Source: Hymenobacter guriensis (GTDB taxonomy: Bacteria > Bacteroidota > Bacteroidia > Cytophagales > Hymenobacteraceae). From it: a stretch of 64,000 bases of DNA. The stretch spans positions 1 through 64,000 of the forward strand of contig NZ_JADWYK010000018.1 of assembly GCF_015773195.1 (NCBI RefSeq), in the 5' to 3' direction. Position 1 is the stretch's first letter, and each line of letters starts with the position of its first letter. The notes beneath the pieces are model-generated. The model made no database searches. It was not told the DNA's origin and saw only the letters and a program-made list of their open reading frames with translations. Shown piece by piece: positions 1 to 64,000 of the stretch. Made by a program: the position numbers and the translations under genes.

Positions 1-176
1 CCGTGGAGTACTTGTCCCATAACTGAGTGCGAAAGTCCTGCCCGGAAAATACACCATCACGCCCTGGGACTATACACTTAATATATTCTCACCAGAAAAC
101 GGTTTTACGCCCGAACTCTTCTTTCCGGGAAAAGACGCCGGGCGAAGAGTCCGCAGCTTTTCTCCCATCAATAAAG
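1..176. other. Left edge, no gene assigned
   Basis: This stretch lies beyond the 3' end of lysA. Plus-strand frames close quickly with stops. A minus-strand ATG near position 57 stays open to the window edge for only 19 codons, which is too little to call a gene. Confidence 0.3.
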
Positions 177-1319
177 CTACCGATACTCCGCCCCGGCCTT
201 TTCGCGCAGGTTGTAGCCCGACGACATAACCTCCCCATAGGCCCCGGCCGAACGAATGGCCAGCAGGTCGCCGCGGCGGGTTTCGGGCAGCAGCACTTGG
301 CGCCCAAAGGTGTCCGACGACTCGCAGATAGGGCCCACTACGTCGTAGTCCTGGGCGGGAAGCTGGCTGGTGAGGTTCTGGATGGCGTGGTAGGAGCCGT
401 AGAGAGCCGGACGAATCAGCTCCGTCATGCCCGCGTCGAGGATGGCAAAGCGGCGCTGCTGGCTATGCTTCACATATAGCACCCGGCTTACCAGGGAACC
501 ACACTGCGCCACGATGGAGCGGCCCAGCTCCACGTGCACCTGCTGGTTCGGGCGCCGCTGCAAGTGCTGCTCAAACGTGCGGAAATACTGCTCGAAGTCG
601 GGCACCGCGTGCTGGTCGGGCTGGTGGTAGTCGATGCCCAGGCCCCCGCCCAGGTTCAGGTGCGGCAGGTGGTGGCCCCGGTCTTCAAGCCAGGTTTGCA
701 GCTCGTTGAGCTTTTGGCTAAGCTTCTCAAACACCGTGAGGTTGGTAATCTGGGAGCCCACGTGCGTGTGCAGGCCCACCAACTCCAGGTTCGATAGATT
801 TTCCAGCTGCTCAATCACGCCGCCCAGGTCCGAGAGGCTGATGCCGAACTTGTTGGCGTCGAGGCCGGTGGTGATGTGCGGGTGCGTGTAGGCGTCCACG
901 TTGGGGTTCACGCGCAACGCCACGCGGGTGCGGCGGTTCTGCGCTCCGGCCAGCTCGTTCAGCACCGTCAGTTCCTCCACCGACTCAGCGTTGAAGCACC
1001 AGATATCTGCCGCCAGCGCCAAGTTGATTTCTGCGTCGCTCTTGCCTACACCGGCAAACACCACGTGGTCGGGGGCGAAGCCGGCGTCGAGGGCACGCTG
1101 CACTTCGCCCCCGCTCACGCAGTCGGCGCCCAGGCTGTGTTGGCGGATAAGGTCCAGGATGGGAGCGTTGGCATTGGCTTTCAGGGCATAATGCACCTGG
1201 AAGCCGCGGGGTCGGGCTGCCTGCTGCAAAGCCGTGAGCGTGCGGTCCAGCAGCGCCAGATCGTAGAAGTAAAAGGGCGTGGGGCGGTCCAGCAGATCCG
1301 CCGGTAAACGAAACGACAT
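177..1319 (-). CDS. lysA: Diaminopimelate decarboxylase
   Basis: PLP enzyme that decarboxylates meso-diaminopimelate to L-lysine, the last step of the DAP pathway, in the cytoplasm. The 380 residues are close to the usual 400 or so of the family. Visible family-IV decarboxylase marks are the PLP lysine in HYALKANAN (Lys47), the HTHVGSQ segment, the glycine-rich GGGLGIDY phosphate loop and the C-terminal CESSDTFG motif that completes the active site across the dimer. It lies 51 bp downstream of lysC on the same strand with no terminator between, so the two probably form one lysine operon controlled from the leader upstream of lysC. Confidence 0.95.
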   Translation of the reverse strand: MSFRLPADLLDRPTPFYFYDLALLDRTLTALQQAARPRGFQVHYALKANANAPILDLIRQHSLGADCVSGGEVQRALDAGFAPDHVVFAGVGKSDAEINLALAADIWCFNAESVEELTVLNELAGAQNRRTRVALRVNPNVDAYTHPHITTGLDANKFGISLSDLGGVIEQLENLSNLELVGLHTHVGSQITNLTVFEKLSQKLNELQTWLEDRGHHLPHLNLGGGLGIDYHQPDQHAVPDFEQYFRTFEQHLQRRPNQQVHVELGRSIVAQCGSLVSRVLYVKHSQQRRFAILDAGMTELIRPALYGSYHAIQNLTSQLPAQDYDVVGPICESSDTFGRQVLLPETRRGDLLAIRSAGAYGEVMSSGYNLREKAGAEYR

Positions 1320-1370
1320 GTAGCAGAGAGTGCAAAGCGAATAAAAAAGAGAAGCCGCAGCAGCTAAGCG

Positions 1371-2708
1371 CTACACTGCTTCGGCTTTGCGGCGGAACAG
1401 GCCTTCGTTGAGAGAGCGGAGGGCACGGGTTTTATCAGGGGTGTTGATGAGCACGCTGATGTTGTTGGGCGAACCGCCGTAGCTGATCATGCGCAGCGGA
1501 ATGTTCTGCAGGGCGTTGAACACCTGCCGGGCCGAACCGTGGTTTTCCTGAATCAGGTTGCCGACCAGACAAATAATGGTCTGCTGCTCGTCTACTTCCA
1601 CTGTGCCGAAACTGCACAGCTCCTCCAGGATTTCGGGCAGGTGGGTAGCATCGTCGATGGTGAGGGACACGGCCACTTCCGAGGTCGTAATCATGTCGAT
1701 GGGGGTGCGGTACCGCTCAAATACTTCGAACAAGCGGCGCAGGAAGCCGTGGGCCAGCAGCATGCGGCTGCTGCGCACCTTGATGGCTACCAGCCCGTCC
1801 TTAGCCGCCACGGCCTTGATGGCTTCGTCGCCAGTTTGGGCGGATATGAGTGTGCCGGGCGCCTCGGGCTGCATGGTGTTGAGTAGGCGCACCGGAATGC
1901 CGTACTGGCGAGCCGGCAGCACCGAGCTGGGGTGCAGAATCTTCGCCCCGAAGTAGGCCAGCTCGGCCGCCTCGTCAAACGACAGCTCCCGGATGGGGTA
2001 GGTGTCTTCCACCACGCGTGGGTCGTTGTTGTGCAGCCCGTCGATGTCGGTCCAGATCTGAATTTCCTCTACCCGGGCTGCCGCCCCAATCAGCGAGGCC
2101 GAGTAGTCGGAGCCCCCGCGCTTGAGGTTGTCGATGAGGCCCTGGGCGTTGCGGCAGATGTAGCCTTGGGTGATGAACAGGGTCTGGCCATCGTGCCGGG
2201 CCAGCAGCTCCTGCAGGTGCTGCTCGATGTATGCGCCATCGGGCTCTTCGTCCTTGTCGAGGCGCATGAAGTCAAGGGCGGGCAGCAACACGGCCGGGCG
2301 GCCCAGCACGTCGGTCACGTAGCGGTGGAAAAGCTGGGTGCTCAGCAGCTCGCCCTGGGCCAGAATCAGCCGCTCGCCCACGGGCGTGAGCGGGTTGCGC
2401 ATCAAGTCGAAAATGGCCCGAAAGCAGGCATCCAGCTGGCCGATGGCGGCTGTGGCTACTTCGGCCTGAGGCAGCAGCTCGCGGGCCGTCATGAGGTAGT
2501 GCTGGCGCAGAATCTCGGTCTGAGCCGTGGCGGCCGCTATTTCGCCGTCGTAGAGCAGGCGCGCTATCGTTACCAGGGCGTTGGTGGTGCCCGACATGGC
2601 CGACAGCACCACGATGCGGGGCTCTTCGGGGGCGTGAATCAACTCGGCTACGGTGCGCATGCGCTCGGCCGTGCCTACCGACGTGCCGCCAAACTTGAGA
2701 ACTTTCAT
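1371..2708 (-). CDS. lysC: Aspartate kinase (monofunctional)
   Basis: Phosphorylates L-aspartate, the first step to lysine, threonine and methionine. The 445 residues start with the kinase motif KFGGTSVG (residues 5-12). An amino-acid-kinase domain fills about residues 1-290 and includes the SGRGGSDYSA-like stretch, here KRGGSDYSASLIG. Two C-terminal ACT-type regions (about 300-440) would bind an effector amino acid. No homoserine dehydrogenase domain follows, so it is not a ThrA fusion. The neighbour lysA suggests a lysine-dedicated enzyme. The ATG lies 42 nt after a strong hairpin plus T-run, which would place the gene under leader control. Confidence 0.94.
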   Translation of the reverse strand: MKVLKFGGTSVGTAERMRTVAELIHAPEEPRIVVLSAMSGTTNALVTIARLLYDGEIAAATAQTEILRQHYLMTARELLPQAEVATAAIGQLDACFRAIFDLMRNPLTPVGERLILAQGELLSTQLFHRYVTDVLGRPAVLLPALDFMRLDKDEEPDGAYIEQHLQELLARHDGQTLFITQGYICRNAQGLIDNLKRGGSDYSASLIGAAARVEEIQIWTDIDGLHNNDPRVVEDTYPIRELSFDEAAELAYFGAKILHPSSVLPARQYGIPVRLLNTMQPEAPGTLISAQTGDEAIKAVAAKDGLVAIKVRSSRMLLAHGFLRRLFEVFERYRTPIDMITTSEVAVSLTIDDATHLPEILEELCSFGTVEVDEQQTIICLVGNLIQENHGSARQVFNALQNIPLRMISYGGSPNNISVLINTPDKTRALRSLNEGLFRRKAEAV

Positions 2709-2753
2709 GGGAACAGAGAGGTGATATGGGTTGCGAAAGAAAAGACCAGAAAA

Positions 2754-2783
2754 AAGCGCCGACCCTTGGGAGGACCGGCGCTT
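2754..2783 (-). terminator. Intrinsic terminator or attenuator in the lysC leader
   Basis: On the minus strand the stem AAGCGCCG pairs with CGGCGCTT (extendable by wobble pairs) around a small loop and is followed at once by six T. It lies between the lysine-rich leader ORF and the lysC start, where a transcription attenuator is expected. It could also simply end a short upstream transcript. Confidence 0.7.
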
Positions 2784-2809
2784 GGAGGTTCAGATTCGGG
2801 CAAGACGAA

Positions 2810-2887
2810 CTAGTGCGACGGTCGGGTCGGGTTACATTTCTTCGATTTCTTGACCATCAGGCCGCCGCTCCGCTTGTCGCACACCAT
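2810..2887 (-). CDS. Candidate lysine-rich leader peptide
   Basis: A 25-codon ORF from ATG (2885-2887) to TAG (2810-2812). Its second half contains MVKKSKKCNPTRPSH, with four lysine codons in five positions, plus one earlier lysine. It ends 27 nt before the terminator hairpin ahead of lysC, and the hairpin ends 45 nt before the lysC ATG. A shorter version could start at the internal ATG (2855-2857). The arrangement of short ORF rich in the end product, terminator and biosynthetic gene is the classical layout of amino-acid attenuators. Translation and regulation are inferred; a stand-alone small protein cannot be excluded. Confidence 0.5.
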   Translation of the reverse strand: MVCDKRSGGLMVKKSKKCNPTRPSH

Positions 2888-2987
2888 CACCTGCTTCGCC
2901 GAAACCAGCGAAGTAGCAGAAGAAAGGTAGGTGAAAGCTGAGAACATAAGTGGTGCTGAGCGGGGCCGTTAGCTGCCCTTGTGGCTG

Positions 2988-3017
2988 CAAGTATACGGCA
3001 GGAAGTGAGAATCCAAA
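2988..3017 (-). promoter_or_regulatory. Predicted promoter of the lysC-lysA leader transcript
   Basis: Minus-strand TTTG, an 18-bp spacer and TATACTTG match the Bacteroidota pattern TTTG-N17-23-TAnnTTTG with one mismatch in the -7 box. Transcription would begin near 2981, giving a leader of about 270 nt that contains the short lysine-rich ORF and the hairpin. Confidence 0.5.
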
Positions 3018-3076
3018 AAATCTTTTTTGCGGACAGTTTACGATTTCTACGCCACGAGGTGACCCGGTATGTCGTC

Positions 3077-3742
3077 TCAGAATGAGGTATTGCTGATAGC
3101 CTCAATCAGCCAGCGGTTGTTGGCAGCCCGCACCAGGCTCACGTCCAGGGCCTCCTGCCAGTTCTCGTCGCCTTGGTTGTGGTGGGGGCCACGCGCCTTT
3201 ACCAGCGCGTGGTTTTTGTCGTGAAAAGTAGTAGCAAAGGTGCCGGCCCGCAGCTCAGTCAGCTTGGTATCGGCTTCCTGGGAATAGGTCAGAAAGTCGA
3301 AGTCAAAGCCCGGGGGCGGGCCGTCGTTTTGCGGGTGCGCCCGCAGCGAATCATTCTGCTGGCGGAAGTAGGTGCGCCATTTCTGCAGGTAGGAATCGGC
3401 GAAAAAACCGCTGGCTTTCAGGGCCGTGAGCCACTGTTCGGTGCCGGGAAAATTCACCGCGTAGAATTTCGTGGTATCCTGCCCATCCGCGTTGAGAATG
3501 AAGTCCCCCGGCAGCTTTTCCATAGTAGCGGCATACCAGCCGATAAAGCGGCGCACCGTCTGCTCAGCGGCCTGGTCAGCCGGGGCTGGTGCCTGCGGCA
3601 AAGCCGGCGCAGGAGAAGCAACAATTGAATCGGCCGGAGCAGCAGGGGCCTGGGTGGCTGGCTGCTGATTGGTACCGCAGCTTGGCAAAAGCAGTAGGAA
3701 AATGGCTGCGCAAACAGCGCGCAGAGGGTCAGAAAGCGTCAT
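3077..3742 (-). CDS. Hypothetical lipoprotein
   Basis: The 221-residue product begins with a lipoprotein signal (LLLLPSC, cysteine near residue 22), then a Pro/Ala-rich linker to about residue 55. A globular domain follows that contains VRRFIGWYAATMEKL and ends with NRWLIEAISNTSF. The FxxWY start and the solvent-exposed terminal strand resemble DUF3828-type periplasmic proteins, but I cannot fix the family. It starts 27 bp after the stop of the upstream gene at 3770-4282, so the two are probably co-transcribed. It is expected in the outer or inner membrane facing the periplasm. Confidence 0.75.
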   Translation of the reverse strand: MTLSDPLRAVCAAIFLLLLPSCGTNQQPATQAPAAPADSIVASPAPALPQAPAPADQAAEQTVRRFIGWYAATMEKLPGDFILNADGQDTTKFYAVNFPGTEQWLTALKASGFFADSYLQKWRTYFRQQNDSLRAHPQNDGPPPGFDFDFLTYSQEADTKLTELRAGTFATTFHDKNHALVKARGPHHNQGDENWQEALDVSLVRAANNRWLIEAISNTSF

Positions 3743-3769
3743 AAATACACGGCTGATAAACGGCTCAGC

Positions 3770-4282
3770 TTACGGCAGCACGCGCTTCTGCACCCAGGCC
3801 TGGAGGGTGCCGTTGGCCTGTTCCTGCAGCAGCTCGTCGAGGACTTTGTTCTTTTGGGCAGGGTTGGCCTGGTACATTTTTAGCACGGGTGTCAGGCCGG
3901 CCAAGTTTAGGGTAAGGGCATCTTTTTCGCCCGGGTGCTGCAATTGGTAGCGCGCCCAGCCGGCCAGAAACAGCATCATGTAGTTGGGTTCCTGGCGGCT
4001 TAGCTCCGTCACGAAGGTTTGCAGCTTCACCTTCACCGCGGGCGAGCCGCTCACCCATTGCAGCAGAAAACGGTTGACGGCCCGGCGCATGTCTGGCTCT
4101 TGGTCTAGCGGGGTTGCTTCTAGCCAGTTGGCCGCCTCAATTACCTGCGGGGCGTAGCTGGCGTAATCTTCGGCGTCGCGGAAGGAGTAGCCCATTGGAG
4201 GCTGGTAGGCGGGCGCCTGGCCCAGCGCGGCCGGAACTGCCGCCAGCAAAGCCAGGGCAAGCAGATAGGTAGCTTTCTTCAT
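3770..4282 (-). CDS. Secreted hypothetical protein
   Basis: A 170-residue protein with a clear Sec signal peptide (MKKATYLLALALLAAVPAALGQA) cleaved near residue 21. The start at 4282 is preferred over an upstream in-frame codon because it places the basic MKK at the signal N-terminus. The mature part is helical, with no motif I recognise. A TACCTTTG box at 4317-4324 could drive it with a leader of about 28 nt. First gene of a probable pair with the lipoprotein at 3077-3742. Confidence 0.75.
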   Translation of the reverse strand: MKKATYLLALALLAAVPAALGQAPAYQPPMGYSFRDAEDYASYAPQVIEAANWLEATPLDQEPDMRRAVNRFLLQWVSGSPAVKVKLQTFVTELSRQEPNYMMLFLAGWARYQLQHPGEKDALTLNLAGLTPVLKMYQANPAQKNKVLDELLQEQANGTLQAWVQKRVLP

Positions 4283-4316
4283 AACGAGTGAAAAGAGATA
4301 GTATGGTAAAGGCAAT

Positions 4317-4324
4317 CAAAGGTA
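4317..4324 (-). promoter_or_regulatory. TACCTTTG -7 box
   Basis: Exact match to the Bacteroidota -7 consensus TAnnTTTG on the minus strand, upstream of the secreted protein at 3770-4282. No clear TTTG at -33 was seen. Confidence 0.4.
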
Positions 4325-4363
4325 CCTGGAAAGAATGGTATATACTTTTTCGCGGAAAATCAG

Positions 4364-4759
4364 CTATTTGATTACTACCGTATCGGTTATTGTTGTAATT
4401 CTTTTACTGCAATAGCAAAAGTTCAATCTGCGCACAACTGGGTTTATTTTGCTATGAATATCGGCAGGCTTTATAGTAGCCTTTATATACATAGTTGGGT
4501 CCATTGTGATATAGTCGAATGCAATAAATGTTCTTTTAGGAGCAAGATAAATAATGCCGTCTGCAGTTGTTGTGTCACTGGGCTGCTGAGTATTTTCTTG
4601 CTCAAACGTAGCTACTATACCGGAAACAGGTCGGCCAGCTTGGTCAATAACAATGGCTTTATATTCGGGAGTTATATAAATATGGACCATTCGTGGATAT
4701 ATAATACAGCCAGGCAAGATTAGGGCTATAATAAAGAGGAAAACGAAAAAAGATTTCAT
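4364..4759 (-). CDS. Small AT-rich lipoprotein with carboxypeptidase-regulatory-like fold
   Basis: A 131-residue protein with the lipoprotein signal MKSFFVFLFIIALILPGC (cysteine 18). The segment AIVIDQAGRPVSGIVATF, followed by TTADGIIYL, is the usual start of a carboxypeptidase-regulatory-like beta sandwich. The ending CYCSKRITTITDTVVIK carries paired cysteines. Its base composition is much more AT-rich than its neighbours, suggesting recent acquisition or weak codon selection. Role unknown. Confidence 0.65.
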   Translation of the reverse strand: MKSFFVFLFIIALILPGCIIYPRMVHIYITPEYKAIVIDQAGRPVSGIVATFEQENTQQPSDTTTADGIIYLAPKRTFIAFDYITMDPTMYIKATIKPADIHSKINPVVRRLNFCYCSKRITTITDTVVIK

Positions 4760-4804
4760 GTGGAGAAAGTTTATGGTGCTTGAATTATAAAGATTACAGT
4801 TGAA

Positions 4805-5614
4805 CTAAAATGAATAATACTCTCGCAGCTCAAACCCTTCTGCCTGCTGGCGCGCCGCCAGTTCCCGGAGCAGATAGTACTTGTGGAAATGCCCCACCAG
4901 CACTACAATACGTTGTGCCCGGTGCTGGCGGATGTGGGTGAGAATATGAGCGGCCATAGCCTGGTTGCGTGTGTCCCAGAAGTCGGCATTCAGCTGGTAG
5001 AAGGCGTGGTACTCGGCCAGCTCGGGACGGGCCTGCACCACGGCGTTTAATTCCTGGTACTGCATGTGCTGCCGCCGCGCTATCAGCGCGTACACGGCGG
5101 GCTGGTTGATGGCGTAGGGCGTGCGGGCGGAGGTGCGGTTGGCCGAGTCGGTGAGCTGGTAGTACCGGTCGAGGATGGTGCCCTGCGCCGGGGTAAGGCG
5201 GCGCTGCTTGTAGAGGCCGTCGAGCAAGGCCAGCACTTCGCCGGGCTTGGTGAGCAGGCCGTGCTGGCGGTGAAAATCATTGCGGCCTTCGTAGTCGAAG
5301 GGGCGCATGGGCACGGGGTGCTGCTGGCGGTACAAGGCCACACCCAGGGCTTCGTTTTCGCGGGAAGGGCGCCGGAGCTCAAAGTCCGCAGTGAAAAACG
5401 AGCTGTCCAGCTCCACCAGGATTAAATCGGGCTGCACGCGCTGCAGAATGCGGGCGACGGAATCGGGGGTGAAGCGGCGGGTGGCTTTGTGCACCGTGCC
5501 CACGATGACGACCTGGATGCGCGGTGCGGCCGGACCGACGCTTTCAGGGGTTTGCGCCGCCACCCTTCCGCCCGAAAGCAAGCCAATCAGTAGCCACAGC
5601 CATAGGTTCTTCAT
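4805..5614 (-). CDS. Secreted TraB/ChaN-like protein
   Basis: A 269-residue protein starting MKNLWLWLLIGLLSGGRVAAQ, a signal peptide; the longer upstream reading frame was rejected for that reason. The core IQVVIVGTVHKATRRF and LILVELDSSFF resemble the start of TraB/PrgY and related proteins, in which a GTxH segment and an ExD segment are conserved. Near the C-terminus, IVVLVGHFHKYYLLREL gives a second histidine-containing motif. Probable periplasmic hydrolase-like or signal-degrading protein; the exact substrate is unknown. Confidence 0.6.
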   Translation of the reverse strand: MKNLWLWLLIGLLSGGRVAAQTPESVGPAAPRIQVVIVGTVHKATRRFTPDSVARILQRVQPDLILVELDSSFFTADFELRRPSRENEALGVALYRQQHPVPMRPFDYEGRNDFHRQHGLLTKPGEVLALLDGLYKQRRLTPAQGTILDRYYQLTDSANRTSARTPYAINQPAVYALIARRQHMQYQELNAVVQARPELAEYHAFYQLNADFWDTRNQAMAAHILTHIRQHRAQRIVVLVGHFHKYYLLRELAARQQAEGFELREYYSF

Positions 5615-5790
5615 AGAGAATAAGGAGGAAGCTACAAGAAACGCACATTCGGCGCCCCGGCCAAACGGCGGGGCTACGGCAGCCGTCAATGCCGGTAAAA
5701 AAAGTCGTAAGTCAGTGTACTTCAGCGCCGACCCTGGTGCAGCGTGTGCCCGAAAACAGCATATTTGCCGGGAACGATACCTCCGCTGCT

Positions 5791-6495
5791 ATGGACATTG
5801 CCTACTCCCTCGTCGACAACAAGCTAACCGCCGGCCACGACCGGCGGGCGCAGGTGCATATCACCGGCACCGCTACCATTGAAGATCTGGCTGCCGACAT
5901 CGTGCGGCCCGGCTCCACCATCACCAGGGCTGAGTTTCTGGCCATGTACGAGGAGCTGAAGACGGCCGTCATCCGGCGGGCCCAGCGCGGCGAAAACGTG
6001 GTAACCGACCTGTTCGTGGTGCGCCCCAGCCTCACCGGTTCCTGGCCCGCTGCCCAGGATGCATTCGACCCGGAGCGCCACCAGGGCCGCCTGCGTTTGT
6101 CGGCCGGCACCGCCCTGCGCCGGGCCGAAACCGAGCTGCGCTTCGTGCAGGTGCGGGCCGTGAGCCAGAGCGCGCCGCGCCCCGAACAGGTGGAGGACCT
6201 GCTCACCGAGGCCATCAACACCACCTTGCGGCCCGGCGCTACGGCCCGGCTGCGCGGCGCCAACCTCAAGCACAACCCCACCGACCCCACCCAAGGCGTG
6301 TTTCTGGTGCCCGCCACCGGCAACGGTAACCCCGTCCGCCTGGAGCGCATCCTGAAGAATACGCCCTCCGAGCAGCTATTTCTGGTGCCACCCACGCTCC
6401 CGGCTGGCACTTACCGGCTGGAGGTACGTATCAAACCCCGTAATAGCAGTCATCTGCGCACGGGGACTCTGGGAGCAGTGCTTACCGTTGCGTGA
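5791..6495 (+). CDS. HU-like DNA-binding protein with C-terminal Ig-like (DUF4469-type) domain
   Basis: A 234-residue protein. The N-terminal 120 residues (MDIAYSLVDNKLT, then TGTATIEDLAADIVRPGSTITRAEFLAMYEEL) match the HU-like family found in many Bacteroidota, in which a histone-like fold binds or bends DNA. The second half (about residues 125-234, with LRGANLKHNP and LPAGTYRLEVR) looks like the DUF4469 beta-sandwich. The ATG at 5791 fits the family N-terminus; an earlier in-frame ATG at 5689 would lie upstream of a CATATTTG promoter-like box (5759-5766). A repeat array with palindromic half-sites begins only 25 bp after the stop. Confidence 0.75.
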   Translation: MDIAYSLVDNKLTAGHDRRAQVHITGTATIEDLAADIVRPGSTITRAEFLAMYEELKTAVIRRAQRGENVVTDLFVVRPSLTGSWPAAQDAFDPERHQGRLRLSAGTALRRAETELRFVQVRAVSQSAPRPEQVEDLLTEAINTTLRPGATARLRGANLKHNPTDPTQGVFLVPATGNGNPVRLERILKNTPSEQLFLVPPTLPAGTYRLEVRIKPRNSSHLRTGTLGAVLTVA

Positions 6496-6520
6496 GCCGT
6501 AGTGTTGCTTCGCATAGCAA

Positions 6521-6630
6521 ATGTTTGCTGGAGACATGTAGAATGTCTTTGGCAGACATGTCACATGTCTCCAGCAGGCATAGAGAATGTCTCTGTTAGA
6601 CATACTGTATGTCTCCAGCAGACATACAGC
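6521..6630. repeat. 22-bp tandem repeat array with alternating 11-bp half-sites
   Basis: Five units of exactly 22 bp. The consensus is ATGTCT, 5 bp, AGACAT, 5 bp, so that ATGTCT and its reverse complement alternate every 11 bp. Half-sites begin at 6521, 6532, 6543, 6554, 6565, 6576, 6587, 6598, 6609 and 6620; only the first (ATGTTT) and sixth (AGGCAT) differ by one base. The spacers vary. It is intergenic, between the HU-like gene and a convergent minus-strand gene. Confidence 0.9.
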
Positions 6631-6702
6631 ATGATACGGCTTTACAGGATATGCGGAGACAGGTTAAGGGGCGAACGAAAACGGGCAGTGAAGCCTTGTT
6701 CG

Positions 6703-7350
6703 CTACTGTGCGGCGGAAACGCGCGCTAGCGGGAGCTTGGGGTCTGCTGCTGCGGCTTCGCTTAGAAGCTTATACAGCTTGTAAATGTGTGTCTTACGAT
6801 TCTGCTGGTAGTAGATGTTGTACTTCTTCTTCTTGGAGAATCTATAAAATTTAGCAAGTGAGAAATAATCAAAATATTGGTCTGTTGTGTCTTTCTGGGT
6901 GATAATGCTAAATGAGGCATGGTTACCGTGATTTCGAAAGACTCTGCTTGCCTTGCCCTCGTTCATTATGTGAAAGCGCTTAATTTCCTCTGCCTGTATT
7001 TCGCTACGGAAACGGTCGAAATACTTCCAGAAAACGGCTTTAACTTCCTGGGCTTCACCGAGCGTACAGTTGTCAAGATAGCGGCGGTAGCTGTGGCCGG
7101 ATTTCTTCCAGAACAGATAGGTAGGAATGAAAAGGCCTTTGGTGTCACACGGCGAACCAGCCCGGCAGCCCACGCAATAGTCCTCGTACACGCAGAAGGT
7201 ATCTACTCCCGCGCTGCGCAGCTCCTGACTCAAAGAGTCAGTCTGCAGCTCCAGCTTGCTCTTCTGGCGTTGCGCTGAAACGCTTAGCGGCAGCAGCCAC
7301 AAAAGCCCCAATACGACGCTGTATAAGCGGATTTGGTAGCGTATTCTCAT
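6703..7350 (-). CDS. Secreted hypothetical protein
   Basis: A 215-residue protein with signal peptide (YSVVLGLLWLLPLSVSAQ). The mature part is rich in aromatic and basic residues (KFYRFSKKKKYNIYYQQNRK near residue 180). Four cysteines lie close together in CVYEDYCVGCRAGSPC (residues about 52-67). The cysteines could form disulfides in the periplasm or bind metal. Family not recognised. It is more AT-rich than its neighbours. Confidence 0.65.
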   Translation of the reverse strand: MRIRYQIRLYSVVLGLLWLLPLSVSAQRQKSKLELQTDSLSQELRSAGVDTFCVYEDYCVGCRAGSPCDTKGLFIPTYLFWKKSGHSYRRYLDNCTLGEAQEVKAVFWKYFDRFRSEIQAEEIKRFHIMNEGKASRVFRNHGNHASFSIITQKDTTDQYFDYFSLAKFYRFSKKKKYNIYYQQNRKTHIYKLYKLLSEAAAADPKLPLARVSAAQ

Positions 7351-7386
7351 ATATCAAAGAATAGAGCTGTTTAGAAAGCCCTTAGA

Positions 7387-7429
7387 CCGTCATGCTTCAT
7401 CTGGCGTCCGCGTAGTCGAAGCATGACGG
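7387..7429. repeat. Short REP-like inverted repeat
   Basis: Perfect 12-bp arms CCGTCATGCTTC and GAAGCATGACGG around a 19-bp centre. The outer bases resemble those of the larger inverted repeats at 8874-8966, 25494-25586 and 44368-44482. It sits between two minus-strand genes, so it could also act as a terminator stem. Confidence 0.65.
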
Positions 7430-7451
7430 GCTGAACAAATGCCCGGTTTCC

Positions 7452-8810
7452 TTACCGCACTGGCTTGGGCAGCACGGGCAGGCTTTCGTGGCCCTCGGCA
7501 TCCACGGCTACCACCCCGAAAATGTAGTTGTCCTTGCTGTGGGGCAGGTCGGCTTTGGTATCGGTCACGAAGAACTTCTGCTGCCACTCGGGGGCGCTGG
7601 TTTCGCGCATGAGCACGTAGTAGCCGGCGGGCCGCTCGCCGGCCTGGGGAGCCTGCCACTGCAGCTGGGTGCGGTTGGTGAGCTGGGCCGTGAGCACGCC
7701 CACGCTTTCGGGCGCGGCTGGGGCGAGGGCCAGGGAGGCCAGGGTAGCCAGGTTCACGCCGGTATTCTTGCGCAGATAGGCAAAGTCCATGTACTTGGCA
7801 TAGTCCCCATACTCAGTGCCGTTTTCCTGCCTCAGGTCCTGGTGCTGGTGGCGGAAGTCCTCGTTCATTTCGGAGAAGCGCACTGCCGTGAAGCCTTCCT
7901 GGTTGAAGGGGGTATGGTCGCCGCCGCGCAGAAACCTGTCGGGGCGGTACTCCAGTACCACCTCATGGCCGGGCACGTACTGCTGGCAGGCCGTGCGGGT
8001 GTAGCGGGCCAGGTTGCGGGAGGGCGAGTCGTTTTCGGAGGACAGCGTGCGGCGCACCCTGGCTTCCTCGGGCGTTTCGGTGGCAGGCACCCCCTCGCTG
8101 AACACGCGCAGGCGCTTGTCGTCCTTCAGGTCGGGGTCGTGGCCCTGGGAGCTGCCCATGATGTCGTTGTTGAGCATAGCCACCAGCTGCCAGTTTTCGG
8201 CCTTGGCGCGCCGGGCCAAGTGGGTGGAGCCGTAGAGGCCCTGCTCTTCGCCCTGCACGGCTACGAAGATGATGGTAGCCGGAAACTGCTGCTTGCTCAT
8301 CACCCGGGCCAGCTCCATCACGGCCACCGTACCCGAGCCGTCGTCGTTGGCCCCGGGCGCGTCGGCGGTGGCGTTCATCACATCCGTTACCCGCGAGTCG
8401 ATGTGCCCGCTCACGATGAACACCCGCTTATCGGAAGTGTCGGTGCCGGGCAAGGTGGCCATCACGTTGGCCATGAGCACCGGCCGGTTGATGCGGCGGC
8501 CGTCGGGCTTGATGGTAAAGGTGTCCTGGGTTACTTTCAGGCGGCCCCCGCTGGCTTTGCTATACTTACGGAACTCGTCTTCCACCCAGCGCCGCGCCGC
8601 CCCAATGCCGCGCTTCTTGCTTTTAGTAGCGGAAAGCGTGTGCCGGGTGCCGAAGCTCACGAGCCTGTCGATGTCCTCCCGCAGGTTTTTCTCCGATACA
8701 TCTTCCACCATCCGGCGGATCAGCGGGTCGGGCGTAGTGGCGGGCGGCGTCTGAGCCAAAGCGGGGACTGAGAAACCCAAACCAAGCAGGAGTAGAAACG
8801 AACGGGGCAT
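7452..8810 (-). CDS. Secreted M28-family metallopeptidase
   Basis: A 452-residue exported zinc aminopeptidase candidate. The chosen start gives the signal peptide MPRSFLLLLGLGFSVPALAQ. Zinc-site motifs of M28 are visible in order: GHIDSR (His, Asp), PGANDDGSGT (bridging Asp), VAVQGEEQGLYGS (catalytic Glu pair), MLNNDIMG (Asp) and, near residue 340, a late His in FRHQHQDL. The last roughly 90 residues (APESVGVL to the C-terminus) look like a fibronectin type III-like domain with YYVLMRE and FGVVAVDAEGHES. No T9SS tail is visible. Likely periplasmic or surface peptide degradation. Confidence 0.85.
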   Translation of the reverse strand: MPRSFLLLLGLGFSVPALAQTPPATTPDPLIRRMVEDVSEKNLREDIDRLVSFGTRHTLSATKSKKRGIGAARRWVEDEFRKYSKASGGRLKVTQDTFTIKPDGRRINRPVLMANVMATLPGTDTSDKRVFIVSGHIDSRVTDVMNATADAPGANDDGSGTVAVMELARVMSKQQFPATIIFVAVQGEEQGLYGSTHLARRAKAENWQLVAMLNNDIMGSSQGHDPDLKDDKRLRVFSEGVPATETPEEARVRRTLSSENDSPSRNLARYTRTACQQYVPGHEVVLEYRPDRFLRGGDHTPFNQEGFTAVRFSEMNEDFRHQHQDLRQENGTEYGDYAKYMDFAYLRKNTGVNLATLASLALAPAAPESVGVLTAQLTNRTQLQWQAPQAGERPAGYYVLMRETSAPEWQQKFFVTDTKADLPHSKDNYIFGVVAVDAEGHESLPVLPKPVR

Positions 8811-8873
8811 AGAAAGCAGGTTGAAGACGAGGTAGGGACGCGGATTTGCCTTGTGATGTTGCCGGTGTAAACC

Positions 8874-8966
8874 GTCATGCTGAGCTTGTCGAAGCATCTC
8901 TGCCTCTGGCTAATTAATACCATTGCAACGAAGCGGTAGAGATGCTTCGGCTGCGCTCAGCATGAC
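8874..8966. repeat. REP-like inverted repeat, family A copy 1
   Basis: A 93-bp element. The left arm begins GTCATGCTGAGC and the right arm ends GCTCAGCATGAC, with CGAAGCATCTCT and AGAGATGCTTCG further in. The same 93-bp length and near-identical arms recur at 25494-25586. The centres differ. Confidence 0.85.
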
Positions 8967-9013
8967 ATAAAAGTTGAAGGCACACGCCTCATTAAGCGAA
9001 GTGCGCAAACACT

Positions 9014-9101
9014 GTAGGGTGCGGGGCTTGTCCCCGCCCGTCGTTGCACGTGTACGCTCGAACGGCGAGGACGACGGGCGGGGACAAGCCCCGCACCCTA
9101 C
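9014..9101. repeat. REP-like inverted repeat, family B copy 1
   Basis: An 88-bp element with perfect 31-bp arms: 9014-9044 (starting GTAGGGTGCGGGGCTTG) is the exact reverse complement of 9071-9101. A second, slightly diverged copy is at 19296-19382. It lies between the M28 gene and the 3' end of the ketoacyl synthase gene, 47 bp from family A copy 1. Confidence 0.85.
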
Positions 9102-9128
9102 TTGGTGACAGCACGAAACCATGCGCTT

Positions 9129-10385
9129 CTACGGCTGATCTGGCAGCAGGGCCACTACCACACTGGCCGCGTTGCCGCCGAAGCCGGCCGCATTTACCAG
9201 GATGCGGCGGATGGGTTTCGGAGAAGCAGCCGCCAGATCAGAAGCAAACCGCGCCACCGGCCACTGCTGGGTTTCGAGCACGTACAGAGCAAAGTCCAGA
9301 CTCAGAGCCGCCGAAGCCCCCAAGGTGTGGCCCACCAGCCATTTGTTGGACAGCAGCGGCGGCAGGTTTTCCCCGAAGATGGCGCGCAAAGCCGCCCGCT
9401 CCGCCGCATCGCCGGCCGGGGTGCCGGGGCTGTGCAGCACCACCGCGTCGATGTGGGCGGGCAGGGCGCGGGCCTGCTCCAGGGCGTGGCGCATGGCCTG
9501 TTGAAAGTGCTGGCCATCTGGCGAGAGGCCGGTTTTGCTGCCCAGCGCCTCAAACCCAAACCCAACGCCTTCGAGCACCGGCAACTCCGGACGGCCCGCC
9601 TCTGCCCAGGCCGCCCCGCTCAGCCTCTCCAGGGCGAATATGGCCGCGCCTTCGCCCAGCACAAATGTAGACGGCCGCCCGGCCCCCGGCCGGCAGGGCC
9701 AGTCGGTGGCCGCCAGGGGCGAGTAGATGCCAATGGCCTGCATCTGCGCCAGGGTGAAGTCGGTGAGGGGAGCTTCCGTACCCCCGGCCAGAAACCGCTT
9801 GGCCATGCCCGCCCGCAGCCAGGCCACCGCATTGCCCAGTGCCTGAAATGCACTGCTACAGGTGCTGGAGTGGCTCAGGGCCGCCCCGCCCGTGCTGCCC
9901 GCGTCAAAGGCCACCCAGCTGGCCACGTTGCCCAGCGTGGTGAGCGGCGAAGCGGCGGCCGGTACGCTGCCTTCACTCAGGAACTCCGCGTGAAACTGCT
10001 CCAGCCGTCCCGTGGCGCCCCGGCTGCTGCCAATGCTTACTGCGAGCTGGTTTCTAGTTTCTGGTTTCTGGTTTCTGGTTGCTGGTTCGGTGGAAGGATT
10101 TGGGGTTGACTCCGGTGCCCAACCGGCGGCGGCGGTTGCCTGGCGGGAAGCCAGCAGGGCCAGCAGCACCGTGCGGTCGAGCTGCCGGTAGGCGGAGTGG
10201 CTGGCGCGCAGCTCCGCCAGGGCTTCTTCAGCCGCAACTGGTAGGGCCGCTACAGGTAATTTGTTCGGGTGCGTGGAAAAGGGCGAAGTCAGCGGCTCGT
10301 TCCACTCCTTGGCCGTGCCCAGCGCCGACACCCGACCCCGACCCCAGATGACAATCAGATCAGCGGCAGTATCGGGGCTAGTCAT
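9129..10385 (-). CDS. Beta-ketoacyl synthase-like protein of the biotin locus
   Basis: A 418-residue thiolase-fold condensing enzyme of the FabF/KAS I-II type. The active cysteine is in SHSSTCSSAF, the first histidine in VLHSPGTPAGD and the second in KWLVGHTLGASAA, giving the Cys-His-His set. The start at 10385 overlaps the last 8 bases of bioA, so the two are likely translationally coupled. The context suggests a role in making the pimeloyl moiety for biotin, but this is inference; another acyl chain is possible. A six-unit heptamer repeat (10047-10088) encodes a low-complexity stretch (PATRNQKPETRNQ) before the core domain. Confidence 0.8.
   Translation of the reverse strand: MTSPDTAADLIVIWGRGRVSALGTAKEWNEPLTSPFSTHPNKLPVAALPVAAEEALAELRASHSAYRQLDRTVLLALLASRQATAAAGWAPESTPNPSTEPATRNQKPETRNQLAVSIGSSRGATGRLEQFHAEFLSEGSVPAAASPLTTLGNVASWVAFDAGSTGGAALSHSSTCSSAFQALGNAVAWLRAGMAKRFLAGGTEAPLTDFTLAQMQAIGIYSPLAATDWPCRPGAGRPSTFVLGEGAAIFALERLSGAAWAEAGRPELPVLEGVGFGFEALGSKTGLSPDGQHFQQAMRHALEQARALPAHIDAVVLHSPGTPAGDAAERAALRAIFGENLPPLLSNKWLVGHTLGASAALSLDFALYVLETQQWPVARFASDLAAASPKPIRRILVNAAGFGGNAASVVVALLPDQP
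10047..10088. repeat. Heptanucleotide tandem repeat inside a coding region
   Basis: Six consecutive units of CTGGTTT on the plus strand (second unit CTAGTTT, fifth ending G, sixth ending C). The total of 42 bp keeps the reading frame of the ketoacyl synthase gene, but gain or loss of one unit would shift it. Confidence 0.85.
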
Positions 10386-11703
10386 GCAGGTATTCGGGCA
10401 GGGTAGGAGCAGGCAGGAAGTCGAGCACCAACGCACGCATCTGGCGTAGCACGGCGTAGAGCAGCTCCAGCTCCTCGTTGGTGGTGCAGTAGGGCGGCAG
10501 CAGGTACACCACGTTGCCCAAGGGGCGCAGCACCACGTGGTTGTCGATGGCCAGCTGGTAGAAGGCGTCGCGCAGGCGGCTGAAGTAGCTGGTGCCCTCG
10601 CCGGGGTCGTACTCCACGGCCAGAATGGTACCCTGGTGCCGCACCTGCCGGATGCCGGGCAGCCCTTCGATTTCCTGGCGGAAGGCGGCGTGGGCGGCGG
10701 CTATGCGCTGGCGCTGCTGAGTGCAGGCCTCGGCGCGGGTAAGCTCCAGGCTGGCCAGGGCGGCGGCGCAGGCCACGGGATTGGCCGTGTAGGAGTGGCC
10801 GTGAAACAGGGCCTTCATCTTGTCGTCGCTCAGGAACGCCGCGTAGATGGGGGCGGCGCAGGTCGTGAGGCCCATAGCCAGCGTACCGCCCGTGAGGCCC
10901 TTGGAAAAGCACATGATATCGGGCTGCTCCCGGGGCAGTAGCCCACTTGCGAAGAGGGGACCGGTACGCCCGAAGCCCGTCATTACCTCATCGGCTATGC
11001 AAAGCACGCCGCGCCGGTGGCAGCGGCTGATGAGCTCATCCAGCACCTCGGGCGCGTACATCACCATGCCCGCCGTGCCCAGCACCAGCGGCTCGAAGAT
11101 AAAGCCGGCTACGTCGGGCCGCGCCAGCAGCGCATCAAGCTGACTCAGTACTTCCTGCTCCCGGCCGGGCACCGGCACGTCAAGAAACTCCACGTCGAAG
11201 AGCAAAGGCCAGAAGGGCTGGGTGAAGGCGCCCCGGCTGCTCACGGCCATAGCTCCGAACGTGTCGCCGTGGTAGGAATTCCGGAAGCAGAGAAAGGTGC
11301 GGCGCTCCGGCTGACCCAGGTTGTGGAAGTACTGCAGCACCATCTTCAGGGCCACTTCCACGGCCGTAGAGCCGTTGTCGGAGTAGAAGACACGGGCCTG
11401 GTTGGCGGGCAGCAAGACCAGCAGCTGCTCGGCCAGCTCCACGGCCGTAGGGTGGGTGAAGCCGGCAAACAGCACGTGCTCCAAAGTGCGCAGCTGCTCG
11501 CTCACGCGCCCGGCAATGTGGGAATGAGCATGGCCGTGCAGGTTCACCCACCAGGAGGAAATACCGTCGAGGTAGCGCGTGCCGTCTTCGGCAATAAGCC
11601 AGCTGCCTTCCCCGCGCACGATGGGCACGGGCAGCGGGGCAGTTTGCATCTGGGTGTAGGGGTGCCACAATACGGAGTGGTCCCGTTCGGCGAGGGTAGG
11701 CAT
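10378..11703 (-). CDS. bioA: Adenosylmethionine-8-amino-7-oxononanoate aminotransferase
   Basis: Class III PLP aminotransferase that converts 7-keto-8-aminopelargonate to 7,8-diaminopelargonate with S-adenosylmethionine as amino donor. The 441 residues include the typical DHSVLWHPYTQM start, the PLP lysine in CFSKGLTGG (Lys268), the upstream CIADEVMTGFGRTG segment and HGHSYTANPVACAAA. HPYTQM plus the GHSYTANP loop are characteristic of BioA rather than other aminotransferases. A TACCTTTG box ends 4 nt before the ATG, so transcription may start at or next to the start codon. The ketoacyl synthase gene overlaps its 3' end. Confidence 0.95.
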   Translation of the reverse strand: MPTLAERDHSVLWHPYTQMQTAPLPVPIVRGEGSWLIAEDGTRYLDGISSWWVNLHGHAHSHIAGRVSEQLRTLEHVLFAGFTHPTAVELAEQLLVLLPANQARVFYSDNGSTAVEVALKMVLQYFHNLGQPERRTFLCFRNSYHGDTFGAMAVSSRGAFTQPFWPLLFDVEFLDVPVPGREQEVLSQLDALLARPDVAGFIFEPLVLGTAGMVMYAPEVLDELISRCHRRGVLCIADEVMTGFGRTGPLFASGLLPREQPDIMCFSKGLTGGTLAMGLTTCAAPIYAAFLSDDKMKALFHGHSYTANPVACAAALASLELTRAEACTQQRQRIAAAHAAFRQEIEGLPGIRQVRHQGTILAVEYDPGEGTSYFSRLRDAFYQLAIDNHVVLRPLGNVVYLLPPYCTTNEELELLYAVLRQMRALVLDFLPAPTLPEYLHD

Positions 11704-11707
11704 GGGG

Positions 11708-11715
11708 CAAAGGTA
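11708..11715 (-). promoter_or_regulatory. TACCTTTG -7 box 4 nt before bioA
   Basis: Exact TAnnTTTG match on the minus strand, followed by CCCC and the bioA ATG. The expected start of transcription falls on or beside the A of ATG, implying a leaderless mRNA. Confidence 0.5.
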
Positions 11716-11894
11716 GGGCCGGGCCGGCCTAAGGTGGCGCGGGCGACTTTAGCCCGCAGAAACCGCCGAAGACGCCGAGGTTTTCTAACGTCCGGTTATT
11801 CTGCCGTCAAAAGACCTCCGCGCCCTCCGCGTAAACTCCTGCGTCCTCTGCGGGCTCAACTTATCCGGTGAATTCAAACAGAAGCAAACCGGCT

Positions 11895-12515
11895 TTACAC
11901 CCCAAACCACGCCCGAAACTCCGCCGCGTACCGGCTCACTACCTTCGCCGAAACATGAGGCTCGGGCAGCACCCGGGGCATTACAGGCACGCCGGTGTGC
12001 TGTCGGATGAAGTCCTCCGTGGCGGGCGTGGGCTCCCCGTTGAACACGAGGCCGCGCACCCGCAGACCGCGCGTTTGCAGGGCTTCCAGCGTGAGCAGCG
12101 TATGGTTGATGCTGCCCAGATAGTTACGCGACACCACCACCACGTCCAAATCAAGCTGCGCAATAAGGTCGGCTACCAGGAAGCCGGGCGCCAGGGGCAC
12201 CAGCAGGCCGCCCGCGCCTTCCACCAGCAGGTGGTTATCGGTGTCGGGCAGGTGGAAGTCCCCGGGGCGAAGCGTCAGCTGCTCGGCGGCGGCGGCGGCG
12301 TGGGGTGAGGCCGGCAGCTGCAGCCGGTGCCGCTCGGGCCAGAACCGGCTGACTGGGTTCTGCACGAGGCTGCGCACGGTGGCCGCATCGGTGGTGGGCT
12401 CCAGCCCGGCCTGCACGGGTTTCCAGTAATCGGCTTGCAGAGCTTCGGTGAGGATGGCCGAGACGAAGGTCTTGCCTACGTCCGTGCCGATGCCGGTGAT
12501 GAAGAGTCGTTCCAC
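11895..12515 (-). CDS. bioD: Dethiobiotin synthetase
   Basis: ATP-dependent ligase that closes the ureido ring of dethiobiotin from 7,8-diaminopelargonate and CO2. The 206 residues begin ERLFITGIGTDVGKTF, the diagnostic BioD P-loop (GTDVGKT), followed by YWKPVQAGLE and VEGAGGLLVPL, both strongly conserved in the family. The start is GTG at 12513-12515, chosen because it places the first strand immediately before the P-loop as in other BioD proteins. It sits about 190 bp upstream of bioA. Confidence 0.93.
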   Translation of the reverse strand: MERLFITGIGTDVGKTFVSAILTEALQADYWKPVQAGLEPTTDAATVRSLVQNPVSRFWPERHRLQLPASPHAAAAAEQLTLRPGDFHLPDTDNHLLVEGAGGLLVPLAPGFLVADLIAQLDLDVVVVSRNYLGSINHTLLTLEALQTRGLRVRGLVFNGEPTPATEDFIRQHTGVPVMPRVLPEPHVSAKVVSRYAAEFRAWFGV

Positions 12516-12566
12516 TACTTGATTTCTTGCTTTTCGGTATGCTGAAAAGAGTCAATAACAGGGGCT

Positions 12567-12917
12567 CTAATCCAGTTCCGCCCGAGAAAACAAGTCGTGT
12601 ACTACGTCTTTATCTTCCACAGCCTCTTTGAAAGCAATAGCAAATTGTTTCAGAGCCGCTTTGTCCGCTGAGTAGGCGCAGTACATGCTGCCTTCCGGGT
12701 CAAACTTCACTATGCCAACAAGGTGCGGTAGCTTCTCTTCTAAAAATACGTTGGCTAAGGAAGCCCAATCGTAGCCATTTCCCTCAAAGCCTTCTTCTGC
12801 CCGTGCTTTAAAAATTTCGGTTTTATACTCTCCGACATTTAAGCATACAGAAGCACTGTTTTCGTGTTCAGACCAAAAGAAAGGGCTGATAATCTTTTCG
12901 AAATCCTCCGTGCTCAT
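12567..12917 (-). CDS. Imm51-like immunity protein
   Basis: A 116-residue acidic protein. The stretches SVCLNVGEYKTEIF, EEGFEGNGYDWASLA, KFDPEGSMYCAYS and VVHDLFSRAELD resemble the Imm51 family of polymorphic-toxin immunity proteins as I remember it. No toxin gene with a recognisable cassette adjoins it; it is inserted between bioD (51 bp away) and bioF (53 bp away) on the same strand. It is less GC-rich than the bio genes around it. Probably cytoplasmic. The family assignment is from memory of the motif pattern and should be tested by a profile search. Confidence 0.6.
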   Translation of the reverse strand: MSTEDFEKIISPFFWSEHENSASVCLNVGEYKTEIFKARAEEGFEGNGYDWASLANVFLEEKLPHLVGIVKFDPEGSMYCAYSADKAALKQFAIAFKEAVEDKDVVHDLFSRAELD

Positions 12918-12970
12918 GCTGTGTGTTATTAATGAGGTGAAAATTGTCCTACACTGTCAACTGAAGCATG

Positions 12971-14149
12971 TTAGTTTCCTCCTCGAAGCGGCAGTTGTAC
13001 CGCTCCACCTGCCGTTGTTTGCCCTAATACCCGCGCCAGCGCTTCGATTTGCGCCTCGGTGTTGTACGAATGCACGATGAGCCGCAGCCGCTCGGTGCCC
13101 GTCGGCACCGTGGGCGACACAATGGCGCGCACATCGAAGCCGGAGGACTGGGCGGCGGCGGCCACCTGCCGCACCTGGGCCGGACCAGAATTAGCGGTGA
13201 AGAAAACAGGATGAATGATGTGGCTGCCCGGCGGTACGTGCAGGCCGGGCACCACATTGAGCTGAGCCTTCAGATAATCAGAAAGGGCGAAAAGTTGCGC
13301 CCGCTCCGCCGTAAGCGTGGGCAGCACCGCGTAAGCCGCCGCCAGACCGGCAATGGTAAGCGGGGGCAGCGCGGTGGTGTAGATGAAGGGCCTGCTGAAG
13401 TTGAGCAGGTAGTCGCGCAGCACGGCGGCCCCGGCCACGGCGGCACCCTGGCTGCCCAGGGCCTTGCCGAAAGTGAGGATGCGGGCAAACACCGCGTCTT
13501 CCAGGCCCAGCTCGGCTACCAGTCCTTCGCCCAGCGCGCCGTACACGCCGTTGGTGTGGGCCTCGTCCACCACCAGGTACAGCTCCTTCTCCCGGCAAAA
13601 GGCGGCCAGCTCGGCCAGCGGGGCCATGTCCCCATCCATGGAGTACAACGCTTCTACCGCCACAAACACGGCGCCGGTGGCGCGGGCGAGCTTGCGCTCC
13701 AGGTCGTGCAGGTCGCTGTGGCGGAAGCTCCAGGCGGTGGCGAAGGAGCCGCGGATGCCGTCCTTCACCGAGGCGTGGGAGGCTTCGTCGTAAAGGATGG
13801 TGTCGCCGCGGCGGGGCACGGCGGCGAAGAAGCCCAGATTGGCCGCGTACCCGGAGTTGAACAGTAGCGCGGCTTCGGCGCGGTGGAAGCAGGCCAGCTG
13901 CTGCTCCAGGGCTTCGGCTGCGGCGGAGTTGCCCGTGAGCAAGCGGGAGCCGGTGCTGCCCGCCGCTTCGGCCGTGGCCAGTTGCAGCGCTGCCTGCACG
14001 GCCGGGTGGCGGCTCAAACCCAGGTAATCGTTGGAACTGAAGTCAACCAGCCCGGCAGCCGGCAGCGAAAGGCAGCGGCGGGTACCAGCGGCCTCGCGCT
14101 GGGCTAGCTGCGCCGCCAAGCGCTGGTGCAGGGGAGAGAGGTCAGACAT
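12971..14149 (-). CDS. bioF: 8-amino-7-oxononanoate synthase
   Basis: PLP-dependent alpha-oxoamine synthase that condenses pimeloyl-thioester with L-alanine. The 392 residues show FSSNDYLGLSRHP, GSTGSRLLTGN, the VVDEAHTNGVYG segment (PLP-ring aspartate) and the Schiff-base lysine in TFGKALGSQGAAVAG (Lys229). The order follows the family exactly. GSRLLTGN and the lack of a transit or acyl-carrier extension favour BioF over KBL or ALAS, and the bio neighbours support this. It is the first of the clustered bio genes (bioF, Imm51-like, bioD, bioA, KAS). Confidence 0.93.
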   Translation of the reverse strand: MSDLSPLHQRLAAQLAQREAAGTRRCLSLPAAGLVDFSSNDYLGLSRHPAVQAALQLATAEAAGSTGSRLLTGNSAAAEALEQQLACFHRAEAALLFNSGYAANLGFFAAVPRRGDTILYDEASHASVKDGIRGSFATAWSFRHSDLHDLERKLARATGAVFVAVEALYSMDGDMAPLAELAAFCREKELYLVVDEAHTNGVYGALGEGLVAELGLEDAVFARILTFGKALGSQGAAVAGAAVLRDYLLNFSRPFIYTTALPPLTIAGLAAAYAVLPTLTAERAQLFALSDYLKAQLNVVPGLHVPPGSHIIHPVFFTANSGPAQVRQVAAAAQSSGFDVRAIVSPTVPTGTERLRLIVHSYNTEAQIEALARVLGQTTAGGAVQLPLRGGN

Positions 14150-14251
14150 TGCCTAAAGGCCGGTTAATGAGGTGTTGGTGCCTTCGGCATGCCGTAGAAG
14201 TGCAACCTTGTGTTTTATCAGGGCCATTTCAGTGAACAAATAAAGGACGTC

Positions 14252-14959
14252 TCAAGGCATATGCTGAAAGAACCGAAGGACCTTAGTTTTGGTATTCAGC
14301 CTTACATAGCCTCCACGCATACCAATGCATACCTCTCCGTCGCTAAAAACAGCCACTGAATTGGGATAAAGACCGCTCCAAAATGCCTTTTCTAAAACCA
14401 TTTCTTTCTGTAGGTTCCGTAAGACCATAAAGCCGTGAGATTGGACAATGTAAACGTCATTGTCCACTATGGCGAATGCCTCCGGCGAGTCCTCGAAATC
14501 AGTCAGTCTGGTCCATGTAAACGTCGGAAGCTTCCTGGTGAGTTGATAGAGTGCCCCAGTAGTTACACCCCCGTGAGATAAGCCCTCGATGAAGTAAACG
14601 CGGCCATTAATCTGAAAAATCAGACGGATGTTTCCCTTTTTAAGGAGCACAGGTTTGCTCTGGCGCGTATTTGGCTGAAACATCAATTGCCCGCCCCATT
14701 CTCCTAGGTTCTGGCCGATGAAAGTTCCGTCGGGCGTTTGCAGCTGTGTGAGAAATTGTTCGTGGCTCTTTCTGACTACTAGTTTTCCGGCAATGTTTCT
14801 CACAGTATACCCTGGCGCATAGTTTAACTTTGCCAAGGAGGCAGCACTTGTAACAGTGGATAGGGACATTTCGCGGAATGAGGCCTGCGCAAAGTCTTGA
14901 CAGTTGCTGGATAAAACCTGGCCCCAAAGCAGCAATGTGAATAGCCAGCGAGTGGACAT
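14252..14959 (-). CDS. Secreted hypothetical protein, possibly beta-propeller
   Basis: A 235-residue protein with a signal peptide (MSTRWLFTLLLWGQVLSS). The mature part alternates short strands of propeller style (GRVYFIEGLSHGG, ESPEAF-like DSPEAFAIVDNDVYIVQSHG, SVAVFSDGEVCIGMRGGYVRL). That suggests a partial WD/Kelch-like or two-bladed sensor domain. It is less GC-rich than bioF, which lies 102 bp downstream. Family and function are not recognised. Confidence 0.65.
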   Translation of the reverse strand: MSTRWLFTLLLWGQVLSSNCQDFAQASFREMSLSTVTSAASLAKLNYAPGYTVRNIAGKLVVRKSHEQFLTQLQTPDGTFIGQNLGEWGGQLMFQPNTRQSKPVLLKKGNIRLIFQINGRVYFIEGLSHGGVTTGALYQLTRKLPTFTWTRLTDFEDSPEAFAIVDNDVYIVQSHGFMVLRNLQKEMVLEKAFWSGLYPNSVAVFSDGEVCIGMRGGYVRLNTKTKVLRFFQHMP

Positions 14960-15091
14960 AGTGAGAATAGGTTTCGAGAGGATATAATGTCACGCTTCTC
15001 TTCGGAGAAAATTAGCGCTGGTCTTCGATTAGTCAGGTTGGGCAGTTCTGGATATTAAACGATAAGACTCACGTAGGCTACTGATAACTTT

Positions 15092-15973
15092 CTACTGCAC
15101 CAGCACGGCGTTGGCGCGCAGGATTTTGGCGAAAAACAAGGCGTGAAAAGGGAGGGAGTTTTCCCAGTATTCCCAGGTGTGGGCGCCGGGCCGCTCGGTG
15201 TACTCGTGGGGCGTGGCGTTGTACACCAGGCGGCGGTGCAGCTCCCGGTTGGGCTCAATGAGGAAGTCATCCACCCCACAGTCGATGATGAGGGGCAGGC
15301 CGTTAGCCTTGAACTGATCGGCCAGGGGCAGCACCATGTACTTGCTGAGGTAGGTTTCCGGAGTAGCGCCCACGGGGCCCAGAATGGGCACAAACCGCTC
15401 GGAAGTGCGCTTGGCTTCCTCGGGGTTCTGCCTCCAGCGGGCCGTGCTGATGTCGACGGCACCGCTCATGCTGCCAGCCGCGCAGTATAGGTCGGGGTGA
15501 CGGGCCGAGAGGTAAAGGGCCCCGTGCCCGCCCATCGACAAGCCGGTGATGACGCGCCCTTTCCGGTCGCGCACGGTGCGGTACGTCTGGTCGATTTTCT
15601 GGATTACTTCCTGGGTAATGTAGGTTTCAAACTGGCTGCCCGGATTCACCGGGCTGTCGATGTACCAGGCAAATTCCTCTCCTTCCGGCATCACAATGAT
15701 GAGGTTGTACTGGTCGGCCAGGCGGTGCACCAGCTGCTTGTCGGGTGTTTTGGCCAGCCAGTCGGAGTAGTGGCCGGTGGCGCCGTGCAGCAGGTACAGA
15801 ACCGGAAAGCTGGCCTTTTTCTGCTTGGTGTAAGCGTTGGGCAGCACCACGTTGGCGCGGTAGGTTTTGTGCATAGCCGCGCTGGGAATAGCCAGCGTAT
15901 CGACCTTGGCCCCGAAGGCTGCACCCGTGTAGCCAATCAGCAGCAGGAAAAGAAAAGAGCGGAAAAAGCGCAT
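15092..15973 (-). CDS. Secreted esterase (esterase D-like alpha/beta hydrolase)
   Basis: A 293-residue alpha/beta hydrolase. The ATG at 15973 begins a signal peptide (FFRSFLFLLLIGYTGAAFGA). PVLYLLHGATGHYSDW gives the oxyanion segment, and GLSMGGHGAL is the nucleophile elbow with serine. DDFLIEPN and the last HTWEYWENSLPF supply the expected Asp and His. The set is typical of the putative esterase family (S-formylglutathione hydrolase/antigen-85-like). Export makes it a poor candidate for pimeloyl-ACP esterase in biotin synthesis. Confidence 0.85.
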   Translation of the reverse strand: MRFFRSFLFLLLIGYTGAAFGAKVDTLAIPSAAMHKTYRANVVLPNAYTKQKKASFPVLYLLHGATGHYSDWLAKTPDKQLVHRLADQYNLIIVMPEGEEFAWYIDSPVNPGSQFETYITQEVIQKIDQTYRTVRDRKGRVITGLSMGGHGALYLSARHPDLYCAAGSMSGAVDISTARWRQNPEEAKRTSERFVPILGPVGATPETYLSKYMVLPLADQFKANGLPLIIDCGVDDFLIEPNRELHRRLVYNATPHEYTERPGAHTWEYWENSLPFHALFFAKILRANAVLVQ

Positions 15974-16001
15974 GTTTTCTGGTAAATAAGGTGAAACAAG
16001 A

Positions 16002-16040
16002 CACCGGCCGCTGCCCGGCAATGCAGGCGGCGGCCGGTGC
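16002..16040 (-). terminator. GC-rich hairpin between genes
   Basis: CACCGGCCGC and GCGGCCGGTG form a strong stem between the small gene at 16070-16333 and the esterase start. The minus-strand continuation TCTTGTTTCACC is only weakly T-rich, so it is a possible terminator of the bioB transcript. Confidence 0.4.
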
Positions 16041-16069
16041 GCAAAGAGCTCAACGAGAACGGGCCGGCG

Positions 16070-16333
16070 CTAGGCGTCGAAGCGGGTAGCGGCCAGCCAT
16101 ACGCTGCCGTCCCGCCCGAAGCTGCGGGCACTGATGACCACCCAGCTGTCTTCTACCTCCACCCGGTCGCCCACCGACGGCAGCACGCCGTGCAGCGAAA
16201 CAATGCCGCTGATGGCCGCGCCAATCTCGTCTTCCAGTTCCGAAATCAGCTCGTGGGCCTCGCGGGGCTCGTGCTGCTGCCGGAACTCTTCGGCGTAGCC
16301 GTAGTCAAGGTTCAGATCAAATACAATGCTCAT
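16070..16333 (-). CDS. Small hypothetical protein downstream of bioB
   Basis: An 87-residue acidic protein. The start MSIVFDL at 16333 is preferred over upstream codons because the extra N-terminal part is antisense-like and arginine-rich. It has a helical middle (AHELISELEDEIGAAISGIV) and a beta-like end (GDRVEVEDSWVVISARSFG, DGSVWLAATRFDA). It starts 41 bp after the bioB stop on the same strand and is likely co-transcribed. No family recognised. Confidence 0.55.
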   Translation of the reverse strand: MSIVFDLNLDYGYAEEFRQQHEPREAHELISELEDEIGAAISGIVSLHGVLPSVGDRVEVEDSWVVISARSFGRDGSVWLAATRFDA

Positions 16334-16373
16334 GCGGCAGGAAAGAATTGTGTCAGGCTGAGCTTGCCGAAGC

Positions 16374-17381
16374 TTACGCTTCCACAGCAGTTTCGCGGCC
16401 CAGTACCATAGCGCCTTCGGGCACATCCTTGAACGACTTGCGGGGCTTGAGGCCCAGCAAAGCAAACATCTGCTTGTCGGCGTCGAAGTTGGGGTTGGGC
16501 GTGGTCAGCAGCTTCTCGCCGCTGAAGATGGAGTTGGCGCCGGCCAGGAAGCACAGGGCCTGCTCCGTGACGGGCATTTCCTGGCGGCCGGCCGAGAGAC
16601 GCACCATCGTGTGGGGCATCAGGATACGGGCCGTGCCAATCATGCGCAGCATTTCCCACACGCTCACGCGGGGTTGGTCGGCCAGGGGCGTGCCTTGCAC
16701 CGGCACCAGCGCATTCACCGGCACGCTCTCGGGGTGCTGGGGCAGCGTGGCCAGCGTGTGCAGCATGGCAATGCGGTCCTCGTCGGTTTCACCCAGTCCG
16801 ATGATACCGCCTGAGCACACCGAAATACCGGCTTTGCGCACGTGCTCCAGCGTGTTCAGCCGGTCGTCGTAGGTGCGGGTCGTGATGATGTCGTCGTACT
16901 TCTCGCGGCTGGTGTCGAGGTTGTGGTTGTAGGCATAGAGGCCGGCCTGCTTGAGGCGCTCGGCCTGGTACTCGTTCAGCATACCCAGGGTGCAGCACAC
17001 TTCCAGGCCCATATGGTTTACTTGCTCCACCATGCCCAACACCCGGTCGAAGTCGCGGTTGTCACGGATTTCGCGCCAAGCGGCGCCCATGCAGAAGCGG
17101 GTGCTGCCGCCGTCCTTGGCACGCTGGGCCGCGGCCAGCACTTCGGCGTCAGGCAGCAGCTTGTGGGCCTGCACGCCAGTGTGGTAGCGGGCGGCCTGCG
17201 GGCAGTAGGCGCAGTCCTCGGGGCAGCCGCCGGTTTTCACGCTCAGCAGGGTGCACACCTGCACTTCGCCGGTGGCCTGCGTCTGGGCATGAATAGCGGC
17301 CGCCTGGCTCACCAGTTCCAGCACGGGCAAATTGTAAATAGCTTTTACTTCGTCGAGGGTCCAGTCGGTACGGAGGTGCAT
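16374..17381 (-). CDS. bioB: Biotin synthase
   Basis: Radical SAM enzyme that inserts sulfur into dethiobiotin. The 335 residues start [18 protein letters not shown], as in other BioB proteins. The SAM-cluster motif is [12 protein letters not shown] (Cys53, Cys57, Cys60). The YNHNLDTS stretch, [13 protein letters not shown] and [16 protein letters not shown] are all diagnostic; the arginine in the last binds the auxiliary [2Fe-2S] cluster. The gene stands apart from bioF-bioD-bioA, separated by an esterase and two hypotheticals. A TAGCTTTG box is found about 60 bp upstream. Confidence 0.96.
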
Positions 17382-17439
17382 GGCAGGGCGGTTCAGAGTT
17401 GGTTTTGATGGGGCCGCACGCAACGCAGCCCGCCGGAGC

Positions 17440-17447
17440 CAAAGCTA
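17440..17447 (-). promoter_or_regulatory. TAGCTTTG -7 box upstream of bioB
   Basis: Exact TAnnTTTG match on the minus strand about 60 bp before the bioB ATG. It sits within GC-rich inverted-repeat sequence (GCGGCCCGCTGCG ... GGCGGGCTGCG) that could also terminate the upstream gene. No good -33 element seen. Confidence 0.35.
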
Positions 17448-17543
17448 CGCAGCGGGCCGCAAAATACACGTGAAGCAGCCTGACACCCGCTAAGAAAAGA
17501 CGGGTCAGCGCGGCAGGCAGGTGCCAACAGCCGGCTGACCGCC

Positions 17544-18611
17544 TCACGCCAAGTGAGTAGGGCGCTGCACAAACTGGCTGTACCGGTGCGCTGCGGCTGC
17601 CAGGCCGGTAGCTCCCTGAGCTAGTTCGGGGGTGAAAAACCGGGTTTCCAACCATACCGCGTGGGCCGTATAAATGTGTTTCCAGCATCCGGCTACCTGG
17701 CCATCGACCACGATAATGGGTTTGAAAATCCCATTGGCGGAAACTACCTGGGAAACGTAGCGCGGGTCGATAAACAACTCCCGGTTTTTATAGCCCAGGA
17801 AATATTCATCAAAGCCTGGCAGCAGGTAGGTGAAAGGCAGCGCCGGCGCACAGGCAGGGCCAGCACCTGCACTCCAGTATTCCTGCCCCGCTATTACCTG
17901 TCGCTGTAGGCCGGGCGCTGCGGCTGCCAGCCCTCGCCGCGCATCGCCAGCTGTCAGGCCCGACCACCAGATAAAGTCAGTTACAGTAGCCGGCCCGTGG
18001 CCGGTGAAGTACCGCTGAGTGAGTTCGGCCAGGGCTTCCTCGCGAGACCTGAGTGGCGTAGGCGGCAGCCAAGTGTCCAGCAGCGTGAACGTCGGCTCTT
18101 TTGCCTGCTGTGGCCCTTGGCAAATCACTTGGTTGAAGCTGGCCCATTGCAGGATGTGCAGCAGGCGTGGGCCCTGGGCAGGAATACCGGCCTGCTGCAA
18201 AGCCAGCGAAACGTCGGAGCGGGTGAGGAGCTGGCGCCGGGACAGGGCCTGCTCCAGTACGGCCCGGCATCGGTGCAAAGTGGCCTCATCAAGCCCCAGC
18301 TGCTGGTGGCGGGTGCGGCTGCCAGCCAGGATCCGGGGGGCCAGCAATGTAAGCAGCCACTGCACATCGGCTGCCGCAGCCAAGTGCAGCGTACCCCGAA
18401 ACAGCCAGGTGCGAATAACGGAGCCATCAGCAAAGGCCTGCGCAACGTCCTGCGCTGAACAGCCCGGCAGCCGCACTCCCAACGCCCACTGGGCCTGACT
18501 GTACTCCTGCGCCTGTAGCCCAACCAGCCGGGTGGCTACGGTAGCAGGCGTGCCACCCGACGGCTCGGCCAGCTGCTGCTGCACCAGCCGCTGCTGAAGA
18601 ATACTGTTCAT
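17544..18611 (-). CDS. AlkZ-like winged-helix DNA glycosylase family protein
   Basis: A 355-residue member of the HTH_42/YcaQ-AlkZ superfamily, whose proteins use three tandem winged helices to unhook or excise alkylated bases. The catalytic-type QxQ motif is present in VGLQAQEYSQAQWALG (Gln33, Gln35). SVIRTWLFRGTLHLAAAADV and GPATVTDFIWWSGLT follow as in the family. It lacks N-terminal export signals and is cytoplasmic. It lies 20 bp downstream of the next gene (18632), so the two are likely co-transcribed. Confidence 0.8.
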   Translation of the reverse strand: MNSILQQRLVQQQLAEPSGGTPATVATRLVGLQAQEYSQAQWALGVRLPGCSAQDVAQAFADGSVIRTWLFRGTLHLAAAADVQWLLTLLAPRILAGSRTRHQQLGLDEATLHRCRAVLEQALSRRQLLTRSDVSLALQQAGIPAQGPRLLHILQWASFNQVICQGPQQAKEPTFTLLDTWLPPTPLRSREEALAELTQRYFTGHGPATVTDFIWWSGLTAGDARRGLAAAAPGLQRQVIAGQEYWSAGAGPACAPALPFTYLLPGFDEYFLGYKNRELFIDPRYVSQVVSANGIFKPIIVVDGQVAGCWKHIYTAHAVWLETRFFTPELAQGATGLAAAAHRYSQFVQRPTHLA

Positions 18612-18631
18612 AGGCTAAAGCCAGGGAGAAG

Positions 18632-19033
18632 CTACTCCAACGGAGTGGTGTTGCCTTTGCTGTCGCGGGTGTTCTTCTGCACGGCAATGGCGCCGAACAG
18701 GCTGAGCATAAACGACATGGCGTAAAACCCTTTTTCACTGAGCGCCAGGGAAGCATTCCAGAGCCCCACAGCCAGCAGCATAATGGCGGCAATGGTGGAA
18801 AACCAGCACAGGCTGTAGTAGATGCTGGTGACGGGAATGCCTTCCAGCTGGTCGCGCACACTCTTCTGCAGCGACACGGCCGCAAACAGCCCGAACAGCA
18901 GAATGGTAAAGTAATAGCCCTTTTCGTTGAGTAGCATCTGCGCGTTCCAGAGGCCTACGATGAAGGCGGCCATGCCGGCCAGCAAGGCCACCCAGGAGGC
19001 GGCCACAAAGGCATTGGAGGGTTTGGTACTCAT
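18632..19033 (-). CDS. YiaA/YiaB-type inner-membrane protein
   Basis: A 133-residue protein made of two copies of a two-helix membrane unit (residues about 8-60 and 68-120). Both copies carry the GLWNAxxxLxEKGxY signature: [15 protein letters not shown] and [15 protein letters not shown]. This is the YiaAB family pattern. Four transmembrane helices are expected. Function unknown; a role in stress or envelope is suggested for E. coli YiaA but not certain. A TATGTTTG box is found 58 bp upstream. Confidence 0.85.
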
Positions 19034-19091
19034 AACAGTTCAGGCAACAGGTGAAAGTGAAAGAAACATCGGCCAGCAAGCTTCCGATGCT

Positions 19092-19099
19092 CAAACATA
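19092..19099 (-). promoter_or_regulatory. TATGTTTG -7 box
   Basis: Exact TAnnTTTG match upstream of the YiaA-like gene on the minus strand. Confidence 0.4.
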
Positions 19100-19295
19100 G
19101 CGTTCTGCCGCGGCTTACGGTTGGGTAAGAATTTCCAAAATCTGACTTTAGGCCACGCGCAGCGGAAGGGGGTTGCAGCGCCCTGAAACTCACTTTGAGG
19201 CTAGAAATCTGAATAGTTCAGGGGAGCAATCTGATTTTTCAAGCAAGGATATTTTCCCTAAATGAAGGAGAAGAAGCGCCTAAGCATAACGTGAT

Positions 19296-19382
19296 GTAGG
19301 GGCGGGGCTTGCCCCCGCCCGTCGTTGAACAACGAGTGCAAGGTTCGTTCACCGATGGGCGGGGGCAAGCCCTGCACCCTAC
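19296..19382. repeat. REP-like inverted repeat, family B copy 2
   Basis: An 87-bp element. The left side GTAGGGGCGGGGCTTGCC and the right side ending CAAGCCCTGCACCCTAC match the copy at 9014-9101, but the arms have diverged by several bases and one short deletion. It lies in the intergenic gap between the YiaA-like gene and the end of rluF. Confidence 0.8.
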
Positions 19383-19401
19383 TTCTGCCTTCCCCAAAAC
19401 A

Positions 19402-19434
19402 CAACGGGCTGCTCCGTGGTAGAGCAGCCCGTTG
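19402..19434 (-). terminator. Intrinsic terminator after rluF
   Basis: Perfect 13-bp stem CAACGGGCTGCTC / GAGCAGCCCGTTG, followed on the minus strand by TGTTTTGG. It starts 20 bp after the rluF stop. Confidence 0.7.
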
Positions 19435-19453
19435 GTCAGCTAGGAAACGAAGT

Positions 19454-20602
19454 TCACGACCGTTTACCGCCCCGGCTGGGGGCGTTGCGGCTGCTGCCGC
19501 GGGTGCCCGAGTTGCCTTTGGGCGTGCGGTTGAGCGTTTTAGAGGCGGTCTGACGCTTGCCACCCGAGGCGCCGGCCGGGCGGCCCGGCTTGCCGGCAGC
19601 TGCGCCGGGCCGCGGGCCTACCACGTTGGTAGGCCGGCCCGAGCCCGCCGACCGGCCCGCCGAAGCCAGTCCTTTGGGGGCGGAGGATTTGCGGCCGGGA
19701 GCGGGCTTGTCTACCCAGGCGCCGGCAAGCTTGGTTTTGGGTTTGCGCGTTGCGTCGGCTTCGTCGTCGGTGGAGGCGGGGCGGGCCACGGCGGGACGTA
19801 TGGTGATGGGACGGGCGGTTTTGCGGCCGGGGCGGTCGGCCCACTGCGTGGCGGTGGATACGCTCTTGCGGCGGCGCGGCGTGGAACCGTCGTCGGCGCT
19901 GCTGGAGTTTTCCAGCATCTCAAACAGCACTTTCAGCTCCTTTTCCGTCAGCTCGCGCCACTCGTTCAGGCCCAGGCCTTTGATGCTGATGTTCATCACC
20001 CGAATGCGCTCCAGCTGCACCACTTCGTAGCCGAAATGCTCGCACATGCGCCGGATCTGGCGGTTCATGCCCTGGATGAGGGTAATGCGGAAGATGTAGG
20101 GTGTCTCTTTCACCACCTTGCACTTCTGCGTCATCACTCCCAAAATGGGCACTCCATTGGCCATGGCCTCAATGAAGTCGTCGCGCAGGGGCTTGTCCAC
20201 CATCACCACGTACTCCTTCTCGTGCTGGTTGCCGGCACGCAGGATTTTGTTGACGATGTCACCGTTGCTGGTCAGCAGAATCAGCCCCTGCGACTCCTTA
20301 TCCAAGCGGCCCACCGGGAAGATGCGCACCGAGTGCTTGATGGCCCGGATGATGTTGTCGCGGATGCTGGTATCGGTGGTAGTTACGATGCCTGGGGGCT
20401 TGTTGTAGGCAATATAGATGGCATCTTCCTCGGCCCGGGGCTCGATGGCAATGCCGTTGACTACAACGCGGTCCTTGCTGGTTACTTGGTCGCCGATGGC
20501 GGCGCGCTTGCCATTGACCAGCACGTTGCCCTGCTCGATGTGGCGGTCGGCTTCGCGGCGGGAGCAGACGCCGCTTTCGCTGATGTATTTGTTGAGACGC
20601 AT
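19454..20602 (-). CDS. rluF: 23S rRNA pseudouridine synthase, RluF type
   Basis: A 382-residue RsuA/RluF-family pseudouridine synthase acting on 23S rRNA (U2604 region in E. coli). The start [19 protein letters not shown] opens an S4 RNA-binding domain (residues 1-60). The catalytic domain follows, with [10 protein letters not shown] and the catalytic aspartate motif [37 protein letters not shown] is the RluF-type signature. After about residue 245 it carries a basic, Gly/Pro/Arg-rich low-complexity tail of some 130 residues, probably disordered and RNA-interacting. Confidence 0.9.
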
Positions 20603-20652
20603 AGGGAGGGGACTTCGTGCCTGGTAGTGCGTGCTTAGGCAAAAGCCAAGCA

Positions 20653-20690
20653 AGCGGCCCGCCGCATCACCCAGACGCAAGCGGGCCGCA
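20653..20690 (-). terminator. Imperfect GC-rich terminator-like hairpin
   Basis: GCGGCCCGC and GCGGGCCGC face each other between the rluF start and the stop of the gene at 20752. On the minus strand the stem is followed by a loosely T-rich stretch. Confidence 0.4.
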
Positions 20691-20751
20691 AGTTACGCAG
20701 AATCAAGGCGGCCTACCAGCTTGGGCCTAGTCGCGCGCCGGACAGAGGCGG

Positions 20752-21483
20752 CTAGCGCGGTGTACTATGGGGCTGGCTGGACTGAGCCAGCATGCTCTGC
20801 TGCCAAATAACCTGCCCGGTGCGGTCAACGGCCAGGGCACCGGTCATGGCTTTGTCGGACCCGGCTATCATGCTGTGCGGAACGGCTTTGCCAAGGAAGA
20901 GGTACCCGTCGTCGTGACCCACGCGCAGGCCCCGGGTGCCATCTTCCAGCACAAACATATGGATGGCCTCGCCCTGTTCGTCGTCCAGGCCGAAGGCACC
21001 GCGGGTCTTTCCTTCGGCTGTTACCGAAACGCCTACGCCGCCCCGCTCAAAGCCCTGGTCATCGTTGAACGTCATCCCGGCTGAGCGTACTTGGCGGCGG
21101 CCCGTGTTGGGGTCCGGCATGGTTTCGCCCACCACCACTTTATCGAAGCCCTGCTCGTTGAGAAACACGATGCCGTTGGCGCTGTGGTCGTAGCCAGCGT
21201 ACCAGTCCATGTATTTCTTGCCGCCCAGCTTGGGCGCCCACTCTTTGGCTACGCGCTGCAGATTCGTCCGGACGCGGCTGCGGGAGGCTGGTATGGGGGC
21301 CCCAATGAGTATACGGTCGCGGCCCTGCGCATCTTCAATGACGATACCCTGGGCGCGGATAACGGATTTATTGGCCGTGGTCAGGCTGAATAATATAAAG
21401 GCCAGCATGAGCAGGCTGCTGGTCAGGGCATAGCCTTTCAACCAGGTTACCTGGCGTTGGAGGGAGTGAAGTTCGGTTTGCAT
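20752..21483 (-). CDS. Membrane-anchored hypothetical protein
   Basis: A 243-residue protein. A short basic/coiled N-terminus (MQTELHSLQRQVTWLKGY) and one transmembrane helix (residues about 18-38) are followed by a beta-rich region with repeated GxxDxxG turns (IEDAQGRDRILIG, NEQGFDKVVVG, DDQGFERGGVGVSV, DDEQGEAIHMFVLEDG). The arrangement resembles Bacteroidota proteins of unknown function with strand-turn repeats facing the periplasm. Family not named. Confidence 0.65.
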   Translation of the reverse strand: MQTELHSLQRQVTWLKGYALTSSLLMLAFILFSLTTANKSVIRAQGIVIEDAQGRDRILIGAPIPASRSRVRTNLQRVAKEWAPKLGGKKYMDWYAGYDHSANGIVFLNEQGFDKVVVGETMPDPNTGRRQVRSAGMTFNDDQGFERGGVGVSVTAEGKTRGAFGLDDEQGEAIHMFVLEDGTRGLRVGHDDGYLFLGKAVPHSMIAGSDKAMTGALAVDRTGQVIWQQSMLAQSSQPHSTPR

Positions 21484-21615
21484 AGCTTACTGAGAAAGAG
21501 AAAAAGAGTGGACAGGCAGATTATTTACTTGCTGATGCCCCTTCAGATTCTTGTTTCGTGGTAAGCGTTGCCTTAAAATGCCTTACTCACATTATCATGT
21601 GAAGAGCCAGTTTGG

Positions 21616-21969
21616 TTAATTGGCCGGCCTAGAGGCGAGGAACTGCTGCACGGCCGCATCTAGCTCATCTGGTAGCTCAGCCGGAGCCAGCACGCGCAAA
21701 GCCAGCGGCGCGCTACCGCCTATAGGCTGATACTGGCCCTGGGTAGGCGTAAACCGTAAGCTGCCCTGCTGAAACTCGCGCTGTTGCTCGCCATCGGCTT
21801 TCGTCATAGAAACAAACTCCAGCAACTCCAGCATCTGGGTGGCTTTGTCGAAGCGCAGCCAGGAGTATACGTCGGCGGGGTTAGCGCTTTGCACGTCAAG
21901 GCGCTTGATTTCGAGGATATAGGTGGTATCGGCTTCCAGCAGGAAGAGGGTACGGTAGGGAACGGACAT
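21616..21969 (-). CDS. Hypothetical protein
   Basis: A 117-residue protein without signal peptide. It starts MSVPYRTLFLLEADTTYILEI and continues in beta strands (LEFVSMTKADGEQ, QGSLRFTPTQGQYQPIGG) and a C-terminal helix ending DAAVQQFLASRPAN. It follows the interrupted YD-repeat-like gene by only 18 bp, so the two were probably one transcription unit. No family recognised. Confidence 0.6.
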   Translation of the reverse strand: MSVPYRTLFLLEADTTYILEIKRLDVQSANPADVYSWLRFDKATQMLELLEFVSMTKADGEQQREFQQGSLRFTPTQGQYQPIGGSAPLALRVLAPAELPDELDAAVQQFLASRPAN

Positions 21970-21987
21970 AGCTGTCGAAAAAGTACT

Positions 21988-22776
21988 CTAATACGTGAAG
22001 GTTCGTTTCTCAATGAGTATCTTTTTCCCTTCAAAGTACTGATACTGTCGCGTCCAGGGACCCCGAAGTGAATAGTCGTAAGCGTACTCAATTTCGTCCC
22101 CCTGGCCATCAAACTAGCCACCCTGCGGTTGTGGGGCGCGGTGGAGCTTTACCAAGTCGCCCTGAGGATTGTACTCGTAAGTTTCCGTGTGGGAAGTGGT
22201 GCTTTTCTGGTCGTAACTAGTGCTGCGGCTGTGTCTGAGAGTTACTCGGCCGTTTGTATAGCTGAGTTCTACTGCGGATGTAGAAGGGCTTTTCAAGCCA
22301 TTGGTATAATTCGTAACGCTACAGTTGGTAGGGCGGTTATCCGAATCGAATTTCAGAAACTGCGTGACATATAGAGTGTCCGTATCGGTATAGCATACTT
22401 CCCGAAGCACCCGTGAGGAATCAGCATTGTAACGGTAGATGGTATATTGGCTGTGTTGGGTTCGACGATTGTTGATGTCAAACACTGTAACGTGCCGAAG
22501 CAATTGGTTGCGCTGATTGTAGGTATACATATACGTAGCTAAGTGACGCCGGCCCTGGTAACGCTTTTCAAGCACGGCCCGGCCTAGGGCATCAAATTGG
22601 TACACTGTCCAAAATCCGGCCGGCCCGCGGTTGAATGATTCTGTCTTCATGCGCTTGGCACCAGGGAAATGTTCGGTTTCTATAGCAAGATGTTGCGATT
22701 GCGCAAGCTGTGGCAACGAGTATAGCAGGCCGGTAACCAAGGCAAACCAGCGTGAGGCTTGTAAGAAAGAAAGCAT
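21988..22776 (-). pseudogene. Secreted YD-repeat-like protein interrupted by an in-frame TAG
   Basis: The N-terminal 220 codons (22114-22776) encode a signal peptide (SFLQASRWFALVTGLLYSLPQLAQS) and repeats of the Rhs/YD style: WTVYQFDALGRAVLEKRYQG, YTYNQRNQLLRHVTVF and TETYEYNPQGDLVKLH. A TAG at 22114-22116 stops the frame. The same frame then continues for 41 more codons to TAG at 21988-21990. That part includes IEYAYDYSLRGPWTRQYQYF and ends KKILIEKRTFTY, the normal ending of such proteins. The amber codon is therefore probably a recent nonsense mutation or sequence error. The shorter product could still be exported. Confidence 0.65.
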
Positions 22777-22833
22777 AAAAAAGACTGGAGATAGGTAAGG
22801 ATTTAGAAGATTAATCTGCTTAAGGGAAACGTC

Positions 22834-23892
22834 TTACAGCTTCACTGCTTTCTCGCCTTTATCCACGCCTAGCATCCATTTCGTGAGGCCGCGCATGTAG
22901 GTGGCTTGGTCGTCATACATGCTCATATGGGAGCCTTCGGGGCAGATGAGGGCGGTGCCGTGCTGCACTTTTTGGGCTACCATGCGCATATGCTCGGGGT
23001 CCATGGTATCGTGCCGGCCGCCGATGCTGAGTACGGGCACCGTGAGCTTGGGTAGATCGGCTACCCGGTCCCAGTTCAGGAGCTTACCAGAAGCGCCAAA
23101 CTCGCTGGGGCCCTGCATGGTCACGTACAGCGACTGGTTGGTTTTGCCCAGGGAGCGGGTCATGGGTTCGGGCAGCTGGGGCAGGCGGCACAGGTGCTGG
23201 GCGTAGAAGTTGGGTTCCAGCAGCTGCATGTAGCGTGGGTTTTGGAAATCCTTAGCCGCTTCAATCTTGCGGATTTCGGCCAGCACCTCGGGCTTGAGCT
23301 GGGGCGCCAGCACCTCGTTGGCGTACTTGTTATAGGCCGGAATGCTCATCATCATGTTGGAAATGACGAGGCCCTTGAGGTGCTGCTGGTACTTGAAGGC
23401 GTACTCAGCAGCCAGGATGCCGCCCCAGCTGTGGCCCAGCAGGTAAAAGTTGTCTTTATCGAGCTTGAGGGCCTGACGTACTTGTTCTACTTCCTCCACG
23501 TAGCGCGGCAGGCTCCACATGGCCGTATCCTTGGGGTTGTCGGAGTTGCCGCAGCCCAGTTGGTCGTAGTAGATGAACTCGATGCCTTCCTGGGGCAGGA
23601 AGCTTTCCATGCACTCGAAGTACTCGTGCGTGGCTCCCGGCCCGCCGTTGAGCAGTAGCAGCTTGATGCGCGGGTTGTTGCCGAAGCGCTTCGTCCACAC
23701 GTTGAACTTGCCCTTAGGCGTGTTGATAGAAACGATTTGCACGCCCCCGGTTTTTACCCGGGCGGTGTCGCCGCTGAAGTAAGTGGTGAGGCTGCCGTCG
23801 GCAGTAGTGGTTTCCGGCTTGGTGGGCGAGGAGCAGGCGCCGCTGAACAGGCCTAGGAGTAGCAGGCAGGTGCCAAGGAAAGGAGTGCGCAT
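22834..23892 (-). CDS. Proline iminopeptidase-like alpha/beta hydrolase lipoprotein
   Basis: A 352-residue hydrolase anchored by a lipobox (LLLGLFSGAC, cysteine 20). The oxyanion motif LLLNGGPGATHEYFE is the HGGPG segment of the prolyl-iminopeptidase family. The nucleophile elbow is LLGHSWGGILAAEYA. The acid is in the GGRHDTMDPEHMRM region and the histidine in CPEGSHMSMYDDQ. It likely removes N-terminal proline or similar residues from peptides in the periplasm or at the surface. The start at 23892 fits the lipobox; the upstream extension was rejected. Confidence 0.85.
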   Translation of the reverse strand: MRTPFLGTCLLLLGLFSGACSSPTKPETTTADGSLTTYFSGDTARVKTGGVQIVSINTPKGKFNVWTKRFGNNPRIKLLLLNGGPGATHEYFECMESFLPQEGIEFIYYDQLGCGNSDNPKDTAMWSLPRYVEEVEQVRQALKLDKDNFYLLGHSWGGILAAEYAFKYQQHLKGLVISNMMMSIPAYNKYANEVLAPQLKPEVLAEIRKIEAAKDFQNPRYMQLLEPNFYAQHLCRLPQLPEPMTRSLGKTNQSLYVTMQGPSEFGASGKLLNWDRVADLPKLTVPVLSIGGRHDTMDPEHMRMVAQKVQHGTALICPEGSHMSMYDDQATYMRGLTKWMLGVDKGEKAVKL

Positions 23893-23971
23893 GGTTGAAG
23901 GAGTGGGAAAGGTGCGGAAAGCTAAACCTACCGATAATTCCCGCCGGCGCCAACTGTTGCCCACGCCTATG

Positions 23972-25441
23972 CTACTTGCCCGTTACCGACTGCTCCAATT
24001 CCCGAAACGGAATAACGGTCTTCACCCCGTAGTCCTGCACCGGCCACGACTGCACAATGGTTTCCACGGGCAAGCCCAGGTCGCGGATAGCCTGATACAA
24101 GCCTACCTGCCGGGCGCTGGCCTTGCGGCTCGGGCCCTGCCGCGCTATCCACACCAAATCGTCCTCAAACAGCAGCTTTTCACTGGGGAAGTAGTACACC
24201 AAATAGTCGTTGGTGTGCGCCGACTTGCTGCCGATGACGTGAATCTGCATCTCAAATCCGTCCTCTGCAATGGTCTTGCTGGTGGTTATTTCCTCGGTGC
24301 GCAGCGGGCGGGGGTGCAGCTGCAAGCTGTCGGGGTGCAGGGTGTGCGGGGCGGCGGCCAGGTACTGCACGTAGGGCACATCGGCGGGCGTAGTGAGGAT
24401 GGTGACGCCCCGGTGCACAAAGGGCCGTAGTCCACCCAGGTAGTGCGGGTGGTAGTGGCCCGCCACAAAGTAGCGTACGGGTTTGCCCGGGGCCAGCTTG
24501 CGGGCTTCGGCCAGAATCAGCTCTCCATTCTCACTATTCAGCGGCGCCTCGGCCACCAGCAGAAACGAGCTAAACTCCACCACCAGCACTTTATCGTCGG
24601 TGTGCTTGAGCTCCAGAAAGTGCAGGTGGGCGCCGTGGTGCGTTACGGTAACTTCGGGCTTGACGACGGGGGGCGAAACCAGGGCATACCCGGCGGGTGC
24701 TGTGAGCAGCGTAGGCGCGGCCGGCTCCAGGGTCGCCGCTGTTACCCGCACAGTATCCGTGAGCTTGCCGTTGATTTTACTAACAACGATGGTGCGGGCG
24801 TAGGTCAGCTTACCCACGGAGGCGTAATCCTGGTAGGTGTAGGTCGTCAGCACGTCCCCGAACAGCTCGTCGTGGCTCAGGGCGGTTACCTTGCTCAGGC
24901 GGTTATCGGCAGTTCGAATGTAGAGCCGCACAATATTGCCGCCGAGGGTATCCTGGTACACGGTTTCGGTGCGGGTGCTTTCCGGCGCGGGCTTGGGCTT
25001 GCGCTGGGAGAAGTAGTGCAGAAGCGGAGCCGGAGTATAGCGCGCCGCCTGCAGGGCCTGCCCACGAAAAGCATTGGGCGTCACGCGGGTCGGCTTATCG
25101 TCGCCGTAGTCCTGAAATAGTAGGGTGGCGGGCGTGAGCTGGGTACGCGAGAAGTACGTTTTGGCTTCCTGCCGTAGGGTGTCGCTCTTCAGAAAGCTGG
25201 TGGCGGTGCTCCATATGCGGCCGGTGCCGGTGTAGTTGGTGGCCTGCCAGGGCTGGAAGCTATGCTCCAGCTGCGCCAGCGTTTCGTGGTAGCGCAGGGT
25301 GAGGTAAGTGGTTTGCACCGGCTGGACTTGCTGCTTCCAGCAGGCTGGCAGGTTGTCGGGCCGCTTCGCCCAAGCCGGAAGCTCTGGGAGCAATAGCAAC
25401 AGAAGAAGCAGGGCAAAAGGGCGGGTTAGGATTGAAGACAT
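23972..25441 (-). CDS. Secreted metallo-beta-lactamase-fold hydrolase
   Basis: A 489-residue protein with signal peptide (LTRPFALLLLLLLLPELPAWA). After a long N-terminal domain (about residues 25-270) the MBL core appears: FVAGHYHPHYLGGLRP is the HxHxxxG-type zinc motif and SAHTNDYLVYYFPSEKLLFEDDLVWI holds the later histidine and the bridging aspartate. Pattern and two-domain layout fit SoxH/quinoprotein-relay-like MBL proteins; substrate unknown. It lies 80 bp from the next lipoprotein gene on the same strand. Confidence 0.75.
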   Translation of the reverse strand: MSSILTRPFALLLLLLLLPELPAWAKRPDNLPACWKQQVQPVQTTYLTLRYHETLAQLEHSFQPWQATNYTGTGRIWSTATSFLKSDTLRQEAKTYFSRTQLTPATLLFQDYGDDKPTRVTPNAFRGQALQAARYTPAPLLHYFSQRKPKPAPESTRTETVYQDTLGGNIVRLYIRTADNRLSKVTALSHDELFGDVLTTYTYQDYASVGKLTYARTIVVSKINGKLTDTVRVTAATLEPAAPTLLTAPAGYALVSPPVVKPEVTVTHHGAHLHFLELKHTDDKVLVVEFSSFLLVAEAPLNSENGELILAEARKLAPGKPVRYFVAGHYHPHYLGGLRPFVHRGVTILTTPADVPYVQYLAAAPHTLHPDSLQLHPRPLRTEEITTSKTIAEDGFEMQIHVIGSKSAHTNDYLVYYFPSEKLLFEDDLVWIARQGPSRKASARQVGLYQAIRDLGLPVETIVQSWPVQDYGVKTVIPFRELEQSVTGK

Positions 25442-25493
25442 AAAAGCTAAGTAGAGTAAGGCTTGAGAATCAAAATTTGAGAATCGGCTTTGG

Positions 25494-25586
25494 GTCATGC
25501 TGAGCTTGCCGAAGCATCTCTACCTCGGACTATTTAGCAGCAACCTAACGAAGCGGTAGAGATGCTTCGGCTGCGCTCAGCATGAT
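25494..25586. repeat. REP-like inverted repeat, family A copy 2
   Basis: A 93-bp element with the same ends as the copy at 8874-8966 (GTCATGCTGAGCTTGCCG on the left, CGGCTGCGCTCAGCATGA on the right) but a different centre. It separates the MBL-fold gene from the class C hydrolase. Confidence 0.85.
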
Positions 25587-25627
25587 GTTCTTTTGATTCT
25601 TTGAATAGTATATAAGTATATATCCGT

Positions 25628-26689
25628 CTACTCCTCGGCTAGCCACTGCATCGCCCGGTACTCGCCGGGCCCAAAAAACAGCTGCAGCACGTCGTCGGTG
25701 AGGCGCTGGCCGTTGGCCCCGTTGGTGAACAGCACTAGGGTTTCCTGCTGCTCGGGAAAAGCCAGGAAGAAGTTCTTGAAGTCGCCATTGTCGCCCCAGT
25801 GCCACAGGGCGGGGCCGCGGCTGGTGGTTACCAGCCCCACGCCGCAGGCCCAGGCAATGTGGGCATCGGTGGGGGTGAGGGCGTGGCCGCAACGGTTGGC
25901 TTCGTTGGCGGGCCGGACCAGTAACTGGTGGGTAGCCGGCTGCAGACCGGTACCGGCTAGCAGGGCCTGCACAAACCGGCTGTAGTCTTCGGCAGTGGAC
26001 AGCAAGCTAAAGCCCGCGTTGGGCTCCGCGAACCGGCGGATTTCGGTAGCCTTACCATCGTTGTCGTGGCCGAAACTGGCGTTTTTGTCGAAGCCCGGCT
26101 GCCACACAAAACTGCTGTGCTGCATTTTCAGGGGCTTAAATACCTCTTCTTGCGCCAGTTCTTCCCAGGACTTGCCGGTGAGGTGCTCCAGGGTTTTCTG
26201 CAGCCACACGTAGCCTTCGCCGGAGTAATTCCAGCAGCTGTCGGGGGCGTATTTAAGGCGTAGGATGGAAGTTTTCCAGCTTTCGGCCAGCGGATTTTCG
26301 GCCCAGTTGGGCAGGCCGGCGGAGTGCGTCAGCACCATGCGGGCCGTAATCTTATAGGCCCCGGGCTGGACGGCCAGGCGCGGGTAGGGCGCATAGGAGA
26401 GCAAGGGCTTGTCCAGGGCCAGCACGCCCCGGTCGTGCAGGCGCAGGGCCACGTAGGCCAGCACCACCTTTCCCAGAGAGGCTGCCTGAAACGTGGTCTT
26501 GCCCGTCAGTGCCTGCGGGGTGCCGCTTTTGGGCTGCCCCAGCGCATACGCGGTGGATTTGCCGTTTTTGGAGTACACCACCTGCAAGCCGGGTACATTT
26601 TCGCGCTTGAGCAGGGCGGCCAACTCCTGCTGCTGGGCGGTGGTCGTTAGGGAGAGGAAGGCTAGGAAAAGAGTGCTCAGAAATTTCAT
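25628..26689 (-). CDS. Class C beta-lactamase-fold serine hydrolase
   Basis: A 353-residue exported protein (MKFLSTLFLAFLSLTTTAQ). It has the penicillin-binding-like SxxK motif FQAASLGKVV (Ser71, Lys74). A YSG motif replaces YxN in CWNYSGEGYVWLQ. A late HWGDNGDFKNF segment replaces the KTG box. Such proteins are mostly D-amino-acid peptidases, esterases or PBP-like enzymes rather than true beta-lactamases. The set of changes makes substrate prediction unsafe. Confidence 0.85.
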   Translation of the reverse strand: MKFLSTLFLAFLSLTTTAQQQELAALLKRENVPGLQVVYSKNGKSTAYALGQPKSGTPQALTGKTTFQAASLGKVVLAYVALRLHDRGVLALDKPLLSYAPYPRLAVQPGAYKITARMVLTHSAGLPNWAENPLAESWKTSILRLKYAPDSCWNYSGEGYVWLQKTLEHLTGKSWEELAQEEVFKPLKMQHSSFVWQPGFDKNASFGHDNDGKATEIRRFAEPNAGFSLLSTAEDYSRFVQALLAGTGLQPATHQLLVRPANEANRCGHALTPTDAHIAWACGVGLVTTSRGPALWHWGDNGDFKNFFLAFPEQQETLVLFTNGANGQRLTDDVLQLFFGPGEYRAMQWLAEE

Positions 26690-26774
26690 GCGGTAACCGG
26701 CGCAGCTGACTAGCCGCAGTAAGAGAAAGAAAAACGAACTGATTAGACCGACAAAGGCAAGTTCAAGTGACTAA

Positions 26775-27344
26775 TTACAGCCGGCCGGTATCAAACTCAA
26801 CTTCGTTGCGCGCCATTTGCTGCAGGTGGCGCTGGCCGTGCTGGGCCAGAAAATACAGGTATTCATACACATCAATCTTGCCCAGGCTATTCACCGACAT
26901 CGTCGTCTTGTACAAGATGCCTTCCCCGTTCGGTAGGTTGTCCAGCGTCTGCAAACATTCCTGCAGCTGCTGCTCCAGCTGTTGCCGAACTTCGGCCATG
27001 GGCTTTGTGCCACTGGGTTCCATATGCTCGGGCCGTATCCAGGGAAAGGACTTATGCCGGCCAATTTCGGCCAGTTTATCCTGCTGAAATATCTGCTCAG
27101 CAAGAGCCACTGCCAGGTCCTGCTGCTGAGCGTTTTGCAGGGCTTTGCGCGCGGCTTTATGAATTAGAATAAGCAGGAAATGATTGGTGAGCCCCACGTG
27201 CTCCAGAATCTCATCAACCGTCCAGCCGCCATCCAGCGGCCGGTAGCGGCGCAGGTCGGCATCTTTGGTAAACCAGGTATCCAGGGCGGCAAACGTCTGG
27301 ATGAGGCTATGATGGATGTGGCGGATAGTGTCGTGAATAGACAT
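26775..27344 (-). CDS. DinB-family protein
   Basis: A 189-residue four-helix protein of the DinB/YfiT superfamily (MSIHDTIRHIHHSLIQTFAALDTWF, with WTVDEILEHVGLTNHFLL and the late histidines in AQHGQRHLQQM). The three histidines that bind a divalent metal in this family are present. Members are often thiol-transferase-like or stress-related; no function can be assigned. A TACCTTTT box lies 4 nt before the ATG. Confidence 0.8.
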   Translation of the reverse strand: MSIHDTIRHIHHSLIQTFAALDTWFTKDADLRRYRPLDGGWTVDEILEHVGLTNHFLLILIHKAARKALQNAQQQDLAVALAEQIFQQDKLAEIGRHKSFPWIRPEHMEPSGTKPMAEVRQQLEQQLQECLQTLDNLPNGEGILYKTTMSVNSLGKIDVYEYLYFLAQHGQRHLQQMARNEVEFDTGRL

Positions 27345-27370
27345 GGCTAAAAGGTATTGAGTACTCCACT

Positions 27371-27409
27371 AAAAAATAAAGCGGGCCACCCTGATGGAGT
27401 GGCCCGCTT
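27371..27409 (-). terminator. Intrinsic terminator after the YebC gene
   Basis: Perfect 11-bp stem AAGCGGGCCAC / GTGGCCCGCTT, with an A-run at 27371-27376 on the plus strand (T-run on the minus-strand transcript). It starts 22 bp after the YebC stop. Confidence 0.75.
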
Positions 27410-27430
27410 CTACGTCTTCAGAAACGCTGA

Positions 27431-28165
27431 CTACCCAAGGGTGTGATACACGGCCTGCACGTCGTCGTCCTCCTCAAACTTTTCGATGAGGTTCATAACT
27501 TCTTCCAACTGCTCGCCTTCAAGGTGCACGGTGGTGTTGGGCACCCGCTGCAGCTGCGCCGATACCACGTTCAGGCTTTTTTCTTCCAGTGCCTTCTGCA
27601 TCTGCCCGAAGTCGGTGAAGGCGGTTTCTACCACGATGTAGTCTTTCACAGCGCCGTGCTCGTCTTCTTCTTGGTCGGCGTACACGTCTTCGGCGCCGGC
27701 GTCAATCAGCTCCAGCTCCAGCTCGTCGAGGTCGAGGCCTTCGGCGGCCAGCTTGAACACGCCTTTGCGGGTGAAGGTGTAGTCGGAGGAGCCAGCCGTG
27801 CCCAGGGCGCCGTTGCCGCGGTTGAAGTACATGCGCACGTTGGCCACCGTGCGGGTGGGGTTGTCGGTGGCGGTTTCAATCACAATGGCCACGCCGTGGG
27901 GCGCGTAGCCCTCATACACCACTTCCTGGTAGTCTTTTTCTTCCTTGCTGCTGGCGCGCTTGATGGCGGCTTCCACCCGGTCCTTGGGCATGTTCACGCC
28001 CTTGGCGTTCTGCATGGCCGTACGCAGGCGCGAGTTGGTGTCGGGGTTGGGTCCCGACTCTTTCACGGCCATGACAATCTCCCGGCCAATGCGGGTGAAA
28101 TCCTTGGACATCCGGTCCCAGCGCTTCATTTTGCGGCCTTTGCGGAATTCAAACGCGCGTCCCAT
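27431..28165 (-). CDS. YebC/PmpR-family regulator
   Basis: A 244-residue protein that starts MGRAFEFRKGRKMKRWDRMSK and continues GREIVMAVKESGPNPDTNSRL, PKDRVEAAIKRAS and YEGYAPHGVAIVIE, the standard YebC/TACO1 pattern. The family is described either as a transcription regulator or as a ribosome-associated factor that helps translate proline stretches; the sequence does not decide. The C-terminus is acidic (EKFEEDDDVQAVYHTLG), as usual. The gene is monocistronic and followed by a clear terminator. Confidence 0.93.
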   Translation of the reverse strand: MGRAFEFRKGRKMKRWDRMSKDFTRIGREIVMAVKESGPNPDTNSRLRTAMQNAKGVNMPKDRVEAAIKRASSKEEKDYQEVVYEGYAPHGVAIVIETATDNPTRTVANVRMYFNRGNGALGTAGSSDYTFTRKGVFKLAAEGLDLDELELELIDAGAEDVYADQEEDEHGAVKDYIVVETAFTDFGQMQKALEEKSLNVVSAQLQRVPNTTVHLEGEQLEEVMNLIEKFEEDDDVQAVYHTLG

Positions 28166-28275
28166 CTATGGTGAATAAGTAATTGAGTGAATGAGTAAGC
28201 CACCCGGCCGGCGGGCCGAAGGGGCCGCAAGTTAGCAGAAACGGCGGCGGGGCGCAACGCATCCGTCCGCAAACA

Positions 28276-28322
28276 CCGGCGCCCCGGCTTCCAGCACATA
28301 AAGCTGAAAACCGGGGCGCCGG
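28276..28322. terminator. Long GC-rich hairpin
   Basis: CCGGCGCCCCGG pairs with CCGGGGCGCCGG, continued inward by CAGC/GCTG. It lies 22 bp downstream of the lipoprotein gene (28344). No T-run follows, so Rho-independent termination is uncertain. Confidence 0.5.
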
Positions 28323-28343
28323 GTTACTTCATAGCCTGTGGCG

Positions 28344-28973
28344 TTAGGGTAGGTCCTGCAGGCGCAGGGTAATATTCTGCGGGGCCGTTTCGTCGCCGCC
28401 GAAGTAGGGGTAGAGCTGGTAGCCCTTGGCCGCGCCCGTGCAACTGCGCTTGTGCTCCACTTTCTTGCCATTCACCAGGAAGGTGTACTTGCCATCGGTG
28501 ATTTGCAGCTCGCAGGTGTACCACTTGTTGCGGTCGATGGCCGTGAGCAGGGTGGTGGTGTTTACACCGGCGCGGTAGGAGTAAGCCAGCAGCTCCAGGC
28601 GGTTCTGGTACCAGCGCCAGCCAAACCGGGCGCTGTTGGTCTGGTGCAGGGAGTTGCAATCGGCCACGCCGTACAGCTTGTTCACGTCAGCCTGGTTGTT
28701 GGTGGCTTTGGTTTTGTAGCTCGCCGTGTTGTCGAACTTCACCGAGAACTTGAGCTTGGTCTTGCTTACCAGCCGCACGGGGTTGCTGGTAGCGTAGTGC
28801 TGGCCCTTGAGAATGGTGTAAAGCACGCCCGGCTCGGTGGCCGCCGTGGCATCGGCCGAAGCAGCTACGGCGGTGGGAGCAGTGGCCGGGGCTACTTCTT
28901 CCTTACGCAGGCAGCCGGCAGCAATCAAAATGAGAAAAAGACTAAATGGGGCAAGCGTAGACAACCGAAACAT
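28344..28973 (-). CDS. Lipoprotein with jelly-roll-like domain
   Basis: A 209-residue protein with lipobox LFLILIAAGC (cysteine 21) and a 40-residue Ala/Thr linker. The rest has paired strands, NKWYTCELQITDGKYTFLVNG and GYQLYPYFGGDETAPQNITL. That is the C-terminal part typical of concanavalin-like, polysaccharide lyase-type carbohydrate-binding folds. Cysteines at about residues 101 and 178 may pair. Probably a surface carbohydrate-binding lipoprotein; the assignment is by fold pattern only. Confidence 0.65.
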   Translation of the reverse strand: MFRLSTLAPFSLFLILIAAGCLRKEEVAPATAPTAVAASADATAATEPGVLYTILKGQHYATSNPVRLVSKTKLKFSVKFDNTASYKTKATNNQADVNKLYGVADCNSLHQTNSARFGWRWYQNRLELLAYSYRAGVNTTTLLTAIDRNKWYTCELQITDGKYTFLVNGKKVEHKRSCTGAAKGYQLYPYFGGDETAPQNITLRLQDLP

Positions 28974-29113
28974 AGGATGAAATTAGTTTTCCCCTCAAAT
29001 AGACTTTACAGCTGTTTGGTTCATGATATCAGGTTTTTAAGTTTTGAAATTTATGCGTATATCCTATGTTTTTTCTTTGATAAAGCGCGGATCAGGATAA
29101 GTAAAGTTATGTT

Positions 29114-29545
29114 TTAGTGCCCGCGTAGCGTATAGATTCCCTGGTTACCGGCCGGGTAGCCCTGCATGGTAAGCGTAAGTAAGCCGCTACGGAGCATGAA
29201 GGTGCCTTCGTCGGTGCGGGGCTGGCCTTTACTGTCGGTATAGGTGAAGGTGATATGGTCGGCAGTGAAGGCAAAACGGCCATCCTGGTCGAAGTGCAGG
29301 GTGGTACCGTTGGCAGCCAGCGTCAGGCGCTTCTGGTAGGTGCCGTCGGGGCGAAGCGTGAGGGTGCCGCCCACGCCCTGGGCTGCCACCGGCTCGGGGC
29401 CCGCGCTCTGGTCGAGGATGGCGTAGGTAAGGTACTCGTAGGTGGTATAGAACCCGGATTTGGGGCGGGTAGGAGCCTGTTGAGCTCTTGCCTGGGAAAC
29501 CAGGAACAGCACGGCTAGCAAAGAGAAAAGGATACGCAGCTTCAT
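29114..29545 (-). CDS. Secreted lipocalin-like small protein
   Basis: A 143-residue protein with signal peptide (LRILFSLLAVLFLVSQARAQ). The mature chain is all beta, with GTLTLRPDGTYQKRLTLAANG and ADHITFTYTDSKGQPRTDEGTF, the usual style of lipocalin-like or META-like small domains that measure background after a substitution. Function unknown. A TAATTTG box lies just upstream of the ATG. Confidence 0.65.
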   Translation of the reverse strand: MKLRILFSLLAVLFLVSQARAQQAPTRPKSGFYTTYEYLTYAILDQSAGPEPVAAQGVGGTLTLRPDGTYQKRLTLAANGTTLHFDQDGRFAFTADHITFTYTDSKGQPRTDEGTFMLRSGLLTLTMQGYPAGNQGIYTLRGH

Positions 29546-29593
29546 CCCGCAAATTACGCTATCCGCCGCTTATCCGGCTCCGGCCCGTTCAGC

Positions 29594-29601
29594 TACCTTT
29601 G
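29594..29601 (+). promoter_or_regulatory. TACCTTTG -7 box 4 nt before hutG
   Basis: Exact TAnnTTTG match followed by GCCC and the hutG ATG at 29606. The layout is the same as for bioA and predicts a leaderless transcript. Confidence 0.5.
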
Positions 29602-29605
29602 GCCC

Positions 29606-30532
29606 ATGGCTACTTTCCTGCGTGAACTGATTCAACCCGCCGCCGCGCTGCCCCAGGCCGATGTGTGCCTCGTGGGCCTGCCCCTCGACTTCGGCACCGT
29701 GCTCGAAGGCGGCCGTGCCGGGGCCGCCGGCGCCCCCGACGCCATCCGGCGGGAGCTGCGCCGCTACCACAAAACCTATAATCTGGAGCACAACGTCAGC
29801 CTCGACCACTTGCGCATCGCCGATGCCGGCAACCTGGCCCTGCGCGCCTCCGCCGACCACGCCGCCAACCACCAGCTCATCCGGGAAGAACTGGCGCGGC
29901 TGCTGGGCCGCTACCCGCGCGTGGTCGTGCTGGGCGGCTCCCACGACGGCACCTACAGCACCGTGCGCGGCCTGTTCGATGCCAACGGGGCCCAGGCCGT
30001 GGGCGGCATCAACCTTGATGCCCACGCCGACGTGAAAGACAAGCCTGGCCTCATCAGCAGCGGTACGCCCTTTGGCAATCTGCTGCGGGAAGGGTTTCTG
30101 GCCGGAAAGCAGTTCACCGAAATCGGTCTGCACTCCAATCTGAACACCAGGGAGGATATCGACTTTCTGCACGCCCAACAAGCCCATATAGTGCCCCTGG
30201 CTCACGTGCAGCAGGACGGTATGCCCGAGTACATGACGCGCGCCCTGCGCCGGGCCAGCACCGGCGGACCAGCGTTTGTGAGCTTTGATATTGATGGGTG
30301 CGCCGAGGCGTATGCGCCCGCCGTATCGGCCCCAAGCGCCGATGGTTTCACGCCGCGCCAGGCCACGGAAGCCGCTTTCCTGGCAGGCCAGGCCGAAGCA
30401 GTGCGTCTGTTTGAGGTGGTGGAGCTCAATCCGCTCTACGACCGGGACAACCAGACGGGGCGGCTGGCGGCTACCATCATCACGGCCTACCTCACGGGCG
30501 TTGCCTCGCGGCTAACCAAGGCATCTACGTAA
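29606..30532 (+). CDS. hutG: Formimidoylglutamase (arginase family)
   Basis: A 308-residue ureohydrolase, expected to release glutamate from N-formimino-glutamate in histidine degradation. The metal motifs of the arginase family are present: GGSHDGTYS, NLDAHADVKD (DxHxD) and SFDIDGCAEAY (DxD). The residue between G and H in the first motif differs from the usual GGGHD. The pathway call rests on the urocanate hydratase gene 9 kb away and on family length; agmatinase or proclavaminate-type hydrolysis cannot be excluded. The two genes are not in one operon. Confidence 0.75.
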   Translation: MATFLRELIQPAAALPQADVCLVGLPLDFGTVLEGGRAGAAGAPDAIRRELRRYHKTYNLEHNVSLDHLRIADAGNLALRASADHAANHQLIREELARLLGRYPRVVVLGGSHDGTYSTVRGLFDANGAQAVGGINLDAHADVKDKPGLISSGTPFGNLLREGFLAGKQFTEIGLHSNLNTREDIDFLHAQQAHIVPLAHVQQDGMPEYMTRALRRASTGGPAFVSFDIDGCAEAYAPAVSAPSADGFTPRQATEAAFLAGQAEAVRLFEVVELNPLYDRDNQTGRLAATIITAYLTGVASRLTKAST

Positions 30533-30663
30533 GGCTTCGTATAAAATTTTCAGCTTGAGACATGCCTCAGGCAACGCTTTGCCGCGGCCACTCATCTATA
30601 GGGCAAGTACGGGTCCTGAAGACCCTGGCTTTCACGTTCTCCTTTCTCCTTTCTCTTTTAGCT

Positions 30664-31449
30664 ATGAAAACCACTTTCCTCGCCCTCGCTCTGGGCTTCG
30701 CCGCTACGGCTGCCACTGCCCAAACCACCACCAACTTTTCCCTGACCTGCAAGGATGGGGACGGCCGAAGCTCCCAGAAGCAGTTCTGCGAAACCCGCGA
30801 CCTGACCCTGGCCAGCCCCGGCACCGCCACCCTGTTGATTGATGGCCGCGCCAACGGCGGCATCACCGTGCACGGCTACGATGGCACCGAGGTGAAGGTG
30901 CGGGCGAAAGTATCGGCCTGGGCCCGCTCGGCCGAAGCCGCGCAGAAAACCGCCCAGGGCATCAGCATCAGTACTAAAGGCAATAAGCTGCGGGCCGAAG
31001 GCAGCGAAAACGGCTGGGCCGTGAGCTACGAGGTGTTCGTGCCCCGCCACACGGCCCTCAACCTGAAAACCATCAATGGCGGCATCCACGTCGACCACGT
31101 ATCGGCCGATATTGCGTTTGATGCCACCAATGGCGGAATCTCGCTCGAAGAAGTAGGCGGCAACGTGAAAGGCAACACCACCAACGGCGGCCTCAGTATC
31201 AAGCTGGCCGGAGAGAAATGGACCGGTGCGGGCCTCGACGTATCGACCACCAATGGCGGCATCACCTGGCAACTGCCCAAAAGCTACTCGGCCAGGTTCT
31301 ACACCAGCACCAATATGGGCGGCATCAACAGCGACTTGCCCGTCACCAAAACCGGCATGATGAGCAAGGAAGTAGCTACCACGCTGGGCAGCGGCGGCGC
31401 CCCAATCCGGGCCGTCACGACCAATGGCGGTATCACGGTGCGCCAGTAG
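30664..31449 (+). CDS. Secreted DUF4097-type beta-helix protein
   Basis: A 261-residue protein with signal peptide (MKTTFLALALGFAATAATAQ); the start at 30664 was chosen for it. The mature part has five to six repeats built on TNGGI/TINGGI (TINGGIHVDHV, ATNGGISLEEV, TTNGGLSIKLA, TTNGGITWQLP, TTNGGITVRQ). That is the signature of DUF4097 beta-strand repeats. It likely forms a short right-handed beta-helix at the surface. Only 131 bp separate it from hutG, but it has its own leader. Confidence 0.8.
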   Translation: MKTTFLALALGFAATAATAQTTTNFSLTCKDGDGRSSQKQFCETRDLTLASPGTATLLIDGRANGGITVHGYDGTEVKVRAKVSAWARSAEAAQKTAQGISISTKGNKLRAEGSENGWAVSYEVFVPRHTALNLKTINGGIHVDHVSADIAFDATNGGISLEEVGGNVKGNTTNGGLSIKLAGEKWTGAGLDVSTTNGGITWQLPKSYSARFYTSTNMGGINSDLPVTKTGMMSKEVATTLGSGGAPIRAVTTNGGITVRQ

Positions 31450-31470
31450 ACTATGCGCAGATTCTAATTC

Positions 31471-31510
31471 ATGAAAAGCCCCGCATCAGTGAAGATGCGG
31501 GGCTTTTCAT
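31471..31510. terminator. Bidirectional intrinsic terminator
   Basis: Perfect 17-bp stem ATGAAAAGCCCCGCATC / GATGCGGGGCTTTTCAT with a 6-nt loop. Runs of A and T on both sides serve both the plus-strand DUF4097 gene and the converging minus-strand MBL gene. Confidence 0.85.
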
Positions 31511-31531
31511 GCTTGTAAACCTGCCAGGAGC

Positions 31532-32533
31532 TTACAGTACAAAGCGTTTTACTTCTCCCGTGCGCTTGCGCTTAGGTGCTTCCGACTGTTTCAGCGGGTA
31601 CTCGTTCTGCTGGTGCTTTTTGTAGCGCTGCACTACCAGTGCTGCCCCTACCAGAGCGCCCAGGCCCACGGCCGTAAGCCGAAGCTTGTCCCGCAGCGCA
31701 TCGTGGGGAGCCGGGGGCAGGTGCTGGACGCCGCCTGCATCCAGACGGGCCGGCTCCTGCACGTAGCGGCCGTGCGCTGGCATCGGGAAATCGGCTGCCA
31801 GCCTGGCCAGGCCTTCAGCCGCCGCCGAACCCGTAATAACCGGGCCGTGGCCGCAGCCAATGGCCAGCGGCTGCAGGGCCGCCAGCTTCTGGACCGACTC
31901 GCGCACCTGCTCCCAGTTGTAATTGAAAGGCGCTCCGGCTACGCTGATCTGCGGTATCTGGAGCAAGAGGGAAGGCACCGACTCGTGGTTGGCTGTGGCA
32001 AAGGCATCGGCCCCAAGCAGGGTGCGGTCTTCGTCGCGGAACAGGGCAACCTGGCCGGGCGCATGGCCGGGTACGTGCAGCCAGCGCCAGCCGGGCAGGT
32101 AAGGCACTTCCTCCTCCGATTCAGTAGGCAGGGCCTGCACCACGTCGCTCAGCTGGAAGCTCTGGGGCAGGAAAAACCGCGCCACAAAGGCCAGCGTGCC
32201 GCCGCCATCTACGGTGGGGTCGGCGGGTGGGTACACGGCTTCAGCCCTGAGGAAAGGCAACTCCAGCGGGTGAGCCAGCACTGGCACCTTCCAGTGCTCG
32301 GCCAGGGCCCGCGCCGAGCCGGAGTGGTCTATGTGGCCGTGGGTAAGGATGATGGCCTCGGGGTGCGTACCCGGATAAAACAGCTTATCGGCGGCCGCAA
32401 TGATGTCCTTTTCGGAGCCGGGCAGGCCGGTATCTACCAGCACCCATGCCCCGGGGGTAGTGGTTTCTACGAAATACAGATTGACGAAGCGTTGGATGGT
32501 GAGCTGGTGTACGCCAGCAGCTACTTGTTTCAT
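31532..32533 (-). CDS. MBL-fold hydrolase with C-terminal membrane anchor
   Basis: A 333-residue metallo-beta-lactamase-fold protein of the glyoxalase II/RNase Z style. The zinc motif ILTHGHIDHSGSARALAEHW (HxHxDH) is clear, with GHAPGQVALF (His) and DRTLLGADAF (bridging Asp) after it. CGHGPVI supplies a last histidine. Residues after about 290 include a hydrophobic helix (LTAVGLGALVGAALVV) and a basic tail, so the enzyme may be membrane-tethered with the catalytic domain cytoplasmic. Substrate unknown. Confidence 0.85.
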   Translation of the reverse strand: MKQVAAGVHQLTIQRFVNLYFVETTTPGAWVLVDTGLPGSEKDIIAAADKLFYPGTHPEAIILTHGHIDHSGSARALAEHWKVPVLAHPLELPFLRAEAVYPPADPTVDGGGTLAFVARFFLPQSFQLSDVVQALPTESEEEVPYLPGWRWLHVPGHAPGQVALFRDEDRTLLGADAFATANHESVPSLLLQIPQISVAGAPFNYNWEQVRESVQKLAALQPLAIGCGHGPVITGSAAAEGLARLAADFPMPAHGRYVQEPARLDAGGVQHLPPAPHDALRDKLRLTAVGLGALVGAALVVQRYKKHQQNEYPLKQSEAPKRKRTGEVKRFVL

Positions 32534-32610
32534 AGAAGTCAGGTGAATTGGTCTTGTAAATGCCATACGCAAAAGCAGCTGCTACGGGCTATATCTCGCC
32601 TTTGCCCAAA

Positions 32611-32643
32611 TAAAAAGCTCCACCCATATCGGGTGGAGCTTTT
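32611..32643 (-). terminator. Intrinsic terminator after the GH81 gene
   Basis: Perfect 14-bp stem AAAAAGCTCCACCC / GGGTGGAGCTTTTT with ATATC loop, 24 bp after the GH81 stop. Confidence 0.85.
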
Positions 32644-32666
32644 TGGGACAAACTACCGTCTGTGGG

Positions 32667-35600
32667 TTAATGGCTCACCACCAACCGCTGCGTCAGGGTT
32701 TGCTGACCTGCGGTGAGGCGCACTACGTACACACCGGCCGAGTACTGGCGCGTGTTCAGCGTCACCGTCTGAGCGCCGCTACCCTGGCCCGTAGCCAGCG
32801 TGCGGAGCAGCCGCCCGTTCATGTCGTAGAGCGTGAGCGTGTAGGCACCAGCTTGTGGCAACCGGAAATGCACCGTGGCATCGCCCAGGCTGGGCGTGGG
32901 CGCTACGTGCAGCTCAGCCGTTGCAGCCGAGGAGGCGTTGGTTGCCAGGGCCGTGCCGGTACGGGCCTGCAGGTTGCAGCTAGTGCCCACGGTGTAGGAG
33001 AAAGGCGTGGCCGAGTTGTTGCGCTCGGGGCCCCCGGCGCCCACCTGATAGGTGAAGTACAGGTTCACGACCGTGCCCGTGGCCATGGGCAGCGTGTAGG
33101 TGAAGTCCCCGGCCGCGTTCTTGGTCATCGTGTAGCCTGGATAAGCGCCGCTCGTGCCCTGGCGCAGGTAGAGCAGCGCCAGGTTACCACCGGCCGTGGC
33201 CCCCAGCGGGTGGAAGGTGATGGTCAGGTTGCCGCCGCTGCTCACGGCCCCGTAGCTGAAGTCTGAAGTCACGGCGCAGTAGCCGCCCGTGGATGCATTG
33301 CTCACGCTCACGCTCACGGCCGAAGAAGTCGTTACTGCCCCGGCATTGTCGGTGGCCTTGGCCGTGATAGAGTAAGTACCCGCAGCGACACCGGTCCAGG
33401 TGTAGGAGTAGGGCGAGGACGTGTCCGTGCCCAGCAGCGTAGTGCCATTGTAGAAGGCCACCGAGCTCACCGTGCCGTTGGCATCGGCGGCAGTGGCGTT
33501 AATCGTGATGGAAGCCGGAGCCGTGAACGTCGCGCCATTGCTGGGCGAAGTCAAACTCACCGTCGGCGGCGTGTTGGTGGTCACAGCGGTGAAGCTGAGC
33601 CAGTTGATGTTCACGCCCCCGGCCGTGGCGTACACGCGCAGGGTCTGCGCACCGGCCGGCAAGGTCACCGTGGCGTTCAGGGTCTGCCAGCTCTGCCAGC
33701 CCCCGGTCGCTCCAACCGTCACGCTGCCCAGGCTGGTGCCGGCGCTGTTGCGCAGCTGCAGGCTTCCGCCGCCCGGCTCGCTGGCCAGACGGAAGCCCAC
33801 GGTGTACTGGCCGGCCGTGGTCACGTTCACGGCGTAGTCCATCCAGTCGCCGGCTTCGATGTAGCCCACGTTCAGGCCCCCGCCCGTGTCGGTGGTCGTC
33901 TCGGTCTGGATGCCGAGCATGGCCGAGTAGCTTTCGGCCTGAATGGTGCCGGGAATGGTCTGGCCAACGGGAGCGGCCGTTACCGTCACACTAACGGCCG
34001 AAGACGTGGTTACCGCCCCGGCGTTATCGGTGGCGCGGGCCGTGATGGAGTAGGTGCCCGCGGCCACGCCGGTCCAGGTGTAGGAGTAGGGCGAGGACGT
34101 GTCCGTGCCCAGCAGCGTGGTACCATTATAGAAGGCCACCGAGCTCACCGTGCCGTTGGCATCGGCCGCGTTGGCGTTAATCGTGATGGAAGCCGGAGCC
34201 GTGAAGCTGGCCCCGTTAGCCGGGGAAGTCAGGCTAACCGTGGGCGGGGTGTTGGTCGTTACGGCCGTGAAGGAGAGCCAGTTCACATTCGTGCCCGTGG
34301 AGGCGGAGGCAAACAGGCGCAGGGTCTGCACGCCGGCCGGCAGTGTTACGGTCGTGGTCTGCGTCTGCCAGCTCTGCCAGCCGCCCGTGTTGCCTACATT
34401 CACCGAGCCCAGCACCGTGCCGGCGCTGTTGCGCAGCTGCAGCGTCGCCCCGCCGTTGGCCGAGGCCACGCGGAAGCCCACAGTGTACTGCCCGGCCGAA
34501 GCCACGTTGACCGAATAGTCAAGCCAGTCGCCGGTTTCATACCAGTCTACGTTCTGGCCGCCGCCCGTATCGGTCGTGGTTTCCTTGTCGGTGCCTTGTT
34601 GGGCCGTGTAGCTCTCGGCTTCAATGGTGCCGGGAATGGCCTGCGCCGTGGGAGCCGCTGTCACGCTCACACTTACAGCCGTGGAAGTAGTTACTGCGCC
34701 GGCATTATCCGTGGCTTTGGCCGTGAGGGAGTACGTGCCGGCCGCTACGCCCGTCCAGACGTAAGAGTAGGGCGACGTCAGATCCTCGCCCAGCTTGGTT
34801 GCGCCCTGGAAGAACTCTACTTTACTCACCGTGCCGTTGGCATCGGCGGCGTTGGCATTAATCGTGATGGAAGCGGGGGCCGTGAAGCCGGCGCCGTTGG
34901 CCGGCGAAGTCAGGCTAACGGTAGGCGGGGTGTTGGTTGAGGTACCGGTGTAGGTGAACGTCATGCGGCCTACGTTCAAGCCGCCCTGCGTGAAGCTCAG
35001 GCGTAGCACATGTTCCCCAGCCGGCAAGTTCAGGCCGGTAATGGTTTTCGTGCCCCAGGCTCCCCAGTCGCCGGTAGTTGTCACGGTCTGGTTGGCGCTG
35101 ATGACGTTGCCATCAATCGAGAGGGAGAAAGGTCCCCCGCCGGTGGAGTTGCCAGCGGCGTAGCGCAGGGCCAGCGTGTGCGTGCCGGCCGTAGCCACGT
35201 TGATGGTGTACTCCAGCCATTCGCCGGCATCCACCCAGCCAACGGTCGTGCCTTCGGCGGCATCACTTACGGCATCTACGTACTCCGTAGGCCGGAACGC
35301 CACCGTGGGCGACGGCTCAAAGGTAGCTTGGTTGGAGGCGCTGGCGTCGTTGTAGGCAATGCCCTGGCCTAGTCCGCCGGCGTAGGTATCGTACTTACCG
35401 GCCTCAATGGTGCCGGGCACGGCCTGCGGCGCACCCGTGAAGGAGGTTTGCTTACCTACCTGCACCGAGGCAATGTTGGTGACTTTGAAGAGTGAGCCAG
35501 CGTACACCTTCGCGTAGAAGTTGTGGATAGCCACGTTCAGGTTAGCAGCCGTTTTGGTGTAAGGCGCGGTGGCTACCGTGCCCAAAGACGTGCTGCCGTC

Positions 35601-38048
35601 GAAGAACTCCACACCCGTTACGCCGGAGCCGGTGGTAGCCACGCTCAGCGTCACGCTGCCGTTGGCGGCTACTTCCGAGGCGTTGGTCGTAAGCGTACCC
35701 GCCACGGCCACGTCCTTGCTGGTGGCCAGCTTGCGGGCCGGCACGTTCAGCACGTAGCCATCGGAGAAGTTTACGGTGATGGGCGCGTTGGTGTAGTTGT
35801 GCGCCACGTAGGTTTTCACGCCGGCCTTGTTGAAGACCACGGCCTCGGGGTTGTTGGCCGTCACGGAGGCATCTACCCGACCCAGGGCATTCATGGCGTG
35901 CAGCCAGTAATAGGTCTGCGCATCCGAAACCCCGAACTTGATGGGCCGGTTGGGGAAGCCGTCGTAGAGTTGAATGGCCTTCACCGGGTCGATAAACGCC
36001 AGGTATTCCCAGAGCAGGTCGTGCCAGGTATTGGCATTCACTTCATTCTGCAGAATGCCCGTGTTCTGGGTGATTTCCGTCCAGAGCTTCTGCACGTAGG
36101 CGTGGTTCTGACCGAGGTACAGTGAGCCGCCGTGCATAGGATAAAGCTGAATGCCGTACACGGCGCGGATGTCCTGGGTCCAGAAGGTACCGGCGTCGTA
36201 GCCCGCGCCCCACACGCGGCCGGTGGCGCTGTAGGCGTAGTTGGGCTGGAAGGTGCGGTCGTTCACGTCAAACCAGTATTCCTCAATAGCAGCCTGCTCG
36301 GTGGCGTAGAGGTAGATGCCCAGGTCGCGGGTGGCTTTGTTGCCCGTGATAGCGCCCCAGTGAATCAGGGACGAGTTGAACTGCATGCTTTCCGAGGTCG
36401 ATTCCTGGTTGTTGCCCATAGGCGAGCTGGCAAAGCCATCAGCCCAGGAGTGGCCCGCGTAGGGGTCGAAGTTGCGCAGGAAGGGGAACTGGGTATCGGT
36501 GCGGCTGGGGTTGGCAGCGTCGCGCACCAGCATGTTCACCATGGCGCCCCACTGGCCGGCCCAGCCGGGCTGGTACTGCTCCAGAAAGGCGGCGGCGTGG
36601 ATGAAGTAGCCCCAGTGGAAGTGGTGGTCGTTGATGTTGTCGTCCTGGTGGTGGCCGGCGGGATACCCGAACAGCGTCGACCAGGTGGAGTTGTAGTAGA
36701 ATACAAAGGCGTTTTCCCCGCTTTCCGCCGACAGCCAGTCCTGAAGCCGGTTTTTGATGGTATTCACGATCTGGTCGCGGGCGGCGGTGTTGCCGGTTTC
36801 ATCGGCAATGCGAGCCGTCTGAATCAGCTTGTTCATTTCCTGGCCCTCGTTGTAGGAGTCCGTCCACTCGGCCAGGCCATTGTTTTGCAGGGCCTGCACC
36901 TTGTCGTTCAACTTCACCGGGCTAAATCCGGTGCTGTAGTTATCGAGGTAGGGTAGGGTGGGCAGAATGCCGTGGAAGGTGTAGGCCGTGGAAAACACGT
37001 TGCCGGCCAGCATCTTCAATTGGCCCCGCACCGAAGGGTAGATCTGCCCGGCCGGCTGAGCCGAGCCCGCCGCCATGTAGCCCCACTGGTGGGGTAGCAG
37101 TCCTTGTAGGACTACGCCATTGGCGCCTTCCTTCACAGAGGGCGTCACGGTGAAGGTGGTTTTCACTACGGAGGTGCTCTCAGTAAACACCCAGTCGACC
37201 TTGGTGCTGGCCGGGAATACGTAGGCGTACTGCTTATAGGCGTTGGCGGCGGCCAGGGCATCCGGTGCCGTTGGGTTCAGCAGGGCAATGGACCAGTACG
37301 TCTTGCCATTCAGCGTAGAGGTGTAGGTGCCCGCATTGTTGGTCCAGGTAGACCCCACGGGGGCGTACACCGCGTAATCGGCTCCATTATAAGAGTCCTT
37401 GATCAGCAGCATTTCCCCGTTGATGGTTACCGTGCCCACGGCTACCTTCACCGTGGCCACGTCGGAGGCGCCTTTGGTCAGGTACACGAAGGGCATGCCC
37501 ATACCGACGGTGGCATTGAAGTCGTTGGAACCGCTGTGCCAGTTCATGGTCACGGTCCAGTCGGAGTAGTCCGACACGGTGGCGGCCGTGGCATTCAGGC
37601 TCTGCACGCCCACCGTCACGGCCATTACGTCGCTGTTGGGCTGGCGGTATTCCGTGGTGCTGGCCGGCGGTATAATGTAGTTCACCACCAGACCCGTTTC
37701 GTGCGTGCGCAGCGTAAGGGGGTAGTTGAAGATGTTATTCGTGTGGTTGTTGCGCAGCTTGCCCGACCACCACTCATTGGTAGGTACCGGCTTGGTGGCG
37801 GCCACCCCGCTCAGCAGGGGCGAGCCGGCCGGCACGGCGTTGCGGCCGGCGGCGTCGGTTCCCGGAAACTGGGTGGTGTAGCTGCCGGAGCCTACGGCTA
37901 CGATCTGGCTGTGGGCCGGGGCGGTGGCAAGACCAATACTCAGCACCGAAAGCGCGGCTGCTTTTACGGCGCGGGCGCGGGGGGTGTGCGGCCCCGCGAG
38001 CCACTCCGGCAGTAGGCGGAGCAGGCGGTTGTGTAGGGTTTTACCCAT
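32667..38048 (-). CDS. Multimodular secreted endo-1,3-beta-glucanase (GH81) with T9SS sorting domain
   Basis: A 1793-residue exported enzyme predicted to cut beta-1,3-glucan. A long basic N-region and signal (ALSVLSIGLATAPAHSQ) are followed by the GH81 domain (about residues 45-785: VPTNEWWSGKL, NDHHFHWGYFIHAAAF, GNNQESTSESMQ with Glu549 and Glu553 as candidate base pair). Then come Ig-like, CBM6/35-like, Ig-like, CBM6-like, Ig-like, CBM6-like and Ig-like modules (to about 1590). A CBM56-like beta-1,3-glucan-binding module (SGGNLTITFHPLGATAGGN and after) precedes the T9SS type A tail (last 80 residues, NGRLLRTL, GVYVVRLTAGQQTLTQRLVV). Three Ig-CBM modules are near copies. Start chosen at 38048. 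Confidence 0.9.
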   Translation of the reverse strand: MGKTLHNRLLRLLPEWLAGPHTPRARAVKAAALSVLSIGLATAPAHSQIVAVGSGSYTTQFPGTDAAGRNAVPAGSPLLSGVAATKPVPTNEWWSGKLRNNHTNNIFNYPLTLRTHETGLVVNYIIPPASTTEYRQPNSDVMAVTVGVQSLNATAATVSDYSDWTVTMNWHSGSNDFNATVGMGMPFVYLTKGASDVATVKVAVGTVTINGEMLLIKDSYNGADYAVYAPVGSTWTNNAGTYTSTLNGKTYWSIALLNPTAPDALAAANAYKQYAYVFPASTKVDWVFTESTSVVKTTFTVTPSVKEGANGVVLQGLLPHQWGYMAAGSAQPAGQIYPSVRGQLKMLAGNVFSTAYTFHGILPTLPYLDNYSTGFSPVKLNDKVQALQNNGLAEWTDSYNEGQEMNKLIQTARIADETGNTAARDQIVNTIKNRLQDWLSAESGENAFVFYYNSTWSTLFGYPAGHHQDDNINDHHFHWGYFIHAAAFLEQYQPGWAGQWGAMVNMLVRDAANPSRTDTQFPFLRNFDPYAGHSWADGFASSPMGNNQESTSESMQFNSSLIHWGAITGNKATRDLGIYLYATEQAAIEEYWFDVNDRTFQPNYAYSATGRVWGAGYDAGTFWTQDIRAVYGIQLYPMHGGSLYLGQNHAYVQKLWTEITQNTGILQNEVNANTWHDLLWEYLAFIDPVKAIQLYDGFPNRPIKFGVSDAQTYYWLHAMNALGRVDASVTANNPEAVVFNKAGVKTYVAHNYTNAPITVNFSDGYVLNVPARKLATSKDVAVAGTLTTNASEVAANGSVTLSVATTGSGVTGVEFFDGSTSLGTVATAPYTKTAANLNVAIHNFYAKVYAGSLFKVTNIASVQVGKQTSFTGAPQAVPGTIEAGKYDTYAGGLGQGIAYNDASASNQATFEPSPTVAFRPTEYVDAVSDAAEGTTVGWVDAGEWLEYTINVATAGTHTLALRYAAGNSTGGGPFSLSIDGNVISANQTVTTTGDWGAWGTKTITGLNLPAGEHVLRLSFTQGGLNVGRMTFTYTGTSTNTPPTVSLTSPANGAGFTAPASITINANAADANGTVSKVEFFQGATKLGEDLTSPYSYVWTGVAAGTYSLTAKATDNAGAVTTSTAVSVSVTAAPTAQAIPGTIEAESYTAQQGTDKETTTDTGGGQNVDWYETGDWLDYSVNVASAGQYTVGFRVASANGGATLQLRNSAGTVLGSVNVGNTGGWQSWQTQTTTVTLPAGVQTLRLFASASTGTNVNWLSFTAVTTNTPPTVSLTSPANGASFTAPASITINANAADANGTVSSVAFYNGTTLLGTDTSSPYSYTWTGVAAGTYSITARATDNAGAVTTSSAVSVTVTAAPVGQTIPGTIQAESYSAMLGIQTETTTDTGGGLNVGYIEAGDWMDYAVNVTTAGQYTVGFRLASEPGGGSLQLRNSAGTSLGSVTVGATGGWQSWQTLNATVTLPAGAQTLRVYATAGGVNINWLSFTAVTTNTPPTVSLTSPSNGATFTAPASITINATAADANGTVSSVAFYNGTTLLGTDTSSPYSYTWTGVAAGTYSITAKATDNAGAVTTSSAVSVSVSNASTGGYCAVTSDFSYGAVSSGGNLTITFHPLGATAGGNLALLYLRQGTSGAYPGYTMTKNAAGDFTYTLPMATGTVVNLYFTYQVGAGGPERNNSATPFSYTVGTSCNLQARTGTALATNASSAATAELHVAPTPSLGDATVHFRLPQAGAYTLTLYDMNGRLLRTLATGQGSGAQTVTLNTRQYSAGVYVVRLTAGQQTLTQRLVVSH
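33295..34938 (-). repeat. Near-identical Ig-CBM module repeats in the GH81 gene
   Basis: Three copies of an Ig-like segment (about 33295-33580, 33975-34258 and 34655-34938), spaced about 680 bp, with two CBM6 segments between. Two Ig copies share almost all residues, for example ADANGTVSSVAFYNGTTLLG in both. Confidence 0.85.
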
Positions 38049-38753
38049 TGTAGAGAGGTTTGGTGGGGTTATGTAATTGTAGGGGAGTGACAAATGGAAC
38101 CGAATCTGGCACAATCGTTCCCGGAACGCTGTGGAAACGATTGCTGCAAAGGGCTTTCTGCAAGCAATAGCTTGGGTAAGAGCTGTTAAACTGTATGTTG
38201 AGCAGCGGAGCTGAACTCAGCATATATATCAATTGGAGCAACTTAAAAGCAGGCTTTTGCTAAGTCGCTATTTAGAAGGTGGATACACTTATGATAAGTA
38301 ACCTTTGATAAAAGGCCAGAATAGGCTATATAAGATAAACATTATAAAGAATCGTATATCGATCCTCAAGGTATATAAATAATTCGTTGAAAAATAGAGT
38401 CGATAAACTGGCAGACAAAAGAAACTGAAGGAACCGTATAGGCTTTTGCCCGGCTACGGCAGCAAGCTTGTGATAGAAGCGTTTCCCAAGTGCCGTACTG
38501 CCTGCTGGTAATTAAGTATTATGTGCAGATAATCAGAGGTATATAATCTGAAAAAGGTGCGTGATATATGCGCTTAGTTGTATCGATGGCGTACTAATAA
38601 TAAAATTTTGGGTTCGTTTGCAGGCAAACGGGCGTTAGGCACTAAGCGGTTACGCGAGTAGTATCAGGCGGCAGCCATGTTATAGCCACTGAGTTATGGA
38701 CACAAAAAAGCCCCTTGCTGGCAAGAGGCTTTTACTGTTTGCCGACCGATACC
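38049..38753. promoter_or_regulatory. AT-rich 700-bp intergenic region upstream of GH81
   Basis: No convincing gene in either strand. Close to the GH81 start, CAATCGTTCCC (38112-38122) faces GGAAACGATTG (38133-38143): 11-bp arms with one mismatch, a plausible operator. A partial REP-like remnant (ATGTTGAG ... CTCAGCAT, around 38195-38222) follows. The rest is AT-rich and may hold the promoter and upstream activating sites. Confidence 0.4.
38706..38733 (-). terminator. Intrinsic terminator after the 65-residue lipoprotein
   Basis: Stem AAAAGCCCCTTGC / GCAAGAGGCTTTT (one mismatch) with a 2-nt loop, followed on the minus strand by a T-run; 20 bp from the stop. Confidence 0.7.
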
Positions 38754-38951
38754 TTATGGAGTGGTAGTAGTGGTGTCGGTGGTAGCGGTAGTGTCAGTGT
38801 TTGCGCCGGCTTCAGCCTGCTCGCTTGGCGAGTTGGTAGCCATGCTGGTAGTTTGGTCGCCCTCACCGCGCTCCGAGCCGGTGCCGTTGCCTTCGCAGGA
38901 AGCCAGGGTAAAAGAGGCCGCTGCCAGGGCCAGGAAAAGAATCTTTTTCAT
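38754..38951 (-). CDS. Small lipoprotein
   Basis: A 65-residue lipoprotein with signal MKKILFLALAAASFTLASC (cysteine 19). The mature part is a low-complexity Thr/Ser/Asp/Glu chain ending in a run of Thr. It is a close sibling of the next lipoprotein gene (39193): both signals read MKKxLFLALAxASxTxASC. Function unknown; such chains may act as spacers on the surface. Confidence 0.75.
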   Translation of the reverse strand: MKKILFLALAAASFTLASCEGNGTGSERGEGDQTTSMATNSPSEQAEAGANTDTTATTDTTTTTP

Positions 38952-39142
38952 GAGACAAGTTGGTTGTGGTAGAAGCCAGAAAGCGTAGTTGCACAGCAGC
39001 CAAGCTGCACATCAGGCGGTTATACTCTCAATAAGGCAATGATGGCTCACCATATGCCAGGAAATTTTTCGTCGAGCCCTATAACTTGGGTTTCCCAGTC
39101 TTAAAAGAGAGGGTTGCTCCGTGCCTGGAACCGGCTGAAACA

Positions 39143-39174
39143 AAAAGCCCCTCGCAAAGCTGCGAGGGGCTTTT
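39143..39174 (-). terminator. Intrinsic terminator after the 128-residue lipoprotein
   Basis: Perfect 13-bp stem AAAAGCCCCTCGC / GCGAGGGGCTTTT, 18 bp after the gene's stop. Confidence 0.8.
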
Positions 39175-39192
39175 CATTAACTTCAAAAAAGC

Positions 39193-39579
39193 TTACTGAC
39201 CCGAGGTAGTGGCCGTGCCCGTAGAGCCCGTGCCACCAGCCGTGGTACCTATGCCGGAAGTAGAGCCACCAGCCGTGGTGCCGGCGCCGGAGGTAGAACC
39301 ACCAGCTGTGGTGCCCGCGCCGGAAGTGGAGCCGCCAGCTGTGGTACCGGAAGTGCTGCCCGAGGTGCTGCCGTCGGTAGCGCCCGCGCCGCTGGCGTCG
39401 CCGGTGCCGCTCATGCTCGTGTCGGCACCCATGTCGGAGTTGGCGCCCGTTTCCATGTCGCCCGATTCCGTGCCGGTTTCCGTGCCGGTGCCTTCGCTGG
39501 CGCCTTCCTGCTGATTGCCGCCGCACGAGGCGAAGGTGAGCGAGGCCGTAGCCAGCGCCAAGAAAAGAACCTTTTTCAT
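39193..39579 (-). CDS. Repeat-rich lipoprotein
   Basis: A 128-residue lipoprotein with signal MKKVLFLALATASLTFASC. The mature chain is Gly/Thr/Ser-rich with an acidic first half, then tandem 11-residue repeats of GGSTSGAGTTA from about residue 77 onward (three units, then partial ones). Cysteine 19 is the only one of note. Duplicated relation to the gene at 38754-38951 is inferred from the signal peptide. Surface or periplasmic spacer-like protein; no enzymatic motif. Confidence 0.75.
   Translation of the reverse strand: MKKVLFLALATASLTFASCGGNQQEGASEGTGTETGTESGDMETGANSDMGADTSMSGTGDASGAGATDGSTSGSTSGTTAGGSTSGAGTTAGGSTSGAGTTAGGSTSGIGTTAGGTGSTGTATTSGQ
39232..39346. repeat. 33-bp tandem repeat inside the lipoprotein gene
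   Basis: Three full 33-bp units (39232-39264, 39265-39297, 39298-39330) and a partial fourth. The unit length is a multiple of three, so copy-number change keeps the frame. Confidence 0.85.
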
Positions 39580-39936
39580 ACTAGGGTGAAGGGTTTGGTG
39601 AAAAGAGAAGTGGTTGAGCCGCGCCTACCTGGTCGCAGTCGAAGGGTTTATACTTGCCCCTAAATCTTTGTAACCCGCTTTATAATAAAATTGTCATAAT
39701 CTTGCACCTAAATCGTCAGTTGGCTTATTTAATAATATTATTTTAATATTGAGATTAATGCCGACCGGTCATGGCGCAAGCACTTGGGAGTGGAATTACC
39801 TGCTAGCAGGGCGAGAGAGTCAGCCGAAAGCCGCCGCCTTAGCCTAATGGCTGCGCTGCTGAAAAACCCGGTTGCCACGCGCCGAAAACGCTATATTCGC
39901 CACTCCACCCACTATCCGGAACTACCTCACCCGACT
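39580..39936. promoter_or_regulatory. AT-rich divergent intergenic region before hutU
   Basis: Contains TATACTTG (39649-39656) and TAATCTTG (39697-39704) on the plus strand, near matches to TAnnTTTG that may drive hutU. Neither has a well-spaced TTTG, so the start site is uncertain. The upstream in-frame extension of hutU was not accepted. Confidence 0.35.
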
Positions 39937-41697
39937 ATGTCGCACTCCACTCTCGAAACGCCTGAACTCAACCTCGAAGCCACCTCCAAATCCTCGGCCG
40001 AAAAGCCCACCACCCGGCCCATGTACTACGAGTACAAGCCCGAGGAAACGGTAAAAGCCCAGCACGGTACCGAGCTGCGCTGCAAAACCTGGGAAGCCGA
40101 AGCGGCCCTGCGCATGCTCGAAAACAACTTGGACCCGGCCGTGAGCTTAGTGTACGACGAGCTGATCGTGTACGGCGGCGCCGGCCGCGCGGCCCGCAAC
40201 TGGAAGGAGTACCAGACCATTGTGCGCACCCTCAAGAACCTGGAGCCCGATGAAACCATGCTGGTGCAGTCGGGCAAGGCCGTGGGCGTGCTGCGCACCT
40301 GGGCCCACGCCCCGCGCGTGCTTATTGCTAACTCGAACATCGTGCCCGCCTGGAGCACCCAGGAGTACTTCGACGAGCTCGACAAGCTGGGTTTGATGAT
40401 GTACGGGCAGATGACGGCCGGCTCCTGGATTTACATTGCCACCCAAGGCATTCTGCAGGGCACCTACGAAACCTTTGCTGCCGTGGCCGACAAGCATTTC
40501 GGCGGCACGCTGCGCGGTACTATCACCGTCACGGCAGGCCTGGGCGGCATGAGCGGCGCGCAGCCGCTGGCCGTGACGATGAACGACGGCGTGTGTTTGG
40601 TCATCGAACCCATTGACGCCCGCGTAAAGCAGAAAGTGCAGGAAGGCTACCTCGACGTGCAGGCCAAGGACCTCGACCACGCCCTTGAAATCTGCCTCCG
40701 CTCGAAAGAAGACCGCATCGGCTGGTCGGTGGGCCTCACCGGCAACGCCGCCACCGTGCTGCCCGAGCTATTGGCCCGCGGCTTTCAGGTGGACATCATC
40801 ACCGACCAGACCTCGGCCCACGACCTGATGGACTACATTCCCGAGGGCGACATCATGGAGGTACTAGAGCTGCGCAAAAACAACCCCGAGGAATTCAAGC
40901 GCCAGGCCATTGCCTCCATCGTGAAGCACTGCCAGGCCATTATTGATATGCAGGCGGCCGGCTCCGTGGCCCTCGACTACGGCAACAACCTGCGCGGCCA
41001 GGCCGAAAAAGGCGGCCTGCGGGTGCGCGACGAGAACGGGCAGTTTCTCTACCCCGGCTTCGTGCCCGGCTACATCCGCCCGTTGTTCTGCGAGGGCAAA
41101 GGCCCCTTCCGCTGGGCCGCCCTCTCCGGCGACCCGCAGGACATCCTGCGCATCGACCGCGCCCTGCTCGAAACCTTCCCCGACAACAAGATGCTGGCCC
41201 GCTGGATCGAGAAGGCCCAGGCCAAGGTGCCCTTCATCGGCCTGCCCGCCCGCGTGTGCTGGCTGGGTTACGGCGAGCGGGAAAAGTTCGGCCTGGTCAT
41301 CAACGACCTGGTGGCCCGCGGCGAAGTTTCGGCCCCCATCGTCATCGGCCGCGACCACCTCGACTGTGGCTCCGTGGCCTCGCCCAACCGCGAAACCGAG
41401 GGCATGAAGGACGGCTCCGACGCCGTAGCCGACTGGCCCCTGCTCAACGCCCTGGCCAACACTGCTTCCGGCGCCGACTGGGTGAGTTTGCACAACGGCG
41501 GCGGCGTGGGCATCGGCAACAGCACGCACTCCGGCATGGTCATCGTGGCCACCGGCACTCCCGAAAAAGCCGAGCGCCTGCGCCGCGTGCTCACCACCGA
41601 CCCCGGCATGGGTGTCTTCCGCCACGCCGACGCCGGCTACGAGCTGGCCCAGCAGGTAGCCGAGGAGCGCGGGGTGAAGATTCCGGGGCGAGAGTAG
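39937..41697 (+). CDS. hutU: Urocanate hydratase
   Basis: NAD-dependent hydratase that converts urocanate to imidazolonepropionate in histidine degradation, in the cytoplasm. The 586 residues follow the family throughout: [13 protein letters not shown] start (MSHSTL at 39937 chosen as initiation), [61 protein letters not shown] and the cysteine motif [12 protein letters not shown] (Cys441). The usual QSGKPVG reads QSGKAVG here. hutG is 9 kb upstream; hutH and hutI were not found in the window. Confidence 0.95.
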
Positions 41698-41735
41698 GAG
41701 TTAGACTTATAATAGGCATTTGAAAATAGGAAGCA

Positions 41736-42155
41736 ATGCATTTAGCAAACACCCCACTCAAATTCGATAAAATCTTAGAATTAGATTCTGTAGATGGAGA
41801 AAATAAGGATGGGCCGATAGTTCGCTACATAGTAAATGATGAGAAGTTCTTTTCTACTCGAAAGGGAGTATACCTCATCGTGCAGGATAACTCAATCGTT
41901 TATTGTGGAAAGTTTACCAATACTTTCGCGAAACGATGGTTGTACACAAAAGGCAAGTACGTCTATCATTTTAAACGTGGGCTAATTGCAACTGCACTTA
42001 TGGCCAACCATCAGCTTATAGTTTTTGCACAATCGGAAGAGCAACTTCGCGAACAGTTGGGCTTATCTGACAATGAGTGGATTAGCGTGTCTAGCATAGA
42101 AGAGAAAATTATTCGAGACCTTAAGCCTATATGGAATTCAATTGGGCATAAATAA
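41736..42155 (+). CDS. GIY-YIG-like protein, AT-rich
   Basis: A 139-residue protein. GVYLIVQDNSIVYCGKFTNT is followed by FAKRWLY, fitting the GIY-x10-11-YIG core (here GVY and VYCG) with the conserved basic residue after it. The C-terminal EEKIIRDLKPIWN supplies the helix with Glu and the LxPxxN tail seen in GIY-YIG nucleases. No partner methylase or UvrC-like domain is attached. Base composition is far from that of hutU next door (low GC), suggesting acquisition. It may be a DNA nuclease or an inactive relative. Confidence 0.55.
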   Translation: MHLANTPLKFDKILELDSVDGENKDGPIVRYIVNDEKFFSTRKGVYLIVQDNSIVYCGKFTNTFAKRWLYTKGKYVYHFKRGLIATALMANHQLIVFAQSEEQLREQLGLSDNEWISVSSIEEKIIRDLKPIWNSIGHK

Positions 42156-42174
42156 TCAAATACTCACACCAACT

Positions 42175-42351
42175 ATGAGCAAGAAAATAGGCATAGAGCC
42201 TCGCAAGGTGGATTTAGTCGTTGCGCCTGCCGAGCCGCTGACGGTGCAAGCCGCTCAGGAAATTGCCCGCTTCGTGGTAGCTAGGAAGCAAAAGCAGAAA
42301 CTCCGCGCTACAGGGAACAGAACTACGCTGGCAGCTAAGATACAATCCTGA
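42175..42351 (+). CDS. Small hypothetical protein
   Basis: A 58-residue basic protein (MSKKIGIEPRKVDLVVAPAE, then a helix EIARFVVARKQKQKLRA). It starts 20 bp after the GIY-YIG-like gene stop; the chosen start MSKK follows an AACT spacer. The helix resembles a DNA-binding or relaxase-accessory style short protein, but nothing can be proven. Richer in GC than both neighbours. Confidence 0.45.
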   Translation: MSKKIGIEPRKVDLVVAPAEPLTVQAAQEIARFVVARKQKQKLRATGNRTTLAAKIQS

Positions 42352-42445
42352 GCGCGGCGGAAGAACTAAAAAGCAAGAGTGGCAAAATGAGGCTGATGTG
42401 AGAAAATAAGTATAATTACTCCATAATGGAAACTTGCAAGCGAAA

Positions 42446-43405
42446 ATGAATAAGATAGATTTTATCTACGGTCGTATCAATGAAGCAATGAGCAACCACG
42501 CTGAGGCTGTGCATGGAGAAGTTAATGATCATTCAGCTGCTTTTATAAAGTATAATATATTCTTTGCATTCGATATTGATGAACTAGAGAAGAAGTATAT
42601 TGAATATTATTTACCAGCGGCCAAAGCGTACTCATTATCACTTGTAGATGAATATGAATCGGCAAGCTTGAAGGAGAGTATTGATCTACCAAGAGGTTTC
42701 TTTGAGGACCCAGTTCAGGAATGTTTGAGAAATGCTTATGTTTTGATATATCATAAGATAGAAAGTTTAGTTAAGCATATGTTTGCCTTTTCAGAAGGTT
42801 CTCACTTCGGAATATTTAAGGGTTATGCTGTAAACTTAAAATCTTCTTTTCAAGAGCTTAATGAAGTGTATGGATTGAAAAAAGACTTACTATACAAGAG
42901 TGCATCGCAAAGATCCGTTGCTAATAGCCTAGTTGACAGGCTTAGAATGATTGCCAATTGCTGCAAGCATGATGATGGCTACTTGCAAACTAATGACGAG
43001 GCTATGCACAAGTTAGTTAAATCAGTCGATGAAAATAACAGAATTATACTGGATGAGGATGTACTGAGGTATGATATTCGTTTTTTAAAAGCATACGCAC
43101 AAGTTGTTTTTACCTTGATAGCCTCTGTAATGTTGAAAAGTGTTTTAGAGTCGTCTATAAAAAATAATACAGATAATGACTATGCACATTGGTTTGGTGA
43201 AGAAGCTAAAATTGAGCTTGAAAGTTTGAGAGCAGATGAATTTGAAGTGAGGCAGAATATATCTTTGATTGTCGATGCTATAAAGACTGATAATGAGGCT
43301 GTTTTTTGGCAAAAACTAAAAGATTTAGATATAGTTAAAGTAGTTCCAATTCAGGATTTGACTCTTGAACAAGAGAAGCAAGTCGTATGGAAAAGATATG
43401 ACTGA
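42446..43405 (+). CDS. AT-rich alpha-helical protein with HEPN-like signature
   Basis: A 319-residue protein, nearly all helix by composition. The region about residues 85-200 contains RNAYVLIYHKIESLVKHMF and DRLRMIANCCKHDDGYL, the latter with the N-x-x-K-H-x-D-G pattern seen at the end of many HEPN domains. The classical R-x4-6-H is not exact. HEPN domains often form RNase toxins or defence components. The call is weak. ATG at 42446 chosen over an upstream TTG. It is the third AT-rich gene after hutU. Confidence 0.5.
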   Translation: MNKIDFIYGRINEAMSNHAEAVHGEVNDHSAAFIKYNIFFAFDIDELEKKYIEYYLPAAKAYSLSLVDEYESASLKESIDLPRGFFEDPVQECLRNAYVLIYHKIESLVKHMFAFSEGSHFGIFKGYAVNLKSSFQELNEVYGLKKDLLYKSASQRSVANSLVDRLRMIANCCKHDDGYLQTNDEAMHKLVKSVDENNRIILDEDVLRYDIRFLKAYAQVVFTLIASVMLKSVLESSIKNNTDNDYAHWFGEEAKIELESLRADEFEVRQNISLIVDAIKTDNEAVFWQKLKDLDIVKVVPIQDLTLEQEKQVVWKRYD

Positions 43406-43583
43406 CGTAATGTGTGTCCATAGTCTTACCTAATTACCACCATCCAACGCCGCCCGAGCCCCGCTCCGGCGGCGTTAACCATTCTAGCCCATCCCAAGAA
43501 GAAAAAAGCAAAACACCCGCCTCCGTTGTTTACCTCCCTGCACCGGCACGTCACCGGCGCACGAACTACTAACCACCCCAACT

Positions 43584-44309
43584 ATGAACATCGGAATCAT
43601 TGGCGCCGGCCATATCGGCAGCGCCCTCGCCGGGCGGCTTACGGGCCTCGGCCATCAAGTATACATTGCCAACTCCCGCGGCCCCGAGACGCTGCAGGAC
43701 CTGGCCCGGAAAACCGGCGCTACGCCCGTCACCACCCAGGAAGCGGCCCAGCGCGGCACCGACCTCATCGTGGTAACCATCCCGCTCAAAAACATTCCCG
43801 ACCTGCCCAAAGACCTGCTGGCAAGCGTACCGGCCGAGGTGCCCATCATCGACACCAGCAACTACTACCCGCTGCTGCGCGACGGGCAGCTGCCGGAGCT
43901 GGAAACCGGCGACCTGACCGAAAGCGGCTGGGTGCAGCAGCACCTGGGCCGCCCCGTAGTGAAGGTGTTCAACAACATCCTCGCCGACCACCTCGCCCAG
44001 CCGGGGAAGCCCGCTGGTACGCCCGGCCGCGTTGCCCTGCCCGTGGCCTCCGATGATGCCGCCGCCAAGCAGAAGGTAATGCAACTGGTAGAAGAGCTGG
44101 GCTACGACGCCATTGACGCCGGCAGCCTGCGCGAATCGTGGCGGCAGCAGCCCGGCGGCCCCATCTACTGCAACGACTTGCCGGCCGACAAGCTACGCGA
44201 GCAGCTGACCAGCCTCGGCACCGAGCGCACCCCGGAGCAGCACGCCGAGTTCCTGGCTAACCAGGCCCAGCAGGAACAGGCCATGGCGGCGCAGGGCATC
44301 AAGCTGTAG
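43584..44309 (+). CDS. NADPH-dependent F420 reductase-like oxidoreductase
   Basis: A 241-residue protein with N-terminal Rossmann fold, GIIGAGHIGSALAGRL (GxGxxG) and the phosphate-binding NSRGPETL (Ser-Arg for NADPH). VTIPLKNIPDLPKDLL, IIDTSNYYPL and VVKVFNNI follow the F420-dependent NADP reductase/6-phosphogluconate-like family pattern. No F420 biosynthesis genes are visible, so the substrate may be another flavin or a small carbonyl. Cytoplasmic; no operon partner. Confidence 0.8.
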   Translation: MNIGIIGAGHIGSALAGRLTGLGHQVYIANSRGPETLQDLARKTGATPVTTQEAAQRGTDLIVVTIPLKNIPDLPKDLLASVPAEVPIIDTSNYYPLLRDGQLPELETGDLTESGWVQQHLGRPVVKVFNNILADHLAQPGKPAGTPGRVALPVASDDAAAKQKVMQLVEELGYDAIDAGSLRESWRQQPGGPIYCNDLPADKLREQLTSLGTERTPEQHAEFLANQAQQEQAMAAQGIKL

Positions 44310-44367
44310 TAGCTGAGGGCCGAAAACTCCAGCTGAAAAACGATTCAGAGTCAATGCGAAAAGCTTC

Positions 44368-44482
44368 GTCACGCTCTATCCGGCGTCCGCGAAGTTGAAG
44401 CTGCTTTACTTCTTCGTTGTAATGGAATTGATAAGCCAGCGGTAGAGATGCTACGGCAAACGGACGCCAGATAGAGCATGAC
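44368..44482. repeat. REP-like inverted repeat, family A relative
   Basis: Arms GTCACGCTCTATCCGGCGTC and GACGCCAGATAGAGCATGAC, 22 bp each with two mismatches, enclose a centre that includes GCGGTAGAGATGCT. That core is also found in family A (8874-8966). It looks like a composite of two related repeats. Confidence 0.7.
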
Positions 44483-44564
44483 GGCCTTTGGGCATTCTGC
44501 GCCCACACGCTGGTATAGAGCGAAGGTTGTGCCTCCGCTGCCGCATCAGCGGCAAGCTGATACC

Positions 44565-44596
44565 GCGCCGCCCCGGGAAACCGGGGTGGCGCTTTT
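44565..44596 (+). terminator. GAAA-tetraloop terminator
   Basis: Stem GCGCCGCCCCGG / CCGGGGTGGCGC (one G-T wobble) with a GAAA loop, followed by TTTT. It faces plus-strand transcription from the oxidoreductase gene. Confidence 0.65.
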
Positions 44597-44899
44597 CGTT
44601 TCGGGCAGTTTCCTTACAGCACCAGCTTCCTCGGTTTCGGCAAAAGCCCTGGCCCAGCAACCCTAGCCGGTTGCGCGCCGGAAGCAACCGGCGGCGCGGC
44701 TGCCTCGCCTTCCTGTTACCCCAGCAAAGCCCAGGGCCGCGAGGATATGGTCATGGGTACCCCGGTAAAACGCTCTGCCGCCCCGGCCAAGGCTCTGAGG
44801 TCTTGGCTCAGGCCGTTGACGCTCCGGTATGTGGTCCTGACAACTCGTGGGCCGCGCTGAGGCATCTACGCTTGAGTTGGCCTTCCTACAGCCTTGCCC

Positions 44900-44907
44900 T
44901 ATATTTG
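44900..44907 (+). promoter_or_regulatory. TATATTTG -7 box before the HPP gene
   Basis: Exact TAnnTTTG match 34 nt upstream of the HPP-family ATG on the plus strand. Confidence 0.5.
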
Positions 44908-44941
44908 CCGAAGGATAGCCGGCCGCCGCCAACCACTGCAC

Positions 44942-45523
44942 ATGCGAAGAAAGCTACGCGGACACGCACGCCGGGCACGGGTCATCATCTACCAGGAAAC
45001 CCTGTTCGACTATAAAGAGCACCTCTGGACATTTATCGGGGCGTTTACCGGCATGGGGCTGATTGGCCTGCTGAGCCGCTACGTCTTTGGCCCTTCCGAT
45101 ACGCTGCTGCTCGTGGGCTCGTTCGGGGCCTCCTCGGTGCTGATTTATGGGGTCGTGAACAGCCCGCTGGCGCAGCCGCGCAACCTTATTGGAGGGCACC
45201 TCATCAGCGCGGTTATTGGCGTAACGGTACAGCAAATGGCGGGCGAAGAGCTGTGGCTGGCGGCGGCGCTGGCAGTGGCCTTGTCCATTGTGGGTATGCA
45301 GATAACCAAAACCCTGCACCCGCCGGGTGGTGCCACGGCCCTTATTGCCACGGTGGGCTCGGCGCAGCTCAAGGCGCTGGGGTATTGGTACGTGCTGATG
45401 CCGGTGCTCGTGGGTGTGCTGCTGCTGCTCGGAGTGGCCCTGGTAGTCAACAACATCACGGCCACGCGCAGCTACCCAAGCAACAAGCACTGGTACAAAA
45501 TCTGGCGACGCCGGTATTCGTAG
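44942..45523 (+). CDS. HPP-family membrane protein
   Basis: A 193-residue inner-membrane protein of four helices (about residues 30-50, 57-76, 83-116 and 140-170). The family signature HPP is present in QITKTLHPPGGATALIATVG. A basic N-terminus precedes the first helix. HPP proteins are linked to nitrite transport in plastids and cyanobacteria, but their bacterial substrates vary. The start at 44942 fits the box at 44900-44907. Confidence 0.85.
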   Translation: MRRKLRGHARRARVIIYQETLFDYKEHLWTFIGAFTGMGLIGLLSRYVFGPSDTLLLVGSFGASSVLIYGVVNSPLAQPRNLIGGHLISAVIGVTVQQMAGEELWLAAALAVALSIVGMQITKTLHPPGGATALIATVGSAQLKALGYWYVLMPVLVGVLLLLGVALVVNNITATRSYPSNKHWYKIWRRRYS

Positions 45524-45557
45524 CGCCAGGAGCAGAGCTGCCGGTCCGGGAGGGAGC

Positions 45558-46130
45558 CTACGCTGCCCCGGAAGCGGTGGATGCTGCTTCGGGTCGGGGG
45601 CCGCTGGCCTGTCGGAAGAGCAGACCCGCGCCCACCCAAAGCGCAACGAACAGCAGATTGGCCGCCAACACCTTGGCCACTCCCATGGTAAGCTCGGGCC
45701 TCCAGATCAGCATTGCTACCACGGGCACCAGAAACTGCGCGCCGGCCGCCGCCAGCATCGTGCGAGCCATGCCGCGGGGCTGCAGTCGCGCCAGGATAGC
45801 CCCGAGAAATACGATAAGGAAGACGCTTCCAAACAGCAGATTGGCCGGGTTGTCCTCGCTCCCGATAATCCCGACGGCCAGGTTCACCCAGATAAGGAGC
45901 AAGGTAGCCGCCAGCGCCAGGCCAGTGCCCAGCCGGTAGGCAGTATTGCCCCGCCGGCTGGCTACCAACTCGTACGCCAGGCCCGTACCGAATATAAGGC
46001 CCCCGGCCACGATGAAATCAAACAGATTCCAGCCTTCCCCATCGGAGAACTGCGTGAGCACCAGGGGCACCAGCAGAATGCCGGCGGTTATCAGCGCAAG
46101 GCGAACAAGAGTTCTGAGGGGCAGCGTCAT
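45558..46130 (-). CDS. Hypothetical membrane protein
   Basis: A 190-residue protein with about five transmembrane helices (LVRLALITAGILLVPLVL, DFIVAGGLIFGTGLAYEL, LGTGLALAATLLLIWVNLAV and so on). The longer reading frame upstream was rejected because it lacks hydrophobic start features. No family signature. It converges with the HPP gene, 34 bp away. Confidence 0.7.
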   Translation of the reverse strand: MTLPLRTLVRLALITAGILLVPLVLTQFSDGEGWNLFDFIVAGGLIFGTGLAYELVASRRGNTAYRLGTGLALAATLLLIWVNLAVGIIGSEDNPANLLFGSVFLIVFLGAILARLQPRGMARTMLAAAGAQFLVPVVAMLIWRPELTMGVAKVLAANLLFVALWVGAGLLFRQASGPRPEAASTASGAA

Positions 46131-46461
46131 AGCGGTACGGTTTGGAGGTGTGAAAGAGAAAAAACACTGGGGCCGGCATCTCTCTGGCCGACACCACACG
46201 CGGGGAGCGTTGGCCGGCAAAGAAACTGGGTCGATGCAAATGAAATAAAAGTGCTTTGTATTTCAAAGTAAATATTAACGGATTTACTTTTTTCTGCGAG
46301 TGTCTTGCTACCCGCGCCTGATATCGGGTTTGGGGCTTTGGCTGCTGCCGCCCCAGCAGGCGCTGGATATGGCGTCAACAAAAGTGCCGCTCAGTTTTCC
46401 TAAGCGGCACTTTTGTTGACGCCATATCCAGCGCCTGCTTACGTTGCCAAACCGGATGCTT
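46131..46461. other. Intergenic gap containing a perfect inverted repeat
   Basis: No gene in 330 bp. The right part is filled by the inverted repeat at 46355-46439; the left part is AT-rich and may carry the promoter of the membrane protein at 45558-46130. Confidence 0.5.
46355..46439. repeat. Perfect 37-bp inverted repeat
   Basis: 46355-46391 (AGCAGGCGCTGGATATGGCG and on) is the exact reverse complement of 46403-46439, with an 11-nt loop (CAGTTTTCCTA). It lies 23 bp after the amylase stop. The inner part (AAAAGTGCCGCT / AGCGGCACTTTT) could work as a terminator; the arms are much longer than needed. Confidence 0.95.
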
Positions 46462-48279
46462 TTACTTCTTACTCAACACCAGCACATCCATAGCCGGAAT
46501 AGTAACCTGCTTTACCCGCTTTTTGGTGAAGGCGTTACGGTACTTTGTCTGGGTCAGGAGGTCGTTGGTGAAGGTGGCGGGCTGATTGCCGCGGTTGAAG
46601 ACCACCAGCACATCATCGGAGCCCAGCTGGCGGCGGAAGGCGTAGAGCTTCTGCGCGTCGTCGGTGGCCACGGTGCTGAAAGTGCCGAGACGCAGGGCCG
46701 GATGCTTTGCCCGCAGCTCAATAAACTTCTGGTACCAGGCAAACAGCTCCGGGTCGAAGGCTACCGGGTCGGGGTCGTGCCGGGTTTGGTCGGGGTTGAA
46801 GGTTTCGGGGTCGTAGGTTTTCTCGGGCCAGAGCATGGGCTTGCGGCAGTCGGGGTCGTTGCTGCCCCAGAGGCCGGCTTCGTCGCCGTAGAAAATCATC
46901 GGGGAGCCCAGGTACAGCATCTGGAAGGCGGCAATCAGCTTCTGCTTTTGCCGCTGCGGGGCCGTGGGCTTGCGGGCGTTGTAGCTCTTGTTGTTGCTTT
47001 TCTGGCTCCAGTTGAAGTACTGGCCCCAGTCGCCGAACTTCTTGCCGTCGGGGTTGGCCACGGCGCTGGCAATGCGGGTGGCATCGTGGCTGTCCACCAG
47101 GTTTTGCATGTTCAGAGCCACGCCCGGCCCGAAAGCTTCGCGCAGCTCCTTTAGGCGGGCATCAAACTGCGAGGCAGTAGAGGCCGTGGCATCCTGCACA
47201 AAGAAGTCGTGCACGGCAAAGGCAAAGTTGTAGTTCATAGTGGCGTCGAACTCTTCGCCGCTCAGGTAAGGCCGGGTTTGCTCAACTGGAAACACCAGCT
47301 CTGCCGTCAGGTAGGCCTGGGGGTTGAGGCTGCGCACGTGGGCGCGCCAGCTTTTCCAGAAGGGGTGACCCACGTCGTAAGCCACATCCAGCCGCCAGCC
47401 GTCGATGCCGTGGTCGGCGCCCTTGTTCATGGGGTTCATCCAGCGCCGGGTAGCGTCGAAAATGTACTGCTTGGGCCCGGCCACGATGCCGTTGGCATCT
47501 TCCTTGAGCTCAGGTAGGGTTTTCACCCCAAACCAGCCGTTGTACTCGAAGCTGGTGCCCTTGCTCGCGTCGCGCCAGCTCTTGACCATAAACCAATCAG
47601 CGTAGGGCGAGGCCTGCTGGTTTTTCTCTACGTCCTGAAAGGCAAAGCTTTTGGCCCCGAGGTGGTTGAACACCCCATCGAAGATGATGTGCATCCTGCG
47701 CTTGTGTACTTCCTCAATCAGCTTGAGCGCCAGCAGGTCGGCCTTGGTCCACACCCAGCTTTCGGGCTTGAGCGGGTCTTCGGTAGCTATGAGCTTCTTG
47801 TCGCCCTCCGGGTCGGGCCCGAACGTGGGGTCGACGTGGTGGTAGCACAGCGCGTCGTACTTGTGGGAGGACGGCGACCAGAATACCGGCGTGAGGTACA
47901 CGGCCTGCACGCCCAGCTTCTGCAGGTAGTCCAGCTTGTTGAGCACGCCCTGCAGGTCGCCGCCGTAGCGCCGGCGCTGCAGGTTATAGTACAGGTCTTT
48001 GCTGTTCTTTTGCTCGTAGGGCTGCAGCTGGTACCAGTCGCTCTGCCACGGATGAATCTGGAAGGGCGAGGCCGTGTCGAAGGGGTAGGCGCCATCCTGG
48101 TCGGTTACCTTGGGGTCGTTGCTGGGGTCGCCGTTGCTGAAGCGCTCCGGGAAAATCTGGTACCACACCACACCCTTGCTCCAGGTAGGCGTAAAGTCGG
48201 TTTGGGCCGCAGCCGGCGCAGGAAGCAGCAACTGCGCCGTGACGGCCAGCAATACTGCAAAAAAGGGTTTGTTCATCAT
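46462..48279 (-). CDS. GH13-family alpha-amylase, exported
   Basis: A 605-residue glycoside hydrolase with signal (KPFFAVLLAVTAQLLLPAPAAAQ). The (beta/alpha)8 GH13 regions are visible: GVQAVYLTPVFWSPSSHKYD, DGVFNHLG, DGWRLDVAYDVG (nucleophile Asp298), YLTAELVFPVE (acid Glu) and NLVDSHDATRI (third Asp). A short C-terminal beta domain ends it. The maltogenic/neopullulanase type fits the HPWQSDW start region. Periplasmic starch or maltodextrin degradation. An alternative ATG three bases downstream exists. Confidence 0.9.
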   Translation of the reverse strand: MMNKPFFAVLLAVTAQLLLPAPAAAQTDFTPTWSKGVVWYQIFPERFSNGDPSNDPKVTDQDGAYPFDTASPFQIHPWQSDWYQLQPYEQKNSKDLYYNLQRRRYGGDLQGVLNKLDYLQKLGVQAVYLTPVFWSPSSHKYDALCYHHVDPTFGPDPEGDKKLIATEDPLKPESWVWTKADLLALKLIEEVHKRRMHIIFDGVFNHLGAKSFAFQDVEKNQQASPYADWFMVKSWRDASKGTSFEYNGWFGVKTLPELKEDANGIVAGPKQYIFDATRRWMNPMNKGADHGIDGWRLDVAYDVGHPFWKSWRAHVRSLNPQAYLTAELVFPVEQTRPYLSGEEFDATMNYNFAFAVHDFFVQDATASTASQFDARLKELREAFGPGVALNMQNLVDSHDATRIASAVANPDGKKFGDWGQYFNWSQKSNNKSYNARKPTAPQRQKQKLIAAFQMLYLGSPMIFYGDEAGLWGSNDPDCRKPMLWPEKTYDPETFNPDQTRHDPDPVAFDPELFAWYQKFIELRAKHPALRLGTFSTVATDDAQKLYAFRRQLGSDDVLVVFNRGNQPATFTNDLLTQTKYRNAFTKKRVKQVTIPAMDVLVLSKK

Positions 48280-48447
48280 CAGGCGAAAACAGGCAGGGCA
48301 ACGGTGCGGGCGCAACCCAAATAACGCAAGCCCGGACGAATGGGCTGCGTAGAGACAAGACGTAAAGCCAAACACCCACAGCAAGACTCTGTGAATATGA
48401 TGCTTATTGGCCTATAATGGCCAGAAAAAGAGGCGTGCCGGGGCCCG

Positions 48448-49449
48448 CTACAGCTTCCGGCCCGCTACGCCTTCCTGCGTAATCTTCACTGGCTGAATAT
48501 GGCCCTGGGCATCGAAGTACATCCGGTCGATGCAAGTGACGCGGTGGTGCAGGTTGGTTTCCGAAAGCGGGCGGCGGTGATACACAATGTACCATTCATC
48601 GGTGCCCGGCACCTGCACCACGGAGTGGTGGCCGGCGCCGGTAGCTACGGCCGGGTCCTGCTGCAGAATCTTGCCAATGCGCCGGAACGGTCCCAGCGGG
48701 GAGTCGGCTATGGCATAAGCCACGGAGTAGTCGGGCCCGGCCCAGCCGCCCTCACTCCACATAAAGTAGTACTTGCCCTGGCGCCGGAACATAATCGGCC
48801 CTTCTACATAATTCTGCGGAGTAATTTCCCGGAACGTTTGGCCGTCGGGAAAAGGCAGCAGGCCGGTGAAATCGGGCTTGAGACGGGCAATGTTGCAGTG
48901 CGACCAGCCTCCGTAAATGAGGTAGTACTGCCCATCCTGATCCTGAAATACGAACTGGTCGATGGGTTGGGCGCCGTTGTGAATATTGCCCACGAGCGGC
49001 TTGCCCAGGTAGTCGCGGAACGGGCCCTCGGGCCGGTCGGCCACGGCCAAGCCAATCCCGCCTACTTCGCCCTCATGCACGTCGTTGGCCCCAAAGAACA
49101 GAAAGTATTTGCTGTCCTTTTTGACCACGGCCGGGGCCCACATAGCCCGCCGGGCCCACCGGATGCTGGTGGTATCCACAATGCGCGGGTGCTTGGTCCA
49201 GTGCACCAAGTCAGGCGACGAAAAAGCATCCATGAACACCTGCTCATCAAACGGGGCCGAGTAGGTAGGATATACCCAGTACTCCTTGCCGAAGATGACT
49301 GCTTCCGGGTCGGCATACCAGCCGGGAAATACCGGGTTGCCGGCCTGCTTGGTTACGGCTGCGGACTTAGACTTACCCGCAGTATGCCTGGGGGTTTGGG
49401 CGCAGGCTACGTGCGTCAGCAGCAGGCCCGCCAGCAGAAGGTGTTTCAT
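48448..49449 (-). CDS. GH43-family glycoside hydrolase
   Basis: A 333-residue exported protein (MKHLLLAGLLLTHVACAQ; the cysteine at 16 could carry lipid). The five-bladed propeller of GH43 is shown by GWYADPEAVIFGKEYWVYPT (base Asp), FVFQDQDGQYYLIYGG and NYVEGPIMFRRQGKYYFMWSE (acid Glu). Family members act on arabinan or xylan side chains. 168 bp upstream of the amylase gene on the same strand; the two may be co-regulated. Confidence 0.9.
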   Translation of the reverse strand: MKHLLLAGLLLTHVACAQTPRHTAGKSKSAAVTKQAGNPVFPGWYADPEAVIFGKEYWVYPTYSAPFDEQVFMDAFSSPDLVHWTKHPRIVDTTSIRWARRAMWAPAVVKKDSKYFLFFGANDVHEGEVGGIGLAVADRPEGPFRDYLGKPLVGNIHNGAQPIDQFVFQDQDGQYYLIYGGWSHCNIARLKPDFTGLLPFPDGQTFREITPQNYVEGPIMFRRQGKYYFMWSEGGWAGPDYSVAYAIADSPLGPFRRIGKILQQDPAVATGAGHHSVVQVPGTDEWYIVYHRRPLSETNLHHRVTCIDRMYFDAQGHIQPVKITQEGVAGRKL

Positions 49450-49744
49450 AGCTGCATAAATACGCGGAAAAATTCAGGGATGTAGTGTAATAGTTTGCTG
49501 ATAAGTTGAAGGCCTTGAGTAGATGCAGCAGTTGCCGTATCTTGCCAAATAGAGTCGGAAAAGCCTCAGCTGTATTTTCGTCCACTACACTGCTCAGAAG
49601 CCAACGACTCCGAGTGCTTCTTTACACCTACCCCTTAGCCCTAAGCAATAGCGTAATCGTGTGCCGGCCTGTTTTATGCTGTCATGGCAGAGGAATGAAA
49701 AGCAGATGCCGCCGATGCATGTTACTGCCGGGACGGGCTTCTTT

Positions 49745-51493
49745 ATGATACATCCTTCTGCCCTCAACCCGGATACCATTCCTGAAATGCTTTGCCACCG
49801 GGCCCGTTACTCGCCCCGGGATGTGGCTTTCTGTTTTCCCGAGCTACAGCAAAGCTGCACCTGGGAGCAACTGTGGGCTGGTGTCCGGCTGCTGGCCGGG
49901 GCGTTGCACCGCCTTGGCATCCAGAAAGGCGACCGGGTAGCCGTTCTAATGGAAGGCAGCCCTGAGCTGATTCAGACGCTGCTGGCCATAGTAGCGGTGG
50001 GTGCGGTGGCCGTGCCCATCAATGCCTACTCCAAAAATGAAGAGCTTAAGGCGTATTGCCTGGATGCCCGCCCGGTGGCTTTGTTACTGGGTACGGGGCC
50101 CAAGCTGCTGCCCTCGGCAGAGCTGGCCACCGAGGCTCAGGCTACCCCGGGCTTCTCTATCTGGCTGCCACCCCACGTATTTGTGCAGGGGCCACCCGAA
50201 GAAGTACCGTCGCCGTTCCGGACACTCTCCGACTTGTTGAAGACCGAAAACCAGTTGCCCGACGAAAGCCTGCTGACCCTCTTCCGGGCTTCCTACACCC
50301 AAGAGCCTGCTTTTCTGCTTTATACCTCTGGCACCACTGGCCAACCCAAAGGAGTACTTCGCACCACGGCTTCTTTCCTGATTGCGAAGCAAACCAACCG
50401 CAGCGGCCTTGGCGGGTGGCTGAAAGCGCGCATCACGCGCTTGAGCGACCAGCTAACTAACCGCTTTACGGCTCTGGTCATGCTGCCGCTCTACCATCTG
50501 GGGGGTATTGGGCTGCTGTTCACGGCCCTGAAGGTTAGCAATGTGCGCGTGGTTATGCTCACGCGCTTCAATCCGGTGCGGGCGTTGCAGTCGGCTGCTC
50601 AGGAAAAATGCCAGTTTCTGATTGGCACGCCCTTCATGGTGCAAGCTATGCTTACAAGTCCGTTGGCGCACACCACCCCGCTTATGTCGGTGCTGGGTAT
50701 TGCCTTCACTTCAGCGGCCGTGAACGGGCCCATGCTCGAAAAAATCCTGGCCAAACTTCCACAGCTATACTTCTTCACCGTGAGCTACGGCTCCTCAGAA
50801 GCCGGGGCCGTGGCCAACGGCACCTGCCTCGTGACCAAGCAAGGCAATCTGTGGGTAAACCTGTTTCTGAAACTACTGCGAGGTATGAACCTGCTGAATG
50901 GCTTCATCGCCTACGAAGAGTTTCAGGCTACGCCCCACAGCATTTGTGGGCCCATCGACAAGCACGTGCAGGTGCGCGTAGCCGACCTGCATACGGGGGA
51001 AGTACTACCTCCCGACCAGCCCGGTGAAATCCAGCTTCGCAGCCACCGCGTGATGCGCTACGCCCAAACGTCGATAACGCAGGAAAGCTTTCTGCCCGAA
51101 GGCTGGTTTAAATCGGGCGACATCGGCTACATCAGCCCCAAAGGTTACCTCATCATTTCCGACCGGCTGAAGCGACTTATTTCCCGAGGTGGAGAAAAGA
51201 TTTCCCCCGTGGAAGTAGAAAATGCCTTGCTGCAGCATCCTGGCGTGGCCGAAGCCTTCGTGGTAGGCATTCCCGATGAGCTTTATGGGGAGCAGGTATG
51301 CGCCGCTATCATTGTACAGCCTGGGGCCTCGGTAAGCGCTGCTCAGATACAGGCCGATCTGGCCACGCGCCTGTCGCAGTTTAAAGTGCCGAAATACGTG
51401 GTACCGCTAACCGAATTTCCGCTCTCCGGCTCCGGTAAAATCTCCAGTGAGTCGATAAAGCAACTCGTTTTAGAACAGATTAAGCATGACTAA
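49745..51493 (+). CDS. AMP-dependent acyl ligase/synthetase
   Basis: A 582-residue ANL-superfamily enzyme that should activate a carboxylic acid with ATP. The core motifs are present: LLYTSGTTGQPKGV (P-loop), SYGSSEAGAVA, WFKSGDIGYISPKGYLII, DRLKRLISRGGEKISPVEVE and the C-terminal lysine in GSGKIS. The start is uncertain: MIHPSALNPDTIPEML at 49745 is preferred, with other ATG/GTG codons at 49661-49715. The last 8 bases overlap the start of an acyltransferase gene, so the product is likely handed to it. No acyl-carrier protein is visible nearby. Confidence 0.9.
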   Translation: MIHPSALNPDTIPEMLCHRARYSPRDVAFCFPELQQSCTWEQLWAGVRLLAGALHRLGIQKGDRVAVLMEGSPELIQTLLAIVAVGAVAVPINAYSKNEELKAYCLDARPVALLLGTGPKLLPSAELATEAQATPGFSIWLPPHVFVQGPPEEVPSPFRTLSDLLKTENQLPDESLLTLFRASYTQEPAFLLYTSGTTGQPKGVLRTTASFLIAKQTNRSGLGGWLKARITRLSDQLTNRFTALVMLPLYHLGGIGLLFTALKVSNVRVVMLTRFNPVRALQSAAQEKCQFLIGTPFMVQAMLTSPLAHTTPLMSVLGIAFTSAAVNGPMLEKILAKLPQLYFFTVSYGSSEAGAVANGTCLVTKQGNLWVNLFLKLLRGMNLLNGFIAYEEFQATPHSICGPIDKHVQVRVADLHTGEVLPPDQPGEIQLRSHRVMRYAQTSITQESFLPEGWFKSGDIGYISPKGYLIISDRLKRLISRGGEKISPVEVENALLQHPGVAEAFVVGIPDELYGEQVCAAIIVQPGASVSAAQIQADLATRLSQFKVPKYVVPLTEFPLSGSGKISSESIKQLVLEQIKHD

Positions 51494-52619
51494 CGGGTTA
51501 CGCCGGTATTATCCGGGCATAACGATATTCAAGCTGATCGGCTCGCTGCTGGTCATGCAGAATCATATCCGGCTGTCGGATACGTACATGGAGCTCAATC
51601 AGCAACTACCAGGACTGGTTCAGGCCGCAAGTATGGTGGTGCCATGTTTTTACATGATAGCGGGCTTCCTGGCCTACCAGGGCTGGCACCATGCCCGGGA
51701 GCCGCGCCGGTACGTGGCGGCTTATCTGCGCTGGGTTGGCCTGATTTACATGTTCTTTTGTTTGCTCCACTTCGGTACGGTAGTAGTGCCTCAGCTAGTG
51801 GCAAGCAACTTTTCCCTGCAGCCGCTCAAGGTACTTTTCGAGCGTTATCTGGTAAGGGGACCGTATCTGGTTCTGTGGTTTATTCCACCCCTGCTATTCG
51901 GCATTTTCGTTTCGTATGTTCTCGACAGCCGACAGCAGCTGCGCAAAGGAGTCTGGCTGGCACTGGCCGGCTTTGTCCTGGCCCAAGTTTTAAATGGCAG
52001 TCTGCGGGTGGTGGTTGAGGCTTGGTTCCCGGCGGTGATACCACTGTTCCAGCTAAAGCACATGTATCTGCTGGGCTATGCAACGGCCAATTACCTGGGA
52101 GTTGGCTTTCCGTTTATCCTCGGCGGCGTACTCGTGGCCAAATACGAAGACGTTTTCCTGCAAATCAGGGCCCGGAAGTTTGTCATTCTGACAGGGCTTT
52201 GCGTGGGCACAGAATTCATGCTGCTTGGCTGGTTTGTCCAGGGGCCGCTTCAGTATCAGCTGGCGGTGAGTATGCTGCCCATCAGTGTGTTTCTGTTCTA
52301 TGGCGTGCTGCATATTCAGTCAGCCGGCATCCGGAAATATCATAAGCTGATCAACACCTATAGCATGGTGGTGTACTTCACGCATATGTTCCTGATTTCC
52401 CTGAACGCCTGGCTGCTCGGCTGGTCAACCGGTCACCTCTCGCCGCTGCAGGCCGCCGTATGTGCTGGTCTTACCTTTCTGCAGACGGTTTTGCTGACGG
52501 CTCTCTTTATACTATTTACGCAAAAGAAGCGGCAGCCTGCAGGTTCCGAGGAGGCAGGCAGAACGCAAGTGCCCCAGGATAAGCTTATGCCGGGCGCACT
52601 ACCCGCCCGTAAAGGGTAA
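51486..52619 (+). CDS. Acyltransferase 3 family membrane protein
   Basis: A 377-residue protein of about ten transmembrane helices, with the N-terminal KLIGSLLVMQNHIRLSDTY region (the histidine in QNH is the usual catalytic one of the O-acyltransferase-3 family). VPCFYMIAGFLAYQG and YMFFCLLHFG follow. The family acylates sugars, lipids or glycans in the membrane. ATGACTAA overlaps the upstream ligase stop, so the pair is translationally coupled: one activates, the other probably transfers an acyl group. Confidence 0.85.
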   Translation: MTNGLRRYYPGITIFKLIGSLLVMQNHIRLSDTYMELNQQLPGLVQAASMVVPCFYMIAGFLAYQGWHHAREPRRYVAAYLRWVGLIYMFFCLLHFGTVVVPQLVASNFSLQPLKVLFERYLVRGPYLVLWFIPPLLFGIFVSYVLDSRQQLRKGVWLALAGFVLAQVLNGSLRVVVEAWFPAVIPLFQLKHMYLLGYATANYLGVGFPFILGGVLVAKYEDVFLQIRARKFVILTGLCVGTEFMLLGWFVQGPLQYQLAVSMLPISVFLFYGVLHIQSAGIRKYHKLINTYSMVVYFTHMFLISLNAWLLGWSTGHLSPLQAAVCAGLTFLQTVLLTALFILFTQKKRQPAGSEEAGRTQVPQDKLMPGALPARKG

Positions 52620-52687
52620 GCAAAGCGCCTGAAAAAAACGAGGCTGCCGGTGGGTATTTCGCCAGAAATTAAGAGAGGCTACTTCCG

Positions 52688-53608
52688 TCAGCTTTGCCCC
52701 GCCAGCACGTCCCGCACCTGCGTGTAGCGGATATCGGGGTAGCGGGCATTGTCGAGCGGCTCCGGCAGTTTGGCCTGGCCGCTGAGCATGTTGTGCAGGT
52801 ACTGCATGCCTTGCCAGGGCGGAAACACTTCGTCTTTGGCCGGCAGCAGCGTGCGGGTTACGGTAATAAGGCCGCCCAAAATCCCCAGCCCGCCTACGCG
52901 CAGCAGCCTGAACTCCTGGCCCGTGGCAGCCTGGACCTCGGCCTGCAGCCCGCGGATGCTGGCTACCTGGCCGGCCACGCGCAGGTAGCGGGGCGTGGTG
53001 GCATCGAGGGCGGCGGCCGCCGTAAATTCAGCCGTGTTCACCATCGTGGTGAAGTCCAGTGGCTGGTCGGCGTCGCCCCAGTACACGATCCGGCGGATGG
53101 CGGGCTGAACCAATGGCGCCTGACCGGTGAGCAGGTCCATAAACATGCCGTTGAGGATGGACGTGGCCTGAATAGGCGCCTGGTCGAGCCGGCGCTGGAA
53201 CTCCCGGCGCAGGTCGAAGTTGCGGTTGGAACCCTCGGGCAACCGAGTGAAGTCGGCCGAAAAATCCGAGGGAATAAAGCGCGGTACCCCGGCCGCCACG
53301 GCCGCTTCCAGCAGCTGCGTCTGCGCGTCCACTATCACCGGCCGCAGCCCCGATAGCGCCGACACCACGCACACGGCGCCGGTGCAGGCCTGTCGGAGTG
53401 CCGCCGCGTTGGCGTACTCTACTACAGCCACCTCCACGCCCTGCCGCCGCAACGATTCAGTTTCCGCCGTAGTGCTGGCCGCGGGGCGTACCAAGGCCCG
53501 CACGGCCGCGCCGCGCTGGCGCAGATGATGCGCAATCAGCAGCCCCAGGGAGCCGGTGGCGCCAGCCAGCACGATAAGCGGTGAATCAGCGGAAGAGGAA
53601 GAAGCCAT
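52688..53608 (-). CDS. NmrA-like NAD(P)-binding protein
   Basis: A 306-residue atypical short-chain dehydrogenase with the GxxGxxG motif AGATGSLGLLIAHHL. VVSALSGLRP, FIPSDFSADF and ILNGMFMDLL fit the NmrA/isoflavone-reductase-like group, whose members sense or reduce with NADPH. Active-site Tyr-Lys is not evident. Start at MASSSS (53608) chosen over an upstream extension. Cytoplasmic. Confidence 0.8.
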   Translation of the reverse strand: MASSSSADSPLIVLAGATGSLGLLIAHHLRQRGAAVRALVRPAASTTAETESLRRQGVEVAVVEYANAAALRQACTGAVCVVSALSGLRPVIVDAQTQLLEAAVAAGVPRFIPSDFSADFTRLPEGSNRNFDLRREFQRRLDQAPIQATSILNGMFMDLLTGQAPLVQPAIRRIVYWGDADQPLDFTTMVNTAEFTAAAALDATTPRYLRVAGQVASIRGLQAEVQAATGQEFRLLRVGGLGILGGLITVTRTLLPAKDEVFPPWQGMQYLHNMLSGQAKLPEPLDNARYPDIRYTQVRDVLAGQS

Positions 53609-53796
53609 AGAAAAAGCAAAAGCACGGATGAAAGGAAGAGCGCCCGGTAGAGTACCGACTCTGAAACCCATAAGCCACCGCGAAGGTTGTAAAGCACTTG
53701 GCAGCCGGCTAGCCAGACGAGCCTGTTTCAGCCTCAATTCAGGCTGGTGCGTATTATTGCCGGCGTTTTGTCTGCCTTTTTTGCCGTGCTACTGCC

Positions 53797-54216
53797 ATGC
53801 TTCAGCTTACCGGACTTGCTCTCTACTATGAAAATCCCATTGGCCGCCTCTACGAACACCCGGACGGCTACGTGGTGATAGATTACAACGCGGGCGACCG
53901 GGTGATGAGTGAGTACCGGGCTTTTCTAACGCACCTGGAGAACCTGCTGAAGCTGCGGGGCTGGAACAAGATGCTGGCCAACCAACGCCTGCTGACGCCC
54001 TTCACAGACGAGGAGCGCACCTGGATCCGGGAGCAGTGGCTGCAGGTCAGCCATGCCGTGCAGCGCGAAATGCTGGCCGCCGTGCTCTTGCCCAACGATG
54101 TATTTGCCCGCCTGGGTATGACTTCGCTGATGCAGGATGCCCGCGAAGGCGCCCTGCGCTACCGCGTCTTCAACGATGCTCAGGCCGCAGCCGCGTGGCT
54201 GCGGGCAGAGGCTTAA
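53797..54216 (+). CDS. SpoIIAA-like/STAS-type small protein
   Basis: A 139-residue protein without signal (LTGLALYYENPIGRLYEHPDGYVVIDYN, SEYRAFLTHLENLLKLRGWNKMLANQRLLTPFTDEERTWIREQW and so on). The strand-helix order fits a SpoIIAA-like/STAS fold such as seen in several Hymenobacter proteins, with no catalytic motif. Role unknown; no neighbour helps. Confidence 0.55.
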   Translation: MLQLTGLALYYENPIGRLYEHPDGYVVIDYNAGDRVMSEYRAFLTHLENLLKLRGWNKMLANQRLLTPFTDEERTWIREQWLQVSHAVQREMLAAVLLPNDVFARLGMTSLMQDAREGALRYRVFNDAQAAAAWLRAEA

Positions 54217-54292
54217 GGCACTTTTTACTGAAGACAGAAATTGCCCGGGCGGAGCGGCCTGGTAAATGTAGGGCGGTCAACCGGTGGCCGAG

Positions 54293-54697
54293 CTACGCCA
54301 CCAGCTCCGGCGGCTCCAGGCCGAACAGCCTGAATATTTCGGGCAGATCAAAGGGGCTGTGCGGGGGTAGGTTTACAATGGCGAAGATACCTAAATCGAC
54401 TTGCCAGAAACCTCCCTGCCGCATCACCTCATCGCCCAACAGCCGGTACTCCGATTCCTTGTAGCGCGGGCTTAGGCAGAAGCGCCACGTGGTGTACTCC
54501 GAAGCTTTGGTAATGCGCAGGACCTCGTGCGCGCCGCTTTCGTTGATAGTCGTTTCGAATTCCATTCCGAAGGTCAGTCGTGCATCGAACATATCATTTT
54601 CTAGTGCTCTGAACCTTGTATCCGCCAGCTGTTCCACAGCCAGCGTCGTGGTGGTCTTCTCCAGGGCGTCATACACGTGTATTTCTGTGATAAGCAT
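54293..54697 (-). CDS. Hypothetical protein
   Basis: A 134-residue acidic protein that begins MLITEIHVYDALEKTTTTLAVEQ and contains FRALENDMFDARLTFGMEFE and YTTWRFCLSPRYKESEYRLLGDE. No signal peptide or family motif. It starts 43 bp after the stop of folK on the same strand. Confidence 0.6.
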   Translation of the reverse strand: MLITEIHVYDALEKTTTTLAVEQLADTRFRALENDMFDARLTFGMEFETTINESGAHEVLRITKASEYTTWRFCLSPRYKESEYRLLGDEVMRQGGFWQVDLGIFAIVNLPPHSPFDLPEIFRLFGLEPPELVA

Positions 54698-54740
54698 TGG
54701 GTTAACGTGTTAATAGAGTTTTGTAATAAGGGAAACGAAG

Positions 54741-55223
54741 TTAACTCACCCGCTCTACCGGCAGCGTATCCGCGCAAGCTGCCAGGAGGTCAGCTATGGT
54801 ACAATGCAGCAACGGATGGCGCATGGTGGCGGCAATTTCGCAGAGGGGTACCAGGGCAAAGCGGCGTTCCGGCAGGCGCGGGTGGGGTAGCTGGAGCGCG
54901 GGCGTGTCCAGCACTACGTCATCAAAGAACAGAATGTCCACGTCCAGCGTGCGGGCGTCCCAGCGCACGTGGCGGGTGCGGCCCGCGCGCTGCTCGGCGG
55001 CCAGGCAGGCGGCCAGCAGCTCGGTAGGGGAGAGAGCAGTGCGCAACGCCACGGCCTGGTTGAGGAAAGCGGGCTGCTCCGTCAGGCCCCAGGGCGCCGT
55101 TTCGTATACGCCCGAAGCGGCCACGAGGGTACCCGCCGTTTCGCCCAGCTGCTGCCGGGCCTGGCTCAGCGTAGCAGCCCGGTCGCCGAGGTTGGAGCCA
55201 AGCAGGAGGTAGGCAAGGGGCAT
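54741..55223 (-). CDS. folK: 2-amino-4-hydroxy-6-hydroxymethyldihydropteridine diphosphokinase
   Basis: A 160-residue pyrophosphokinase of folate synthesis. The start MPLAYLLLGSNLGDRAATL matches the family N-terminus; the long upstream extension is rejected. GVYETAPWGLTEQPAFLNQAV and the signature RTLDVDILFFDD (with metal-binding aspartates) are diagnostic, and PHPRLPERRFALVPLCEIA is the conserved end. Not next to folP or folE here. Confidence 0.93.
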   Translation of the reverse strand: MPLAYLLLGSNLGDRAATLSQARQQLGETAGTLVAASGVYETAPWGLTEQPAFLNQAVALRTALSPTELLAACLAAEQRAGRTRHVRWDARTLDVDILFFDDVVLDTPALQLPHPRLPERRFALVPLCEIAATMRHPLLHCTIADLLAACADTLPVERVS

Positions 55224-55253
55224 AGGAGTCTGGGTGAGAAAAAAGGGACGTCT

Positions 55254-55299
55254 GTCATTCCTCGGTCCCTGGCTTGATGCGCCACATGCTCGGAATGAC
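55254..55299. repeat. Small inverted repeat GTCATTCC
   Basis: Arms GTCATTCC and GGAATGAC enclose about 30 bp between the folK start and the 3' end of the hydrolase gene. Weak but of the same intergenic style as the other REP-like elements. Confidence 0.5.
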
Positions 55300-55341
55300 G
55301 TTTGGTGGAGCGGAATACTGTGTGGTCGAAACGCCTTCTCT

Positions 55342-56202
55342 TTACAGCACGCGGCGCAGGAAGGCTGCGGTGGTTTCGGCGGTTTGGCGAGCCTGGGCGG
55401 GTAGCTCATCTGACTGCCACGGGTGGGCGCCGCCGAAGTTGTGCGTGACGCCCGGCAGGATGGCCAGCTCGGCAGCCGGGTACCACTCCCGCAGCTCGTA
55501 GGCGCGCTTCACCGGCACGGTTTCGTCCTGCTCACCGTGTACCACCAGCAGGGGGCGGCCCTGCAGCTTGCGGCGCACGTTGTGGCGAATATCCAGGCGC
55601 AGGCGGTTACGGTGGTAGTCTTCCACAATCTGGAAATACAGGGGCAGCTGCTGGCCGGTGCGCGAATTCTCCACGTGAAATACGCCCTGTTGCTGCCATT
55701 GCTGCAGGAGCGGCTCGGGCCAGCCGGGATTCACGTTGTTGATGGCCGCCCACGTAACCACAGCCTGCACGCGCGGGTCCTCAGCGGCTTTCAGCAGCAC
55801 CAGCCCGCCGCCCCGGCTGTGGCCGATGAGGGCCAGACGGGCGCAATCGGCCTCGGCAGCGGGAAGAAGCGCCGGTAGCTGGTCGAGCAGGGCGCCGATG
55901 TCACCCAGCTCCAGCGAGAAGTTGTTCTGGCCGAAGGCTTCGAGGTCCTCCAGGTCGCCGGTGCCGCCCACTACCAGCCCGTTGTGGGAAAGGTTCAGCT
56001 TCACGAACACGAAGCCCTGCAAGGCAAACCAGTCGGCCAGCTGGTTGAAGTGGCCCCAATCCTTGAACCCCTTGAACCCGTGCACAAACACTACCAACGG
56101 TTTAGCCTGGCCGTTGGGCACGTAGCGGGCATCGGCCGCGAAGGGGCGCGCATGGTGCGGGCTGGAGAGCAGAAAATCGAGGCGAACGGGCAGTGCAGGC
56201 AT
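55342..56202 (-). CDS. Alpha/beta hydrolase
   Basis: A 286-residue cytoplasmic hydrolase: VFVHGFKGFKDWGHFNQLADWF (oxyanion), LIGHSRGGGLVLLKA (nucleophile Ser), LVVHGEQDETVPVKRAYEL (acid Asp) and ILPGVTHNFGGAHPW (His). The HGxxG start and GHSRGG suit a dienelactone-hydrolase-like or acyl-peptidase esterase. Substrate unknown. A TATCTTCG box stands just upstream of the ATG. Confidence 0.85.
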   Translation of the reverse strand: MPALPVRLDFLLSSPHHARPFAADARYVPNGQAKPLVVFVHGFKGFKDWGHFNQLADWFALQGFVFVKLNLSHNGLVVGGTGDLEDLEAFGQNNFSLELGDIGALLDQLPALLPAAEADCARLALIGHSRGGGLVLLKAAEDPRVQAVVTWAAINNVNPGWPEPLLQQWQQQGVFHVENSRTGQQLPLYFQIVEDYHRNRLRLDIRHNVRRKLQGRPLLVVHGEQDETVPVKRAYELREWYPAAELAILPGVTHNFGGAHPWQSDELPAQARQTAETTAAFLRRVL

Positions 56203-56365
56203 AGCGACGAAGATAAGAGGTGAGACGATGAGAGAGTGAGATGGTGATTTTAATGTTCTGGTGGTTCCGCAATTCAGGCTCTCGTCCGGCTTCGGATAAC
56301 AGGGGCCGGCTCAGTAATCTTTTGTTGCGCCAGCCGTGCAGGGAGAAAAGTCACACTCCTCATTT

Positions 56366-56393
56366 CACCATCTCACCATCTCACCATCTCACC
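56366..56393. repeat. 8-bp tandem repeat CACCATCT
   Basis: Three and a half units of CACCATCT (56366-56373, 56374-56381, 56382-56389 and CACC) in the gap between the divergent hydrolase and polyprenyl synthase genes, 37 bp before the synthase ATG. Confidence 0.85.
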
Positions 56394-56429
56394 TTTTCCC
56401 CGTATCATTGCAGCGCCCAAAATACCTGC

Positions 56430-57419
56430 ATGACCGTTACGCTGGACCAGATACAGGCGCCTATTGCCGCCGAGATGGAGGAATTCGAAAAGAAATTCCG
56501 CGCGTCCATGCAAACCAAGCAGCTGCTGCTCGATAAGATCATGGGCTACATCGTGAAGCGCAAGGGCAAGCAGATCCGGCCCATGTTCGTGTTCTTCACG
56601 GCCAAAATCAGCGGCACGGAGCCGGAAGGGCCGCTGCCGGAAGCCACGTTTCGCGGGGCCGCCCTCATCGAGCTGCTGCATACGGCCACCCTCGTGCACG
56701 ACGACGTGGTAGATGAAAGCAATTACCGCCGGGGCTTTTTCTCCATCAACGCCCTCTGGAAAAACAAGATTGCCGTGCTCGTGGGCGACTACCTGCTGAG
56801 CAAAGGCCTGCTTTTGAGCCTGGAAAACGACGATTACGCCCTGCTCAAAATCGTGAGCAACGCCGTGAAGGAGCTCAGTGAGGGCGAACTGCTGCAGATT
56901 GAAAAAGCCCGCCGCCTCGACATCACGGAGGACGTGTACTTCGACATCATCCGCCAGAAAACGGCCTCGCTCATTGCGTCCTGCTGCGCTGTGGGGGCTT
57001 CCTCCGCCGGGGCCAATCTGGAAACGGTGGAGCGGGCCCGGCTTTTTGGCGAAAAAGTGGGCATGGCGTTCCAGATCAAAGACGACCTGTTCGACTTCGG
57101 CACGGCCGAAATCGGCAAGCCCGTGGGCATCGACATCAAGGAGAAAAAGATGACGCTGCCCCTGATCTACGCCCTGCAGCAGGCCGACTGGCTCACCAAG
57201 CGCCGCGTCATCTTCAACGTGAAAAACAACGAGGGCCGCAAGGACCGGGTGCAGCAGGTTATCGACTTCGTGAAGCAGTCCGGCGGGCTCGACTACGCCA
57301 TCCGCACCATGGAGCGCTACCGCGACGAAGCCTTAGACATCCTTCGCACCTTCCCGGCTTCCTCCTCCCGCACTTCCCTGGAGCAGTTGATCAACTACAC
57401 GATAGAGCGGGAGAAGTGA
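56430..57419 (+). CDS. Polyprenyl diphosphate synthase
   Basis: A 329-residue trans-prenyltransferase that should extend isoprenyl diphosphates, probably to the octaprenyl/heptaprenyl length used for menaquinone. The first aspartate-rich motif is HDDVVDE (Asp91-Asp95) and the second KDDLFDFG. KRKGKQIRPMFVFF carries the IPP-binding GKQxRP. Start at 56430 (MTVTLDQIQAPI) fits the family; the longer frame upstream is rejected. A TATCATTG box lies upstream. It converges with the CxxC gene across the inverted repeat. Confidence 0.9.
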   Translation: MTVTLDQIQAPIAAEMEEFEKKFRASMQTKQLLLDKIMGYIVKRKGKQIRPMFVFFTAKISGTEPEGPLPEATFRGAALIELLHTATLVHDDVVDESNYRRGFFSINALWKNKIAVLVGDYLLSKGLLLSLENDDYALLKIVSNAVKELSEGELLQIEKARRLDITEDVYFDIIRQKTASLIASCCAVGASSAGANLETVERARLFGEKVGMAFQIKDDLFDFGTAEIGKPVGIDIKEKKMTLPLIYALQQADWLTKRRVIFNVKNNEGRKDRVQQVIDFVKQSGGLDYAIRTMERYRDEALDILRTFPASSSRTSLEQLINYTIEREK

Positions 57420-57574
57420 ACCACGGATTTGCGCGGATTTTTCGGATTTCGCGGATTTTGTAGACGATTAAAAAGGGCTTGCTGGAAGGCAAGCCCTTTT
57501 GTTTTCTGCTCCAATTGGAACCGCGCCGACTACAAAATCCGCGAAATCCGAAAAATCCGCGCGAATCCGTGGTT
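57419..57574. repeat. 45-bp inverted repeats flanking a terminator
   Basis: 57419-57463 (ACCACGGATTTGCGCGGATT and on) and 57530-57574 are reverse complements over 45 bp with a single mismatch. Each arm contains GGATTT four times. The left arm overlaps the last base of the synthase stop; the right arm overlaps the stop of the CxxC gene. Confidence 0.95.
57471..57500. terminator. Bidirectional intrinsic terminator in the repeat cassette
   Basis: Perfect 12-bp stem AAAAGGGCTTGC / GCAAGCCCTTTT with a 6-nt loop, between converging genes and centred in the inverted-repeat cassette. Confidence 0.85.
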
Positions 57575-57873
57575 TAGGCTTTCACCTGGTAGGCTACGCT
57601 CTCGGGCTTCACATCCGATACGTCGAAGTGGACGCCCTCAAAGGTGCTTTTTACGGTGATTTCGTGGGTCATGTCGCAGCCGGGGCATTTGATTTCCTCG
57701 GTTTCGTACTGGCCGTCGTCTTCGGTGGAGTTAGCCAGGTGGTCGGCGGCAGGTACGCCGATGAGGTCGGTGAAGACTTCGGTCTGGCAGGAATTACATT
57801 CGAACTTGAGGCCAACGGTGCGGCCCTGCAGCTCATCGAGCGGGGCGGGGGTACTTTTTTGCTGAATCCACAT
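57574..57873 (-). CDS. Small CxxC zinc-ribbon-like protein
   Basis: A 99-residue acidic protein with two CxxC pairs, FECNSCQTEVF and EIKCPGCDMTHEI, about 40 residues apart. They suggest a structural zinc site. The rest is beta-rich (STFEGVHFDVSDVKPESVAYQV). The start at 57873 (MWIQQKS) removes a low-complexity upstream extension. Role unknown. Confidence 0.7.
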   Translation of the reverse strand: MWIQQKSTPAPLDELQGRTVGLKFECNSCQTEVFTDLIGVPAADHLANSTEDDGQYETEEIKCPGCDMTHEITVKSTFEGVHFDVSDVKPESVAYQVKA

Positions 57874-58046
57874 AGGGAACCGGGAGTTTGGTTGGGGAAG
57901 TGAAAGGTTGTGGGGCGTTAGCCCTACCGCCTGTACGCGCAGAAGGCCGGCTGGGGTTGTGCCGGCGGCCCGGTCCGCGCCCAAAAACGACGTGTGGCGG
58001 CGGGTTCCTGCGTATATTCCTGCCAGAATCCGCTGGTATTTTCCGC

Positions 58047-59447
58047 ATGTCTGATTTCCCGATTTCGCCCGCCGCTGAATCCCCGGCGGGCGCCTTTCCG
58101 TGGGTGCCGCGCTGGCGCACCCTGCTCTCGTCATTGGCTATGGCGCGCAACCCCATTGGCAACCTCAACGATATGCACCGGCTCCGCGGCAACACGGTGG
58201 GGGTTTATCTGGGCGGCATTCGCCCCACCATCGTCACCCGCGACCCGGCCCTGGCCCAGCACATCCTGCAGAAAAACCACCGCCGCTACCTCAAGTCCGA
58301 CCTCACCCACGGCCTTATCCGCTACCTGGGGCGCGGCCTGCTCACCAACGAGGGGGCCGACTGGCTCCGGCAGCGCCGCCTGATTCAGCCCGGATTCCAC
58401 CGCCAGCGCTTGGCCGGCCTCACCCGCCTGATGCAGACCGCCGCCGAAGAATGGACCCAGGAATTGCGCACGCGCACCGCCCAGGGCCCGGCCGAGGTGG
58501 ATATCCACGAAGCCATGACGCGCGTGGCGTTCCGCATTATTGCACAGGCCACCTTCGGCACCAGCATGAGCGAGGCGCAGCGGGAGCGGCTTTCCGATAT
58601 TCTCACCCGCATTCAGGCCTTCTACGTGCGCACCATCCGGCAGCCCTACCTGCAGCCCTGGTGGTGGGCCTCGGGCAGCTACCGCCTGCACGACGCCTTC
58701 AGCCGGGAGCTGCGCGAGCTGGTGCGCGGCTTCATCCGGCAGCGCCGTGCGGCCGGCCCTGGCCTCTCCCACGATGACCTGCTGCAGATGCTGCTTGACG
58801 TGCGCTACGAGGATACCGGGGAACCCATGACGGAGGATCAGCTGCTGGATGAAGCCAATATTTTGCTGCTGGCCGGCCACGAAACCTCCGCCAATGCCCT
58901 CAGCTGGCTGTTTTATCTGCTGGCCGCCCACCCGGAAGCTGCCGAGAAGGTGCGGAATGAAATGGCCGCTGCCGACCTAACTCAGCGCCCGCCTACCTTC
59001 GAGGAGCTGATGCAGCTGCCGTACTCCATGCAGGTAATTCAGGAAACCATGCGCCTGTACCCGCCTGCGTGGATTCTGGACCGCGTAGCCCTGGAGGCCG
59101 ATGAGTTTCGGGGGCAGCCCATTCCGAAGGGCACGCTGTTCTCTATCTACCTCTACGGCCTGCACCGCCACCCGGGGTTGTGGCCCAAGCCCGACGCCTT
59201 CCGGCCCGAGCGGTTTGCGCCCGATGCCCAGCCACCCGTACCGGCCTACGGTTACCTGCCCTTTGGGGGCGGACCGCGCCTGTGCATCGGCAACCACTTT
59301 GCCCTCACCGAAATTCAGGTGGTGCTGCTCGAAACGCTGCGGCAGTTCGGTGCCGAGTTGGTTTCCACGCAACAAGTGTTACCCGTGCCCTTGGTTACGC
59401 TGCGGCCGCAGGCAGGAGTTATACTTCGATTTCATCGGCTCAGGTAA
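58047..59447 (+). CDS. Cytochrome P450
   Basis: A 466-residue soluble P450 monooxygenase. The I-helix AGHETSANALSW (AGxET), ExxR in QETMRLYPPAW, and the heme cysteine in LPFGGGPRLCIGNHF (Cys413) are present. The length, N-terminal region and HPEAAEKVRNEM pattern are like those of CYP102/CYP4-type fatty-acid or terpene oxidases. No redox partner (ferredoxin or reductase) is nearby, so electrons must come from elsewhere. Start at 58047 (MSDFPISPAA) accepted over an upstream frame. Confidence 0.93.
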   Translation: MSDFPISPAAESPAGAFPWVPRWRTLLSSLAMARNPIGNLNDMHRLRGNTVGVYLGGIRPTIVTRDPALAQHILQKNHRRYLKSDLTHGLIRYLGRGLLTNEGADWLRQRRLIQPGFHRQRLAGLTRLMQTAAEEWTQELRTRTAQGPAEVDIHEAMTRVAFRIIAQATFGTSMSEAQRERLSDILTRIQAFYVRTIRQPYLQPWWWASGSYRLHDAFSRELRELVRGFIRQRRAAGPGLSHDDLLQMLLDVRYEDTGEPMTEDQLLDEANILLLAGHETSANALSWLFYLLAAHPEAAEKVRNEMAAADLTQRPPTFEELMQLPYSMQVIQETMRLYPPAWILDRVALEADEFRGQPIPKGTLFSIYLYGLHRHPGLWPKPDAFRPERFAPDAQPPVPAYGYLPFGGGPRLCIGNHFALTEIQVVLLETLRQFGAELVSTQQVLPVPLVTLRPQAGVILRFHRLR

Positions 59448-59585
59448 ATCCTGTCGCGGGGCTTTTGCGTAAGTTTACGCCGTCGCGAAGCGGCACCAAC
59501 GGGCTGTGGTGTGTTGAAGCCGAAGGCTAGGCCTGCGGACCTCATCTTGTCCTTCGGCTAAGACCCGATTCTCGTTTGCCTCTGT

Positions 59586-61517
59586 ATGAACACACCCCCT
59601 TCCGACAACGAACCGTTGCCGACTTCACTGGTCGAGGCCCACGCTGAAATCAAGAAACTACGGGCCGCGCTGGCCGAGCAAGTGACCCTGGCGCGCATTC
59701 CGGCGCAGAATCCAAACCCCGTTTACCGTCTGGGTCCCAACCGGCAGCGGCTGTTTGCTAATGCCGCGGCCGAGCGGCTGGCCGCTTCCTTGTCGCCCGA
59801 AGATCTGCAAGCCGGGCGGGAGGAAGTATACGGTTGGGCTATGGATGCCCTGGCTAGTGCTCGGGAGTCGCAGCACCAGCTATGCATAGGCAACCGTCAG
59901 TTTGCCGTGCACATCGTGCCGTTTCCGGAAGCGCAGTACGTGAATATGTACCTGACGGAAGAAACGGCCCGGGTCGCCGCCCAGCAGCAGCAGCTGGCCC
60001 AGCAGGCTTTCACCCAGCAGGTGCTCGATGCCGTGCCCGTGATGGTGTACGTGCGCGACGCCGATGGCCGGTACGTGTTTGAGAACTCCGCCACCCGTGC
60101 CATGGCTGACCTAATGGCTCAAACCCCGCCTACGCCCGAGGTAGCCGCCCGGCAGGCCCGGCAACAGGCCCAGCACAAGGCCACCGATGCCGAAGTCTTG
60201 GCTACGGGCCGCCAGCTAGTGGTAGAAGACTATATAACACTGCCCGATGGCACCGAGCGGTGCCTGCACACCATCAAGCAGCCGCTGACCTGGGATGGAG
60301 GGCAGACCCACGTGCTGGGCGTGAGTGCCGACATTACCGCCCTGAAGCAGGCAGTTGAGACAGCCACCACCGCTGCCAAAGCCCGGGAAAACTTTCTGGC
60401 CAACATGAGCCACGAGATTCGTACGCCCATGAACGGGGTGTTGGGTATTGCCGCGCAGTTAGCCAAAACTCCCCTCAATACCCGCCAGCAGGAGCTGTTG
60501 GATATTATCCGCTCCTCGGGCCGGCATTTGCTGGGCGTCATCAACGACGTGCTGGACATGGCCAAAATCACCTCCGGCAAGATTGAGCTGGTAGAAGAGC
60601 CTTTCGACCTGTGTGAGTCGCTGTTTCAGGCTGCCCAGCCGCTGATGCTGCAGGCGTTGGAGAAAGGACTGCACGTAACCGGCGACCGGCTGCGCGAAAC
60701 CTGCCCGCACCCGCAGGTAATAGGTGATGCGCACCGCATCAACCAGGTGATGCTGAACCTGCTTAGCAACGCCATCAAGTTCACCCCGGCCGGCGGCAGC
60801 ATCCATGCAGGTACCTACCTGGTGGAGGAAACAGCTGATACGCTCACCATTGAGTTTCGGGTGCGTGATACCGGCGTGGGCATTGCACCCAACAAACAGG
60901 AACGAATTTTCGAGGATTTCGCCCAGGCCTACGCCGACACCACCCGTATTTTTGGTGGCACCGGGCTGGGACTGAGCATCAGCCGGGCGCTGGTGGAGCG
61001 TATGGGCGGCAAGCTTTCCGTCGAGAGCGGGCTGGGCGAGGGCAGCACGTTCTCCTTCCGCCTTACCCTGCCCCGCGCCACGGCCGCTGAGACTCCCCCG
61101 GTACTTACATCTAAAACTGATTACGACACCGGCGCCCTGCGCGGCAAGCGCCTGCTGATGGTGGAGGACAACGACATCAACCGTCTGGTGGCCCGCATGC
61201 TGCTGGAAGACTGGGGCGTGGAGCTGGATGAGGCCGAAGACGGCCTGGCCGGGCTGGCCTGCGTGCAGCAAAACAGCTACGACGCCGTGCTGATGGACAT
61301 TCAGCTACCGGGCCTGAGCGGGCTGGAAGTAACGGCCGCCATCCGGGCCCTGCTCGACCCAGAAAAGGCCCGCCTGCCCATTCTGGCGCTGACGGCCAAT
61401 GCTTTCCAGAATGATACCGACGAATACCTGGCTGCCGGCATGAATGACGGCATCTCCAAGCCCTTTGAGGCGGCGGAGCTGTACGGCAAGCTGGTTCGCC
61501 TGCTGGCTCCGGCTTAA
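59586..61517 (+). CDS. Hybrid histidine kinase with PAS domains
   Basis: A 643-residue cytoplasmic-type sensor kinase with no clear membrane helix. Two PAS-like regions (about residues 35-125 and 140-265; LDAVPVMVYVRDADGRYVFEN) precede the HisKA domain (His276 in NMSHEIRTPMNG), the HATPase domain (VMLNLLSNAIKFT, FRVRDTGVGIAP, GTGLGLSIS) and a C-terminal receiver (VEDNDINRLVARML, Asp571 in AVLMDIQLPG, then the conserved lysine in GISKPF). It could phosphorylate itself internally; no partner regulator is next to it. Confidence 0.93.
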   Translation: MNTPPSDNEPLPTSLVEAHAEIKKLRAALAEQVTLARIPAQNPNPVYRLGPNRQRLFANAAAERLAASLSPEDLQAGREEVYGWAMDALASARESQHQLCIGNRQFAVHIVPFPEAQYVNMYLTEETARVAAQQQQLAQQAFTQQVLDAVPVMVYVRDADGRYVFENSATRAMADLMAQTPPTPEVAARQARQQAQHKATDAEVLATGRQLVVEDYITLPDGTERCLHTIKQPLTWDGGQTHVLGVSADITALKQAVETATTAAKARENFLANMSHEIRTPMNGVLGIAAQLAKTPLNTRQQELLDIIRSSGRHLLGVINDVLDMAKITSGKIELVEEPFDLCESLFQAAQPLMLQALEKGLHVTGDRLRETCPHPQVIGDAHRINQVMLNLLSNAIKFTPAGGSIHAGTYLVEETADTLTIEFRVRDTGVGIAPNKQERIFEDFAQAYADTTRIFGGTGLGLSISRALVERMGGKLSVESGLGEGSTFSFRLTLPRATAAETPPVLTSKTDYDTGALRGKRLLMVEDNDINRLVARMLLEDWGVELDEAEDGLAGLACVQQNSYDAVLMDIQLPGLSGLEVTAAIRALLDPEKARLPILALTANAFQNDTDEYLAAGMNDGISKPFEAAELYGKLVRLLAPA

Positions 61518-61521
61518 CGTT

Positions 61522-62646
61522 CTATTGCCACCACATTTCCTGCGGCAGCGCCCCGCTGCCCAGCGTTACGGGCTGACCCAGCTGGGGCGTGGTGATGGGC
61601 AGCTGGCGGCGGGCAGCCTCGGCCGTAGCCCGGCGCACGGGCTCATTCCAGGCGTGACGGGCCTCGGTGAAGGCGCCCCAGTGAACGGGAAGCATCAGGC
61701 GCGCCTGCACATCAAGGGCCGCCTGCACGCTTTGCTCGGGCATCATATGGATTTGGGCCCAGTCGGCGTTGTACTGCCCGCATTCCATGAGGGCGAGGTC
61801 GAACGGCCCATGCTGTCGGCCGATGGCGGCGAAGTGCGGGCCATAGCCCCCGTCGCCGCTGTAGAACACGCGCTTGGTGGCCGATTTTAGCACCCAGGAG
61901 CTCCAGGAGGTGGAATTGCGGTTGGTAAGGCCCCGGCCCGAAAAGTGGCGCGTGGGCGTACTCACCACCGTGAGGCCGGGCAGCTGCAGCGAGTCGCCCC
62001 AGTCCATTTCGTGAATTTTGGCGGGCGTCACGCCCCAGGCCAGCAAATGCGCCCCCACGCCCAGCGGTACGAAGAAGTGCGCCGTCTTTTCCTTTAAACG
62101 AAGGATGGTCTGGTAGTCGAGGTGGTCGTAATGGTCGTGCGAAATCAGCACGGCGTCAATGGCAGGCAACTCCTCGGCGGTAATGGCCAGCTGGGGGTTG
62201 TAGCGCTTGGGCGTGAGCCAGCTCACGGGGCCCATCTTCACGCTCAGCATGGGGTCGAACAGGATGTTTTTGCCTGCTATTTCCACCAGGCTGGCCGAGT
62301 GGCCAAACCACGTCACGCGCAGGGTTTCAGCGGTTTTCTGCTGAATGCTGGCCGGCTTGAGCGGCCGGGTGGGCAGGGGCGCGGCGGGCCGCTCGTTGGG
62401 CGTTTTGGTGAACAGGAATTTCCATAGCGAGGAAAATGTGCTGCCCCCGGTCATGAGCGTGGTAGGCACCAGGTTCTGGAACTCACCATCCTTGTAGTGG
62501 CCCGATTGGGCGTAGGCGGCGCGCTGGGCTTTGGTAGGCTTGCCCCCAAACTCCGGACTCAGGTTGGCAAACGCCACGCCCACCACGAGCAGGGCGACAA
62601 CTAAACCGCCCAGCAGGCGGCCAACAAAGCGTCGGGGTTTGGGCAT
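61522..62646 (-). CDS. UlaG/NAPE-PLD-like MBL-fold protein
   Basis: A 374-residue protein with an N-terminal membrane anchor (LLGGLVVALLVVGVAFA). The zinc motif is in AVLISHDHYDHLDY (HxHxDH), preceded by VTWFGHSASLVEI and followed by YSGDGGYGPHF and ALMECGQYNADWAQIHMMPEQ. LPVHWGAFTEARHAW supplies the last His. This combination is that of the UlaG/NAPE-PLD-like group that hydrolyses phospholipid- or lactone-type substrates. It converges with the kinase gene, 4 bp apart. Confidence 0.85.
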   Translation of the reverse strand: MPKPRRFVGRLLGGLVVALLVVGVAFANLSPEFGGKPTKAQRAAYAQSGHYKDGEFQNLVPTTLMTGGSTFSSLWKFLFTKTPNERPAAPLPTRPLKPASIQQKTAETLRVTWFGHSASLVEIAGKNILFDPMLSVKMGPVSWLTPKRYNPQLAITAEELPAIDAVLISHDHYDHLDYQTILRLKEKTAHFFVPLGVGAHLLAWGVTPAKIHEMDWGDSLQLPGLTVVSTPTRHFSGRGLTNRNSTSWSSWVLKSATKRVFYSGDGGYGPHFAAIGRQHGPFDLALMECGQYNADWAQIHMMPEQSVQAALDVQARLMLPVHWGAFTEARHAWNEPVRRATAEAARRQLPITTPQLGQPVTLGSGALPQEMWWQ

Positions 62647-62793
62647 ACAGCAGAAGAGAAAATGGTAAGCTGACTGCTTGGGTAATCGGACTGGTACGCG
62701 AAATACTTTACGCCCGCCTCAACTATCAACACAAAACCGCCCCAGCTGGTGGAGCTGAGGCGGTTTGGCGGTAGGCTGAAAGTTCGGTTGGGC

Positions 62794-63294
62794 TTAGCTG
62801 CGGTTGCCGAAGTCAGGGCGCCGCTCGGAGCCGCGCTGGCTGCCCGGGCGCTGCTGCCGCTGCCGCTGCCGTTCCTGGCGCTTGGCGGCCAACTGCGCGT
62901 ACTGCTTTTTCGACAGCGCCGACTTGAGCTTCTTGTCGGTGGCTTCGTGGATGCGTTTGGCCTCGCTCATGCGCTGGCTGCGGTCCTGGCCGGAGCGGCC
63001 CCGCAGAGCCTGCATTTGCTGCTGCTGCTCCTGAAAGATCTGGTCTACTTTGGCTTTTTGCTTGGCGTTCAGACCTAGTTCTTTGGCCATTTCGTCGGCG
63101 CGGCGTTGGCGGCTCTGTTCGGCACGGGGGCCGTCTTTGCGGTCTTTGTCGTCGTGCTTGCGGCCTTTGCCTTTATGGTCGTCCTGGCGCTGCTCGCGGC
63201 CGTTGGCGGGCTTGTGGTCGGCGGCTAGGGCAGAGCCGGCAAAGGAAGTACCGAGGCTCAGGAGAAGGGCGAGGCTGAAGAGTTGCTTTTTCAT
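62794..63294 (-). CDS. Spy/CpxP-like secreted protein
   Basis: A 166-residue protein with signal (SLALLLSLGTSFAGSALA). The mature part is highly basic and charged, with helical AKELGLNAKQKAKVDQIF and SKKQYAQLAAKRQERQRQRQ. LxLNxxQxxxxxxI followed by an LxxxQxxxL-like stretch is the LTxxQ pattern of Spy/CpxP chaperones. It may bind unfolded periplasmic proteins or metals. The C-terminus is Arg/Gln/Gly-rich and probably disordered. Confidence 0.7.
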   Translation of the reverse strand: MKKQLFSLALLLSLGTSFAGSALAADHKPANGREQRQDDHKGKGRKHDDKDRKDGPRAEQSRQRRADEMAKELGLNAKQKAKVDQIFQEQQQQMQALRGRSGQDRSQRMSEAKRIHEATDKKLKSALSKKQYAQLAAKRQERQRQRQQRPGSQRGSERRPDFGNRS

Positions 63295-63492
63295 GGGAAG
63301 GAGATGGTAACGGTTGAAGGAAAAGTGAGAATCAGGACGCTGCGTGCTGTTTTCCCACTATTCAACTACAGTGCCCCCTTCCTGGCCCCGGCGTCCGGTT
63401 CTCGCGCATCAGCCCGGAAACACCGATGAATAGCCTGGTTTTCTCGGCCATTTGCGGCTCAGGCAATTCAGGCTTTCTGCTACCTTGCCACC

Positions 63493-64000
63493 ATGGAACT
63501 TCTCGACCTGGGCAGCCTCGTGCCCGACGCCATTCCCCGCCTCGAAACCCCCGACCTGCTGTTGCGCCCGCCGCGCCCCACCGACCTGCCCGAAGCCGCC
63601 GCTTTGCACCAGGACCCCGCCTTTTACCGCTACCTGGGCGGCAAGCCGCATTCCGAGGAAGACGTGTGGCGCCGTATGCTGGCGCAGCTGGGCCACTGGT
63701 CGATGCTGGGCTACGGCTCTTGGTCCATTGAGGAAAAAGCCACCGGCCGCTACGCGGGTACCGTCGGCTTCTTCGATGTGCGGCGCGACCTGACGCCCTC
63801 ACTCAAGGGCACGCCCGAGGCGGGCTGGGTACTGGCGCCGCGCCTGCACGGCCGCGGCTATGCGTCCCAGGCCGTGCAGGCCGCTCACGCCTGGGCCGAC
63901 GCCCACTTCCCCGGGCCCCGTATCACCTGCATCATCGACCCCGGCAACGAAGCCTCCCTGCGCCTGGCCCGCAGGTTCGGCTACCAGGAATTTGCCCGCA
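63493..64000 (+). CDS. GNAT acetyltransferase, truncated by the window end
   Basis: The visible 169 codons start MELLDLGSLVPDAIPRLETP and contain LLLRPPRPTDLPEAAALHQD, the RimJ/RimL-type beginning, then GTVGFFDV and EAGWVLAPRLHGRGYASQAV with the acetyl-CoA-binding RGYAS segment. It continues past position 64000, so the C-terminus is missing. TACCTTGC lies 12 nt before the ATG. Likely N-acetylates a protein or small molecule. Confidence 0.85.
   Translation, partial: MELLDLGSLVPDAIPRLETPDLLLRPPRPTDLPEAAALHQDPAFYRYLGGKPHSEEDVWRRMLAQLGHWSMLGYGSWSIEEKATGRYAGTVGFFDVRRDLTPSLKGTPEAGWVLAPRLHGRGYASQAVQAAHAWADAHFPGPRITCIIDPGNEASLRLARRFGYQEFAR

Follow-up and report, generated by a model that had tools for sequence, protein, structure and literature searches.

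Several amino-acid biosynthetic operons are preceded by a short ORF rich in codons for the product, as in the His_leader, Leu_leader, Thr_leader and Trp_leader and in the ilv and phe leaders, where an antiterminator and a terminator with a common arm are mutually exclusive. The Thr_leader, rich in Thr codons, lies ahead of thrA, which encodes the bifunctional aspartokinase I/homoserine dehydrogenase, and is itself an attenuator of an aspartokinase gene. The lysine riboswitch (L-box, RF00168) is likewise an RNA element controlling lysine genes, and it uses an aptamer. In the passages of PMC3766115 considered here, attenuators are named for His, Leu, Thr and Trp (in Rfam), Ile/Val and Phe, with lysine not among them, and the lysine riboswitch is placed in Firmicutes, gamma-proteobacteria and Thermotogales. 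For Shewanella, the corresponding part of PMC2659441 gives a lysine riboswitch at lysC and a Thr_leader at thrA, and describes the same attenuation scheme. Excerpts of two further papers mention lysQ of Lactococcus lactis in connection with histidyl-tRNA (PMC4833913) and short ORFs reminiscent of leader peptides in the 5' UTRs of B. thetaiotaomicron (PMC7366714), and no lysine leader appears in the portions considered of PMC6429828, PMC2864571 and PMC11955535. A lysine-specific ribosome attenuator was not found in full-text searches of one open-access library; the 2010 survey by Lopatovskaya et al., to which PMC4833913 refers, might include one.

We analyzed a stretch of 64,000 nucleotides from Hymenobacter guriensis (hereafter the window), whose minus strand carries, in 5' to 3' order, a promoter-like sequence, a leader ORF, a terminator, lysC and lysA. 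On the basis of sequence comparison, we consider it very likely that the region ahead of lysC-lysA acts as a ribosome-mediated (classical) transcription attenuator that senses charged tRNA-Lys. Such an element would share the layout of the known attenuators and would differ from them in its Lys codons, in its Bacteroidota host, in an antiterminator arm that overlaps the leader stop codon, and in having no uniform 1:2 protector hairpin. Unlike the Thr_leader, it would read Lys codons and control a monofunctional lysC, and a Lys-codon ORF would stand in the place of the riboswitch aptamer.

The candidate promoter (3017-2988), read from the sequence, comprises TTTG (3017-3014), an 18-nt spacer and TATACTTG (2995-2988), and is called promoter-like on the basis of the Bacteroidota promoter consensus. 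The leader ORF (2947-2810), supported by its open frame and by conservation in relatives, has 45 codons, MFSAFTYLSSATSLVSAKQVMVCDKRSGGLMVKKSKKCNPTRPSH, before the stop; it contains MVKKSKKCNPT, and its C-terminus reads MVKKSKKCNPTRPSH. The Lys control codons, AAG AAA TCG AAG AAA (2851-2837), end in an AAA at 2839-2837, four codons ahead of a conserved CGA/TGA codon (2824-2822). The putative antiterminator arm, or arm 2 (GACCGTCGC, 2823-2815), overlaps the 3' end of the ORF and is complementary to a shared arm (GCGCCGGTC, 2781-2773), which is also the 5' arm of the intrinsic terminator. This terminator, located by a terminator scan and by alignment, consists of AAGCGCCGGTCC-TCCC-AAGGGTCGGCGCTT and a T tract (2783-2750), with a GC-rich stem of 13 pairs (2783-2754) running into T6. 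The gene expected to be regulated, lysC (2708-1371, ATG at 2708), encodes an aspartokinase with the Pfam domains AA_kinase and ACT_9, and the downstream lysA (1319-177) encodes a diaminopimelate decarboxylase (Orn_Arg_deC_N and Orn_DAP_Arg_deC). An initial annotation of this DNA had described the same promoter, a strong GC stem with T6, and lysC behind it, all of which are present. Its short Lys-rich ORF with MVKKSKKCNPT is present as well, whereas the length of 25 codons given there does not hold, since that ORF begins at the internal ATG 2887 and the frame is open from the ATG at 2947. On the plus strand of the window, the product of 5689-6495 carries two Pfam domains, the HU-like DNA-binding PF14848 and DUF4469.

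Scanning of the whole window with Rfam returned no family at the gathering score, including RF00168, and the five matches obtained for 2650-3100 at E<=10 were weak and included neither an amino-acid leader nor a lysine riboswitch. At 12 leader loci, no Rfam family was matched, RF00168 and the His, Leu, Thr and Trp leader models included. A lysine riboswitch was rejected on these grounds, in agreement with the initial annotation, which had seen none, and the leader differs from the Rfam attenuator families in having no sequence match to them. Lys has a frequency of 0.036 in 46 long ORFs of the window, at which the binomial P of four Lys among eight codons at a specified place is ~1e-4. A search of the window on either strand for short ORFs that combine a residue run with a terminator gave three, the leader being the sole Lys case and the others Ser-rich. 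A generic terminator scan found 1 against 0.8 expected, which is not significant alone, and folding of the entire leader gave an ordinary result (z -1.11). What carries the weight is conservation in relatives.

Searching 120 genomes of the same genus with LysC (E<=1e-100) yielded 60 genomes and 61 loci, and the leader is found directly upstream of this lysC in 56 of the 60 genomes (56/61 loci). Four genomes (G130, G142, G131 and G010; loci L099, L101, L103 and L105) keep lysC-lysA and showed no leader, and none was found upstream of the second lysC of G099 (L147); these loci were set aside before the analysis of 57 leaders and are counted as misses in the fractions above. At L099, L101, L103 and L105, lysC starts ATGAGAATT, with a common different 5' region (CATCTTG...CTTGGG) near the start codon. 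The other 60 of the 120 genomes gave no match to the window LysC (E<=1e-100) or to the second LysC of G099 (E<=1e-60). In all 57 leader-bearing loci tested, and in the four leaderless ones, lysA follows lysC.

We built a covariance model, R1, from 42 leaders. Among the matches listed within the genus, 56 were strong and full-length, in the same 56 genomes and at lysC (E<=4e-18), a result that is a completeness check and not independent proof because 41 of the 56 were already in the alignment of the model. Across 291 genomes of the order, the listed matches below 1e-10 all fell in the window's genus or in one sister genus of the family, in which three genomes carry the leader (L192-L194), also before lysC. 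Matches to R1 of ~26-36 bits elsewhere were not accepted as leaders: of 20 places inspected, 16 resembled ordinary terminators and had neither a Lys leader nor lysC, while the remaining four comprised the leaders at lysC in the three sister-genus genomes and an additional copy in G030. This copy (L191, G030:C45:126730-126875, E 6e-17) looks decayed and has few Lys codons; it keeps the GACTGTCGC arm and the same terminator, and precedes a 323-codon ORF just upstream of the G030 lysC leader, the product of which is presumably a membrane transporter, SbtA-like in appearance.

For the comparison of codons we used 60 leaders, namely the 56 from the same genus, the leader carried by Hymenobacter jeollabukensis (L008, which may or may not duplicate one genome of the same-genus set) and the three from the sister genus. 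All 60 have an in-frame ATG at 34-54 codons upstream of the arm/stop position, and in each the final Lys codon is AAA, with four codons separating it from one fixed position. The codon at this position, where arm 2 starts, is a TGA stop in 48 leaders, in which arm 2 overlaps the stop codon, and CGA in 12, in which the stop comes four codons later. Counted back from it, Lys occupies -5 in 60/60, -8 in 59/60 (as AAA in 58/60), -9 in 56/60 and -6 in 44/60; residue -7 is variable (S, C, R, H or A), and residue -6 is sometimes F, V, C, L or W. The last 20 codons hold a mean of 4.5 in-frame Lys codons (range 3-6), compared with 0.20 and 0.28 in the other frames. The short ORF is translated-looking as well as enriched in codons for the end product. 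The initial annotation had expected the ORF and its Lys codons, and not its other residues, to be kept in relatives; the alignment bears this out, as ORF and Lys codons are conserved upstream of lysC and most other residues are not, and the terminator hairpin is kept there too. The outcome it had named as refuting its proposal, an ORF or hairpin not conserved in relatives, did not arise.

In the window's ORFs, AAG (371) is commoner than AAA (233), yet codon -5 is never AAG; its conservation may thus be partly nucleotide-level, and nucleotide-level constraint may add to codon constraint at the AAA positions. Invariance or near-invariance in nucleotides, of this AAA and of the arms, would also fit a translation-independent RNA switch, either a new lysine riboswitch or a site for an RNA-binding protein, with AAG AAA acting as nucleotide signals and not as codons. 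We regard such a switch as highly unlikely, given that the leader frame is open over 34 codons in 60/60 leaders with stops in the other frames in 57/60 and 29/60, that Lys codons in the most diverged leaders (L008, L102 and L192-L194) are partly relocated by whole codons yet still frequent, and that the 12 nt from the last Lys codon to the stop position vary in sequence and never in length. The lack of an Rfam match and the ordinary whole-leader fold also argue against it.

The Lys codons might alternatively matter through the peptide. TnaC and SpeFL are nascent-peptide arrest sensors, and a Lys-rich peptide of this kind would stall the ribosome through a small molecule or its positive charge rather than through uncharged tRNA. 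Although basic C-terminal tails such as KKSKKRNPT and KKCKKRIPA could themselves slow ribosomes, peptide identity varies across clades except for Lys at a few positions, and arrest induced by lysine would be expected to turn synthesis on at plentiful lysine, the wrong sign for lysC; this reading appears to us less likely still. Attenuation that responds to other members of the aspartate family (Thr, Met and Asn) besides lysine is scarcely credible. lysC does feed all of these pathways, and many tails read MVKKSKKRNPT before the stop, with Met, Asn and Thr, but across clades only Lys is conserved, with Met at -11 in 46/60, Asn at -3 in 20/60 and Thr at -1 in 39/60.

In each of the 57 leaders examined, a terminator is present between the ORF and lysC. 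Two alignments were made, A1 with 42 of the 57 leaders (those >93% alike removed) and A2 with 53 of the 60 (identical ones removed). In A1, 91.9% of terminator cells are paired, modestly above shuffled alignments (91.2%, with 11/500 shuffles as high), and one pair shows double changes in 6 cells. The 3' arm of the terminator varies, mostly from G-C to G-U and from U-A to U-G, while the 5' arm is near-invariant, as would follow from use of the 5' arm in two helices.

The second of these helices would be an antiterminator formed with arm 2, which in 60/60 leaders begins 16 nt downstream from the first nucleotide of the final Lys codon. Between GACCGTCGC and GCGCCGGTC, 8 of 9 positions pair, with one conserved U-C mismatch; the variants of arm 2 are small (GACCGTCGT, GACCGCCGC, and GACCGCGTC in L192), and 100% of antiterminator cells are paired in 42 sequences and 99.5% in 53. 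The two complementary arms are near-invariant across a variable spacer of 31-42 nt, so covariation cannot test this helix. When the 3' arm was left out of minimum-energy folding, 60/60 leaders formed a helix between arm 2 and the 5' arm (at least 6 of 9 nt), which yields an alternative antiterminator, of the sort that the initial annotation had proposed to look for by folding, with one arm in common with the terminator. With the 3' arm included, the terminator wins in 60/60 whether arm 2 is free or masked; antitermination would consequently have to be kinetic, because equilibrium folds favor the terminator in all 60. Shuffling the letters of arm 2 still gave pairing in 441/1200 folds, indicating that composition contributes and that this pairing says little by itself. 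Fold stability of the spacer somewhat exceeds that of its shuffles (mean z -1.55, with 50/53 below zero). Arm 2 can pair upstream, as in a protector (1:2) hairpin, in 38/60 leaders, at differing places; 23 of these 38 pairings involve the bases that immediately precede the KK codons, most often GGTC.

As to the candidate promoter, 52/60 leaders have TACTTG or TATTTG at a distance of 145-216 nt upstream of the stop position (counted by hand), and TTG-N17-22-TA-N1-2-TTG occurs in 20/60 compared with 1.9 expected from mononucleotide shuffling. In L008, the palindrome TTGCGGCCGCAA starts within TACTTG, just after the -7 element and near the presumed transcription start; its counterpart in the window, TTGCAGCCACAA, is imperfect. 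The distance between terminator and ATG can be as little as about 16-21 nt (L121), and -7-like motifs occur within the gap between terminator and lysC in 2/60 leaders. A promoter in this gap was rejected for both reasons, and lysC is most simply reached by read-through. The same gaps bear on whether the ORF is a small-protein gene in its own right, ending in an ordinary terminator, that simply lies ahead of lysC. It does possess a promoter-like sequence, an ORF and a terminator of its own; however, its N-terminal part is not conserved across clades, it lies directly before lysC in 56 genus loci, and some of the gaps to lysC are too short for a promoter, which together make an independent gene extremely improbable. 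A conserved functional small protein was also rejected, as the N-terminal part varies across clades and the ORF has no Pfam match.

The conserved ORF, its Lys codons, the terminator and the alternative antiterminator are all consistent with the Lys-responsive attenuator that had been suggested for this locus. RNA polymerase would start near 2980, and a ribosome would translate the leader. When Lys-tRNA is ample, the ribosome would run on to the stop codon and mask arm 2 (2823-2815), allowing the terminator (2783-2750) to form and transcription to end before lysC. When Lys-tRNA is scarce, the ribosome would stall at these Lys codons; if the final AAA occupies its A site, arm 2 begins at +16 and, given the size of the ribosome footprint, would stay free. 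Free arm 2 could then pair with the 5' arm (2781-2773) once this is made and before the 3' arm exists, pre-empting the terminator and allowing transcription of lysC-lysA. The geometry of the arms thus suits a switch in which a ribosome at the control codons frees arm 2 and one at the stop covers it. That the leader senses charged tRNA-Lys, and in which direction it regulates, is inferred; the sign would be right for a biosynthetic operon, because stalling would free arm 2, prevent the terminator and raise lysC-lysA.

To extend the comparison to other Bacteroidota, we scanned 125 outside lysC loci for a Lys-rich ORF with a terminator, 79 from a first locus set and 46 from a phylum search in which 49 of 395 genomes matched LysC at E<=1e-110, three of them within the window's genus; the 125 may include repeats between the two collections. 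With 117 of the 125 below the cut of a detector that is crude (it picked the wrong ORF for L080), the leader does not appear to be phylum-wide. Eight loci passed (L035, L038, L068, L080, L239, L240, L013 and L023), of which L035 and L038 were rejected as leaders, since they look like the end of the upstream gene.

We searched 98 genomes of the genus of G632, assigned to Chryseobacterium by a LysC 95-100% identical to that of L080 (Chryseobacterium cucumeris), and found this lysC in 15 at E<=1e-150. These 15 together with L068 (Paenimyroides baculatum) and L080 have a Lys leader and terminator in 17/17 loci, 16 of them distinct. The leader peptide is of the type MI[LV]SNLKK[GA]KKQ[YN]LR..S before the stop, and an arm, GTCGTGA (ATCGTGA in L068), shares bases with the stop codon, while the terminator has the complementary TCACGAC in its loop and 3' arm. 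The layout is as in the window, and the sequence is unlike the window's type. In Labilibaculum and Marinifilum (L013 and L023), the Lys-rich ORFs MTHFFTYKKLYKRNKRS and MTFTLKYKKQNKRNKQLLFN precede lysC with an identical terminator core, and no clear antiterminator arm 2 was seen by eye in either. Separate origins would be claimed for the window's family, for Chryseobacterium/Paenimyroides and for Labilibaculum/Marinifilum. It seems to us an even call whether Bacteroidota control lysC by lysine-specific ribosome attenuation that arose more than once, from unrelated sequences with the same layout, in the role played elsewhere by the lysine riboswitch.

Collectively, the proposed type of attenuator is a textbook one, and what is probably new, among the described attenuators searched, is its lysine specificity and its presence in Bacteroidota. 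The element is compact, highly conserved and directly testable, and its small ORF recurs in about half of the genus. If the proposed mechanism is true, lysine would join the amino acids sensed by ribosome-mediated attenuation, and this form of control would operate in Bacteroidota, a phylum for which we found little on cis-regulatory RNAs of amino-acid operons. It may further be an instance of a riboswitch having been replaced by a non-homologous leader peptide.
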